In this document: positions 1-43,806 of the stretch, in pieces | How positions within the stretch are numbered: position 1 is the stretch's first letter | Layout of the letters: every line of letters starts with the position of its first letter | Virus record (IMG/VR): IMGVR_UViG_3300036401_000078 | Span: 1 to 43,806 of that record | Strand: one strand, 5' to 3' | DNA length: 43,806 nt | DNA from: a virus | The notes under the pieces: generated by a model | Told to the model about the DNA's origin: nothing | The model's input: only the letters and a program-made list of their open reading frames with translations | Databases searched by the model: none | Translations under genes and position numbers: made by a program

Positions 1-210
1 GCCGCGCAGGTCCGCGTCGCCCAGGTACGCGCCGCGCAGGTCCGCGTCGCCCAGGTACGCGTCGCCCAGGTCCGCGCCGCGCAGGTACGCGCCGCGCAGG
101 TACGCGCCGCGCAGGTACGCGCCGCCCAGGTACGCGTCGCGCAGGTACGCGCCGCGCAGGTCCGCGCCGCGCAGGTCCGCGCCGCCCAGGTCCGCGCCGC
201 GCAGGTACGC
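1..210. repeat. 15-bp tandem repeat (14 units), coding
   Basis: Fourteen units of 15 bases start at 1, 16, 31 and so on to 196. Differences are confined to three places: the Tyr/Asp codon (gta or gtc on the plus strand) and two bases in the preceding six (gccgcg, gtcgcc, gccgcc or gtcgcg). Bases 7-101 are identical to 43650-43744, a 95-base perfect repeat. This is where a short-read assembler would be expected to break or collapse copies. Confidence 0.95.
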
Positions 211-312
211 GCCGCGCTTCGCTGCCTCGACAGCACACTCTTTGGCGGTCGTCGCTGTCTCGCTGTGGCACAGAACGGCTCCGGTGAGCCGGTGTTTAAT
301 ATCGTAACTCAT
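1..312 (-). CDS. Pentapeptide-repeat protein, N-terminal part (continues at the other window end)
   Basis: The ATG at 312-310 overlaps the stop of the upstream gene by 4 bases. The first ~32 residues are a non-repeat leader (MSYDIKHRLTG...). Fourteen 15-base units then encode the pentapeptide A-[D/Y]-L-[R/G]-[G/D], and the frame runs off the window at base 1. Pentapeptide repeats fold into a right-handed quadrilateral beta-helix; Qnr/MfpA-type members mimic DNA and bind gyrase, but no such role can be shown here. The C-terminal part is at 43254-43805. Merging the 13 identical bases at the two window ends gives one in-frame protein of about 283 residues with about 25 repeats. True copy number is uncertain because the units are almost identical. 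Confidence 0.8.
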   Translation of the reverse strand, partial: MSYDIKHRLTGAVLCHSETATTAKECAVEAAKRGAYLRGADLGGADLRGADLRGAYLRDAYLGGAYLRGAYLRGAYLRGADLGDAYLGDADLRGAYLGDADLRG

Positions 313-584
313 GAGTTGTTATCCGGGTGTTCGGCGGCCTGGCGCAAGCGGGCGGCGAGCGTGTCGTTGCACCAACCGCTCTCGGCATGCACCGACGCTT
401 CGTGGATCAGACCACGATCAACGAGCACAAACCCCGCCCGCGCGGCGGCGGCGAGGGCGGCTTCGATTAGGTCGCTGTCCGGCAGCTTCGTCCGCGTTTC
501 GTACGGATCGCGCCAGTATTCTTCACGTTCGCCAGCCATAGCCGATGCCATCGCTTCCAGGAGGGGCGGGGGGATCATGGTCAT
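309..584 (-). CDS. Hypothetical protein (91 aa), repressor operon
   Basis: I do not recognise this protein. The start overlaps the XRE gene stop (581-584) and the stop overlaps the pentapeptide start (309-312), so translation is probably coupled through all three genes. It has acidic and alanine-rich helical stretches and no membrane segment. A short AGAGG-like Shine-Dalgarno precedes the ATG. Its place between the repressor and the pentapeptide gene suggests an early or lysogeny-time accessory role, which is inference. Confidence 0.8.
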   Translation of the reverse strand: MTMIPPPLLEAMASAMAGEREEYWRDPYETRTKLPDSDLIEAALAAAARAGFVLVDRGLIHEASVHAESGWCNDTLAARLRQAAEHPDNNS

Positions 585-784
585 ATCCTCTCAATCAGAA
601 CCAGCGGTGACACGCCCAGCGCCCGAGCCAGGCGCTTGAGCGCCTTAATCCCCGGCACCCGTCCGTTCTCGTATTGAGCCGTGCTCCCGGGCGGAAGCCC
701 GGCGGTCTCGTCCAGGTGCGGCTGCGTCCAGCCTTTCACCGCGCGATGCTTCTTGATGATCGAGGCAATGCCCGTGTCGCTCAT
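581..784 (-). CDS. XRE/Cro-CI family HTH transcriptional regulator (67 aa)
   Basis: This compact protein is a single helix-turn-helix domain of the XRE type: an N-terminal helix (SIIKKHRAVKGWTQ), the turn region with LPPGSTAQYENGRV, then helices ending in LARALGVSPL. There is no C-terminal dimerisation or autocleavage domain, so it resembles Cro or small plasmid and phage regulators rather than lambda CI. It is transcribed divergently from the early plus-strand genes that begin at 862. A perfect 16-bp dyad and three GGCGTCA copies lie in the 77-base gap. It heads the minus-strand operon that runs through the window join. Confidence 0.88.
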   Translation of the reverse strand: MSDTGIASIIKKHRAVKGWTQPHLDETAGLPPGSTAQYENGRVPGIKALKRLARALGVSPLVLIERI

Positions 785-795
785 GGCGATACGAT

Positions 796-851
796 GGCGT
801 CATTGACCTCGGCGTCAAGATTGTTCTTGCATGGTCGTGACTACGGCGTCA
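796..851. promoter_or_regulatory. Candidate operator cluster between divergent early transcripts
   Basis: The gap between the XRE gene and the first early gene holds a perfect inverted repeat TTGAC-N6-GTCAA at 803-818. Three direct copies of GGCGTCA lie at 796-802, 811-817 and 845-851. This is what a repressor binding region would look like. No convincing sigma-70 -10 box is visible on either strand, so promoter positions are not assigned. Confidence 0.45.
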
Positions 852-861
852 TGGTGTTGGC

Positions 862-1194
862 ATGAGCAACGCAACCAAGACCGTCAGCCATACACCGGGA
901 CCGTGGACCTTCGACGCGCATCCCATCGGCAACAACGGCATCAGCCACGCGGTCTATGACGAATCGGCCGCGGCGCTGCCGATCGCTGGCGTATCCAGGC
1001 TGCTGGGCGCCGGCGAAGCCAACGCCCGCCTGATCGCCGCTGCGCCGGACCTCCTGGAGCAGACACTGAAAATGACGGAGCTTTTAGAAAAACTGTACGG
1101 CGAGGGGGAGGCAGCGTGGTATGCGCCTGTGATCCAAGAGCATTGCATCAATGCCCGCGCCGCCATCGCCAGGGCCACGGGGGGCAAGTCGTGA
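862..1194 (+). CDS. Conserved phage hypothetical protein (110 aa, HTPGPW type)
   Basis: The sequence has the hallmarks of a very common phage protein of unknown function: HTPGPW near the N-terminus and an EANARLIAAAPDLLE stretch in the middle, followed by helices. It is the first gene of the early plus-strand operon and begins 77 bases from the divergent repressor. Its stop overlaps the next GTG start by 4 bases. The start has only a weak purine-rich leader. Function is unknown. Confidence 0.85.
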   Translation: MSNATKTVSHTPGPWTFDAHPIGNNGISHAVYDESAAALPIAGVSRLLGAGEANARLIAAAPDLLEQTLKMTELLEKLYGEGEAAWYAPVIQEHCINARAAIARATGGKS

Positions 1195-1553
1195 GCACCA
1201 AGACCATCTCCGAACGCTTCCGCGACTACGAGAACGACGCGCTCGATCGAGTGTCCATGGACCTCGACGACCTCGGGATGGACAGCGATCTCGTGGGCTG
1301 GATGGAATCAGACCAGGAGCGCCTGGACACGCTGCGCAGTCACCTGTTCTATCTCGGCCATGCGGTCGTGATGGCGCGCAACGACAACGCGCGGGTCGAG
1401 GCGACCGACAAGTTCCGCAAGCACATCCTCGATTGGTCCCAAGAGTTTATAGACTCGTGGTCAGACGACACGCGCGCGGAGTTCATGGCTGAAATCGACC
1501 GCGAAACCGCCCTGGCCATCGCCATGGACCGCGAAGAAGGGAACGACGAATGA
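1191..1553 (+). CDS. Hypothetical acidic early protein (120 aa)
   Basis: I chose the GTG at 1191 because it overlaps the preceding TGA (GTGA), the pattern used throughout this genome; the open frame extends further upstream without support. The protein is strongly acidic and helical, rich in Asp and Glu (for example DLDDLGMDSDLVG), with no transmembrane segment. The high negative charge is of the kind seen in DNA mimics, but no family is recognised. Confidence 0.8.
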   Translation: MSTKTISERFRDYENDALDRVSMDLDDLGMDSDLVGWMESDQERLDTLRSHLFYLGHAVVMARNDNARVEATDKFRKHILDWSQEFIDSWSDDTRAEFMAEIDRETALAIAMDREEGNDE

Positions 1554-1849
1554 GCCACAAGCCCATCCGCAATAAGGCCACCATGGCCACGACGGTGATC
1601 CTCAACGGTCCCGACCAGGGCAAGGTGATCTGGAACGCGGCCAGGGAGGTGCCCATGGTGGTCACCTTCCGCGCCAATGGCGTGGTCCTCGACCGTATCC
1701 GCGTCGTCGCTTCAACCGATGATCAGGCCATCCAACGCGCGCGGGTCGACACCATCGCCCGATGCTCCATGCACGGACTGCCGATGCCGATGCTCGATGA
1801 CGCGACGGCTTCGATCGATACCTCACGAATCAAAGCGGGGCTCACATGA
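1550..1849 (+). CDS. Hypothetical protein (99 aa)
   Basis: This gene has ATGA overlaps with both neighbours (1550-1553 and 1846-1849). The N-terminal half looks beta-rich (VILNGPDQGKVIW, MVVTFRANGVVLDRI). I recognise no domain. Its position directly before recT suggests an accessory of recombination or replication, from context only. Confidence 0.78.
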   Translation: MSHKPIRNKATMATTVILNGPDQGKVIWNAAREVPMVVTFRANGVVLDRIRVVASTDDQAIQRARVDTIARCSMHGLPMPMLDDATASIDTSRIKAGLT

Positions 1850-3102
1850 ACGCGCTGGCCAAGACCACCAACAACGAGAGGCAGCCGGCGCCCGAGCCGC
1901 GCACCTTTATCGAGCTGCTCGAAAGCCATACCTGGCGCGAGAAGATGGCGTCGAAGCTGCCGAGCACCATGACCATCGACCGCTTGAAGGGCGTGGTCCT
2001 GACCGCCTTCAACCGGCAACCCAAGCTGATGGTGTGTACCCCGATCTCAGTCTACCAAGCGCTCACCGAGTGCGCGACGTACGACCTGTGGCCAGGCGCC
2101 CAGGGACACGCCTACCTCGTCCCCTACGGCAACAAGCGCAAGGGGGCGGACGGCAAGGACGTGCTGGTCAACGGAAAGCCGGTGTGGGAGGACTGCTGCC
2201 AGTTCCAGCTCGGCTACCGCGGCATGGTGGATCTCGCCTACCGCTCCGGGCATATCGAGCCGGGGAGCTTCCAGGTGTCGCCAGTCTACGCCGGCGACGA
2301 GTTCGACATGGCGTACGGCAGCGAATCGTTCATTAAGCACCGGCCCAAGATCCTGGGCGACCGCGGCGAGTGCGTCGGGTTCTACGCGGTGTGCCGCCCC
2401 AAGGGCAGCCGGCCAGTCTTCGACGTCATGCGCAAGGACGAGGTCGACGCCATCCGCGGCCGATCCAAGAGCGGCACCAGCGGGCCATGGGTCACCGACT
2501 ACAATGCCATGGGCTGCAAGACCGTGCTTCGCCGGTTCTGGAAGATGCTGCCGTCATCGGTTACGAAAGACTTCGCGGACCTGCTGGAACGGGAAGCGGA
2601 CATGGAGTTCGGAACCTTGGAAGAGAAGGCGCGCAGGCGCGAGAAGGTCGACACGCTGACCGGCCAGGTACGCGAGAAGCAGCCGGCGTGGTCAGAGGAG
2701 CAGACGAGGGCGCTGGGGCTGCTCTCGGGTCGGCTGGTCAACAACCAAGCGCACTCCGATGCCTTTCAGGCTCGCTGGCGCAAACTGAAGTACTCGGACC
2801 CGGAGGCTGCGCTGGAAGACCTGACCAAGCTGGTCGATGAGCTAGAGGCCGGGGAACCGATCGTGGTCGAGACGGCTGACGGTGGAGCGGTCGACGCCCC
2901 CGCACCGGCCACGATTGAGCAGATCCGCGAACTGTTCCAGAAGGTGAAGACGCAAATCGGGCAGGCCAACGCCACCGAAGCCATGGACCGGCTGTTGGAC
3001 AGCTTCTCGGTTCACGCCCTGGCCGACCTGCATCCGTCCATGTTCGCTGAGTTCTACGAGAACCTCGCGGCCATTGGGGATGAAGGGGTGGTGGAGCCGT
3101 GA
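1846..3102 (+). CDS. recT: RecT-family single-strand annealing recombinase (418 aa)
   Basis: RecT proteins bind single-stranded DNA and anneal homologous strands in phage recombination. Residues ~20-250 form the RecT core, including the typical LGYRGMVDLAYRSG segment, a preceding LVPYGNK region, and YNAMGCKTVLRRF. The ~150-residue C-terminal extension is variable and probably interaction-specific. At 418 residues it is longer than E. coli RecT (269). It sits in the early operon with a RecU-like resolvase about 2 kb downstream. The usual partner exonuclease (RecE or YqaJ type) is not recognisable in the window. Confidence 0.93.
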   Translation: MNALAKTTNNERQPAPEPRTFIELLESHTWREKMASKLPSTMTIDRLKGVVLTAFNRQPKLMVCTPISVYQALTECATYDLWPGAQGHAYLVPYGNKRKGADGKDVLVNGKPVWEDCCQFQLGYRGMVDLAYRSGHIEPGSFQVSPVYAGDEFDMAYGSESFIKHRPKILGDRGECVGFYAVCRPKGSRPVFDVMRKDEVDAIRGRSKSGTSGPWVTDYNAMGCKTVLRRFWKMLPSSVTKDFADLLEREADMEFGTLEEKARRREKVDTLTGQVREKQPAWSEEQTRALGLLSGRLVNNQAHSDAFQARWRKLKYSDPEAALEDLTKLVDELEAGEPIVVETADGGAVDAPAPATIEQIRELFQKVKTQIGQANATEAMDRLLDSFSVHALADLHPSMFAEFYENLAAIGDEGVVEP

Positions 3103-3536
3103 GCATGCCGCGCCTGGCCCGCTGTCCCAAGTGCCGCAACGCGATGACCGGTCGCAACGGGGTCTGGTCATCGATCAAGTACAAGTCGCTGGAATGCCCT
3201 AACTGCCGCTTCCTCATTGAATCGACGAGCCGAGATGCGGCGGTCAAGGAATGGAACCAGGCGCAGCCTGGAGCGGAAGCCGTGAGCCACGCCACGGATA
3301 CCAACGACGGAGACCGGGCGTTCCCTGGCCATCATTGGGCCGAGCCAGATCCGCTAACTGGCGGATCTAGGCAGAAGTGGGAAGAGGGGATGTCGCTGCG
3401 CGATTGGTTCGCGGGGCAAGTCGGCGGTAACTTGGCCAACCATTGGGCTGAGACCGGCCACACGTGGGGAGAGATCGCAGAAGCGGCCTACTCACTGGCC
3501 GATGCGATGCTGGTCGAGAGGGAGAAGACCAAGTGA
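3099..3536 (+). CDS. Lar-like zinc-ribbon protein with C-terminal phage domain (145 aa)
   Basis: The N-terminus carries a zinc ribbon, C9-x2-C12 and C33-x2-C36, followed by a DAAVKEWNQ segment as in Lar restriction-alleviation family proteins. After a linker, residues ~97-145 (GMSLRDWFAGQ... to ADAMLVEREK) match a small domain common in phage proteins of unknown function, so this looks like a fusion. Lar of the Rac prophage modulates type I restriction; the same role here is inference. The GTG at 3099 overlaps the recT stop; an ATG at 3105 is an alternative start. Confidence 0.72.
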   Translation: MSMPRLARCPKCRNAMTGRNGVWSSIKYKSLECPNCRFLIESTSRDAAVKEWNQAQPGAEAVSHATDTNDGDRAFPGHHWAEPDPLTGGSRQKWEEGMSLRDWFAGQVGGNLANHWAETGHTWGEIAEAAYSLADAMLVEREKTK

Positions 3537-3778
3537 GAGAAGACGCCAAAGTCGTATTTACGCTAGAGGCTATCCTCGGCATCTATGACCGATTGGGTCA
3601 CGCCTTGGCCGCGTTCGAGATTCAAAAACGCATGACCGAGAACCTTGCCAGAGCAGTCGACAGACTTGCGAGCGACCTCGCCAAAATGGAGGAGCGCTGT
3701 GATGAAAAAGACAAGGCGATCAGGAAGTTAGCGAATAGGGCCATACGAGGCAGCCTCAAGAAGGAGGAGCCGAAGTGA
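3533..3778 (+). CDS. Hypothetical coiled-coil protein (81 aa)
   Basis: The GTG at 3533 overlaps the preceding stop, and the end overlaps the next GTG start at 3775. The sequence is helical, with charged heptad-like stretches (RMTENLARAVDRLASDLAKM) and a basic tail. Base composition looks less GC-rich than its neighbours. No family is recognised. Confidence 0.7.
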   Translation: MREDAKVVFTLEAILGIYDRLGHALAAFEIQKRMTENLARAVDRLASDLAKMEERCDEKDKAIRKLANRAIRGSLKKEEPK

Positions 3779-4071
3779 GCCATTCCGCCGAGACCGTCCA
3801 CGCTAACTCCCGCATATCCTTCGCGGCCCTGGATCTCGGCGCCCGGAAGGAGCTGGTGATCTCCGCCTACCTGCTGGCGGGAGTCCCGCTGACGGATCGC
3901 CAGGCGATGGAATGGCTCGGGCTGAACGATCCGAACTACGTACGGCCGAGGATCAGCGAGTGCCTGGATAGCGGCCTACTCATGGAAACCGGTTCAATCA
4001 AATGCCCGGAGACCGGCCGCAAGGTGCGAACCTGTGCGCCGACATCGCTGGCCAGGAAGGGTGTCCAATGA
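3775..4071 (+). CDS. Winged-helix-like DNA-binding protein (98 aa)
   Basis: Residues ~25-85 read as a small winged helix: LTDRQAMEWLGL and then YVRPRISECLDSGLL, followed by a hairpin (SIKCPETGRKVRTCAP). This arrangement recurs in phage early regions as a regulator or replication accessory. GTG start with a 4-base overlap with the previous gene; ATGA overlap with the lipoprotein gene downstream. Target and role are unknown. Confidence 0.65.
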   Translation: MSHSAETVHANSRISFAALDLGARKELVISAYLLAGVPLTDRQAMEWLGLNDPNYVRPRISECLDSGLLMETGSIKCPETGRKVRTCAPTSLARKGVQ

Positions 4072-4511
4072 CCCGCCTCTGCATCGCCCTCCTATTCCTC
4101 GCCGGCTGCGGCAGCGGTGGCCACGGGTCCAACCCCACAGCCACGCCCCCGCCGGCCGCTGCCTTCGCCGACGTCGCCGGCACCTACGCCGCGACGACTA
4201 CCTTTGCGACCGGCCAGCCCTACGACGTCACTCCGGTCGGCACCGATTACACGGTCACCATCGCCGCGGATGGAACGGTCACCGTCAGTAACGGGGTATC
4301 GGCATCAGTCTTCCACCTTCACCGGATGTCCGATGGAACCTTCACCACGGACGGGAGATCGATCGCGGGCGGATTGACGGAGTTCGGCAGCGCACCGGCA
4401 AGCCTGACCGCCTGCACCCTGCGTGCGCTCAAGCTGTGGGCAGGGTTCACGGATCAGGGGACGCTGTACGGTTCGGAGAATCTGATCCTCGTGCGCCAGG
4501 TGAGCGGATGA
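4068..4511 (+). CDS. Predicted early lipoprotein (147 aa)
   Basis: The ATG at 4068 overlaps the previous stop and gives a classical lipoprotein signal: Arg3, a hydrophobic core (LCIALLFLAGC), and lipobox L11-A12-G13-C14. Glycine at +2 predicts outer-membrane sorting. A Gly/Ser/Pro/Thr-rich linker follows, then a beta-rich domain (GTYAATTTF, YTVTIAADGTVTV). It lies among early DNA-metabolism genes, not with lysis genes. Phage lipoproteins expressed early often block superinfection, so that is the leading guess, but the family is not recognised. Confidence 0.75.
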   Translation: MTRLCIALLFLAGCGSGGHGSNPTATPPPAAAFADVAGTYAATTTFATGQPYDVTPVGTDYTVTIAADGTVTVSNGVSASVFHLHRMSDGTFTTDGRSIAGGLTEFGSAPASLTACTLRALKLWAGFTDQGTLYGSENLILVRQVSG

Positions 4512-5062
4512 GCAGCAAAGGAACCGTGCGTAAGGCGTATCTCCAAGAGAATGCAGCAACCATCTGCCAAGAGTGCGGACGCTCGTTCCGTATGCTGGGG
4601 CGGCACTTACCTGTGGCTCACGGCATGTCAGCCAGAGATTACAAACTCAAGTATGGCCTGCCGCTTACTTGCGGCCTCGTCTGTTCGGAAACTTTCGACG
4701 CGCTGTCCCGGTCGAAACAGCAGCTATGGAAGGAGCGCCCCGATTTACAGACGACTATGATTCTCGCGAATCCACCTGGAACTAGGGATTATGGACGAAC
4801 GGGCAGAAAGTCCGAGGGGCTGCTCGCGGATATTCTGCGCGTAAGGAATACGGCGTATCATCAGATGTGCCGAGACAAAGCCGCCGCCCTATGGAATGGC
4901 CGAAAAGAAAGATTCATAGAACTATGGAAATCCGGCATCTCACTTAGGGAGATGGGCAAGGAGTTCAATTGCAGGCCAAGCACCATTCGCAACCACATGA
5001 TCAAATGGGGATTGCCGCGGAGGCGTATGACATTTGTTTTAGACAAGCCGGTCAACGGATGA
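4508..5062 (+). CDS. MucR/Ros-like zinc-finger protein with C-terminal HTH (184 aa)
   Basis: Residues 16-50 carry a ROS/MucR-like zinc finger (C20-x2-C23, H33, H38) followed by the MSARDYKLKYGLP segment. The C-terminal ~40 residues form a resolvase-like HTH (SGISLREMGKEFNCRPSTIR). MucR-type proteins are DNA-binding regulators of alphaproteobacteria. Base composition is visibly more AT-rich than the flanking genes, suggesting acquisition. ATGA overlaps with both neighbours. It could regulate the terminase or late genes just downstream, which is inference. Confidence 0.75.
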   Translation: MSSKGTVRKAYLQENAATICQECGRSFRMLGRHLPVAHGMSARDYKLKYGLPLTCGLVCSETFDALSRSKQQLWKERPDLQTTMILANPPGTRDYGRTGRKSEGLLADILRVRNTAYHQMCRDKAAALWNGRKERFIELWKSGISLREMGKEFNCRPSTIRNHMIKWGLPRRRMTFVLDKPVNG

Positions 5063-5601
5063 TGGCGCGCGGGCCGTCGGCCGTCGTGCTCGCCAGGCTG
5101 CGCGGCCGAAAGAACAAGATCATCGGCGACCACGCCGAAAAGGTCGTGGCCTACCACCTGCACCGGATAGGACTTCTGGCCATCGTCCGACTGGAAACCG
5201 GCTGGAGAGTCCAGCGCGCAGGAGGCAAGATCATCGGCGCCACCCCCCTGGCCAAGGTCTCCGGGGACTTCCGGGCCGTGGTCCCCGGGGGACGTAGCGT
5301 TCTCGTCGAGGTCAAGAGACGCGCGGGGGTCCTCCGCGTCTCGGACTTCCAACCGCATAGCCGCGAAGCCCTGGCGGCCCACGCTGAGGCGGGTGGGTTA
5401 TCCCTGGTGGCTTGGGTCAACGACACGCACGAAGTGGTGGTCTTCTGCTGGGGCGCGCTCGCGCTGGCCAAGAGCCTGGCATGGGATCTCGCCCAGGGCT
5501 GCCGGTGGTCTATGCCCCCAACCACAGCACCATCTGCCCCGGTACGTCCGCCCGATGGTGCGCCAGGTGATGGTGATGCGCGCAAAGCCATTCAACCGTG
5601 A
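5059..5601 (+). CDS. RecU/Holliday-junction-resolvase-like nuclease (180 aa)
   Basis: The PD-(D/E)xK nuclease pattern is visible: E27 in the first helix, GDF at 69-71 (D70), E84-V-K86 and a downstream Q98. These would bind the catalytic metal. RecU-type enzymes cut Holliday junctions at symmetric positions, so this protein may resolve recombination intermediates before packaging, together with RecT. The C-terminal ~35 residues are Pro/Ala-rich and probably disordered. Start by ATGA overlap; a second ATG follows at 5062. A VRR-NUC or other PD-(D/E)xK subfamily is possible. Confidence 0.72.
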   Translation: MMARGPSAVVLARLRGRKNKIIGDHAEKVVAYHLHRIGLLAIVRLETGWRVQRAGGKIIGATPLAKVSGDFRAVVPGGRSVLVEVKRRAGVLRVSDFQPHSREALAAHAEAGGLSLVAWVNDTHEVVVFCWGALALAKSLAWDLAQGCRWSMPPTTAPSAPVRPPDGAPGDGDARKAIQP

Positions 5602-5783
5602 AGGGGCGGCGGTCGAGGGCTCCCCGCTTGACCATGCGCGCGACCCACGCACGGGCTCGACGCTTCAGCATCAATGGCGCATGGCTGGTATGGACCTGGC
5701 GCATCGGTTGCACCATTCGAGCCTTGCGTGGCAAATCTAGGGACTTGGCAGGTATCCCGCACAGAAGCATAGTTGGTCTATGA
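5598..5783 (+). CDS. Small basic hypothetical protein (61 aa)
   Basis: The GTG at 5598 overlaps the resolvase stop and the TGA overlaps the terminase small subunit start (5780), so it fills the 178-base gap in the same coupled way as its neighbours. The product is highly basic (start KGRRSRAPRLTMR) with a short hydrophobic patch (GAWLVWTW). No family is recognised. A longer minus-strand ORF across the same bases looks like a shadow. Confidence 0.5.
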   Translation: MKGRRSRAPRLTMRATHARARRFSINGAWLVWTWRIGCTIRALRGKSRDLAGIPHRSIVGL

Positions 5784-6250
5784 CGGCCAAGGTTCCGCCA
5801 GAGGATCGCAAGCCGCTCGGCTGTCCGAGTACCTACACAAAGGCGATTGCGGACGCTATTTGCGAACGGATCGCAGAAGGCCAATCAATGGCCTCCATCT
5901 GCAAACTTCCGGGGATGCCCCTCTACAAGACCATCATGCATTGGCGGCGCACCCAGCCGGACTTCGGAAAGATGGTAGACCAGGCCCGGGAAGATCAGGC
6001 CGATTCTCTTGCGGAGATGGTGCTCGATGTAGTCGAAGAAGAGGCGAGGGAAGATGAGCTTGGCAAGGTAGATGCGGGCATGGTCGCGCACAACCGGCTC
6101 AAGGTCGACGTCTACAAATGGCGAGCGTCGAAGCTGAAGCCAAGGGTGTACGGCGACAAGATCCAGCAGGAACACACGGGCGCGAACGGCGGCGCGATCT
6201 TCATCCATACCGGTGTTCCGGAGCCAGAACCGAAACCGAAGGACCAGTGA
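5780..6250 (+). CDS. terS: Terminase small subunit (156 aa)
   Basis: The protein has an N-terminal HTH-like region (ADAICERIAEGQSMASIC, then PLYKTIMHWRR), a helical middle and an ending typical of phage small terminases (RLKVDVYKWRASKLKPRVYGDK followed by a hydrophilic tail). It would recognise the packaging site and load the large subunit. It is immediately upstream of terL, whose GTG start overlaps its stop. Confidence 0.88.
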   Translation: MTAKVPPEDRKPLGCPSTYTKAIADAICERIAEGQSMASICKLPGMPLYKTIMHWRRTQPDFGKMVDQAREDQADSLAEMVLDVVEEEAREDELGKVDAGMVAHNRLKVDVYKWRASKLKPRVYGDKIQQEHTGANGGAIFIHTGVPEPEPKPKDQ

Positions 6251-7557
6251 GCGTCGTATCGCTCGACTACGTTCCGCGGGCCTGGCAGCGCGAGGTTCAT
6301 CTCGGCCTCGCCGCGAAACGCTGGGGCGCGCTCGTCAGCCATCGCCGCTCGGGCAAGACGGTCCTGGCGGTGATGCAGCTGATCGATCGCGCCACGCGCC
6401 TGCAGCGATCGGACGGGCGCTACGCCTACATCGCCCCGCAGTTGAAGCAGGCGAAGGCCATTGCCTGGTCCTACATCAAGCAGTACGCCACCAAGATTCC
6501 CGGCACGCTGGTCAGCGAAGGAGAGTTGCATGTTACCCTCCCCAACGGATCACAGCTCCGCGTCCACGGAGCCGACAATCCAGACTCCTTACGGGGCATA
6601 TACCTCGACGGGGTCGTTCTGGACGAAGTGTCGAACCTCTCCAAGGACCTCTGGGATTCGGTCCTGCGACCAGCCTTGGCGGATCGTCGTGGATGGGCAC
6701 TTCTCATGGGAACACCGGCTGGCGTGAACCTGCTGAGCGAGGTTTACTTCAACGCGCGCAGCAATTCGGAGTGGTACAGCGGGCTGTTTACGGTCGATCA
6801 GACGGATGCCCTGGCTCGGGACGAGGTCGACTCGCTCAAGCGCGAGATGACCGTCAACGCCTTCGAGCGTGAGTTCCTCTGCAACTTCTCCGCGGCCGTG
6901 GACAACGTGCTGCTTTCGGTCAACGAGGTGGAGGCAGCCACCAAGCGCAACCCCCGTGGCGATGACTACGCGCTGGCGCCCAAGATCATCGGCGTCGACG
7001 TGGCCAGGCAGGGTGATGATCGATCGGTGATCTTCCGTCGCCAAGGCATCGCCTCGTACATCCCGCAAGTCTTCCGCGGCGTGGGGTCGATGGAGCTGGC
7101 GGCCCATGTGGCGTGCGCCATCACGGAATGGGAACCGGATGCCGTCTTCATCGATGGCTCGGGCGGTTACGGAGCGGGAGTTATTGACAGGTTACGACAG
7201 TTGCGCCATCGCTGCACGGAGGTGCAGTTCGGGGGCAGGGCGGACGATCCCCGCTTCGCCAACAAGCGGGCGGAGATGCATTTCCGCATGGCGGAATGGG
7301 TGAAGGGATCCGGCTCCATCCCGAACGACAACGAGTTGAAACAGGATCTATGCGCGCCCACCTACGGCCACGACGCGCAAGGACGGCTCATCATCGAGCC
7401 CAAAGACAAGATCAAGGCGCGTGGCCTTCCGAGCCCTGACCTCGGGGACGCGCTCGCCTGCACCTTCGCGTATCTCGTGGCGTCTCGTTCCGCCGACCCG
7501 CGTCCCGACGTCGCCCGCAAGCCCTACGACCCGCTCGCCAGCGTTCGGCGCCGATAG
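6247..7557 (+). CDS. terL: Terminase large subunit (436 aa)
   Basis: This is the ATP-driven DNA packaging motor and headful or cos nuclease. The ATPase shows Walker A SHRRSGKT at 31-38, Walker B VVLDEV with D126-E127, and the coupling motif LLMGTP at 152-157. The RNase-H-like nuclease has acidic residues D251 (GVDVARQGDD), D303 (FIDGSG) and D401 (GDALACT). The GTG start overlaps the terS stop; a longer in-frame extension upstream would run through terS and is rejected. Its stop lies one base from the stop of the convergent tail-fibre gene. Confidence 0.95.
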   Translation: MSVVSLDYVPRAWQREVHLGLAAKRWGALVSHRRSGKTVLAVMQLIDRATRLQRSDGRYAYIAPQLKQAKAIAWSYIKQYATKIPGTLVSEGELHVTLPNGSQLRVHGADNPDSLRGIYLDGVVLDEVSNLSKDLWDSVLRPALADRRGWALLMGTPAGVNLLSEVYFNARSNSEWYSGLFTVDQTDALARDEVDSLKREMTVNAFEREFLCNFSAAVDNVLLSVNEVEAATKRNPRGDDYALAPKIIGVDVARQGDDRSVIFRRQGIASYIPQVFRGVGSMELAAHVACAITEWEPDAVFIDGSGGYGAGVIDRLRQLRHRCTEVQFGGRADDPRFANKRAEMHFRMAEWVKGSGSIPNDNELKQDLCAPTYGHDAQGRLIIEPKDKIKARGLPSPDLGDALACTFAYLVASRSADPRPDVARKPYDPLASVRRR

Positions 7558-7558
7558 C

Positions 7559-9214
7559 TCAAGCGGCCTCGTACGTCAGGGTGAACAGGATGCCCGGTGC
7601 CGTGCCAACGTCCGCATTGGCCAGGTTCGCTGGCGACCCCGTGGTTCCCGACGTGTTCTTGTAGAGCACGAGCTTTGCCGTGTTCGGCGTGATCGCCGCA
7701 CCCAGGAAGCCGACGAACACAAAGTTTTCAGCCTGCGAGATCGCGGCGCTCGAAAAGGCGTTGGCGTTGTTGGCGGCCGTGAACGGCAACCCGCCGATCT
7801 GGATGTTGCCAGCCATCGCGTTCCCGCCGGTGCCCTTGGCGCTGGAATGCAGTCGGCCCCAGACGGTGACGAGCTTCCCTCGCCGGATGTAGCGGCCCAC
7901 CTGGATATCGTAGACGTTGACGCCGGCCGTGGTCGACCCCTCCAGGACCGGCGTCCAGGCCACGCTCGTGCGGTCCCAATCGTCCAGCGCCATGGCGCCA
8001 GAGCCGGTCGCCACGGGGATGGTGGACGCCGCGAGGGTGAGCCCGGCCAGCGCTGAGAGATTGACCACGCTGCTGAGCGCCCCGAGCGTGTCGAGCTTGG
8101 CGGACCACGCCTCGACATCCGTCCCGATCACGGAGCCGATGGCGCTCCGGGCCGCGGCGGTGCTGGCGGCGGTAGCGACTGCATCGCCCACGGTGGTCAA
8201 CCCGAGCCCGGTCGTCCGCATCAGGGCCTGCGTCGTCTGAGCGACCAGCGTCCGAGCGACGGCGGTGAACCCCGTGGACGAGAAGGTCGACCCGCCGCTG
8301 AAGTACGGGATGAGGTCCGCGCCAGACGAGACGCCCGACAGCGATTGGAGCGTGGCGTGGTAGGCTTGGACGTCCGTCCCGATCACGAGACTCAGCAGTG
8401 TGCGAACCTGGGAATCCGATAGCGCCAGCGGCGTCGATGCCCCGGCGGTGTTGTTGCCCAAGAGGGTCGCGTTGCCGATCTGCGCCAGTTGCGTCAGGGC
8501 GATGGCGGCGGTGCTGGCAATCTGCGTGGCGGTGATGTTGGCCAGGCGAGCCAGCGGCAGCGTTCCGGACCCCAGGTCGGATGCGCTGCCCGAGGTCGCC
8601 ACCGTGGCCAGGCCACTGACCGCACCGGCGGCAATGGCAATCGGAGTCGAAGCGGCTGCCGTCAGCCTGCCCTTGGCATCAACCGTCAGGGCGGACACGT
8701 GCGAGGCGTCCCCATAGCTACCGGCGGACACCGCCGTGGTCGCCAGCGTCGGGTCGGGATAGGTGCCGGTGAGATCGCCTCCCGCGGCGCCCGTCGGGGC
8801 CGCGCCGGTGATGGTCACATTGCTCGCGGACGTCACCCGACCTTGCTGATCGATCGTGACCGCAGCGACGTGGGTGCCGTCGCCATAGCTCGCCGGGGTG
8901 ACGGCGGTATCCGCCAGGGTGATCGTGGGATCACCGGACACCCCGTCGCCATTGCTGATGGCGATGCCGGTTCCCTGCGTCAACGAACGCTTGGCGAAGG
9001 TGTCCGGCGCGGTCTCGACCACCAGTCCAGCGGTCGCGTCCATCGCGGCCAGCGCCGTCAACGTGGCGTCGAGCGGCTGCTTGGTTGCCAACCCGGCGAC
9101 GATCTCGGCTTCCAGGGCCGCAATCGCATCGTCGGACAGAAGCCCCAGGCTCGTGATCGCGGCTTGCAGGAGCTGCGCCCGGTAGGCCGTGGACGCGAAC
9201 TGGGGGGTCGACAT
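7559..9214 (-). CDS. Tail fibre protein B (551 aa)
   Basis: The ATG at 9214 follows an AGGA Shine-Dalgarno; the frame extends upstream without support. Residues ~75-200 contain repeated fibre motifs of the type SYGD-x-(S/T)HV-x2-(L/V)TVDAKGRLT, well known from phage fibre shafts. The middle carries two VIGTDV(E/Q)A units. The C-terminal ~150 residues (from VAWTPVLEG) form a distinct beta-rich domain that is probably the receptor-binding tip. It is the last gene of the inverted three-gene fibre cassette. Chaperone or attachment details cannot be seen. Confidence 0.87.
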
Positions 9215-9231
9215 GGGGATATCCTGGGTTG

Positions 9232-10233
9232 TTAGCGCCCGTAAATCTTGATCAGAGCCGCCGTCGTCATGCCGATGTAGCGCTTCGCCGTCACGCACGC
9301 GAAAAAGACCGGCATGTTGTTCAGCGTGTTGCCGCCGATGGTCGTCCGGAGGATCGACGTGTCCGTGCTGTCATAGACCGACACCGGGCTGGGAGAGGCC
9401 TGCTCGGGGTTGAACATCTGTTTGAGGTCCGAGTCATACTCGGGAAAATTGGTGTTCGCCGTGGTGGTGATGGTCGTCACCGTCGTCGAGCTGGTGAACA
9501 CGAAGAGCTTCGCGGCCGAACCCTGCGTGCTCAAGTAGACATGCCCGGTGGAGTAGTTGATCCCAGGACCGGGTGTTCCTGATGTTTGATTGGTGATCGT
9601 CGCGCCGAAGTCGTGGACCAACCCGCCATTGGTCGTCCATGTCGCTGGATCGATCACCTGCATCATGTGGTTCGCGGTCGCGCTCGCCGCGTAGACGTAC
9701 CCGTCGGTCGGGTTGAACGCGATGCCGGTCGAGGCCCCCATGTTGGTTTGCCACGTCGTCGACGAGAAACCGGACTTCGTGCAAGCACCCGTCGATGGGA
9801 CGACGTAGGCCAGCTCCAGGTTGCAGCCGAGGTACACACGATCGGTGGCGGGGTCGACGCTGTACGAGCTGCACACGAGCGGCGAGATCGTCGGCGCATT
9901 GGTCATCGTGACCTGTGATGCGACCGTATTGTTCGAGCAATCGATAAGCTGGTATTTCTTCGATCCCTGGAGAACGAATATTTTGTTGGAGACCGGTAGG
10001 TACGCCATCGATACGGCGTTCGCCGCGAGCGTGATCGTTGTCACATTCGACGGCGTTCCCGATGGGTCGACCACGTACACGCTAGAGCTGTTGCTAATGT
10101 ACGCGAACCCGTTCACCGGGCTGTACGCATAGATGATGTCGTGAACGCCCGGCAGCGTCAGTGATCCGATAAATGATCCGATGAAGCCAGCGGGAGGCGG
10201 CTTGGCGTTCACCGGGAAGGGGATGGCGAACAC
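9232..10233 (-). CDS. Beta-propeller-like virion or receptor-interaction protein (333 aa)
   Basis: The whole length consists of repeated units with (V/A)Y-x-(S/A) strands and D-P-(A/S) turns, for example [32 protein letters not shown] and [10 protein letters not shown], resembling YVTN/NHL-type beta-propellers. No signal peptide is present, so it is not exported on its own. It lies 2 bases after fibre A and 17 bases before fibre B on the same strand, so it is probably a tail-associated protein, perhaps a binding or enzymatic head. The catalytic role, if any, is unknown. Confidence 0.7.
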
Positions 10234-10235
10234 GA

Positions 10236-12503
10236 TCAGGTCCCCGTGTCCCCGGCCAGGACCCAGACGGCCGCCGATCCTGCGTTGGACTCACAGATCA
10301 GGGTGCAGACGGCGTACTGGCCGGCGCTCTTGGTCTGGCTCTGACGATTGCGCAGGGTGCCGCCAGCGGCGGCGGTGAAGGTGATCTGACCGGCGCCCTT
10401 CTGGTAGACCGTGACCGAGTAGCCAACATCGGCCGTCGCATGCAGCGTCAGCGTGATCGCGCTGGCATTCGACATGGTCAGCACCGTGCCGCGCTCGGTC
10501 GCGCTGAGCGTCCGCGCCGTGCTCGTGTCAGCGATCACCACGGCCAGGAAGTTGCTGAAGGTGTTGGCCTTCCAGTCCGCCAACTCGGCCGCGGCTTGGG
10601 TCTGGGTGATGGCGGTCGGCGCGGCGGATGCGCCGGTGGCATTGGCCACGAACGTGTGCGCGGCCTGAGTCGCCAGACCCGTGAGTGGCACCGCATCGGT
10701 CAGGGTCGATCCCGCCGCCGGAACCGTGATGTTGGCCGTCCCGTTGAAGCTGACGCCATTGATGTTCCGTGCCGTCTGGAGGGCCGTCGCCGTGGCCGCA
10801 TTGCCCGTGGTCGAGCCCGAGGAGCCGCTCACTGAACCGGTAGCCACGCCGATGTTGGGGGTGGTCAGGACTGGCGATGTCGCGCGGACCAAGCCGCCGG
10901 TGCCGGTCGTAGACGCGCCGCCCAGGTTGTTAGCAGCCGTGGCCGCGTTCTGGAGATCGGACAGGTTGCTCGCAGCCTGAAGCGCACCGGTGATCCGGGA
11001 ATCGTTGCCCTGGGCCGCTGTCCCTGAGCCCGTGCCGTAGTTGACCGAGAAGACCGTCCCCGTCAGCGTCAGGCCCGTACCGGCCGAGTAGCTGCCTGCC
11101 TGGCTGAACTGGACCCAGGTCATGGCGGTCACGTCGATGGTACCGCTGACCGGCGAGGTATTCGCCCAGCCCGAGGCGGACTGCAACGTGCCGCTCTGGA
11201 TGAAGATGAACGAGCCGGGGACTTCGGCCCACACGTCCATGTCGGTGGCGCGCGTCCAGGCACCGGCGCCGGTGTCGTAGACGCCATTCTGTGCCGGCAG
11301 CGTCTGATCCTTCACCAGGACGCGGGATGCGCTGGTCAGGACGCCGTCGATGGTCTGCTCGCCGGTGAGCACCAAGTTCCCGGTGGATGCCACGAGGGCC
11401 GGCGTGTGGGGCGTCAGGCCAACGGCCACGCTGTCCGCGTACGCCTTGGTCGCGATGTCCTGGGGCGAGACCGGATCCGAGACCTGCGCGCGTCCATTGG
11501 TATCGCGCTGGATGATCGCGAATGCCGTATTGGTTGCCGAGGCGTCGTCCAGGATCTGCTTATCCGCCCCCGACATCAGGCCGCTATTGCCGCTCGCGAC
11601 CGCATCGGCGATCGTGTCGCCACCGCTGGTAATGTGCGTGGCCGCATGGGCGCTCGGGGGAATGGTGATGTTCGCGGAACCGTTGAACGAGACGCCGTTG
11701 ATGGTGCGCGGCGTGGTCAGGGTATTCGCCGACCCGGCCGTGGTGGCGCTGCCGGCGGTGGTAGCGGATCCCGCGGTGGTAGCGGATCCTGCCGTGGTCG
11801 CGCTCGTCGCCGTGGTCGCGCTGGTCGCCGTGGCCGCGTTCCCACTGATGTTCCCGGTATCCCGAAGCTCGATCAGGTTGGCATCAGAGACCGAGATGTT
11901 CGGATTCGCCCCGCCCGACGATGACAGCCCGCCATTGGCGGTGACCGAGTTGACGACGCCGGCTCCGGCTTCGACCGTGGCCCAGGTGGGACTGTCGATC
12001 GTGCCCCGGTTGATGAAGAGCGCAGCCCCGGTGAAGTTGTGGTAGAGCGACGAGGGGGCGGCGAATCCGGCGCCGGTGACGCCATCGACCGGATCGCCAT
12101 CGCCCGACATCAGGAAGACGCCATTGGCGAGTTCCAGGAACTGCGTCACCAGACCCTGGCTGGTGGCTTCCGCAACCGTGTCTCCCTGCGGGTTGGTCGC
12201 GACCACGGCAATCACCGGGTCGACCAGATCGGTTAGGGTGACCGTGGCCGTACCCGAGGTGTAATCGGTGCAGTTCCAGCGATAGGTGCCCTGGGGCCGG
12301 ATGATGGCCACGGCCAGGATATCGGTGGTCGTGAGGACCGTTTCCCAGGTCTGCCCACCGTTGACCGTTCGCTGAAGCACCAGCGTTGCCACGAATGTAC
12401 CGGTCACGCTGTAGGACCCGGTCTGCGGCACGGCATTGAACGGCGCCAAGTACAGCGCGGGCGACGTGCCGGTTGCGGTAAAGTCGAAGCTGATGTCAGT
12501 CAT
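10236..12503 (-). CDS. Tail fibre protein A (755 aa)
   Basis: The ATG at 12503 (MTDISFDF) is chosen; a TTG 36 bases upstream is an alternative and neither has a strong Shine-Dalgarno. Order: N-terminal beta domain (~1-95); Ala/Thr/Ser-rich shaft with five GSATTA-type hexapeptides near residues 225-255; two INGVSFNG(S/T)ANIT(I/V) units; a domain with VLVKDQTLPAQNGVY typical of phage fibres; and a C-terminal cap ending in CTLICESN. It should form trimers and contact the host surface. First gene of the inverted fibre cassette. Confidence 0.87.
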   Translation of the reverse strand: MTDISFDFTATGTSPALYLAPFNAVPQTGSYSVTGTFVATLVLQRTVNGGQTWETVLTTTDILAVAIIRPQGTYRWNCTDYTSGTATVTLTDLVDPVIAVVATNPQGDTVAEATSQGLVTQFLELANGVFLMSGDGDPVDGVTGAGFAAPSSLYHNFTGAALFINRGTIDSPTWATVEAGAGVVNSVTANGGLSSSGGANPNISVSDANLIELRDTGNISGNAATATSATTATSATTAGSATTAGSATTAGSATTAGSANTLTTPRTINGVSFNGSANITIPPSAHAATHITSGGDTIADAVASGNSGLMSGADKQILDDASATNTAFAIIQRDTNGRAQVSDPVSPQDIATKAYADSVAVGLTPHTPALVASTGNLVLTGEQTIDGVLTSASRVLVKDQTLPAQNGVYDTGAGAWTRATDMDVWAEVPGSFIFIQSGTLQSASGWANTSPVSGTIDVTAMTWVQFSQAGSYSAGTGLTLTGTVFSVNYGTGSGTAAQGNDSRITGALQAASNLSDLQNAATAANNLGGASTTGTGGLVRATSPVLTTPNIGVATGSVSGSSGSTTGNAATATALQTARNINGVSFNGTANITVPAAGSTLTDAVPLTGLATQAAHTFVANATGASAAPTAITQTQAAAELADWKANTFSNFLAVVIADTSTARTLSATERGTVLTMSNASAITLTLHATADVGYSVTVYQKGAGQITFTAAAGGTLRNRQSQTKSAGQYAVCTLICESNAGSAAVWVLAGDTGT
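11731..11838. repeat. Short coding repeats (GSATTA hexapeptides) in tail fibre A
   Basis: Tandem 18-base-like units on the minus strand encode SATTAG repeats. Some copies are exact at DNA level, including two ggtagcggatcc copies. Such units can expand or contract and change fibre length. Confidence 0.7.
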
Positions 12504-12661
12504 AGCCGATGGTGTACGCCGATCGCTCTTCCGCAGCAAGGGGAGCCGGTGCTCTTATCGTTACATTTGAAACATGCGTACGTGTGATCGTTATCTCGGT
12601 ATCGCATGCTGGTCTTGCATGAACAAAGCGCCGGACGTAGGTTCCCGTCTACGGAGCGCGC
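12504..12661. promoter_or_regulatory. Divergent intergenic region with candidate promoters
   Basis: This 158-base gap separates the minus-strand fibre cassette from the plus-strand virion operon, so it should hold promoters for both. It contains the most AT-rich patch nearby (12555-12600). A TTGAAA hexamer sits at 12567-12572 with only a poor -10 candidate downstream. The heptamer ATCGTTA occurs at 12557-12563 and 12587-12593. No ORF or terminator is seen. Confidence 0.35.
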
Positions 12662-13057
12662 ATGCCAACGACTCTTCCTGATCTCAGACTGTGCGATGGA
12701 CAAACCGCGACCGGCGCCGGCCTCGGCGTGGTGGGTTTCGGCGAAAGCCTCCGCTATGCGGATGGCGTCGGCCTGAATCAGAATCGCTATCCGCACAAGT
12801 TCGAGGTGCATGCCGCGCTGAAGGATTCCACGACCGGAGCCACCGCGACCCTGACGATCGAAGACTCGCCGGATGGGTCCACCTGGACCGCCCTGGGAAC
12901 CATGACCCTGTCGCTGGTGTCGGGCTCGCAGCTCTTCTTCAGCCGCAAGGGCTTCTCGACCAAGAAGATCTGGATCCGAGGGAATGTGACCGCCCTGGCG
13001 GGTGGATCGGCGCCGAAGGTCGATGCCTATGCCACGGTTGGTTCGTGGGGCGCGTGA
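12662..13057 (+). CDS. Hypothetical beta-rich structural protein (131 aa)
   Basis: First gene of the virion operon. The sequence is beta-rich with regularly alternating strands (TATLTIEDSPDGSTWTALGT), a pattern common in capsid decoration or head-fibre proteins. It has no signal peptide or membrane segment. I do not recognise the family; a virion role is inferred from position. Confidence 0.72.
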   Translation: MPTTLPDLRLCDGQTATGAGLGVVGFGESLRYADGVGLNQNRYPHKFEVHAALKDSTTGATATLTIEDSPDGSTWTALGTMTLSLVSGSQLFFSRKGFSTKKIWIRGNVTALAGGSAPKVDAYATVGSWGA

Positions 13058-13069
13058 AGGAGCAGGCTC

Positions 13070-13573
13070 ATGCTTGCGTCTACTGCGGTTGCGTTCGCCG
13101 TCGAGAAGCTGAGCGACTCCCTGTGGGATGAACTCCAGCCGCTGCTGGAAGCGCATTGGCATGAAGTGGCGCACTACGAGGACATTCCCCTAGAGCCCCA
13201 CAAAGACCTGTATCGGTTCATGGACGAGAAGGGGACGATCCGCATTTACACCGCGCGCACCCAGGCGCCTTCGCCTGATCGGGGACGGCTGATCGGTTAC
13301 CTCGCCGTCTTTGTGGCGCCGTGTCTCCATTACGCATCGAAGATCATGGCCACCCAGGACGTCCTTTTCGTGGACGTGACCCATCGCGGATCGCGCACCG
13401 GTGTGGACCTGATCCGCTTCTCCCACGAGCGACTGCGGGAGGAAGGCGTGTCGATCATCTCTCAGCACGTCAAACATCGGTCGGACATCAACATCGGTCC
13501 CATGTTGGGGCGGCTGCTTGGATATGAACATGTCGACGACATCTGGGCGTTCCGCCTCGACAAGGAGGGCTGA
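13070..13573 (+). CDS. GNAT-like acetyltransferase-fold phage protein (167 aa)
   Basis: The middle and C-terminal parts show a GNAT-like order: a strand IGYLAVFV, the segment DVLFVDVTHRGSRTGVDLIRFSHERL resembling the acetyl-CoA pyrophosphate loop region (R/Q-x2-G-x-G/A), then later strands. Podoviruses, including T7 with gp13, often carry such a protein next to the portal gene as a virion or ejection-associated component. A catalytic role is unproven. Confidence 0.7.
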   Translation: MLASTAVAFAVEKLSDSLWDELQPLLEAHWHEVAHYEDIPLEPHKDLYRFMDEKGTIRIYTARTQAPSPDRGRLIGYLAVFVAPCLHYASKIMATQDVLFVDVTHRGSRTGVDLIRFSHERLREEGVSIISQHVKHRSDINIGPMLGRLLGYEHVDDIWAFRLDKEG

Positions 13574-13576
13574 AGC

Positions 13577-13840
13577 ATGCCATACGTCGGAGCCGTCGCC
13601 GCGGTCGCTTCTGCTGGCGCTGGTATCTATGCCGCCTCCCAAGCGGGCAAAGGCATCCCCAGCGCTCCCAAGGCGCCGGTGCTTCCGCGTCTGCCCGACA
13701 CCAAGTCGGTGGCATCGAATGCGGCCCAGGCCGATGCGCGGGCGCGCAGCGCGGGCGGAACGATCCTGTCGGATCAGTCCAAGAATCAGCAGATCGGCGA
13801 CGGCGCCAATGCGGTGCGGAAGACGCTGCTCGGAAACTAA
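13577..13840 (+). CDS. Small hypothetical virion protein (87 aa)
   Basis: The N-terminus is a hydrophobic Gly/Ala-rich segment (VGAVAAVASAGAGIYAAS), followed by a Pro-rich stretch and a polar end with SDQSKNQQIGDG. Proteins of this shape recur next to portal genes in podoviruses and may be ejected into the cell envelope. It starts 3 bases after the GNAT-like gene. Its stop is directly abutted by the inserted HNH-like ORF. Confidence 0.7.
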   Translation: MPYVGAVAAVASAGAGIYAASQAGKGIPSAPKAPVLPRLPDTKSVASNAAQADARARSAGGTILSDQSKNQQIGDGANAVRKTLLGN

Positions 13841-14395
13841 GTGGCACTCCGCCGGATTAACTGGATCGGACGGAGGTTCGACCGATTGGTCGTAGAATCT
13901 CTGTTTTCAGAAATCGCCGGCAAGCGCATGTGGTTCTGTCGCTGTGACTGCGGCGGTAATCGCATTCTGCCAACGTCTAAGCTGCGTCTCGACAAGAGGT
14001 GCAAATCTATTGGCTGCACCGGCTGCCGCATGGCGCGCATAGCGAAGGGCAGCATAAAGCACGGAGGATGTCCAAATGGTAAGGCGTCCAAGCTCTGGAA
14101 TGTCTGGTATTCGATGATCAATCGATGCCGCAATCCGAAGAATCAGGGATTCAAGTACTACGGAGGCAAGGGCATCACCGTCTGCGAACAATGGAATGAC
14201 TTCTCCGTATTCCGTGAATGGATGTCAGCGAACGGCTATCAGCCCGGATTGAGCATCGATCGACGCGATACGTCACTCGGCTATCAGCCAGACAACTGTC
14301 ATCTGATCCCTACTGCCGAGAACTGCGCGAATGGCATCAAGGTTGCCAATGAGAACAGGCGCCAGCTTCGTGATGCGAGATTGGCGATAGCATGA
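13841..14395 (+). CDS. HNH/AP2-type homing-endonuclease-like protein (184 aa)
   Basis: The order matches the familiar phage family: N-terminal GRRFDRLVVE, a metal-binding region (C33, C35, C37, then C59-x2-C62), a middle with WNVWYSMINRCRNPKN and KYYGGKGITVCEQW, and a C-terminal IDRRD...YQPDNC region that is an HNH-like signature beginning at D140. Many members are free-standing homing nucleases or their DNA-binding remnants. The GTG start directly follows the upstream TAA, and the stop overlaps the portal ATG. Composition is more AT-rich than the neighbours, consistent with insertion into the virion operon. Nuclease activity is uncertain. Confidence 0.8.
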   Translation: MALRRINWIGRRFDRLVVESLFSEIAGKRMWFCRCDCGGNRILPTSKLRLDKRCKSIGCTGCRMARIAKGSIKHGGCPNGKASKLWNVWYSMINRCRNPKNQGFKYYGGKGITVCEQWNDFSVFREWMSANGYQPGLSIDRRDTSLGYQPDNCHLIPTAENCANGIKVANENRRQLRDARLAIA

Positions 14396-16107
14396 GCGAT
14401 AGACCTCGCCCGGCCATAGATCCTAACAATGGCATAGAGCTTAGAATATTTTACGAGTCGCTGCGCGCGAACCTCGTCAGCGCCCGCTCAACCTGGGATC
14501 CTCAGTGGCGCGAGTTGCAGGCCTTCTTCTCCCCCCGCTCGGCCTTCTGGAGCTACGACGACGCGAACAAGGGCCAGCGCAAAGATTACGCGATCATCAA
14601 TGAAACGGGCTTGCTGGGCGTGCGCGTGCTGCGCGCGGGCATGCTCACGGGACTGTCCAATCAGACGAGCCCGTGGTTCCGTCTCGGCGCTGACATCCCC
14701 GAGATCGACGATCAAACCGATGTGCGCGTCTGGTTCGAGGAAGTCGAGCGCCGGGTACGCGAAGTCTTTTTGAAGTCCAACACCTACCAGACGCTGCTGA
14801 CGTCGTACGGCGAAGAAGGTCTGTACGGCACCACGGCGTTCCTGGTGCTGGAAGACGATGCGACCGTCATCCGTTGCCATCCCTACCCGATCGGCTCGTT
14901 CTATCTGATGATGGACGACACGCTGCGGGTCGATGGCTGCATGCGGATCCTGACCATGACCGTGCGGCAGATGGTCGAGCGGTTCGGGTACGACAACGTG
15001 TCCGAGTCGATGCAGGTGCTGTACGACTCCAACGCGGGCGGGATGAAAGAGACCTCCTACCCGGTGGTCAGCGTCATCCATAAGGGGTCCTACTTCGGCT
15101 CGCCCAAGGAAGGCGGGATGAAACCGCCCATGCCGTGGGTGTCGACCTGGTACGAGCTATCCTCGTGGAACAGTCAGAAGGGCATCCTCCGCAAGTCGGG
15201 ATTCATGGAGAGCCCCCTGATCGCCGGCCGCTGGTCGGTCGTCGGGGAGAACGTCTACGGTGAATCGCCCGCCATGGATTGCCTCGGGTCGACCATGTCG
15301 CTTCAGGCCTGGGAAGAGCGCCTGGCGCAGGCTGCTGAAAAGCAGTTCAACCCGCCGATGGTGGCATCGTCGTCCATCGATCCGCGGAAGCTGACCACGC
15401 TGCCCGGGGACATCTCGTTTGTCGATGATGACAAAGCGGTCTTCCGCTCGGCCTACGATGTCCAGTTCCGCCTAGAGGGTGGCCTTCAGCAGATCCAGCG
15501 CATCGAGGGTCGCATCAACGATGCGATGTATCGGTCGCTGTTTCAGATGTTCAGCGAGTCGGATCGCCGCGAGATCACCGCGGAAGAGATCCGCGCACGC
15601 ATGCAAGAGAAGATGCAGGTGCTTGGACCCGTGGTCGAGCGCAACGTGGAAGAGATCCTGGCGCCGCTCGTGCGCCGCACGATCTCGATCATGCAGCGCA
15701 AGAACCTCCTGCCGCCCATGCCCAAGGCGATGCAGGGTCGACTGGTCAAGATCGAGTTCGTGTCGATCCTGGCCAAGGCGGCGAAGATCGGCCGGCTCAA
15801 CTCCATCTCGCAGTTCATGACCTTCGTCGGCAGCGAAGCCGCGGTGAATCAGGGCGTCTTCGATCTCGTGGACCTCGACGACCTCACCCGTCAGTTCGCC
15901 AAGGATTCCGACCTTCCGCCGACGTCGCTGCGCTCGGAAGAGGCCGTGGCACAGATCCGCGCTGATCGGGATCAGCAGCAGAAGCAGGCGCAGGCGGCCG
16001 ACAACGCGCAGAAGCTGGCAGCAGCGGCTGGCAATCTCGCCAATGCCAAGACCGGAACCGGGTCACTCCTGGATCAGGCGCTCCCCGCGTTGGCCAACGG
16101 CGGGTGA
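14392..16107 (+). CDS. Portal protein, podovirus head-tail connector (571 aa)
   Basis: Length and sequence match the head-to-tail connecting protein family (T7 gp8, BPP-1). Indicators include WRELQAFFSPRS near the start, LRAGMLTGLSNQTSPWFRL (~82), a long clip/stem region, and a C-terminal Gln/Ala-rich helix (RADRDQQQKQAQAADNAQ) forming the barrel. Twelve copies make the DNA channel at the capsid vertex, where terminase docks. The ATG overlaps the stop of the inserted HNH-like ORF, so insertion restored a usable translational junction. Confidence 0.95.
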   Translation: MSDRPRPAIDPNNGIELRIFYESLRANLVSARSTWDPQWRELQAFFSPRSAFWSYDDANKGQRKDYAIINETGLLGVRVLRAGMLTGLSNQTSPWFRLGADIPEIDDQTDVRVWFEEVERRVREVFLKSNTYQTLLTSYGEEGLYGTTAFLVLEDDATVIRCHPYPIGSFYLMMDDTLRVDGCMRILTMTVRQMVERFGYDNVSESMQVLYDSNAGGMKETSYPVVSVIHKGSYFGSPKEGGMKPPMPWVSTWYELSSWNSQKGILRKSGFMESPLIAGRWSVVGENVYGESPAMDCLGSTMSLQAWEERLAQAAEKQFNPPMVASSSIDPRKLTTLPGDISFVDDDKAVFRSAYDVQFRLEGGLQQIQRIEGRINDAMYRSLFQMFSESDRREITAEEIRARMQEKMQVLGPVVERNVEEILAPLVRRTISIMQRKNLLPPMPKAMQGRLVKIEFVSILAKAAKIGRLNSISQFMTFVGSEAAVNQGVFDLVDLDDLTRQFAKDSDLPPTSLRSEEAVAQIRADRDQQQKQAQAADNAQKLAAAAGNLANAKTGTGSLLDQALPALANGG

Positions 16108-16110
16108 TCC

Positions 16111-16506
16111 GTGGCGCTGGATCCGATCAATCGTCCGCTGCCCGCGGAGGACACGATCTTTCGGGACGACCCCAAGGGATTGTCGCCGGAAGTGGCGCAG
16201 GCGCAGAAGCGCCGGATCGAAGCGTACGAGCAGCAGCGGCAGATGGAGGCGGCGCAGTTCGCGGAAGTGCTTGCCGGTGTTTCGGGCCAAGCCGTCATCA
16301 TGCGATTCCTTGCGTTCTGCGCGCCCTATCAGGCAATCAATATGGGCGAGCATGCGCAGGCCGCGGTCGCGGAAGGCAAGCGCCGCGCTGCGCTCTGGTT
16401 CATCGAACAAATGCAGCGCGTCGATCCAGAAATGTATCCGCGCTTGTTGATGGCACATGCGAAACGTGTGCGCGCATTGAATGAATCCAGCGAAGCGCCG
16501 GCATGA
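16111..16506 (+). CDS. Bbp19-like phage protein (131 aa)
   Basis: The central segment AVIMRFLAFCAPYQAINMGEH and the WFIEQMQRVDPEMYPRLL ending resemble Bordetella phage BPP-1 Bbp19, which is likewise placed between portal and scaffold. Mostly helical; function in that family is not established, with assembly or ejection likely. It starts 3 bases after the portal stop. Confidence 0.75.
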   Translation: MALDPINRPLPAEDTIFRDDPKGLSPEVAQAQKRRIEAYEQQRQMEAAQFAEVLAGVSGQAVIMRFLAFCAPYQAINMGEHAQAAVAEGKRRAALWFIEQMQRVDPEMYPRLLMAHAKRVRALNESSEAPA

Positions 16507-16578
16507 ATCCACCGATGCCGAAACCGCATCCGTGCCTTTGACATCGATTTGTTCTTCGCATACATTCCGACCTGAGCC

Positions 16579-17289
16579 ATGACCACCGCCACCGAAGCAC
16601 CGATCGAGACGAAAGCGGCTCCTGCCGTTTCCGCGTCGGCGACTCCTGCGGCGCCCGTGACTCAGCCGGCCGGGGTCGCGGCCACCACAGCAGCGGCTGC
16701 GGCTGGACCATCCACCGCGGTCGACGCCAAGGCTGCGGCCCCGGCGGCGCCCGAGCGGCTGCTCGCCGATAAGCCGGTCGATCCCAAGGCTGCCGAAACC
16801 GTCAAGGTGGAGGCGATCAAGCCGGCCGACATCACGCTCAAGGCGCCCGAAGGCGTCGAGATCGTCGATGCGGATCTGCGCTCGATCGAAGCCTTCGCGA
16901 AAGAAAATGGCCTCTCACAGGCGCAGGCCGAAAAGATCCTGGCACGTGATCTGGAAGGGCGCACCGCCCTGAAGACCAGCCGCGAGGCTGAGATCACCAA
17001 GGCGTCCGACACCTGGCTGGAACAGACCAAGGCGCTCCCCGAGTTTGCCGGCGACAAGCTGGGACCCGCGGTCGAGAACGCTAAGCGGGCGATGGTCGAC
17101 ATCTACACGCCCGAAGAACGCAAGCTCATCGCTGAATCGGCGTTCGCCAATCATCCGCTACTCCTGAAGGCGCTTGCCCGTCACGGCGCATCGCTTCCCA
17201 AGGAAGACACGATCCATGCCGGCGCCGCGAAAGCGGAAGCCGCGAGGACCGGGCCGCAGATCCTGTATCCGATGTACTACAAGGCGTAG
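16579..17289 (+). CDS. Putative scaffolding protein (236 aa)
   Basis: Residues 1-~65 are low-complexity Ala/Pro/Thr-rich and probably disordered. Residues ~75-235 are helical and charged (ADLRSIEAFAKENGLSQAQA), ending in GPQILYPMYYKA. This composition and the position directly before the major capsid gene are typical of podovirus scaffolds, which guide procapsid assembly and then leave. The family was not matched directly. Confidence 0.75.
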   Translation: MTTATEAPIETKAAPAVSASATPAAPVTQPAGVAATTAAAAAGPSTAVDAKAAAPAAPERLLADKPVDPKAAETVKVEAIKPADITLKAPEGVEIVDADLRSIEAFAKENGLSQAQAEKILARDLEGRTALKTSREAEITKASDTWLEQTKALPEFAGDKLGPAVENAKRAMVDIYTPEERKLIAESAFANHPLLLKALARHGASLPKEDTIHAGAAKAEAARTGPQILYPMYYKA

Positions 17290-17318
17290 CTACAAGCCTC
17301 CTTCCCGTTCACCGTCAG

Positions 17319-17357
17319 CCGGCCACCGCCGGTCCCAATTTCCCGGCTAATACCGGG
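17319..17357 (+). promoter_or_regulatory. Two short hairpins in the capsid-gene leader
   Basis: Upstream of the capsid Shine-Dalgarno (GGGGAG, 17360-17365) lie two 5-bp stem-loops: CCGGC/GCCGG at 17319-17323 and 17328-17332, and CCCGG/CCGGG at 17342-17346 and 17353-17357. Neither is followed by a T-tract, so they are not intrinsic terminators. They could stabilise or process the capsid mRNA; in GC-rich DNA short stems also arise by chance. Confidence 0.3.
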
Positions 17358-17371
17358 CAGGGGAGTTTCTC

Positions 17372-18424
17372 ATGGCCGCTACTGTCGCTTCCGCTGTTTG
17401 GGATCTGGTTGGCTGGGCCAAGCAGCGCGACCCGGACGGCTCCATGGCGCAGATCGCTCAACTGCTTTCGCAGTCGAACGAGATGGTGTCCGACATCGTC
17501 TGGCAGATGGCCAATCAGCCGACGAGCCATCGGATCACCCAGCAGATCGCGCTCCCGGTCACCTACACCCGGCAGTACAACCAGCCGGTGCAGGTCAGCC
17601 GCGGCCAGTCGGCGCAGTTCGACGAAACCATGTCGATCCTGGAAACCTGGCAGGAGCTTGACCATAAGCTGCTGAACCTGTGGGACGACAAAGGCCAGTT
17701 CCTGTTCCAGAACTCGATGGGATACTTCGAGTCGATCACCCAGAAGTGGTCTAATCTGTTCTGGTACGGCGACCCCTCGACCGATGAAACCCAGTACCTC
17801 GGCCTCGCGCCGCGCTACGGCACCACCAGCTCGTCCACCGCTGCGAATGCGCAGAACGTGATCGATGGCGGCGGCCAGGGGTCCGACAACACCTCCATGT
17901 GGCTGCTGACGTACAGCCCGCGTGCGCTCTACGGGATCTTCCCCAAGGGCTCGCCGGCTGGCATCGAACACAAGGTCAACCCGGATGCCGTCATCCAGGG
18001 CACCACGGGCATGGGCGGCACCCGACTCGCCGCGCATCAGGAATACTGGTGCTGGAACGCTGGCCTCGCGCTGCATGACTGGCGCTGGTGCGCTCGGCTG
18101 TGCAACATCGACGTCAGCGACCTGCGTGCGCAGGCTGGCGCGACCGATCTGTCCGAAGGCATGATCGACCTCGTGAACCGCATGCCCTCGCTGGCCATGC
18201 CGCCGGTGACGACCACGGTCCCGGGCGCCTCGTTCGCCATCCCGGGCAAGCAGGTGTTTGTCTGCAACCGTACGGTGCGCAGCGCGCTCCAGAAGCAGAT
18301 GCTGAACAAGACCAACAACCAGCTCACGATGGAAGACTGGTACGGCCAGAAGGTCATGAGCTTCATGGGCATTCCGATCCGCAACTCGGATCAGATCGCG
18401 AACAACGAGGCCCGGGTGGTCTGA
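17372..18424 (+). CDS. Major capsid protein, epsilon15 gp7 / BPP-1 type (350 aa)
   Basis: Length and sequence fit the gp7-type HK97-fold capsid proteins: start with WDLVGWAKQRDPDGS, an SHRITQQIALPVTYTRQYNQ region, a long loop with YLGLAPRYGTTSSSTA, and the ending MGIPIRNSDQI. It has a strong Shine-Dalgarno (GGGGAG) 7 bases before ATG, fitting high expression. It is flanked by the scaffold and the Bbp16-like cement protein, as in BPP-1. Confidence 0.93.
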   Translation: MAATVASAVWDLVGWAKQRDPDGSMAQIAQLLSQSNEMVSDIVWQMANQPTSHRITQQIALPVTYTRQYNQPVQVSRGQSAQFDETMSILETWQELDHKLLNLWDDKGQFLFQNSMGYFESITQKWSNLFWYGDPSTDETQYLGLAPRYGTTSSSTAANAQNVIDGGGQGSDNTSMWLLTYSPRALYGIFPKGSPAGIEHKVNPDAVIQGTTGMGGTRLAAHQEYWCWNAGLALHDWRWCARLCNIDVSDLRAQAGATDLSEGMIDLVNRMPSLAMPPVTTTVPGASFAIPGKQVFVCNRTVRSALQKQMLNKTNNQLTMEDWYGQKVMSFMGIPIRNSDQIANNEARVV

Positions 18425-18461
18425 GGACGCCCATTCACCACCCTAGCATCCGGAGCCATTC

Positions 18462-18932
18462 ATGCCCCTTCTCGATCTCGGCAACCAGCTCATGTCGGCG
18501 TATGCGCCGACCACGGTCGCCACGCACTTCCAGAACTACCTCGACCTGCTGGCCAAGACCGAATATGCGGCCGGCAATCCGGTCGACTGCATCGTCGAAG
18601 TCGCAGCCGCGGCGACCTCGGGCGGTTCGGCGACCGTGCAGTTCCAGCTCATCGGCAACGCGACGGACCCGACCTTCGCCTCGGGGAACAAGATCCTCGC
18701 GGACTCGGGCGCCATCGCGGTGGCGGGCCTGGTGGCCGGCTATCAGATCCGCATGACCGCCAAGCGGCAGGACATGGTCAGCCTCCAGCCGACCAGCACC
18801 TTCGTGCAGTACGTGACGATCCTCGTCACCATCGGCACCGCGGCGCTGACCGCTGGCACGTTCAACGGCTGGGTCGCCCCGTCGGAGAGCCCGCAGGACA
18901 ACCTGTCCTATCCGGCCGGCTACTCGGTCTGA
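18462..18932 (+). CDS. Bbp16-family capsid cement protein (156 aa)
   Basis: The protein matches the BPP-1 Bbp16 pattern: it begins LLDLGNQLMSAY, has a central jellyroll-like beta region (ATVQFQLIGNATDP, FASGNKILADSGAI) and ends in DNLSYPAGYSV. Cement proteins sit at capsid twofold axes and stabilise the shell after DNA filling. GGAG precedes the ATG. It lies directly downstream of the capsid gene. Confidence 0.88.
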   Translation: MPLLDLGNQLMSAYAPTTVATHFQNYLDLLAKTEYAAGNPVDCIVEVAAAATSGGSATVQFQLIGNATDPTFASGNKILADSGAIAVAGLVAGYQIRMTAKRQDMVSLQPTSTFVQYVTILVTIGTAALTAGTFNGWVAPSESPQDNLSYPAGYSV

Positions 18933-18944
18933 TCGGGAGGCTGA

Positions 18945-19244
18945 ATGTCCAAGGGACACAGCAAGCCCGCGGCGGCGATTGCCGATCCGGCTGTCCCGGT
19001 CGTTGAGGTCCCGTTCATGGTCAAGGCGACCATGGGCGGGACCTATCCCGACCCCGGCATGACGCGTGCCCGCTGGCGCAATGTCGGGGACGTCTTCGAG
19101 GTGAAGTGCCAACGGGACTTCTCGCATCGCTGGATGCAGCGCCTGTCCGCTGACGAGATCGCGACCAGTCCACTGGAGAACCGGCAGATTCCGCAGACCA
19201 CCGCCAAGGCGCGCAAACCAGCCCCCTTCCCGCCGATGGCCTGA
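18945..19244 (+). CDS. Hypothetical virion-operon protein (99 aa)
   Basis: Not recognised. It has a polar N-terminus, a central beta segment (VPFMVKATMGGTYPDPG, GDVFEVKCQRDFSHRWMQR) and a Pro/Lys-rich tail. GGGAGG precedes the ATG. Position between cement protein and tail tube A suggests a head-completion or joining component. Confidence 0.72.
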   Translation: MSKGHSKPAAAIADPAVPVVEVPFMVKATMGGTYPDPGMTRARWRNVGDVFEVKCQRDFSHRWMQRLSADEIATSPLENRQIPQTTAKARKPAPFPPMA

Positions 19245-19278
19245 ACGACTGCCAGCGCGTAGGAGGCGCCATCCCGTC

Positions 19279-20010
19279 ATGAGCGTCCCCAACGTCGTGT
19301 CCGAAACGTCGATCTGCAACATGGCGCTGGCCCGGATCGGGTCGACGCAGTCGATCACGAGCCTGGCGGATCGGTCGAACGAAGCGCGGCAATGCGCCAT
19401 CTGGTATCCGCAGGATCGCGACGTGCTCCTGTGCGATTTCCCGTTCCCGTGGTCCGAATCGTATTTCAACCTCGACCAGGTCGCTGGCCCGGAGATCAAC
19501 GGTCAGGTCGCCAACGCCCAATGGTCGCGGACCTACCGCTACCCGTCCGACTGCCTGAAGGTGCGCCGGCTGGTCGCCACGCCGCAGCCGCTCACGGCGA
19601 CCATCCCGCAGACGACCGCTCCCACGAGCAACGCGGCCTGGGGCAACCAGCCCTGGAAGCGCGCGGTCGGCAATCCCTACCCGATCTCCTACGCGGTCGG
19701 ACATGACGCCACCGGTCGCCTGATCATGACCGATTCCGTCGGCACCGGCTTCGGCGTGACGTGCGTGTACACCGCCGCCGTGGAAGATCCGACGCAGTTC
19801 TCGGCCGACTTTGTCGATGCCCTCGCCTGGCGTCTGGCCGCTGATCTCGCCATGGGTTTGGCGTTCTCGGACGCCAAGCGCAACTGGGCGCACCAGGAGT
19901 ACGAGAAGCACGCCAGGACCGTGCGCGCGACCACGATGAACGAGCAGCAGAGCGACATCCCGCTGATCAGGACGCAGAGCGAGATGATCAACGCTCGGTG
20001 GCGGTACTGA
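19279..20010 (+). CDS. Tail tubular protein A-like head-tail adaptor (243 aa)
   Basis: The start SICNMALARIGSTQSITSLAD, the middle WSRTYRYPSDCLKVRRL and the helical C-terminus (ALAWRLAADLAMGLAFSDAK) are characteristic of T7 gp11-like adaptor proteins that bind the portal ring and hold the nozzle. AGGAGG lies 12 bases before ATG. Its stop overlaps the nozzle gene start. Confidence 0.88.
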   Translation: MSVPNVVSETSICNMALARIGSTQSITSLADRSNEARQCAIWYPQDRDVLLCDFPFPWSESYFNLDQVAGPEINGQVANAQWSRTYRYPSDCLKVRRLVATPQPLTATIPQTTAPTSNAAWGNQPWKRAVGNPYPISYAVGHDATGRLIMTDSVGTGFGVTCVYTAAVEDPTQFSADFVDALAWRLAADLAMGLAFSDAKRNWAHQEYEKHARTVRATTMNEQQSDIPLIRTQSEMINARWRY

Positions 20011-22847
20011 TGGTCTCGGCGAACCTCAAGCAGGCGTCGTTTGGCGGCGGCATCATCTCGCCCCAGACGCTGGGACGGACGGATCAGCAGAAGTACGCGG
20101 TCGGTCTGCGCGAATGCGTCAACGCCTGGGTGACACGATACGGCACCATCGAGAACCGTGCCGGGACGGTGTTCGTCGGAGCGGTGAAGGATTCCAGCCG
20201 GCGCGTGCGCTTGGTGCCGTTCGTCTTCTCGTCGTCGATCTCGTACCTGCTGGAGTTTGGCCTCGACTACATCCGCCCGTACCGCAACGGCGCCCGGATC
20301 AGCGTCGTCGGCGCCGCGGCGTGGAGCAACGTCACCGCCTATGTCCAGGGCGATCTGGTCACCTATGGCGGGCAGGTCTATCGCGCGCTGCTCGCCAATA
20401 CCGGGTTCCAGCCCAACCTGTTCCCGGCCGATTGGAACCTCCAGGTCGGCGGATTGTTGGAGATCGTGACCGACATTCCCCAGGCCGCGCTCCCGGTTCT
20501 CCAGTACGTCCAGCAATCGGACGTGATGACGATCACGGCGCAGCTTTTCCAGCCGCGCCAACTGCTCCGCTTCGGCGACACCGTCTGGCAGTTCGTCACC
20601 TTCACGCCGACCTCCGGGATCGCTCCGCCGCTCGGCGTATCGGTCACCGCTGGTTTCCCAGCGACCACGATCAACGCGCCGACAGGTCTCCTGGCCGTGG
20701 GCGGACTGGCCGGCGGGACCACGCGGTACAACGTCACGGCGTACGCGCACAGCCCGGGTCGGGAGAGCGTGATCGCCGACTTTATCCTGGTCGGGTTCCA
20801 CCCGGATCCGGGAACCCCCGTCGTCCTGACGTGGAACGTGGTCGCCGGTGCCGCCGGCTATGCGGTCTATCGATCGGATAACCTGCCCGGCGATGTCTGC
20901 GGCATCATCGCCGTGACCGATGCGCTGACCTACAGCGACGATCTCTCGACGGCGGACATCAACGGCGCTGGACCGATCAAGAATCGCCCCTCCGGATCGG
21001 GTGGCGGCAAGGTCTTCACTTACGTCGTGACGTCGATCTCCGACAGCACCGGCGAGGAGAGCCTGCCCTCCAACCCCGGATCGGCCGTCGGATCGACCCC
21101 GTCTACGGCGAACCCCAACGTGATCACCTGGAACACGGTGGCCGGCGCGTCGTCGTATCGCATCTATCGATCGAACAATGGCGTGTACGGATTCGTCGGC
21201 ACGAGCTTCACGCTGTCGTTCAACGACGACAACATCATCCCCGACACCAGCATCCAGCCCCCGACTGAGCTGCCGCTGTTCCAGACGCCGCAGGATTACC
21301 CGGCGATCTGCGGCTACTACCAGCAGCGGCTCATGTTCGCGAACACGATCAACCAGCCGCAAACGGTGTGGATGTCCCGCGTCGGCGTGTACCAGTCCTT
21401 CAGCGAATCGACGCCGGTCGTGGATGACGATGCGATCCAGTTCACCATCGCCGGCAAGCAGGTGCAGGAGGTGCGTGCGCTGGTCGATCTGGGGAAGCTG
21501 ATCATCCACACCTCGAACGCGGAATACATCTGCACCGGCAACCAGGCCGGGACCATGACTCCCGGCGCCATCGGCCTGACCGCCAACGGATCGGCCGGCG
21601 CCGCGCTCCTGGCGCCCGTGATCATCGGCAACACCGATCTGTTCATTCAGCAGAGCGCGACCCGCATCCTCGACCTGCGCTACGACGTCAAGACGTTCAG
21701 CTATGGCGGCAAGGATCTCACCAAGTTCGCCACCGATCTCTTCGCGGGTCGGACGATCACCGACATGTCCTGGCAGAAGCTGCCCCACTCCATCGTCTGG
21801 TGCATCCTCGACAACGGCACCATGGCGGCGTTGACCTACGTCGGCGAAGACGAGACGTGGGCCTGGCATGAGCACACGACGTTCGACGCCACCTTCGAGA
21901 ACGTCGCCGTCATCGCCGAGGGAACGCAAGACATCGTCTATGTCGTGGCCCGGCGCCTGGTGAACGGGAGCGAGGAACGCTACATCGAGCGACTCGCCTC
22001 GCGCGCGTGCCTCGACACGGTCATGTTGACGGACTCGGTCTTCGTCGATTCCTCGCTGACCTTCGACGGTCGCAATCAGGGGTCCACGACCATGACGGCG
22101 ACGACCGGCGCCGGCTGGACGACGCAGGACGTGATCACCCTGACCGCCTCCGTCTCGACCTTCGTGTCGGGCGACCTGGGGAACGCGGTGATCCTCCAAC
22201 AGGTGGACGCGTCGAGCGGTCTCGTCACCGCGCAGACGACCTTCGCCATCGTCGGGTACGTGTCGTCCACCGTGGTGATGGGCGTGCCGCAACGCGACGT
22301 CCCTACCTGGGCGCAGGCGACCCCGCTGACGAGCTGGGGCAAGGCGGTGAAGACCTTCTCTGGCATCGATCACCTGGAAGGCCAGGCGCTCAGCATCCTG
22401 GCGGATGGTTCGGTCGAGGCCGATCCCTTGGACCCCGGCTATCCGATCATCACCGTCATCGGCGGAGCCTTCACGCTCGCCGACCCGGCCATGGTCGTCA
22501 CGGCAGGCTTGCCGCTTCAGATGGATCTCCAGTCGCTCCCGGTGGAGAACGCCACGGGCGAGACGATCGCCAATCGTCGCATCACCGTGCGCCGCTGCAC
22601 CCCGATCTTCCACAACTCGCGCGGCGGCCTCTTCGGTCAGGACTTCCAGCACCTCGACCAATGGAAGCAGGCGCCGACCGAGGCCGAGTCGTTCGGGTTC
22701 CCGGTTCCCGGCATCACGGGACCGTCATCGGTGCCGATCAATGGCACCCCGGAACTGACGGGCCAGGTCTGTATACGCCTCACCAACCCGGTACCGTTCG
22801 GCATCTCGGCGATCGTCATCACCGGTGAAATCATGGATGCGGCCTAG
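20010..22847 (+). CDS. Tail nozzle protein with internal FN3-like repeats (945 aa)
   Basis: The N-terminus (GGGIISPQTLGRTDQQKY, ENRAGTVFVGAVKDS, LLEFGLDYIRPYRNG) is typical of podovirus nozzle proteins. Residues ~220-430 carry two beta-sandwich units ending in GAAGYAVYRSDN and GASSYRIYRSNN, resembling fibronectin type III. The nozzle body then resumes (QQRLMFANTINQPQTVWMS). It forms the distal tube through which DNA leaves. The ATG at 20010 overlaps the preceding TGA; a GTG 12 bases earlier is possible. Confidence 0.88.
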   Translation: MVSANLKQASFGGGIISPQTLGRTDQQKYAVGLRECVNAWVTRYGTIENRAGTVFVGAVKDSSRRVRLVPFVFSSSISYLLEFGLDYIRPYRNGARISVVGAAAWSNVTAYVQGDLVTYGGQVYRALLANTGFQPNLFPADWNLQVGGLLEIVTDIPQAALPVLQYVQQSDVMTITAQLFQPRQLLRFGDTVWQFVTFTPTSGIAPPLGVSVTAGFPATTINAPTGLLAVGGLAGGTTRYNVTAYAHSPGRESVIADFILVGFHPDPGTPVVLTWNVVAGAAGYAVYRSDNLPGDVCGIIAVTDALTYSDDLSTADINGAGPIKNRPSGSGGGKVFTYVVTSISDSTGEESLPSNPGSAVGSTPSTANPNVITWNTVAGASSYRIYRSNNGVYGFVGTSFTLSFNDDNIIPDTSIQPPTELPLFQTPQDYPAICGYYQQRLMFANTINQPQTVWMSRVGVYQSFSESTPVVDDDAIQFTIAGKQVQEVRALVDLGKLIIHTSNAEYICTGNQAGTMTPGAIGLTANGSAGAALLAPVIIGNTDLFIQQSATRILDLRYDVKTFSYGGKDLTKFATDLFAGRTITDMSWQKLPHSIVWCILDNGTMAALTYVGEDETWAWHEHTTFDATFENVAVIAEGTQDIVYVVARRLVNGSEERYIERLASRACLDTVMLTDSVFVDSSLTFDGRNQGSTTMTATTGAGWTTQDVITLTASVSTFVSGDLGNAVILQQVDASSGLVTAQTTFAIVGYVSSTVVMGVPQRDVPTWAQATPLTSWGKAVKTFSGIDHLEGQALSILADGSVEADPLDPGYPIITVIGGAFTLADPAMVVTAGLPLQMDLQSLPVENATGETIANRRITVRRCTPIFHNSRGGLFGQDFQHLDQWKQAPTEAESFGFPVPGITGPSSVPINGTPELTGQVCIRLTNPVPFGISAIVITGEIMDAA

Positions 22848-22849
22848 CT

Positions 22850-23422
22850 ATGGCATCGATCTCTGACGAGGGGGAGCCGCTCGACATCCCCGACAACGTC
22901 ACCAACGAAGGCGCGCCGCTCGGCTCCGCCGGGACTTCGGCCGGTTCCAACTACGGCGGCGCGGTCGCGACCGGCGTGGGTGGCTTGGCGACTGCCTACG
23001 CCACGTACGAGTCGGGACGGGCGCAGAAGCGGCTCGCGGCGTTCAATGCCCGCTACGCCAAGATGCAGTCGGAGCAGGCGCTCCAGGCCGGCGAGTTTGC
23101 CGCCAATCGGGTGGCGGAACACACGAGACAGGTCGAGGCCGCTGGTCGAGCGGCTGCGGCTGGTTCGGGGGTCGTCGCCGGTGCTGGCTCGCAGCGCTAC
23201 ATCGCGGCCTCCAACGAGGCGGCAGGCGCCATGGATCAACTGATGATCGACCTGAACGCCCGTCGCCAGGCCTACGGCTATCAGGTGAAGGCGCAGGCGG
23301 ACACCATCGAGGGTCGCATGGCGGGATCAGCGGCCAACGTGACCGCGGCGCAGACGTTGCTCAACACCGGCTCCCGGCTCTGGATGCAGTCGGACCAGTC
23401 CCATTCGATCGAGTTTGCGTAA
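22850..23422 (+). CDS. Putative internal virion (ejection) protein, gp14-like (190 aa)
   Basis: The acidic N-terminus is followed by a Gly/Ala-rich hydrophobic stretch (GGAVATGVGGLATAYATY) and then helices rich in Ala, Gln and Arg (NARYAKMQSEQALQAGEFAANR). This matches the shape of small podovirus ejection proteins encoded just after the nozzle. It would be released into the host envelope with the two larger proteins downstream. Similarity is by layout rather than specific motifs. Confidence 0.7.
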   Translation: MASISDEGEPLDIPDNVTNEGAPLGSAGTSAGSNYGGAVATGVGGLATAYATYESGRAQKRLAAFNARYAKMQSEQALQAGEFAANRVAEHTRQVEAAGRAAAAGSGVVAGAGSQRYIAASNEAAGAMDQLMIDLNARRQAYGYQVKAQADTIEGRMAGSAANVTAAQTLLNTGSRLWMQSDQSHSIEFA

Positions 23423-23425
23423 GCC

Positions 23426-25363
23426 ATGCCCGACACGCCCCAAGAGGAAGCCCGGATCCAGCCCGACGTCAGCCCGAGCGCGGCGCTGCCCTTGGCGGCC
23501 ACGCCCCAGGCGTTCGGCGCCGGCATTGGCGAAGGCGTGCAGCAGGTTGGCGACGTCGCCCACGAGCTGCACCTGAAGGCCCAGCGGATGGCGGATCGCT
23601 CAGCCATCCTGGACGCCGACAACCAGACCAACCAGTTCCAGTACCAGCGGCTGTACGACGCGCGGACGGGGCTGCTGCATCAGAACCCCGGGCGCAATGC
23701 GCCGGCCCTGGTCGACCAGACGCTCGCCGACTACGACAAGCACGTGTCCCAGGTCTCGGCGGGACTCGCCGACGATCGCCAGCGGCTGGCCTATCAGCGC
23801 ATGGCGAACAATCGCCGGTACGAGATGGAGCGGACGCTCGGTCAGTTCGAGCATAACGAGACGACCCGGGACGCGGATGAGGTCGACCAAGCAGCCATCG
23901 CCGGGGCGACGACCAATGCCGTCACGGCGGCGGGATCGCCGGTGCAGTCGCCGTTGCGTCCCTGGCAGCAGGTGTCCACCGACAGCATCGACCGCATCAA
24001 GGCGGTGGTGCAGGATCAGGGCGAGCGCCACGGGCTGAGCCCGGACGTGGTCAAGGAGCGGCAAGGCATTGCCGTCAGCCAAGCGCAGCTCGGGATCCTC
24101 CACCAACTGGTGGCGACCGGGAAAGACCAGTACGCCAAAGGCTGGTATGATGACCACCGCGGGGACTTCACGGCGCAGGATTCGCCCGCTGCCGCGCGCC
24201 TGGTCGAGGCTGGTTCGATCGCCGGGGAATCGCAGCGCATCTCGGACGAGATCGGCCGTGGCGATGATGGGAACTACGTCGACCGGCTGACGCTGGAAAA
24301 GCGCATCAGCGAAGACCCGCGCCTTCAGGCGGACCCGAAGCTGCGCGAAGCCGTCGAGACGAGAACGGCGCAGCAGCTCGATCATCACGAGCGCGCGGTG
24401 AGCGAATCCCAGAAAGCGGTTTTCGATCGCGCGTACGAGATCACCACGGATCCGGACAACCCGCGTGGGTCGTACGACGACCGCGTGGTGGCGATGCGCG
24501 CGGAGATGACACCGCAGCAGCGGGAGTTCATCGACAACGCCAACGCCAAGTCGAGCCGCAACCCGGATCTGACCAACCAGCTCATGGTCCAGGCCGCGAA
24601 GGACCCGGACGGCTTCCTGAAGACCCTTCAGGATCCGACGATGCTCGCGCAGGTGGGCAGGAACGACTACCAGCGACTGAAGGTCGCGGCGGATCAGATT
24701 CGCAAGACCGGAACGATCGCCGAAGCGGCTGGCATCCTGACCAACCGCGAAGTTGAAGACGGGGCGCTGCGGGATGCTGGCTTTGCGGTGCAAGCCAAGA
24801 GCGGCCTGTTCGAGATCGACCGGAACTCTCCGGACGCCAGCAAGTTCCTCAGCTCGTACAACGCGCGCGTGACCGCGCAGGAGCAGGCCACCGGCCGAGC
24901 GGCGTCTCCCGTCGAGCGGCAGAAGATCGCCGACGAGATGGTCAAGCAGAACGTGGTCTCTCAGCCGGGCTTCTTCAAGCAGCCCTTGCAACCGGTCTAC
25001 AGGCTGACGCCGGCACAGCGGGACGCGGCGACCCGCAATCTGGACGACTTCGCGAAGCTCGACCCGCTCCGTGCGGCGCAGATGCGACATGGCCTTTCGA
25101 CCATGGCGAGTGGCCTGGGCGTTCCCTCCGATCGACTCACGCCCGACCAGTACAATCGCGCCTTTGCCCAACAGGTCATCGCCACGGATCTCAAGCTGTC
25201 CGGTGATCGCGATGGAGCGATTCGAGCGATGGAGCGAGCCAAGGCGATCCTGAAGGAAGCGGCGACGCCGCCGATCCCCGGGTCGGTCCCCGGCATTCCC
25301 CGAGGCAAGCCCGCGCGGAAGCCGAAGCAGGTCGGCGGCATCCCGATCGACGACGAGACCTAA
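23426..25363 (+). CDS. Putative internal virion (ejection) protein, gp15-like (645 aa)
   Basis: Almost entirely helical and polar, with many Gln, Arg and Asp residues and no membrane segment. It has a Pro-rich basic tail (GIPRGKPARKPKQVGG). Size and location between the gp14-like and giant proteins fit the middle ejection protein of podoviruses. Its TAA shares one base with the next ATG, so translation is probably coupled. Confidence 0.72.
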   Translation: MPDTPQEEARIQPDVSPSAALPLAATPQAFGAGIGEGVQQVGDVAHELHLKAQRMADRSAILDADNQTNQFQYQRLYDARTGLLHQNPGRNAPALVDQTLADYDKHVSQVSAGLADDRQRLAYQRMANNRRYEMERTLGQFEHNETTRDADEVDQAAIAGATTNAVTAAGSPVQSPLRPWQQVSTDSIDRIKAVVQDQGERHGLSPDVVKERQGIAVSQAQLGILHQLVATGKDQYAKGWYDDHRGDFTAQDSPAAARLVEAGSIAGESQRISDEIGRGDDGNYVDRLTLEKRISEDPRLQADPKLREAVETRTAQQLDHHERAVSESQKAVFDRAYEITTDPDNPRGSYDDRVVAMRAEMTPQQREFIDNANAKSSRNPDLTNQLMVQAAKDPDGFLKTLQDPTMLAQVGRNDYQRLKVAADQIRKTGTIAEAAGILTNREVEDGALRDAGFAVQAKSGLFEIDRNSPDASKFLSSYNARVTAQEQATGRAASPVERQKIADEMVKQNVVSQPGFFKQPLQPVYRLTPAQRDAATRNLDDFAKLDPLRAAQMRHGLSTMASGLGVPSDRLTPDQYNRAFAQQVIATDLKLSGDRDGAIRAMERAKAILKEAATPPIPGSVPGIPRGKPARKPKQVGGIPIDDET

Positions 25364-28300
25364 TGCCGACCCCGGATCAGGAACTGGACGCCTTCACGAA
25401 TCCGCCACCGGTTCCGCAACCGGAGACGAGCCCCCCTGCGCCCATTCCGTTTCCCAAGCCGGCGCCCGTCGCCAATCCGGATGCGGAGCTGGATGCCTTT
25501 GTCAATCTGGACAAGGACCAGGACCGCCTCAAGGCAGCGACGGCAGCCGGCCTGGAGCAGGACCCGGCTCGCGCCGCGAAGCTGATTCAATACTCCAACG
25601 CGCTCAATGTCCCGACCGAGTTTGTCGATCGGAACTTCGATGCGTTGCAGGCCGCGGTTCGCCAGAAGGACTTCGACCCCGAGACGTTCCGGCGGGAGTC
25701 CCCGATCGTCGCGCAATGGCTCTCCGAAGATCCTGCCCGGGTCGGACTGACGCGGGACGACCTCCCGGCGTTCGCGAGCATCGAGCGGCTGGTGCGATCC
25801 TCGCCTGACTACCGGTACGGTCCCGATGGGTCGATTCATGAGATCCTGCCGGGCGGCGCGTACTCGACCATCTACGCCAACCCGATGGAACTCCACCGGG
25901 CCTTGGTCAAGCGTGGGCTTCTCCAGGACGAGGCGCAATCGCGCGTGGAGGGCATCCAGCGCGATCAGTACTTCGGCTCCTTCGGGGCCGGCTTTGTCGC
26001 TGATCTCGCGAGCACGCTCTCGGCCCTCCACCGCCTGGGCGGGGATCAGGACGAGGCCAACCGCTTCGCGGAGATCGGCGGGGAGCAGATCTCCGCCTCG
26101 ATCGAATCGAGCCCCGGGCTTGCCGGGACCCTTGGACGTGGGTTCGGCGGACTCGCCGCGCAGCTTCCCCTGTTGGCGGTGGGCGGCCCCGTAGCCCGTG
26201 GGGCCGAGGCCCTGATGAAGGCCCGCATGGTCGGGACGGCGCTGGCGCCGATCCTGGGAGAGGCCGGAACCGCTGCCCTGGAACGCGGCGTGGTCGGTGC
26301 CGCCACCATGCAGCCGATCGCGCTGCGGGGCGCGCTGAACGACGATCATGGCGTGGGGCATGCCCTGGGATCCTGGGCGATCGACTCAGCCATCGCGGGC
26401 GCGTTCCCGGCGGTGATCGGTGAGCAGGTCGGCGCGGCGCGCGGCATCGCTCGGGCGGCCGGCGTAGCGGTCGGTCCCGGCGAGGCCGAGCTATCGGCGG
26501 CCCAGGTGCTCCTGCGCCATACCGGGCTCGGCGCGTCCCAGAATCTGGCCTTCGACGTCGCGCACCGGATCCATGACGTCGCCTCCGGTGCCGATCCCAC
26601 GGCGATGGATTGGGACAAGCTCCTGCCGTCGCTGGCGGTATCGGGCATCCTGGGCGCCGCTCCGGGTGCGCTGTTCTCCCTGCCCGAAGCGGCCGCGGCT
26701 GCGCGCCAGGTCCACGACCGGGCCGGCATGGTCAAGATCAACGCGATCGCCGAGGCGGCGCACCATGCCGACACGCTGGATGCAGCAGCCAATGACTTCG
26801 CGGAAGCCAAGGCCAGCGCGCTCAACCAGGACGCGGTTCAAGGGCTGCTCCAGAAGATCGCCGGGGATACCCCCTACCGCACGCTGTACGTGGACGCCAG
26901 GGCGTGGCGGGATCACTTCAACGCGCCAGTGCCGGCGGAAGACGTCCCCAAGGAAACGTCGCTCCAAGCCTCGGTCGCACCGGATCCGACCGGCACCCTC
27001 GCGCGTGCCGCGGCGATCCAGGCCACTGGCGATCCCCTGGCCTACGACAAGGCGATCAGCACGGATGGCCAACTGGCCATCCCGTTCGACCGTTTCCTCC
27101 CGCTCCTCAACGATCCCGCACGCCATGACTTCCTGCGCGCCGAGGCTCGGGTGTCGCCCGAGGCGATGAACGAGCGTGAGGCGCATGGCGAGGTGAACGC
27201 GGCGACGACGACCGCCCAGGCCCAGGCAGCAGCCGCTGGACCAGGTACTCCGGAGGCTGACCGCGAGGCCTCGGCCGATCTCGTCCACGAAGACATCAAG
27301 CGGCAGCAGATCGAGGCCGGCGTCTCCGAGCCGGTGGCCGAGCGCGGCGCCAGTCTCTGGCGAGCCATCTTCCATACCGCCTCGGCCCGTGGTTGGACCA
27401 AGCTCCTGCCCCACGAACTCTATGCGCAGATGAAGGTCCGGATCGCCCGCGGCCTTCAGGCTCCCGGGGCTCGGGACGCTCTGGATGCGATGATCCTCCG
27501 CCTCAAGGCGGGGGAGATTCCGACCGAGGCGGACGTCCAGAAGGCCATGACGCAGCAGGAGGGCGAGACCGAGCGCCGTCCAACGGAAGACTCGACCCGC
27601 ATCCAACAGACCCGCGATGCCCTCCTGGGGATCCTAGAACACTTCCGCTCGGTGGGCGCTGACATCCAGAAGGAGACCCCGGAGCAGTTGAAGGCGCGCC
27701 TGGTCAAGGCCACCGACGAGGGGCAGGGCGACGCCTTTGAACAGCAGGCCGAAGGGCCGCAGGCACAGGGTCGTCCGATCGTCATCGCTGATGTCCCCTA
27801 CGGTGCCGGCTCATCTTCGGATGGCCGGACGGTCTACATCGATCGCCGCATTCCCCGCTTCTTGGAGATCGAGGGGAAGCGCGTCGACGTGCATCAGATG
27901 ATCGCCGAGCACGAGATCGCCGAAAAGACGCGGATGGATCGGGGCGAGTCCTACGCGCAGGCGCATGCCCAGGCCTTGGCCATCGAGGATGCGGAGATCG
28001 ATCACCAGGGCGTGAGCCATGAGGCCTACGAAAAGGCGCTGAAGCCGTACCTGGACGAGGCCAAGAGCGCAGCGGCAAAGGAAGGCATTCCTGCCGATCT
28101 GGAAGCGAAGCCGTACCACGACATGGGCGAAGGGCATTTGATCGCTGGGGCGACCGGCGAGGCCTACGCGCATCCGTACGAGCAGCGCACGCCCGCTATT
28201 GCCGGCATGAAGCTCACCGATGCCGAAGCCTTGCGCGCGCGTGCGGAAGCGCAGCGGCGCGGTGAACTTGGGAAGGTCGTCGATAAGGAGGCTCCGACCG

Positions 28301-31300
28301 GCGTGTTCCCGGCGCTTCGCCAGGAAAACGAGGGGGTTCCACGTGGAACCTTCCTCCCCCAGCGACTGAGCAAAACGGGCGAGAGCATCATCCGTCTATT
28401 GAAGGGTGCCGACCGGAGCACCTTCCTGCACGAGTCGGCCCACTTCCTGTTGGAGTTTCTCCACCATCTTGGGGATCAGGCCGATGCGCCCGCGGCGCTG
28501 AAGACCGACCTTGCCGGCATCCGGGAATGGCTGGGCGCCAAGGAAGGCGCGGCGATCACGCGGGAGCAGCACGAGTTGTTCGCGCGCGGGTTCGAGAAGT
28601 ACCTGATGGAAGGGAAGGCGCCGTCGCCCGTACTGCGCGGAGCGTTCGAGCGCTTCAAGCGTTGGCTGGTCGAGATCTACAAGTCCGACAGCGCGCTGAA
28701 CGTCCACCTGACGCCCGATGTGCGGCAGATCTTCGACCGCATCCTCGCGTCCGATGACGAGATCGCGGCGGCCCGTGCGGAGGTCGGCGCTGACCAGCCC
28801 TTCTACGAGAATCAGGCTGAAAGCGGGATGAACGACCAGCAATGGTCGGCCTATCTGAATCGGACCAAGGAAGGCCAGGACACCGCGCGGGCCATGCTGG
28901 AACGCGAAGTCATGGGACCGCTGCGGGCAGAAGAGACCAAGTCATACCAGGACGAGCGAGCCCGGGTGAAGCTCCAGGTCGCGGATCGGGTCAACCAGTC
29001 CCCGGTCTACACCGCGCTCCTGGTGCTTCAGAAGGGCGCTTGGCCCGAGGGCGTGGAGATCCCCGAGGGATCCGAGCGGGTGAAGCTCGACAAGTCGGAC
29101 CTCGTCAACCGCTACGGCGAGGCTGGGCTCGCGCTCCTGCCGGGACCGCAGGTCGAAGGTGAAGCACCGAAGGCCAACCGCGGACGTCGTCTCTACACGG
29201 AAGAGGGCGGGATCACGCTCGACGATGCGGCCGAACTCTTCGGCTTCCGCGATGGCGGATCGCTCTGGCATGCGCTCGTCAACGCTCCCGATCGTACGGC
29301 GGAGATCGAGCGGACCACTGACGCCGAGATGCGGGACCGTCGACCTGATCCCATGCTCGATGGGTCGTTGACCGAGAAGGCGCGCATCGCGGTCGCCAAC
29401 GATCCACGCTTGGAGGTGATGGACCGTGAGGCGGCCGCCCTGGCGATGCAGACCAAGCGGGCGGCGACCCCGTCGCAACTGCTTCGCGCCATCGCTCGCG
29501 CTCAGATCGAGAAGACACTAGCGCGCGACATCCGCCCCTCGCTCTACCGCGTGGCCATGGGTCGCGCCTCGCGAGCGGCGCTTGCGGCCAAGATCGAGGC
29601 CCGTCATGCGACCGATCCCGAGGCCAAGGCGAAGCTTCTGAACGAGGCGCTCCGCCAGAAGACGACCGAGATCCTGCAAACGCATCTCTACCGCGAGGCG
29701 TCCAAGGCGGTGGAGCAGTCCGAGAAGCGTCTGACCAAGGTACAGTCGTGGAACGACCTCGCCAAGCGGGCCAAGGTCGGCAAGGCCGGCGGCTGGGAGT
29801 GGACCGTCTCCTACCGCGATGCGCAGGGCAAGACGCAGTCGGAGGCGTTCACGTCGCTCGCCTACGGCGACTCGCCCGAGAAGGCGCAGCAAGCGGCGGT
29901 GGATCGCGCGACCAAACTCCCCGGTGCGGACGTGCAGCGTACCGGCTACCTGGAGCAAGCCGACGGCATCCTCGAAGGCTACGACCTCAAGCGGGTCTCC
30001 ACCGCGGCGCTCCAACGGCGCGAGGCGCTGCGCGATTTCATCGCCCGCAAGGAAGCCAACGACGAGCCGATCAACATCCCGACCGAGGTCGTGGAAGATC
30101 TCGGCCGGAAAAACTGGCGCGACCTGACCATCGCCGAGCAGACCGCGGTCGTCGACGCGCTCGACAACCTCCAGCACCTGGCCTACAAGAAAAACGACCT
30201 GCTGTCGTCCGAGCGGCGCGAGACGTTCACCGAATCGCGGGACGCTCAGATCGCCACCATCGTCAAGAACTCGCGTGGCGTGAAGCCCGAGAAGTCCGTC
30301 GGTTCCGGCATCCTCGACACCCCGGCCGACATCGCTGGGCGCTACTTCTCGTCCATGGCCACCGTCTCCCGCCTCGTGCGCGAGATGGACGGCTACCAGG
30401 ACGGCGGGGTGATGTTCGACACCTGGCTGCGCAAGGTGAACGAGGCCAACGATCGCGAGCTGGACCACAAGGAACGCTCCACCGAGAAGATGGCGGAACT
30501 CGTCAAGACGTGGGGCAAGTTGAAGCCAGGTTCGCCGGGCATGAGCATCCGACGGATGGAGCCGGCGATCGGCAAGACGATCAGCCATTGGGGCCGCATC
30601 ATGGTCGCGCTCAATTGGGGCAACGCGGACAACCGCGCGCGTCTCATGCAGAGCGAAGGCTGGACCGAGGGGCAGGTGCGCTCGGTGATGTCCAAGCTCG
30701 ACCAGCGCGACATGCGCTTCGTCCAGGGCATCCTCGACCATATCGATACGTACTGGCCCGAGATCAAGGCCAAGCAGGAGCGCGTCACCGGCATCGCCCC
30801 CGAGAAGGTCGACGCGGTTCCGATCCTGCACGAGACCGGGGTCTACCGCGGCGGCTACTTCCCGATCGCGTACGACCAGCGCTCCATGCCCAAGGGCAAG
30901 GACATGACGGTCGAGCAGCAGTCGCTGATGACCCGCAACGGGGCACGGCTGTTTGCCACGACGCAGCGCGGCCATACCGAGACCCGCACCGCCATGCCCG
31001 AGGGCGCGCGGGTGCTGTTGGATCCGAGCGTGATCACGCGACACCTGAACAACGTCGCGCATGATCTCGCGTATCATGAAACCCTGATCGATCTGAATCG
31101 CTTCCTCCGCGACAAGGATCTGCGCCAGACGATGATCGCCCATTGGGGCGCGGACGCGTACCGTCAGTTCCAGTCCCGTCTGACCGACGTGGCGGCCGGC
31201 GTGCAGGGCACCCACACCGGCATCGAGCAGGTGCTCGAATGGGGACGCCAGGGGGTCAACTTCGCTAACCGCGCGTTCAACCTCGGCTCGGCGCTTCAGC

Positions 31301-32274
31301 AGGCGGCGGGACTGCCGGCGTCGATCATCCGGGTCGGCCCCAAGCACTTCGCCAGCGCGCTCTACAAGATGTTCCGCAACCCCGCCGGGGCGGATAGCGT
31401 CTTCAAGTGGGTCGACGATCAGTCGATCATGATGCGCAACCGCTCGAAGACGTTCGACAAGAACATCAACGACGCGATGGGCGGGGTGAGCCTGCGCGGC
31501 CCGATCCGCAAGCTGATGGATGGCGCCGGGTACTACTTCTGGACCAAGGCGTTCCAGGTGCTGGACACCCACACCTGGCTGGCGTCCTACTCCAAGGCGA
31601 TGGAGGAACACGGCGGCGACGAGGGCAACGCCAAGGCCATTGCCGATCAGACCGTGACCGACATCCAAGGGTCCGGCGCGACCAAGGATCTCCCGGCCGT
31701 CATGCGCGGTGGACCGCTGGCGCAGGTCTTCACCTCCAACATGTCCTGGTGGCTGGCGAACTACAACCTGACCGCCGAGGCCATCAACCGGGCCAAGTCC
31801 GGGAAGATGTCCGACGTGCTCAAGTCGGGAGCTGATCTCTTCGTGCTCTACGGCGCGCAGGTGGCGGCCTGGTCGGCGCTCTCGGCGGCGCTCACCGGCA
31901 AGAACGAGAAGCAATGGGAAGAGGCGGCCGACAATCCCCTCGCGCTGGCCAAGACGCTGTCGAAGGACGCGGCCTATACCGCCCTGTCGTCCATGGTCCT
32001 CCTCCGCGACCTGGCGGACGTCGCCGTCGAGGGTCGGCAGTATCGTGGACCGCAGGGCCTCAAGTCCATGTCGCTGGTGGCGTCCGCCATCCAGGCGATC
32101 CGCAGCGATAGCGAGAACGCGGCGGAGGCGAAATCGGTGGCCAAGGCTGCGGGACTTATCCTGCACGTGCCTATCGCACAGATCGTCAGCACGGCCGAGG
32201 GGATCGTCGATGCATCCGAGAAGGGCGACAATCCGTTGTGGCCAGCGCTCTTTGGGAAAAGGCAATCGAAATGA
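25363..32274 (+). CDS. Giant ejection/polyvalent protein with HESAH metallopeptidase motif (2303 aa)
   Basis: Largest gene of the window. A Pro-rich start carries two DxELDAF motifs. Residues ~250-450 are Ala/Gly-rich and hydrophobic, suggesting membrane insertion on ejection. A zincin-like domain has H1023-E-S-A-H1027 and a later E1071 (HELFARGFEKYL), matching HExxH plus a distal glutamate. Long helical regions follow, with another amphipathic stretch near the C-terminus. I see no lytic transglycosylase motif as in T7 gp16. It resembles phage large polyvalent proteins; peptidase activity is predicted from the motif only. Confidence 0.85.
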   Translation: MPTPDQELDAFTNPPPVPQPETSPPAPIPFPKPAPVANPDAELDAFVNLDKDQDRLKAATAAGLEQDPARAAKLIQYSNALNVPTEFVDRNFDALQAAVRQKDFDPETFRRESPIVAQWLSEDPARVGLTRDDLPAFASIERLVRSSPDYRYGPDGSIHEILPGGAYSTIYANPMELHRALVKRGLLQDEAQSRVEGIQRDQYFGSFGAGFVADLASTLSALHRLGGDQDEANRFAEIGGEQISASIESSPGLAGTLGRGFGGLAAQLPLLAVGGPVARGAEALMKARMVGTALAPILGEAGTAALERGVVGAATMQPIALRGALNDDHGVGHALGSWAIDSAIAGAFPAVIGEQVGAARGIARAAGVAVGPGEAELSAAQVLLRHTGLGASQNLAFDVAHRIHDVASGADPTAMDWDKLLPSLAVSGILGAAPGALFSLPEAAAAARQVHDRAGMVKINAIAEAAHHADTLDAAANDFAEAKASALNQDAVQGLLQKIAGDTPYRTLYVDARAWRDHFNAPVPAEDVPKETSLQASVAPDPTGTLARAAAIQATGDPLAYDKAISTDGQLAIPFDRFLPLLNDPARHDFLRAEARVSPEAMNEREAHGEVNAATTTAQAQAAAAGPGTPEADREASADLVHEDIKRQQIEAGVSEPVAERGASLWRAIFHTASARGWTKLLPHELYAQMKVRIARGLQAPGARDALDAMILRLKAGEIPTEADVQKAMTQQEGETERRPTEDSTRIQQTRDALLGILEHFRSVGADIQKETPEQLKARLVKATDEGQGDAFEQQAEGPQAQGRPIVIADVPYGAGSSSDGRTVYIDRRIPRFLEIEGKRVDVHQMIAEHEIAEKTRMDRGESYAQAHAQALAIEDAEIDHQGVSHEAYEKALKPYLDEAKSAAAKEGIPADLEAKPYHDMGEGHLIAGATGEAYAHPYEQRTPAIAGMKLTDAEALRARAEAQRRGELGKVVDKEAPTGVFPALRQENEGVPRGTFLPQRLSKTGESIIRLLKGADRSTFLHESAHFLLEFLHHLGDQADAPAALKTDLAGIREWLGAKEGAAITREQHELFARGFEKYLMEGKAPSPVLRGAFERFKRWLVEIYKSDSALNVHLTPDVRQIFDRILASDDEIAAARAEVGADQPFYENQAESGMNDQQWSAYLNRTKEGQDTARAMLEREVMGPLRAEETKSYQDERARVKLQVADRVNQSPVYTALLVLQKGAWPEGVEIPEGSERVKLDKSDLVNRYGEAGLALLPGPQVEGEAPKANRGRRLYTEEGGITLDDAAELFGFRDGGSLWHALVNAPDRTAEIERTTDAEMRDRRPDPMLDGSLTEKARIAVANDPRLEVMDREAAALAMQTKRAATPSQLLRAIARAQIEKTLARDIRPSLYRVAMGRASRAALAAKIEARHATDPEAKAKLLNEALRQKTTEILQTHLYREASKAVEQSEKRLTKVQSWNDLAKRAKVGKAGGWEWTVSYRDAQGKTQSEAFTSLAYGDSPEKAQQAAVDRATKLPGADVQRTGYLEQADGILEGYDLKRVSTAALQRREALRDFIARKEANDEPINIPTEVVEDLGRKNWRDLTIAEQTAVVDALDNLQHLAYKKNDLLSSERRETFTESRDAQIATIVKNSRGVKPEKSVGSGILDTPADIAGRYFSSMATVSRLVREMDGYQDGGVMFDTWLRKVNEANDRELDHKERSTEKMAELVKTWGKLKPGSPGMSIRRMEPAIGKTISHWGRIMVALNWGNADNRARLMQSEGWTEGQVRSVMSKLDQRDMRFVQGILDHIDTYWPEIKAKQERVTGIAPEKVDAVPILHETGVYRGGYFPIAYDQRSMPKGKDMTVEQQSLMTRNGARLFATTQRGHTETRTAMPEGARVLLDPSVITRHLNNVAHDLAYHETLIDLNRFLRDKDLRQTMIAHWGADAYRQFQSRLTDVAAGVQGTHTGIEQVLEWGRQGVNFANRAFNLGSALQQAAGLPASIIRVGPKHFASALYKMFRNPAGADSVFKWVDDQSIMMRNRSKTFDKNINDAMGGVSLRGPIRKLMDGAGYYFWTKAFQVLDTHTWLASYSKAMEEHGGDEGNAKAIADQTVTDIQGSGATKDLPAVMRGGPLAQVFTSNMSWWLANYNLTAEAINRAKSGKMSDVLKSGADLFVLYGAQVAAWSALSAALTGKNEKQWEEAADNPLALAKTLSKDAAYTALSSMVLLRDLADVAVEGRQYRGPQGLKSMSLVASAIQAIRSDSENAAEAKSVAKAAGLILHVPIAQIVSTAEGIVDASEKGDNPLWPALFGKRQSK

Positions 32275-32345
32275 GCGTTTGTTGCGGTCGATGCCATGAG
32301 TCGGTGTAGCGAATCAATCAACCCCGCAGTACGTTCCGAGATCCC

Positions 32346-34628
32346 ATGACCGTTCCGACGACCCTATCGAGCGTGATCTATACCGGCACCAACACGGTAT
32401 CGATCTACAATGTAACTTGGGGATTCGCCGAATCCGCCGACCTGATCGTCTACACGATCAACGCCGCGGGGACGGTCATCACCAAGCTGGTCGAGACCAC
32501 GGACTACACGGTTGCCGGCGCGGGCATTCCGACGGGCGGGACGGTCACCCTCCTAGCGGGCAACCTGGCCAGTGGCGTCAAGCTCTTCATCGCCTCGGAT
32601 CCGGAGCAGATCCAGCAGGTGCTGTTGCAGCAGGGATCGGCGTTCAATCCCGCTGACCTCATGGCGGCGCTGGATCGCGCCTGCCGCGAGATCCAGGCGA
32701 ATCGCCGGCTGATCGCTGGCTCGATCCAATACCCGGTGGCCGAGTCGCTCAATAGCCCGGCCGCCATTGCGATCCTACCGCCCAAGGCCCTGCGCCTGAG
32801 CCAGGGATTGGTGACCGATTCCCTGGGCAACGTGACGACCGGTGTTGCGCCCGCATCGGGCGTGATCAGTGGCCCCATGGCGCCAGTGGTCGGTGCGGCA
32901 AGCCTGCCGATCGCGCGCTCGCTCCTGGGCGTCAACTCGACGCTGGTCATCAACGTCCGGGACTATCCCTACCTCGCGACGGGTGACGGTTCGACCGATG
33001 ACACCGCGGCCATCGCGGCGGCGCTGACGGCGGCGGGTGCGGCTCCCGGAGCCACGGTCTATATCCCGCATGGGACGTACAAGATCACCAGCGAGTTGAC
33101 CGTTCCCGAGCAGACGCAGGTGGTGGGCGAGAGCAAATACGGCTCGATCCTGCTGGGCGCCATCGGCGCGAATAGCGTCTTGAAGGCAGCCGGAACGATC
33201 AACGTCAACGGCGCCAACAAGGTCCGCATCGCGGATCTCACCATCCGAGCGACGGCGAATGGCGGCAACGCCATCGCGCTCCTGTGGGGTGGCCTCAACG
33301 CGGTCGAGCGCGTCTCGATCACGTGGGACGGAACGCATCAGTTCGTCAACGGCATCGTCTTGGAGCAACAGGCGGTGGTGGTGATCCGGGAGTGCGATAT
33401 CGCCGCGCTCTCGGGCAAGCTCATCTGGTCCCCGTTCGCGGGTGAGTTTACGACCTACGGCACGCCGGTCTCGAACTACGTGACGGCGCTGACGATCGAC
33501 CATTGCCAGTTGAACATGTCCAGCGCCGCCGCCTCGGCGACCGCCTGCGGCTTGGTCATCGACAACGGCGAAGGCATCCTGATCAGCAATTCCAACTTCA
33601 ACGGCGCCGCGACCGGTCAGCGGGCGATGGTGTTCTCGGACATCCTCGGCATCTCGATCATCGGCAACTACATCGAGCAGTCGGTGCTCCCGTCGACCAG
33701 CGATGGCATCCAGTTCAACACGCTGTCCTTTGGCGGGTCCGCGAGCGGGACGAACAAGGGCGCGGCGATCCATGGCAACTTCTTCGCCTGGGATACCAAG
33801 GCGGTGTGGCAGGCGTCGGGCGGCGCGGCACAGATCCGCGTCAACTCCTTCGATACCGGCCTGTCCATCGTCGGAAACTTCTTCGAGGGCAACCACGGTT
33901 TCACGATTCGCATCGCTGGTCCGGTCGCTGGCGGCCATATCGGTCCCAACGAATGCACGACCGAGACGCAGGGCGACCAGAGCGGCATCTTGTCGTACGT
34001 CGAGATTGACCAGGGCGTCACCGCGAACATTGCCGTCGAGGCTCGCGACTTCGTGCAGATGTCGCCGGTGGCTGACACGTTCGGTTGGGGAGCGCATAAC
34101 CAGCGGTGGATGACCACCGCGCCCCTGGCGGCGACGGGGCCGGTGAACTTTGGCGCTGGCGACTACATCCTGAGCGGTAGCGGGCTCACGCCGTACTTCT
34201 GCACGACGCGCGGCACCGTTTGCATCGGTGGCCCGGGATCGAACAACGCCCGCTCGACCATGGGGTCGAACGTGCTCAAGATCGCCGATGGCGGTTCGAC
34301 CGGCAACCTGGCGGTTGGCCAATACATCACGTTCACTGGTACCGCTGGCTCGCGCAAGGTCATCCGGCTGTGGGATGATGGCGTCGACTTCAACATCCAG
34401 TTCGATGGCGCTGGCGCCGATGCCACGGTCGATCCGGTGACCATCGGTTACCTGGCGCCGACCTTCCGCGCCGGACAAACCGAGGTGGTGGCCACGGCCG
34501 ATCTTCCGGCTGCTGGCGCCGGCAACGATGGTCGCGTGATCGTCGAAGACGCCGGGGCCGGCAACCGCAACCTGATCATCTACGGCGGTGGCCAGCGTTT
34601 CAGAATCGACGGCGGGGCGCCTTTCTGA
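32346..34628 (+). CDS. Tail spike: T7-fibre-like N-terminus plus pectate-lyase beta-helix (760 aa)
   Basis: Residues 1-~120 match the T7 gp17-type tail-binding domain (FAESADLIVYTIN, IASDPEQIQQ, NPADLMAALDRACREIQ). Around residue 205 begins a pectate-lyase-3-type right-handed beta-helix (GDGSTDDTAAIAAAL, VYIPHGTYKIT) with repeated GISIIGNYIEQ and LSIVGNFFEG rungs. Such spikes trim or bind capsular polysaccharide or O-antigen. The C-terminal ~150 residues form a separate beta-rich tip. It shares a TGATG junction with the holin-like gene. Confidence 0.9.
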   Translation: MTVPTTLSSVIYTGTNTVSIYNVTWGFAESADLIVYTINAAGTVITKLVETTDYTVAGAGIPTGGTVTLLAGNLASGVKLFIASDPEQIQQVLLQQGSAFNPADLMAALDRACREIQANRRLIAGSIQYPVAESLNSPAAIAILPPKALRLSQGLVTDSLGNVTTGVAPASGVISGPMAPVVGAASLPIARSLLGVNSTLVINVRDYPYLATGDGSTDDTAAIAAALTAAGAAPGATVYIPHGTYKITSELTVPEQTQVVGESKYGSILLGAIGANSVLKAAGTINVNGANKVRIADLTIRATANGGNAIALLWGGLNAVERVSITWDGTHQFVNGIVLEQQAVVVIRECDIAALSGKLIWSPFAGEFTTYGTPVSNYVTALTIDHCQLNMSSAAASATACGLVIDNGEGILISNSNFNGAATGQRAMVFSDILGISIIGNYIEQSVLPSTSDGIQFNTLSFGGSASGTNKGAAIHGNFFAWDTKAVWQASGGAAQIRVNSFDTGLSIVGNFFEGNHGFTIRIAGPVAGGHIGPNECTTETQGDQSGILSYVEIDQGVTANIAVEARDFVQMSPVADTFGWGAHNQRWMTTAPLAATGPVNFGAGDYILSGSGLTPYFCTTRGTVCIGGPGSNNARSTMGSNVLKIADGGSTGNLAVGQYITFTGTAGSRKVIRLWDDGVDFNIQFDGAGADATVDPVTIGYLAPTFRAGQTEVVATADLPAAGAGNDGRVIVEDAGAGNRNLIIYGGGQRFRIDGGAPF

Positions 34629-34957
34629 TGGATTCTCCCTTTGCCCAATACGGCATATCTGCGGTCACGATCGCACTGGTCGTCGCCGGCATGCGCGTCC
34701 TGTGGACGCAGTACCTGGACACCCGCAAGGAGTTGCGCGCCAACGCCGACGCCTGCGCTGAACGCGAGGCGGCCCTGGTCAAGCGCGTGCAGTCGCTCGA
34801 AGACAGCCGCAACTCGGACCTGGTCTCGGTCATCAATGCGGCGATGGAATCCATGCGGATGACCGCCACGGCGCTGCATGAGAACTCGGGAACCTTCCGG
34901 ATCATGGCCGAGGAATCAGGACTTCACCGCGTGGCGATAAAAAGGCCCAACCAATGA
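34628..34957 (+). CDS. Holin-like single-pass membrane protein (109 aa)
   Basis: One hydrophobic segment at residues ~9-27 (GISAVTIALVVAGMRVLW) is followed by a charged coiled coil (TRKELRANADACAEREAAL). Positive charges after the segment predict a cytoplasmic C-terminus, which argues against an inner-membrane spanin and is more holin-like. A holin directly after the tail fibre gene is also the T7 arrangement. No family match was possible; a virion-associated membrane protein is an alternative. Confidence 0.55.
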   Translation: MDSPFAQYGISAVTIALVVAGMRVLWTQYLDTRKELRANADACAEREAALVKRVQSLEDSRNSDLVSVINAAMESMRMTATALHENSGTFRIMAEESGLHRVAIKRPNQ

Positions 34958-35520
34958 GATTCATCCTACCAGCTATCGCCATCGCCCTGTTGACACTTGG
35001 GGGCTGCACCCAAGCGCAGGTGGACCGGGCCGCGGCGATCAGCGCCGAGGCTGATGCCCGATTGGCGAAGGCCGATCAGGCGATCGCCCTCGCGCAGCAA
35101 GCGGTCGATCAGGGCAAGACCCTGGCCGATTCGATCGGCAGCGTGAGGGCGCAGCAGATCGTCGCGCAGGCCCAAGCCGGGCTCGCGGCGGCCACCGCTG
35201 CCCGCGAGGCGGTCCAGGTCGCGGACGATGCCTCCCACAAGGCCCTGGATGCCGCCAAGGCTTCCCAGGCGGCCGGTGGGTCGACGCTCGACGTGCTGAT
35301 CGCCGCGCTGACCGCGTTTGTCCCGGCGGCTGGTGTGGCGGCTGGTGCCATCCGCAAAGCCATCTCCGCGAGCCAGGCGCTACGCCAGACGGTGACCGGG
35401 GTCGAAGAAGCCAAGAAGACCATGAGCCCCGAGACGATCGCCAACCTCCACGGCGCCTTGGCTGAGGCTCAGGACGACCACGTGAAGGCCGCGGTATCTC
35501 TCATCAAAGCGACCCTTTAG
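34954..35520 (+). CDS. Predicted lipoprotein downstream of holin-like gene (188 aa)
   Basis: It has a lipoprotein signal with Arg2, a hydrophobic core and lipobox L15-G16-G17-C18. Threonine at +2 predicts the outer membrane. The mature part is long, Ala/Gln-rich and helical (AEADARLAKADQAIALAQQA), with a second hydrophobic stretch at ~111-128 (LDVLIAALTAFVPAAGVA). ATGA overlap with the holin-like gene suggests a lysis or envelope role, such as an unusual outer-membrane spanin; this is inference. Repetitive Ala-rich helices could also belong to a virion component. Confidence 0.6.
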   Translation: MRFILPAIAIALLTLGGCTQAQVDRAAAISAEADARLAKADQAIALAQQAVDQGKTLADSIGSVRAQQIVAQAQAGLAAATAAREAVQVADDASHKALDAAKASQAAGGSTLDVLIAALTAFVPAAGVAAGAIRKAISASQALRQTVTGVEEAKKTMSPETIANLHGALAEAQDDHVKAAVSLIKATL

Positions 35521-35529
35521 GATTCCCCC

Positions 35530-35793
35530 ATGGCACAGGCCCCTCAGATCTTCGCCAAGAGCCCCGACGCGCCGGCTGGCGGCGGCGTTGCGGTCACCCC
35601 CTCGGACACGGTCAGCGTGGCGACCCCCTTCCGCGCGCTGTGGGTCGGCGTGACTGGGGACGTGGCGGTGCTCATGCTCGGGGGCAACGTGCTGACCTTC
35701 CTCAACGTCCCCTCGGGCTCGATCCTGCCGGCTTCCGGTTCGCGGGTGAACGCGACCGGGACCACGGCAACCTCGATCCTCGCGCTCTGGTAG
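35530..35793 (+). CDS. Spike-base-like protein, Rcc01079 type (87 aa)
   Basis: The sequence follows the small spike-base family first named from the Rhodobacter gene transfer agent: VTPSDTVSVATPFRALWVG, DVAVLMLGG, a VPSGSILP turn and ATGTTATSILALW at the end. These proteins form a base that attaches spikes or fibres to virions. The LamG-like protein follows 12 bases downstream. Confidence 0.72.
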   Translation: MAQAPQIFAKSPDAPAGGGVAVTPSDTVSVATPFRALWVGVTGDVAVLMLGGNVLTFLNVPSGSILPASGSRVNATGTTATSILALW

Positions 35794-35805
35794 ACGGGGC
35801 CGCTC

Positions 35806-36495
35806 GTGAGCACAGGACCGGTTGGTTGGTGGCTCTGCAACGAAGGTTCGGGGACCATCGCCCACGACCTCTCGGGCAATGCCAACGACGCCACGCTGGA
35901 GAACGGAGCGGCCTTCGTCACCGGGCAGCAGGGATCGGCGATTGCCTTTGCTGGTTCTGACGAGGTGGCGATCACGGCCGCGCAGGGACCGAACATCAAT
36001 TACGACTTGACGATCGCCATGTGGATCAATCGATCCGCGATCGCACGCGGCGGGCTCCTGGCCAAGACCAACGGCAGCACGTGGAACTACGACCTCATCG
36101 TGGAGTACCAGCCGGGCGCCCTGACCTTCTATTCCGACAATCTGACCGGCAATACGCAGACGTCGTTTTACAACATCATCGCCGAGACGAATCGCTGGTA
36201 CCACGTCGCGGTGGTGCGCGATTACAACGCTAACTCGACGATCTTTTTCGTCGACGGCGCACCGGCTGGTGGCGGTGTCCAGAACGGTGTGATGAACGTG
36301 TCGGCCGGCGAGGTGATCAACATCGGGAGCGAGGGCGATCCTGGCTCGCCTGGTACGGACTTCTTCCAGGGCGACATCTACGACGTCCGGATCTATGACC
36401 GCGCCCTGTCAGCGACTGAGATCGCTACCCTGGCCCAGGCGCCGGGATCCACCCATCGGGCCATGGGCATCGGTATCGGGTTGATGCTGCGCTAG
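35806..36495 (+). CDS. LamG/concanavalin-A-like lectin domain protein (229 aa)
   Basis: A complete LamG jellyroll: WWLCNEGSGTIAHDLSGNAND at the start, AFAGSDEVAI, LTIAMWINR, RWYHVAVVRDY, FFVDGAPAGG and FQGDIYDVRIYDRALSATEI. Such domains bind carbohydrate or other surface ligands, so a head or tail decoration or auxiliary receptor-binding role is likely. The GTG start at 35806 follows the spike-base gene. Its TAG shares a CTAG palindrome with the stop of the opposing minus-strand gene. Confidence 0.85.
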   Translation: MSTGPVGWWLCNEGSGTIAHDLSGNANDATLENGAAFVTGQQGSAIAFAGSDEVAITAAQGPNINYDLTIAMWINRSAIARGGLLAKTNGSTWNYDLIVEYQPGALTFYSDNLTGNTQTSFYNIIAETNRWYHVAVVRDYNANSTIFFVDGAPAGGGVQNGVMNVSAGEVINIGSEGDPGSPGTDFFQGDIYDVRIYDRALSATEIATLAQAPGSTHRAMGIGIGLMLR

Positions 36496-36563
36496 CAGTC
36501 GCCCAGGATCGCCACCACGACGGCGGTCAGCAGCAGCCATATACCCCAGGCGAGCAGGCTCAC
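36492..36563 (-). CDS. 23-residue transmembrane micropeptide
   Basis: A GTG at 36563 overlaps the stop of the preceding minus-strand gene (GTGA) and opens a 23-codon ORF that is almost wholly one hydrophobic helix (SLLAWGIWLLLTAVVVAI) ending in GDC. The final Cys is not in a valid lipobox because Asp precedes it. The overlap pattern is the one used by real genes here, but the ORF is tiny. Confidence 0.4.
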   Translation of the reverse strand: MSLLAWGIWLLLTAVVVAILGDC

Positions 36564-36757
36564 GCCTTGGTCTCCCAGACCTGGGATTGCAACTCCGGAA
36601 AGCTCTGGCCCGCCCGCCGCTTCCAGTACCGCGCGTCTTGCTTCGCCTCTTCGGTTTCCCGGCGCGCTTCCGCGAGGCGATCGAGCAGCCATGCCATCAC
36701 CAACACCTGGATCACGACCAGGGCGATCATGGCGGTGTAGATGTCGGCGGGGGTCAC
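36560..36757 (-). CDS. Small membrane protein with cytoplasmic or periplasmic helix (65 aa)
   Basis: The GTG at 36757 overlaps the stop of the upstream HTH gene. One N-terminal membrane helix at residues ~6-25 (YTAMIALVVIQVLVMAWLL) is followed by a charged helix (RLAEARRETEEAKQDARYW). The shape resembles small inner-membrane spanins or regulators, but its place at the end of the replication operon is unusual for lysis. The frame extends upstream of the GTG without support. Confidence 0.6.
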   Translation of the reverse strand: MTPADIYTAMIALVVIQVLVMAWLLDRLAEARRETEEAKQDARYWKRRAGQSFPELQSQVWETKA

Positions 36758-37017
36758 CGGATCTTTCTCCGCGCCAACCCATTGCGGCGCCGCCATTCGC
36801 CGACGGTACCGATGAAGCAATCGGCGGCACGCGCCAGCTCTTCGCGCGATGCGCCAGCGTGATGCAGCGCGAGCGCCTGACCAAACGATAGTTTGCCCAA
36901 GCGGGTCAGGTCGCGCGGCGTCCGATTGCCGCTGTTCTTGTTCTTGCCCCAGCGCGTGCCGACCTCGGCGCGGTCGCTGATGGCAAGCAGGGCAAGCTCT
37001 TCCGGGGTGAAGGTCAC
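36754..37017 (-). CDS. HTH-containing hypothetical protein (87 aa)
   Basis: The GTG at 37017 is set by the GTGA overlap with the Lar-like gene. The C-terminal half holds a helix-turn-helix-like stretch (ALALHHAGASREELARAADC, then VGEWRRRNGL) with a basic end. The N-terminal part is acidic and then basic (GTRWGKNKNSGNR). Probably DNA-binding; no family is named. Confidence 0.62.
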   Translation of the reverse strand: MTFTPEELALLAISDRAEVGTRWGKNKNSGNRTPRDLTRLGKLSFGQALALHHAGASREELARAADCFIGTVGEWRRRNGLARRKIR

Positions 37018-37217
37018 GGCGTGGACGCCAATGAATACCGCCGGTTCCACGCGTCAGCGGCGAACTCCGGAGTCATGTAGGAATCGGTCCTGGCGTTGCA
37101 TTCGTCGCTGCAGACGACGACCCACCCGACCATGGCTGGCGTTATGTCCTCACTGTCAGGCGGGAGCATGTGCGCCGTTCCGCCGCAGAATGGGCAATGC
37201 TTGAGGACGGGGCTCAC
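37014..37217 (-). CDS. Lar-family restriction-alleviation-like zinc ribbon (67 aa)
   Basis: It has the classical Lar layout: C8-x2-C11-GG, then C36-x3-C40 with NARTDSYMTPEFAADAWNRR. Lar proteins of lambdoid prophages reduce type I restriction by favouring methylation, so an anti-restriction role is inferred. GTG start overlapping the preceding stop. A second, fused Lar-like protein is encoded at 3099. Confidence 0.8.
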   Translation of the reverse strand: MSPVLKHCPFCGGTAHMLPPDSEDITPAMVGWVVVCSDECNARTDSYMTPEFAADAWNRRYSLASTP

Positions 37218-37426
37218 GGCTTCACCACCGGAAACGCGATTCCCCGCTTGGCGGCAAAGCTCGCCGCACGAGCGGTGCAGACGTAGGACGTCCGGACTTC
37301 GCCGGTAGCCGCATCGGTCACCTCGGCTCGGTAGGATGGCGGATGCGCCTTCGGCTGGGCGGCGCAGGTGCAGAGCCGGCCGCCGGAATCCGAGATGCGG
37401 GCCAGGCCTGGTTGCGCCCAGGTCAT
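37214..37426 (-). CDS. Hypothetical protein (70 aa)
   Basis: The ATG at 37426 follows a GAGG-like site and overlaps the stop of the RHH gene by 4 bases. It contains a C-x-C (GRLCTCAAQPKAHPP) and a later Cys, then beta-like VTDAATGEVRTSYVCT, possibly a small metal-binding or treble-clef-like fold. No family is recognised. Confidence 0.6.
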   Translation of the reverse strand: MTWAQPGLARISDSGGRLCTCAAQPKAHPPSYRAEVTDAATGEVRTSYVCTARAASFAAKRGIAFPVVKP

Positions 37427-37602
37427 GGCTTGGCCCTCTTGCTGTTGGGCATGCCGTCCGGGTACATCGTGCGCAGCATCGCTAGACGCGCCCATTCACT
37501 GACCGTCGTTCCGCTGAGAGCAGCCCACGCACGGAACTCTCGGTAGACGTCTGCCTCCAAGTACACGCCGACGCGGATCAGAGGCGGAGGCTTAGGCTTC
37601 AT
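37423..37602 (-). CDS. Ribbon-helix-helix DNA-binding protein (59 aa)
   Basis: The sequence reads as a complete Arc/CopG-type RHH: a strand LIRVGVYL, helix A EADVYREFRAWAALSG, turn and helix B TTVSEWARLAMLRT, then a basic tail. Such proteins bind DNA as dimers and often autoregulate their operons. ATG at 37602; the stop overlaps the next ATG by 4 bases. It lies 9 bases after the upstream gene. Confidence 0.75.
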   Translation of the reverse strand: MKPKPPPLIRVGVYLEADVYREFRAWAALSGTTVSEWARLAMLRTMYPDGMPNSKRAKP

Positions 37603-37611
37603 GCGTGGGGA

Positions 37612-37812
37612 CTATGGTAGCCATAGGTCTCCTGAGTCAACCGCGTGTTCTGCCCAACGGCAGGCCTCATCCGTGATCCAGTGGTGGCCGTCCCTGCGGT
37701 TTTGGTGATCCATCCGGTGCTCGCGCTTGGCGCCGGTGCCCTGGACGATGCGGCCGCAGGTGCAGAAGTGGGCGCGCTTCGCGTGTGCCTGCGCTCGGCT
37801 GCGGGAGGTCAT
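37612..37812 (-). CDS. Small Cys/His-rich protein (66 aa)
   Basis: The ATG at 37812 overlaps the stop of the initiator gene. It is basic, with FCTCGRIV and several His (REHRMDHQNRRDGHHW) and a later Cys, suggestive of a zinc-binding or nucleic-acid-binding fold of a type frequent in phage early operons. The function is unknown. Confidence 0.62.
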   Translation of the reverse strand: MTSRSRAQAHAKRAHFCTCGRIVQGTGAKREHRMDHQNRRDGHHWITDEACRWAEHAVDSGDLWLP

Positions 37813-38573
37813 ACAGACGCCCCCGCCAGCTCCGCCTCCAGGTCCCGGGCCGAGCATGTCGCCAGGGTAACCGGCATACGCTTGCGAGCCCTCCGGAGCG
37901 CGTCCCGGATCTCCCCCACCCTCCGGTCCCTGGTGACGTCCCGCCAGGCTAGGAGCGCCTGGGTGGACCTGGATGCGGGTGAGAGATCAAACTCGCTCAG
38001 GAGGGATTCTAGGCGCCTCCACGGCGATGCCTGGGGCTTGTCGTCTCCCTCTCCTGTCCCCGCGATCGGATCGCCCCCCTGAAGGGGCGAATCCGGAGCG
38101 AGTGCTTGGCCACAAGCACGTGGGCCGGTGTGTCTCTCTCTCTTAGAGAGAGACACCGGGAAGGTAGTGACCGCCTGGCGGCACGGTTCATTGCCGTTTG
38201 GCGGCACGGTTGTCGGTGTCGACTGTGTCGCCTGGCGGCACCTTCTCGGGGCCTTCGCGGTGAGGTGCTCGATCACAATAGACCGCTGCCGCACTCGGGG
38301 GTCGCACCCCCTGGGCCTGGTGCCGCCGGTGGCGTAGGCCAGGGCGCCGATTTTGTGCAGATGGCGGTAGGCGTCGACAATGGCCGTCCGGCCGAAGCCG
38401 GACAGGTCCCTGACGGTCGATTCGGAGACCCATGCGTTCTCGCCGGTGTAGCGGTCAGCGAACGCGGCAATGGTCAGCAAGACCACTTTGCCGATGGGGG
38501 TTACGACCTCGGGGTCGAGCCGAGCGATGCGCTCTGAGAGGGTTTGCGGGGGGCGGGCGGGAACGGTGGTCAC
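37809..38573 (-). CDS. Replication initiator-like winged-helix protein (254 aa)
   Basis: Residues ~15-80 form a winged-helix domain of the HTH_36/replication O type (PIGKVVLLTIAAFADR, AWVSESTVRDLSGFGRTAIVDAYRHLHKIGAL). A low-complexity, Arg/Gln/Pro-rich middle (~100-175) carries DNA repeats, and a helical C-terminal domain follows. Phage O-like proteins bind iterons inside their own gene and recruit the host helicase; no phage helicase is seen here. It heads the second minus-strand operon. The initiator role is inferred from domain, position and iterons. Confidence 0.7.
   Translation of the reverse strand: MTTVPARPPQTLSERIARLDPEVVTPIGKVVLLTIAAFADRYTGENAWVSESTVRDLSGFGRTAIVDAYRHLHKIGALAYATGGTRPRGCDPRVRQRSIVIEHLTAKAPRRCRQATQSTPTTVPPNGNEPCRQAVTTFPVSLSKRERHTGPRACGQALAPDSPLQGGDPIAGTGEGDDKPQASPWRRLESLLSEFDLSPASRSTQALLAWRDVTRDRRVGEIRDALRRARKRMPVTLATCSARDLEAELAGASV
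38130..38156. repeat. 12-bp perfect inverted repeat inside initiator gene
   Basis: The arms at 38130-38141 (GTGTCTCTCTCT) and 38145-38156 pair perfectly around a 3-base loop. There is no T-tract. It lies about 20 bases from the first of the iteron-like repeats in the same gene, as expected for an origin structure. Confidence 0.6.
38176..38241. repeat. Iteron-like direct repeats, candidate replication origin
   Basis: TGGCGGCAC occurs at 38176-38184, 38199-38207 and 38233-38241; the first two extend to 13 identical bases (TGGCGGCACGGTT). An inverted core GGCGGCAC lies at 38320-38327. Spacings of 23 and 34 bases are not multiples of three, so the repeats encode different residues and are not explained by protein repetition. 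Lambda-like phages place the origin inside the O gene in this manner. Confidence 0.5.
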
Positions 38574-38686
38574 GGGTCGGCCTGTCTACCTCGCGGGGCG
38601 AGGCTCTTGCGCCGGACATCGCGACCACACAATGCGATTGCCCTGGCTAGGCATCGATCGTCGGCACTCTGTCCGGCAGGTTTTCA

Positions 38687-38716
38687 ACGACCATCGCTTG
38701 TGTAGGCGATGGTCGT
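38687..38716. promoter_or_regulatory. 11-bp perfect dyad near the replication operon promoter
   Basis: ACGACCATCGC at 38687-38697 and its exact reverse complement at 38706-38716 flank an 8-base loop. On the minus strand it falls at or just after the expected transcription start, fitting an operator or a 5' mRNA hairpin. On the plus strand only a T4 run follows, so it would be a weak terminator there. Confidence 0.5.
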
Positions 38717-38719
38717 GCT

Positions 38720-38748
38720 GTTTTAGGGAATCAGTGGTCGAGCCGCAA
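38720..38748 (-). promoter_or_regulatory. Candidate sigma-70-like promoter for the replication operon
   Basis: Reading the minus strand, TTGCGG (38748-38743) and TAAAAC (38725-38720) are separated by 17 bases, matching a weak -35/-10 pair. It precedes the initiator gene by about 150 bases. A GGTAC-N4-GTACC dyad at 38762-38775 lies just upstream. Confidence 0.4.
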
Positions 38749-38846
38749 GCGCAGCCATTCCGGTACCCTAGTACCATGCGAACGGATTGAACCACCACCC
38801 TAGCGCCTCCGCTGGTGATGGCCCCCCACCGGTGCTAGAACCGCGA

Positions 38847-39056
38847 ATGGAACCGCTGCCCGATGATGCGGGCGTCTATGTCCTGGTGCGCGGGGCCGTC
38901 GTCAGGGCCCGGATCAACGGCGCCTGGTACGAGGGGGACCCCTATCACCGACTGATCATCACCAGTGGGGAGTTTGACCAGGAGGCACGGTGCTGGAACG
39001 CGCTGCCGACGATCACCTGGCAGAAGGTGGCGCGGGAGGATTGGGGGAGGTTGTGA
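38847..39056 (+). CDS. Isolated small hypothetical protein (69 aa)
   Basis: The only plus-strand gene in the right arm. Residues read as a compact beta-rich protein (AGVYVLVRGAVVRARINGAWYEG, then ARCWNALPTITWQKVARED). I prefer the ATG at 38847 because residues upstream look non-coding; a TTG at 38787 opens the same frame. Its last 44 bases overlap the convergent gene at 39013-39357. No family is recognised. Confidence 0.5.
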   Translation: MEPLPDDAGVYVLVRGAVVRARINGAWYEGDPYHRLIITSGEFDQEARCWNALPTITWQKVAREDWGRL

Positions 39057-39357
39057 GGCTACGGTTCCAATAGGGCTTGGACGCAAACCGCAATAGGCCG
39101 TCCATGACCTTGGCCCATCCGATCGCCTCCCGCTTTGCGCGGGCGCTGACTGATTCCGCATGAGCCTCAGCGCCGATCTCGGCCAGTGTCGGGCATAGGC
39201 CATCGGGATCGAAAAAGTTGGTAGACCAGTTGAACGGCTCCGCGTTGAAGGTTGTGAGGTAGCCGGAATAGCTGTTCTCCTTCGGGTACTCCGCCTCGAT
39301 CTCTTCCCGTGAGAGGATATGCAGCGGGCGGAAGCAGTCGTCGGGGGCGAGGGTCAT
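39013..39357 (-). CDS. Hypothetical protein (114 aa)
   Basis: Last gene of the long minus-strand accessory operon; its ATG overlaps the preceding stop (39354-39357). The N-terminal half contains LSREEIEAEYPKENSY and an aromatic patch (NAEPFNWSTNFFDPDG); the end is Ser/Pro-rich. It overlaps the tail of the convergent gene by 44 bases. The function is unknown. Confidence 0.7.
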   Translation of the reverse strand: MTLAPDDCFRPLHILSREEIEAEYPKENSYSGYLTTFNAEPFNWSTNFFDPDGLCPTLAEIGAEAHAESVSARAKREAIGWAKVMDGLLRFASKPYWNRSLTTSPNPPAPPSAR

Positions 39358-39560
39358 GGATCACGACGCACGGTATTCAGGGCCAACCATGCCTGCCGCA
39401 ACCGCTCCATCTCCGCCCGTGCCCGGATTTCCAGTTCCCTGGCCCATTCCACGGCTTGGGGCGAGGCATCAGAGGGTAGATCGAAGCTCCATGGGGAGAG
39501 CGGGGCGCCGCCGGTGAGGCGGAAGAGTTGATGGGCCAGGTCGGTGAGGGGGTCGGTCAT
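39354..39560 (-). CDS. Hypothetical protein (68 aa)
   Basis: The ATG at 39560 is set by the ATGA overlap. A short N-terminal polar part is followed by a long charged helix (VEWARELEIRARAEMERLRQ). No family is recognised; a small adaptor or coiled-coil protein is possible. Confidence 0.68.
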   Translation of the reverse strand: MTDPLTDLAHQLFRLTGGAPLSPWSFDLPSDASPQAVEWARELEIRARAEMERLRQAWLALNTVRRDP

Positions 39561-39784
39561 TTGACCACCTCCGCCCATACCCCGTACTTGCCGCCGCGGC
39601 CCATACGCAGCGTGGTTTCCAATCCCGCGCGGGCGTTGTCTTTGATCGCATGCTGGCAACTGACTATGGCGTAGGTGATCTCCTGAATCGTTGCCGGAAG
39701 GCGGCGCTCCAGGACGTCCACCAGGCGATCCATGGCGTCCCGATCCTTCGCAATGGTTGGCTTGAGGGTGACGATGATGGTCAT
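39557..39784 (-). CDS. Hypothetical protein (75 aa)
   Basis: An alpha/beta protein (MTIIVTLKPTIAKDRDAMDR, then TYAIVSCQHAIKDNA, ending GKYGVWAEVVK) with ATGA overlaps on both sides. No family is recognised. Confidence 0.7.
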   Translation of the reverse strand: MTIIVTLKPTIAKDRDAMDRLVDVLERRLPATIQEITYAIVSCQHAIKDNARAGLETTLRMGRGGKYGVWAEVVK

Positions 39785-39963
39785 GCCTTCCCCTCCAGCG
39801 CCTTCCGCATCATGGTGTAGAGATCATCCTCGGTCGTGGCCTTGATCTCGCTCCGTTCCAGCGGCTGAAGCGTCCAGGGATCCATGAGCTTCTTGCCATC
39901 GGTGAGCACCGTGTGGCCGTTCACCTGAACGTACCAGACCTTGGTTTTCCTCGGCTTGCTCAT
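39781..39963 (-). CDS. Hypothetical protein (60 aa)
   Basis: The basic N-terminus with beta strands (KTKVWYVQVNGHTVLTDGKK) is followed by a short helix (EDDLYTMMRKALEG). It overlaps both neighbours by 4 bases. Composition is less GC-rich than the virion genes. The function is unknown. Confidence 0.68.
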   Translation of the reverse strand: MSKPRKTKVWYVQVNGHTVLTDGKKLMDPWTLQPLERSEIKATTEDDLYTMMRKALEGKA

Positions 39964-40220
39964 GGCGATTGCTCCAGCGCCTTCCGCGCCAGTTCCCGAT
40001 ACGATTCAGCAACGTACGCATCGCGATGCTTCTGCTTCAGATATTCGCCTTTGTATTCGCACGCATTCTCGTATTCGTCGGCGCATTCCAGAAGCGCCTT
40101 GGCCAGAGACGGAAGCATTGCGCCATTCGCCACCATGCCGGCAATCATCCGGTTCGCCTGGTCGTACCCGTAGGATTCGACCAGCGTGTCGTACTCGGGG
40201 CTCGTGTTGTAGGTGCTCAC
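39960..40220 (-). CDS. Hypothetical helical protein (86 aa)
   Basis: It is rich in Glu, Tyr and Ala and fully helical (AKALLECADEYENACEYKGE, then YRELARKALEQSP), with overlaps at both ends. The sequence is codon-wise more AT-rich than the virion genes. No family is recognised. Confidence 0.7.
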   Translation of the reverse strand: MSTYNTSPEYDTLVESYGYDQANRMIAGMVANGAMLPSLAKALLECADEYENACEYKGEYLKQKHRDAYVAESYRELARKALEQSP

Positions 40221-40411
40221 GATCTCTCCTCCACTTCATCGATTACGAGCATGGTCAGCGCGTGGCGGTCGAACATCTCCCCGAGCGTCAACGGTTCATG
40301 CGTATTCGGATCGGTGAAGCCGGGATGGTTCCAGCCCAGCTTGCCGCCACCCGCCTGGTTCATGTCGCAGACCATCTGGCGTTGCCAATAGATGCCTTCC
40401 GGGTCGCTCAT
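40217..40411 (-). CDS. Hypothetical protein (64 aa)
   Basis: The ATG at 40411 is set by the ATGA overlap with the 312-residue gene upstream. It has a Trp/Gly/Asn-rich start (GIYWQRQMVCDMNQAGGGKL) and a short C-terminal helix. No family is recognised. Confidence 0.68.
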   Translation of the reverse strand: MSDPEGIYWQRQMVCDMNQAGGGKLGWNHPGFTDPNTHEPLTLGEMFDRHALTMLVIDEVEERS

Positions 40412-41346
40412 CCCGCCTCCCCCTTCCCGCTGCCGCCGGGCGAGAGGGCGGCGCGGGCGATCGGCACGGTGCGGTTCACGGCATCCACGAGCGCCTGCAT
40501 GTCGGCACCCTTCCGGATCTTCCACGAGCCTCGGTCATTCTGGACGGTGCAGGATAGGGCCATCAGCGCATTAATCGCATCGGTGGCGGCGGCCTGCGCG
40601 GCGGCGAGCTTGGCTTCGGCCTGCCCGGCCCGTGTCTGCCAACCGAGTGCCTTGCGGAACGCCTCGTCACGTTCTCCTCCCGTCACGTCCAGCTCCTTCT
40701 CCGCCGCAGCGAGCGCATCGCGTACGTCGCTGCCGAACGTCCGCGCATTGGGCGGCGACCAGCCCCGCTGATCGAGCACGCCCAGGGCCGCCGCGAGCAT
40801 CGCGTCGGTGATGAAGCCCTCGGGGGACCGAGACGACGAAGCCGGCGAGGGTGGATCTGCCTCTACGCTTGCGGGGGCCGGGTTGATGATCGACTGGATA
40901 TCGGCCGCCAGCAGCGCCACCGTGATCCGCTTCTCCATGCGCTCGAAGTGCCGTGCCCAATCGAATCGGCCCTGCTTCTCGGATTCGATCTGTGCCCGCC
41001 GTGCGCCTTGTAGCTCGCGCACCAGGGCGGCCTTCATCACGTTCTCGCGGTACGCGCCGTTCCCCTCGGGGGCCGAGGTGCGAAGCACCGAGGGTGGATC
41101 TGCCTCCACGCTTGCGGGGCGTGGATTCCCGACGTTGACCAAGACCAGGAACGCCTTCTGTGCCGCATCCTCGGCATCCAGGTCGGTGTCCCGCAGGAAG
41201 TCCTTCGCTTCATCGATGGCCTTCCGCAGCATCCGGATCGTCTCCTGCGCTCGCAGCAGGCACCGCGCCTCGGTCAGCGTCAGCCGCTCTCTCTGCCCCT
41301 CGGGGGGGTCGGAGGGCCGACTGCCCGGAACGGTCGGGGTGGTCAT
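40408..41346 (-). CDS. Helical repeat-bearing hypothetical protein (312 aa)
   Basis: ATG at 41346 by ATGA overlap. The protein contains helical segments separated by two near-identical linkers (PASVEADPPS followed by S/T-rich residues ending PEG), encoded by 31-base repeats at 40846-40876 and 41089-41119. A C-terminal helical bundle is rich in Ala and Lys (AAAEKELDVTGGERDEAFRK). No catalytic motif is seen. The linkers look like inserted sequence between domains or a fusion of small ORFs. Confidence 0.7.
   Translation of the reverse strand: MTTPTVPGSRPSDPPEGQRERLTLTEARCLLRAQETIRMLRKAIDEAKDFLRDTDLDAEDAAQKAFLVLVNVGNPRPASVEADPPSVLRTSAPEGNGAYRENVMKAALVRELQGARRAQIESEKQGRFDWARHFERMEKRITVALLAADIQSIINPAPASVEADPPSPASSSRSPEGFITDAMLAAALGVLDQRGWSPPNARTFGSDVRDALAAAEKELDVTGGERDEAFRKALGWQTRAGQAEAKLAAAQAAATDAINALMALSCTVQNDRGSWKIRKGADMQALVDAVNRTVPIARAALSPGGSGKGEAG
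40846..40876. repeat. 31-bp direct repeat, copy 1
   Basis: Identical to 41089-41119 except for one base (T or C at the 19th position). Flanking bases are also similar (CCCTCGGGGG and CGAAGC in both), so the duplicated unit may be ~60 bases with small gaps. Both copies encode SVEADPPS in the same frame. Confidence 0.85.
41089..41119. repeat. 31-bp direct repeat, copy 2
   Basis: Partner of 40846-40876 in the same gene. A third, weaker trace of the flanking part (PPEGQ, with CCCCTCGGGGG in DNA) lies near 41296-41310. Confidence 0.85.
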
Positions 41347-41618
41347 GGCGCTCGCCCCACATCCCACTCGTAGGTATACGGGCCGTCGCTGCCGGTCTCG
41401 TACGCTGCGACCCACGCCGAGTACTCGTCGTTGTCCACGCACAACATCCGCAGCACTTGGTCCAGCAACCACTGCTTATGATGGGCGCCATCGATGTCGC
41501 CGTAGTCTCGGATCAGATCGCAGGCCCCGTCAATCCGCTCCTCCCGCGTGCGCGTCGCAGCCGGTTGCGTGGCATCGCTTCCCTCGGCGTTCGGAGCGGT
41601 GGGTGCGTCGTCGGTCAT
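41343..41618 (-). CDS. Hypothetical protein (91 aa)
   Basis: The ATG at 41618 is the first conventional start; a TTG at 41678 that overlaps the methyltransferase stop (TTGA) is an alternative giving 111 residues. After a polar start it contains a compact helical motif (ERIDGACDLIRDYGDIDGAH, then WLLDQVLRMLCVD) and an acidic, aromatic end. Similar small proteins are frequent in phage accessory operons, but the function is unknown. Confidence 0.65.
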   Translation of the reverse strand: MTDDAPTAPNAEGSDATQPAATRTREERIDGACDLIRDYGDIDGAHHKQWLLDQVLRMLCVDNDEYSAWVAAYETGSDGPYTYEWDVGRAP

Positions 41619-41674
41619 GGTTGTGGTCCGTTCGGTTTCCGTGGGGACACAAGGGATATTCCCGGACGCATGGT

Positions 41675-42379
41675 TCAACGTGACGCTGTCAAGGCGCCGG
41701 TGAGGATGAGCCAGGCAGCGGCTTTGCAGAGGGGCACGACGCCGTCGCCAACGGCCTCGAGCCGCTCGACCCGCTCGGCCAGCCCATCATCCATTCGTAG
41801 ATCGCGGGGGTCAGATTCCCAACACACTGCTTCAGGCGCCGGCAACTCGGCCACTTCATCATCGAAGGGCAGCACTGGTTCGCCTTGGTCGTCGGCGTGG
41901 CCAAGAGCCCAATATCGTCCGCGAGCATGTGGCGCACCCAGCGCGGCAGCGTCCAGGATGAGCGGACGCGACAGGGTGTATCCGAGGGTGCGGAGGTCGT
42001 CGCGAATCCGGGGATGCTCTGCTGCGAATCCTTCGACGCACTCGAGCATGACCCACTCCGGGCGGATCTCGCCAATGATGCGGGCGGTCGGATTCCAGAG
42101 GTCTTCGGGGTTCCCAGCGCCGCGACGGGCAGGAGACCACTTAGGACAAGGGACGCTCGCATGGACCAGATCCACTCGGCCCTGGTAGGCGGCACCGGAC
42201 CAGTCGTGAACGTCTCCACAGACGACCTCGATGTGAGGGAACCAGCCATCGCGCTGGCGCTGCTCGAGCACGTCGCATCGCCACCGATCGATCTCGAGGG
42301 CGAGCACGGGCTGGTGTCCGAGGATGAGGTCTCCATAGAAGGAGCCACCGCAGGCGGCGAAGAGACCGGCGGTACGCAT
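41675..42379 (-). CDS. C5 cytosine DNA methyltransferase (234 aa)
   Basis: Transfers methyl from S-adenosylmethionine to cytosine C5. Motif I is at the start (AGLFAACGGS), the catalytic Pro-Cys is P77-C78 in VPCPKWS, the ENV-like motif is E113-C-V, and H151-A-R153-G-R155 matches the QxRxR motif. VGDGVVP near the end is motif X. The target-recognition region is very short, so the enzyme is compact. The ATG at 42379 has a strong GGAGG leader. No restriction partner is present, so it probably protects phage DNA. Confidence 0.9.
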   Translation of the reverse strand: MRTAGLFAACGGSFYGDLILGHQPVLALEIDRWRCDVLEQRQRDGWFPHIEVVCGDVHDWSGAAYQGRVDLVHASVPCPKWSPARRGAGNPEDLWNPTARIIGEIRPEWVMLECVEGFAAEHPRIRDDLRTLGYTLSRPLILDAAALGAPHARGRYWALGHADDQGEPVLPFDDEVAELPAPEAVCWESDPRDLRMDDGLAERVERLEAVGDGVVPLCKAAAWLILTGALTASR

Positions 42380-42383
42380 TCGC

Positions 42384-42761
42384 TCACGCCCCCTCCCCCG
42401 GCACCCGGGGCGGCGGGGGTAATGGGCGCCAGTACATGGGCGTCGCCATGTCGTCATCGCGCGACCACCAGCGATTCCCGCTGCGATCGGCCACGGAGTA
42501 GGAAGTTGCGAGCGGGTCGGTCCAGATTCCATCGATCACCAGCACGTCCAACCCATCGACGGGCAGTCTGTCACCGCACGCCACCCACTCCCCGACCAAT
42601 CGCCCGCGCTGGGCGAGGCAAGCTAGGACCGCGTCGGCCATGGCGTAGACGCTGCCGAATCCGTTGGCCTGATCCCGCAGCGGCAGAAGCGCACGGGCAA
42701 CGGCATCCCGATCGCTCTCGGCCGGGCCTTGGTCGGTGTCGCCGGGCGGGGGAGGGGTCAT
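42384..42761 (-). CDS. DUF551-like protein (125 aa)
   Basis: The C-terminal ~70 residues follow the DUF551 pattern: GEWVACGDRLPVDGLDVLVI, a WW-containing middle and TPMYWRPLPPPP at the end. This domain is very common in phage early regions and has no assigned role. The N-terminal ~50 residues are helical (DRDAVARALLPLRDQANG). Overlaps the next gene by 4 bases; the methyltransferase start is 4 bases downstream of its stop. Confidence 0.82.
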   Translation of the reverse strand: MTPPPPGDTDQGPAESDRDAVARALLPLRDQANGFGSVYAMADAVLACLAQRGRLVGEWVACGDRLPVDGLDVLVIDGIWTDPLATSYSVADRSGNRWWSRDDDMATPMYWRPLPPPPRVPGEGA

Positions 42762-42994
42762 ATCCGAGGATCCTTCACACAGCAGGCACCTGGGTCGTCT
42801 GGCTTGGTCGTCCAGTCGTACCGATGATCAATCTTCCAGAACTCACCGGTCAGCCGCTGACGCGCATCGCTGACGCGCCAGGCGATATCCTCGGGCGGAT
42901 ACTTGTATCCGATGTTCCCGTGATCGGCACCCGACTGGAAGCCTTCGCGATAGGCGGCCTCGACGAGTTGAGCGATCGTGGCGTCGTAGCTCAC
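42758..42994 (-). CDS. Hypothetical protein (78 aa)
   Basis: The GTG at 42994 is set by the GTGA overlap; residues upstream in the frame are Arg-rich shadow. It has an N-terminal helix (TIAQLVEAAYREGFQSGADH) common to small phage proteins, then an aromatic region (EFWKIDHRYDWTT). No family is recognised. Confidence 0.7.
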   Translation of the reverse strand: MSYDATIAQLVEAAYREGFQSGADHGNIGYKYPPEDIAWRVSDARQRLTGEFWKIDHRYDWTTKPDDPGACCVKDPRI

Positions 42995-43257
42995 GCCCCA
43001 CCCCCTTTGTTGCTCTCGGCGCCGGCGAGGGCGCGGATGTAATCGGCGCAGTCTAGGCAACCGCCCGCATAGCCGAGGTGCCAGCGGTCGTCCGTGTTTG
43101 GCGGCACGCTGTTGTCTGCGATGGTGGCGCACAGAACCGCCGCCTCCTCAATCGCTGCCGCGCGGGCGTCGGATTGGATGGCACGGATGATGCCCTCGTC
43201 GTCGAGGTGCTCCTCGCCGCTGCACATGCGGTCCAGCCATTCCTGCGGGGTCCTCAT
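42991..43257 (-). CDS. Hypothetical protein (88 aa)
   Basis: The ATG at 43257 overlaps the stop of the pentapeptide gene. Order: helix (TPQEWLDRMCSGEEHLDDEG), helix (IRAIQSDARAAAIEEAAVLC), then a Cys-containing C-terminus (GGCLDCADYIRALAG) that may bind metal. The middle resembles a helical segment seen in many phage proteins. The function is unknown. Confidence 0.7.
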   Translation of the reverse strand: MRTPQEWLDRMCSGEEHLDDEGIIRAIQSDARAAAIEEAAVLCATIADNSVPPNTDDRWHLGYAGGCLDCADYIRALAGAESNKGGGA

Positions 43258-43805
43258 GTCGTTGCCCCATCCCCGGCGGCCTGGCGCTCCCGCTCCGCGC
43301 ACGCTTTGATGTCCGCCATCGCATCCGCGTCGTTGGCAAAGAAGTCGGCCGTCCGGAAGTCGGGATCAGACTCGCGGTAGATCATTCGAGCAGCGGTTGC
43401 GGGGCCGAATCGCTTTTCCAGATCCTTGCCCTCCGCGCCCGCGAGAGTCGTGATCCATCCCGCACGGCAATGCGTCGTCTCGCAGGTGTGCCACGCATTC
43501 ATGTCAAGGCGGCAGCCTTCGGCCGAGAGCGCGGCGAGCAACTTCTGGTGGATACCAGCGATCTTCGGCACGACCGGTCGCGGCTCCGCGATGCGAGCGG
43601 CCAGCGTTTTCTCGTCGATGCCTTTGACGCCGCCCAGGTCCGCGTCGCCCAGGTCCGCGTCGCCCAGGTACGCGCCGCGCAGGTCCGCGTCGCCCAGGTA
43701 CGCGTCGCCCAGGTCCGCGCCGCGCAGGTACGCGCCGCGCAGGTCCGCGTCGCCCAGGTACGCGCCGCCCAGGTCCGCGCCGCGCAGGTACGCGCCGCGC
43801 AGGTC
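43254..43805 (-). CDS. Pentapeptide-repeat protein, C-terminal part
   Basis: Frame open from the window edge: eleven more A-[D/Y]-L-x-x units, then a linker and a separate ~105-residue domain with CETTHCRAGWITTLAG, where Cys and His could bind metal, and FGPATAARMIYRESDPDF. A similar C/H-rich domain often follows pentapeptide repeats in phage proteins I have seen, but its role is unknown. It joins in frame to the N-terminal part at 1-312 when the 13 identical terminal bases are merged. Confidence 0.82.
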   Translation of the reverse strand, partial: DLRGAYLRGADLGGAYLGDADLRGAYLRGADLGDAYLGDADLRGAYLGDADLGDADLGGVKGIDEKTLAARIAEPRPVVPKIAGIHQKLLAALSAEGCRLDMNAWHTCETTHCRAGWITTLAGAEGKDLEKRFGPATAARMIYRESDPDFRTADFFANDADAMADIKACAERERQAAGDGATT

Positions 43806-43806
43806 C
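43629..43806. repeat. 15-bp tandem repeat, right-end part
   Basis: Eleven complete 15-base units from 43629 to 43793 plus a final 13 bases equal to bases 1-13 of the window. Units differ only at the positions described for the left end. Bases 43650-43744 equal 7-101. Confidence 0.95.

Follow-up and report, generated by a model that had tools for sequence, protein, structure and literature searches.

The two ends of the window, by which we mean the whole stretch of 43,806 nucleotides analyzed here, are two halves of a single gene that encodes an N-terminal cap, a pentapeptide β-solenoid, and a helical C-terminal domain (C-domain). Its striking trait, beyond the mere uniformity of the repeat units, is that variation is confined to outward-facing residues, and in relatives whole 15-bp units are gained and lost against an almost constant phage background, so that the surface of the protein changes much faster than the remainder of the virus. 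With a probability of roughly 0.6, we read this as a split rod gene in which units are exchanged and exposed residues are selected, the product being an accessory binding surface used in conflict. The evolutionary part of this explanation, that is, turnover of units and selection at exposed sites, is well supported, and the solenoid would have a binding function.

A search of the whole window with the minus-strand pattern GCGKACCTGSGCGRC returned 25 exact 15-bp units, all of them at positions 1 to 210 and 43629 to 43793 and none elsewhere, compared to a mean of 0.19 and a maximum of 2 in shuffled sequences. Part 1 of the array (positions 1 to 210, minus strand; PF00805, E = 7.6e-32) contains 14 units, and part 2 (positions 43629 to 43806, minus strand; PF00805, E = 5.8e-19) contains 11 complete units (43629 to 43793) and 13 bases of another. 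The two gene pieces score 108.9 and 67.8 bits, respectively, against the PF00805 cut-off of 20.2 bits, and Tandem Repeats Finder gave period-15 scores of 329 and 253 for the two ends. An earlier note, made from the letters of the window, had described about 25 nearly homogenized 15-bp units with almost unchanged synonymous sites; this agrees with the count above and with a synonymous difference of exactly 0 among the 25 units (nonsynonymous difference, 0.144). It had placed the array at positions 1 to 215, where it is indeed found, but only by half, the other half lying at 43629 to 43806. The units vary at three separate single bases (GAC/TAC, CGC/GGC, and GGC/GAC), and all three changes alter the amino acid. 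The Asp/Tyr codon had been recognized as variable, but the Arg-Gly/Gly-Asp pair is not linked as proposed, since 7 of the 8 possible combinations are present (AYLRG, 6 units; ADLRG, 6; AYLGD, 5; ADLGG, 3; ADLGD, 3; AYLRD, 1; AYLGG, 1). As had also been noted, the 95 bp at positions 7 to 101 are exactly those at 43650 to 43744. This is the longest match shared by both ends, and an equally long shared block of whole units arose in 0.5% of shuffles of the order of the 25 units. It may be a true block duplication, which would then resemble a long block repeat inside a 46-unit Bordetella array, or a single stretch of a circular genome may have been read at each end.

The left gene piece starts with the ATG at position 312, encodes the cap (MSYDIKHRLTGAVLCHSETATTAKECAVEAAKRG; positions 211 to 312, minus strand), which was read from the translation, is common to 15 relatives, and was modeled as a hairpin plus helix, and then reads out of the contig. 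In the right piece, the array reads in and the gene ends at position 43254, past the C-domain (positions 43254 to 43628, minus strand, including the stop codon; motif WHTCETTHCRAGW), which is defined by a match to phrog_31265, an alignment of 74 sequences, and a helical model. We assign the two pieces to one gene because the phrog_31265 profile matches both (E = 7.3e-23 and E = 3.2e-37), because intact relatives encode cap, array, and C-domain within one reading frame, and because the records of relatives show the same pattern of breaks. The contig ends overlap exactly by 13 bp only; joining them end to end breaks the reading frame, and merging them across the 13 bp yields 25 units and a protein of 283 amino acids, although the true number of units is not fixed by the contig. 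The source record (IMGVR_UViG_3300036401_000078) is classed as linear. The phage encodes an Sf6-like small terminase and an epsilon15-like connector, for which a circularly permuted genome is expected, and the window would represent an epsilon15-like phage genome, circular or circularly permuted, that was broken within the tandem array during assembly.

Relatives were collected by a search with a three-sequence alignment, which yielded 80 loci; searches with single sequences gave no IMG/VR relative and no near DNA match among phages, and the one genome match from a single-sequence search was discarded as spurious, as it lies within an unrelated long open reading frame (ORF). At 20 of the 80 loci, no more than 500 bp separate the C-domain of a relative from the contig end on its array side; for the opposite side, this is so at 4 of 80. 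Eleven such near-end records were checked for pentapeptides: three (G061, G067, and G068) have arrays at both ends, and two (G070 and G063) have an array at one end and a cut C-terminal piece at the other. At least five further IMG/VR records break inside the array as well, and the window is an instance of a general assembly failure. These five records (behind loci L036, L065, L072, L029, and L043, respectively) are classed as linear, yet they look like circular phage genomes that were opened in the pentapeptide array. Completeness tests that use end repeats will miss such genomes, and where short-read assemblies break in arrays, circular genomes of phages are recorded as linear, the gene is split, and a widespread gene is hidden from annotation.

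The structure predicted for the left piece (pLDDT, 87) consists of a hairpin and a helix followed by a regular solenoid with the geometry of a right-handed quadrilateral β-helix. The solenoid model superimposes on Np275/Np276 with 0.5 Å over 64 residues and on several pentapeptide crystal structures with 0.5 to 0.9 Å over 60 to 69 residues; the fold matches include MfpA and QnrB, and the β-helix proposed in the earlier note is backed by the model. Pentapeptide-repeat proteins are defined by at least 8 contiguous consensus units (PMC8145042), and the window has 14 and 11. In such proteins, residues 1 and 3 of the unit point inward (PMC10886550), and the variable positions 2, 4, and 5 are therefore expected to face outward. 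The cap and the first units are 45 to 62% identical to those of 15 relatives. In the C-domain, the alignment of 74 sequences has invariant residues M42, C48, T50, H52, C53, G56, G63, G66, A78, and F95, and the predicted model is all-helical (pLDDT, 86). The C-domain matched no Pfam family and had no significant PDB match in a fold search; in BFVD, the only close match was a 74-residue protein (35% identical) that, judged by its length, is probably the fragment from Flavobacterium phage FL-1. In FL-1 (L002:2630-3316), the C-domain is read in two frames and only the fragment is annotated, and the array gene there looks broken or mis-sequenced.

The solenoid shares its fold with DNA-mimicking pentapeptide proteins of the Qnr/MfpA kind, and the gene product might likewise bind host gyrase or another DNA-binding protein, its length and surface mattering loosely. 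Net charge would agree, being negative in 38 of 41 pentapeptide arrays, but the median is just −0.45 per unit and Arg is common. The left piece, which is only half of the protein, stays below the cut-offs with 16.1 of 240 bits for Qnr and 36.7 of 360 bits for MfpA, and a complete Bordetella relative reaches 71.6 of 240 and 71.2 of 360 bits. A fixed mimic, moreover, would not be expected to pile up variation at exposed sites, and we give this explanation a small share of the probability.

Across the relatives, codons are uniform inside each array and different between phages, as expected for concerted evolution. The synonymous difference is 0 in 28 of the 41 pentapeptide arrays (median nonsynonymous difference, 0.135), and when two codons within an array specify the same residue, they are identical in 99% of such pairs, compared to 34% for the C-domains of these genes. 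Over 70 arrays, 298 distinct variant codons were nonsynonymous and 13 synonymous, with a single-base opportunity of 1854:663 (binomial P of about 3e-25, with variants in different phages counted as independent, which they are not fully). Buried Ala and Leu residues are fixed, and exposed positions vary. Comparing relative to relative, pN was lower than pS in all five informative pairs of N-terminal caps and in four of six pairs of C-domains; the L068/L081 C-domains differ by three nonsynonymous and zero synonymous changes, and L071/L073 shows no change in either. As a small cellular control, five plasmid-borne pentapeptide proteins had pS values of 0.3 to 0.7 and lacked the codon pattern of the arrays; plasmid-borne proteins were used because a search for chromosomal controls in one phylum gave no matches. 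Judged from these comparisons of sequences, the pattern suggests that selection acts at the protein level and that exchange between units keeps the array uniform. The array had been called recently expanded or homogenized in the earlier note; homogenization holds, but recency does not, since the same architecture occurs in many phages with different codons. That each of these phages has its own uniform codon set suggests that the array is old and in continuous turnover.

Turnover of the repeats could also be neutral, with slippage expanding and contracting the array without consequence and the residues drifting. Whole-unit insertions and deletions (see below) fit this, as does a mostly random order of units: block repeats exceeded the shuffle expectation in 22 of 66 arrays, the order otherwise looked random, and linkage between variable sites within units was mixed and often absent. 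However, neutral turnover predicts about 26% synonymous variants, compared to the 4% seen; it also does not account for fixed buried residues beside variable exposed ones or for the retention of the C-domain in many unrelated phages. It is strongly disfavored, and we consider it unlikely.

A run of overlapping genes begins with a Cro/CI-type helix-turn-helix regulator (positions 581 to 784, minus strand; PF01381, E = 2.1e-07; phrog_8 and phrog_4) and has the array gene in third position. The gene directly upstream of the array gene (positions 309 to 584, minus strand), for which family profile searches gave no match, overlaps the start of the array gene at 309 to 312. A RecT gene lies on the diverging side of this run, a C5-cytosine DNA methylase (PF00145) is encoded at positions 41675 to 42532 on the same (minus) strand as the array gene, and a promoter scan near the array gene found none. 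The array gene is located downstream of a repressor in Bordetella phage IFTN6 and also in the Acba phages, and the upstream neighbors in IMG/VR relatives are diverse, including repressors, helicases, annealing proteins, methylases, and one Acb2/Tad1. RecT was not supported as a general partner, as it was matched in just 1 of 12 relatives' records; a related connector was likewise found in 1 of 12, and the array gene therefore occurs in unrelated phages independently of RecT. Elsewhere in the window, a 2,303-amino-acid ORF (positions 25363 to 32274) matches phrog_9880 (function unknown; E = 3.4e-264), and short 18-bp tandem repeats (positions 11734 to 11838) lie in a minus-strand ORF (positions 10236 to 12539) that matches head-decoration and tail-fiber families.

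The same C-domain also follows arrays of 9-bp C-S-x tripeptides, with frozen Cys and Ser codons and variable D/G/R/Y/N (e.g., L011, L059, and L084), and one phage contig (L031:1-2415) has two adjacent copies of the gene. Cap and homogeneous pentapeptide array are also found on three other, unrelated-looking C-terminal domains, in RW (L085), the Acba phages (L089 to L097), and IFTN6 (L088), so that the module swaps its C-terminal part.

Nine cultured Acinetobacter phages show zero mismatches over 2.2 kb downstream of the array and nevertheless have six different arrays, of 21 (four phages), 23, 23 (in a different order), 26, 28, and 35 units; once start-codon choice is allowed for, the Acba isolates differ by multiples of 15 bp. 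Over 50 kb, Caulobacter phages RW and GB2A have 8 mismatches, and the array of GB2A is shorter by 25 units. Their 375-bp deletion has been reported (PMC11053796), the array itself not being analyzed there; this is a useful precedent, and a literature search for concerted evolution, hypervariability, or repeat number of pentapeptide arrays in phages found nothing on this subject. Three Bordetella relatives (L004, L047, and L053) have 46, 17, and 23 units between flanks that are 93 to 99% identical, and in two metagenome contigs, which are identical over 8.0 kb, the tripeptide arrays number 25 and 28 units, a difference that could include assembly error, as arrays derived from metagenomes may contain errors. 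The earlier note had proposed that repeat number may vary between virions, and the variation seen here is between nearly identical phages with this kind of gene. It had also suggested comparing unit order between related phages: number and order do differ in the Acinetobacter set, but Caulobacter phages RW and RLK, isolated far apart, have an identical 47-unit array. Array change need therefore not be frequent and may be rare, which speaks against fast turnover. Since the C-terminal domains of RW, GB2A, and the Acba phages differ from that of the window, unit turnover is not tied to the window-type C-domain. Frame switching by the repeats is not indicated, the units being 15 bp long and RW and GB2A differing by 375 bp.

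Being rigid, variable in length, and conserved at its ends, the rod might instead be a spacer or ruler, as a structural or virion part in which length matters and the surface does not. The gene, however, sits among regulator and recombination genes and away from the tail genes, and its exposed residues are under selection. Unit number, moreover, ignores the four-unit coil of the helix: complete arrays fall into remainders 0 to 3 modulo 4 with counts of 8, 9, 10, and 4, with no preference for multiples of four. We regard a spacer as quite improbable. That defined codons alone vary would fit dedicated mutagenesis, such as a diversity-generating retroelement rewriting exposed codons, but the window has no match to reverse transcriptase (PF00078), the changes go beyond template adenines (C/G and G/T variants in the window and all types of nucleotide change among the variants of the 70 arrays), and isolates differ mainly by whole units, so that such a mechanism is very hard to credit. 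Nor is there much chance that the array, the order of its units, or the 95-bp duplication arose from collapsed or chained short reads: both contig ends lie in the array and align over 163 bp with 7 mismatches, as overlapping readings or two alleles could do, but arrays of this kind are present unbroken in complete cultured genomes, and an artifact would touch no more than the unit number, the unit order close to the contig ends, and the 95-bp duplication, leaving the array as such in place.

Most simply, the gene would provide an accessory, variable binding surface for use in conflict. The product of the array gene would be a rod, composed of a small cap, a right-handed pentapeptide β-solenoid of perhaps about 25 units, and the helical C-domain. 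Unequal recombination or slippage between units would keep the DNA uniform and shuffle the units, and selection would favor a mixed and changing set of exposed residues. As an accessory phage gene that is probably expressed early, it would most likely provide a fast-evolving binding surface against host defenses or rival phages, and the conserved C-domain would anchor the rod or act as its effector. Against a binding surface, the order of units shows no face preference and the exposed residues show no clear periodicity along the solenoid (lags 1 to 12), so that no single defined binding site is indicated, and the C-domain has no fold match hinting at function. More tentatively, the module of cap, pentapeptide or C-S-x solenoid, and C-domain, exchangeable among many unrelated phages, could be a combinatorial recognition surface, in which a few exposed residues per unit are shuffled by recombination, so that every phage lineage acquires a new binding specificity directed at a factor of the host or of a rival phage. 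If the binding-surface reading is right, this is a rapidly remodeled phage surface protein in which the changing sites are evident directly from the sequence, and its function could be tested with the natural pairs RW/GB2A and the Acba set.

The window gene belongs to the pentapeptide family and to phrog_31265, as a variant with a hypervariable array. Like the PF00805 proteins Np275/Np276, HetL, MfpA, and Qnr, it has the consensus A(D/N)LXX and a predicted right-handed, four-sided β-helix. Unlike the PF00805 proteins tested, which are plasmid-borne, its units are synonymously identical and vary at exposed residues only; in addition, unit number varies between near-identical phages carrying this kind of gene, and the window protein has an extra C-domain that belongs to no Pfam family. 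phrog_31265 (function unknown) covers both array and C-domain and is matched by all 74 C-domain relatives, but its description does not include a hypervariable array. The Caulobacter RW/GB2A protein shares the order of cap, homogeneous pentapeptide array, and C-terminal domain, with a 25-unit deletion separating the two phages, and differs in the sequences of cap and C-terminal domain. TAL-effector arrays and the leucine-rich arrays of lamprey VLRs likewise consist of near-identical solenoid units that vary at exposed sites and are altered by recombination. The window array differs from these in fold and unit size and has no known ligand or code; the likeness, which extends to the combinatorial surface considered above, is one of principle only.
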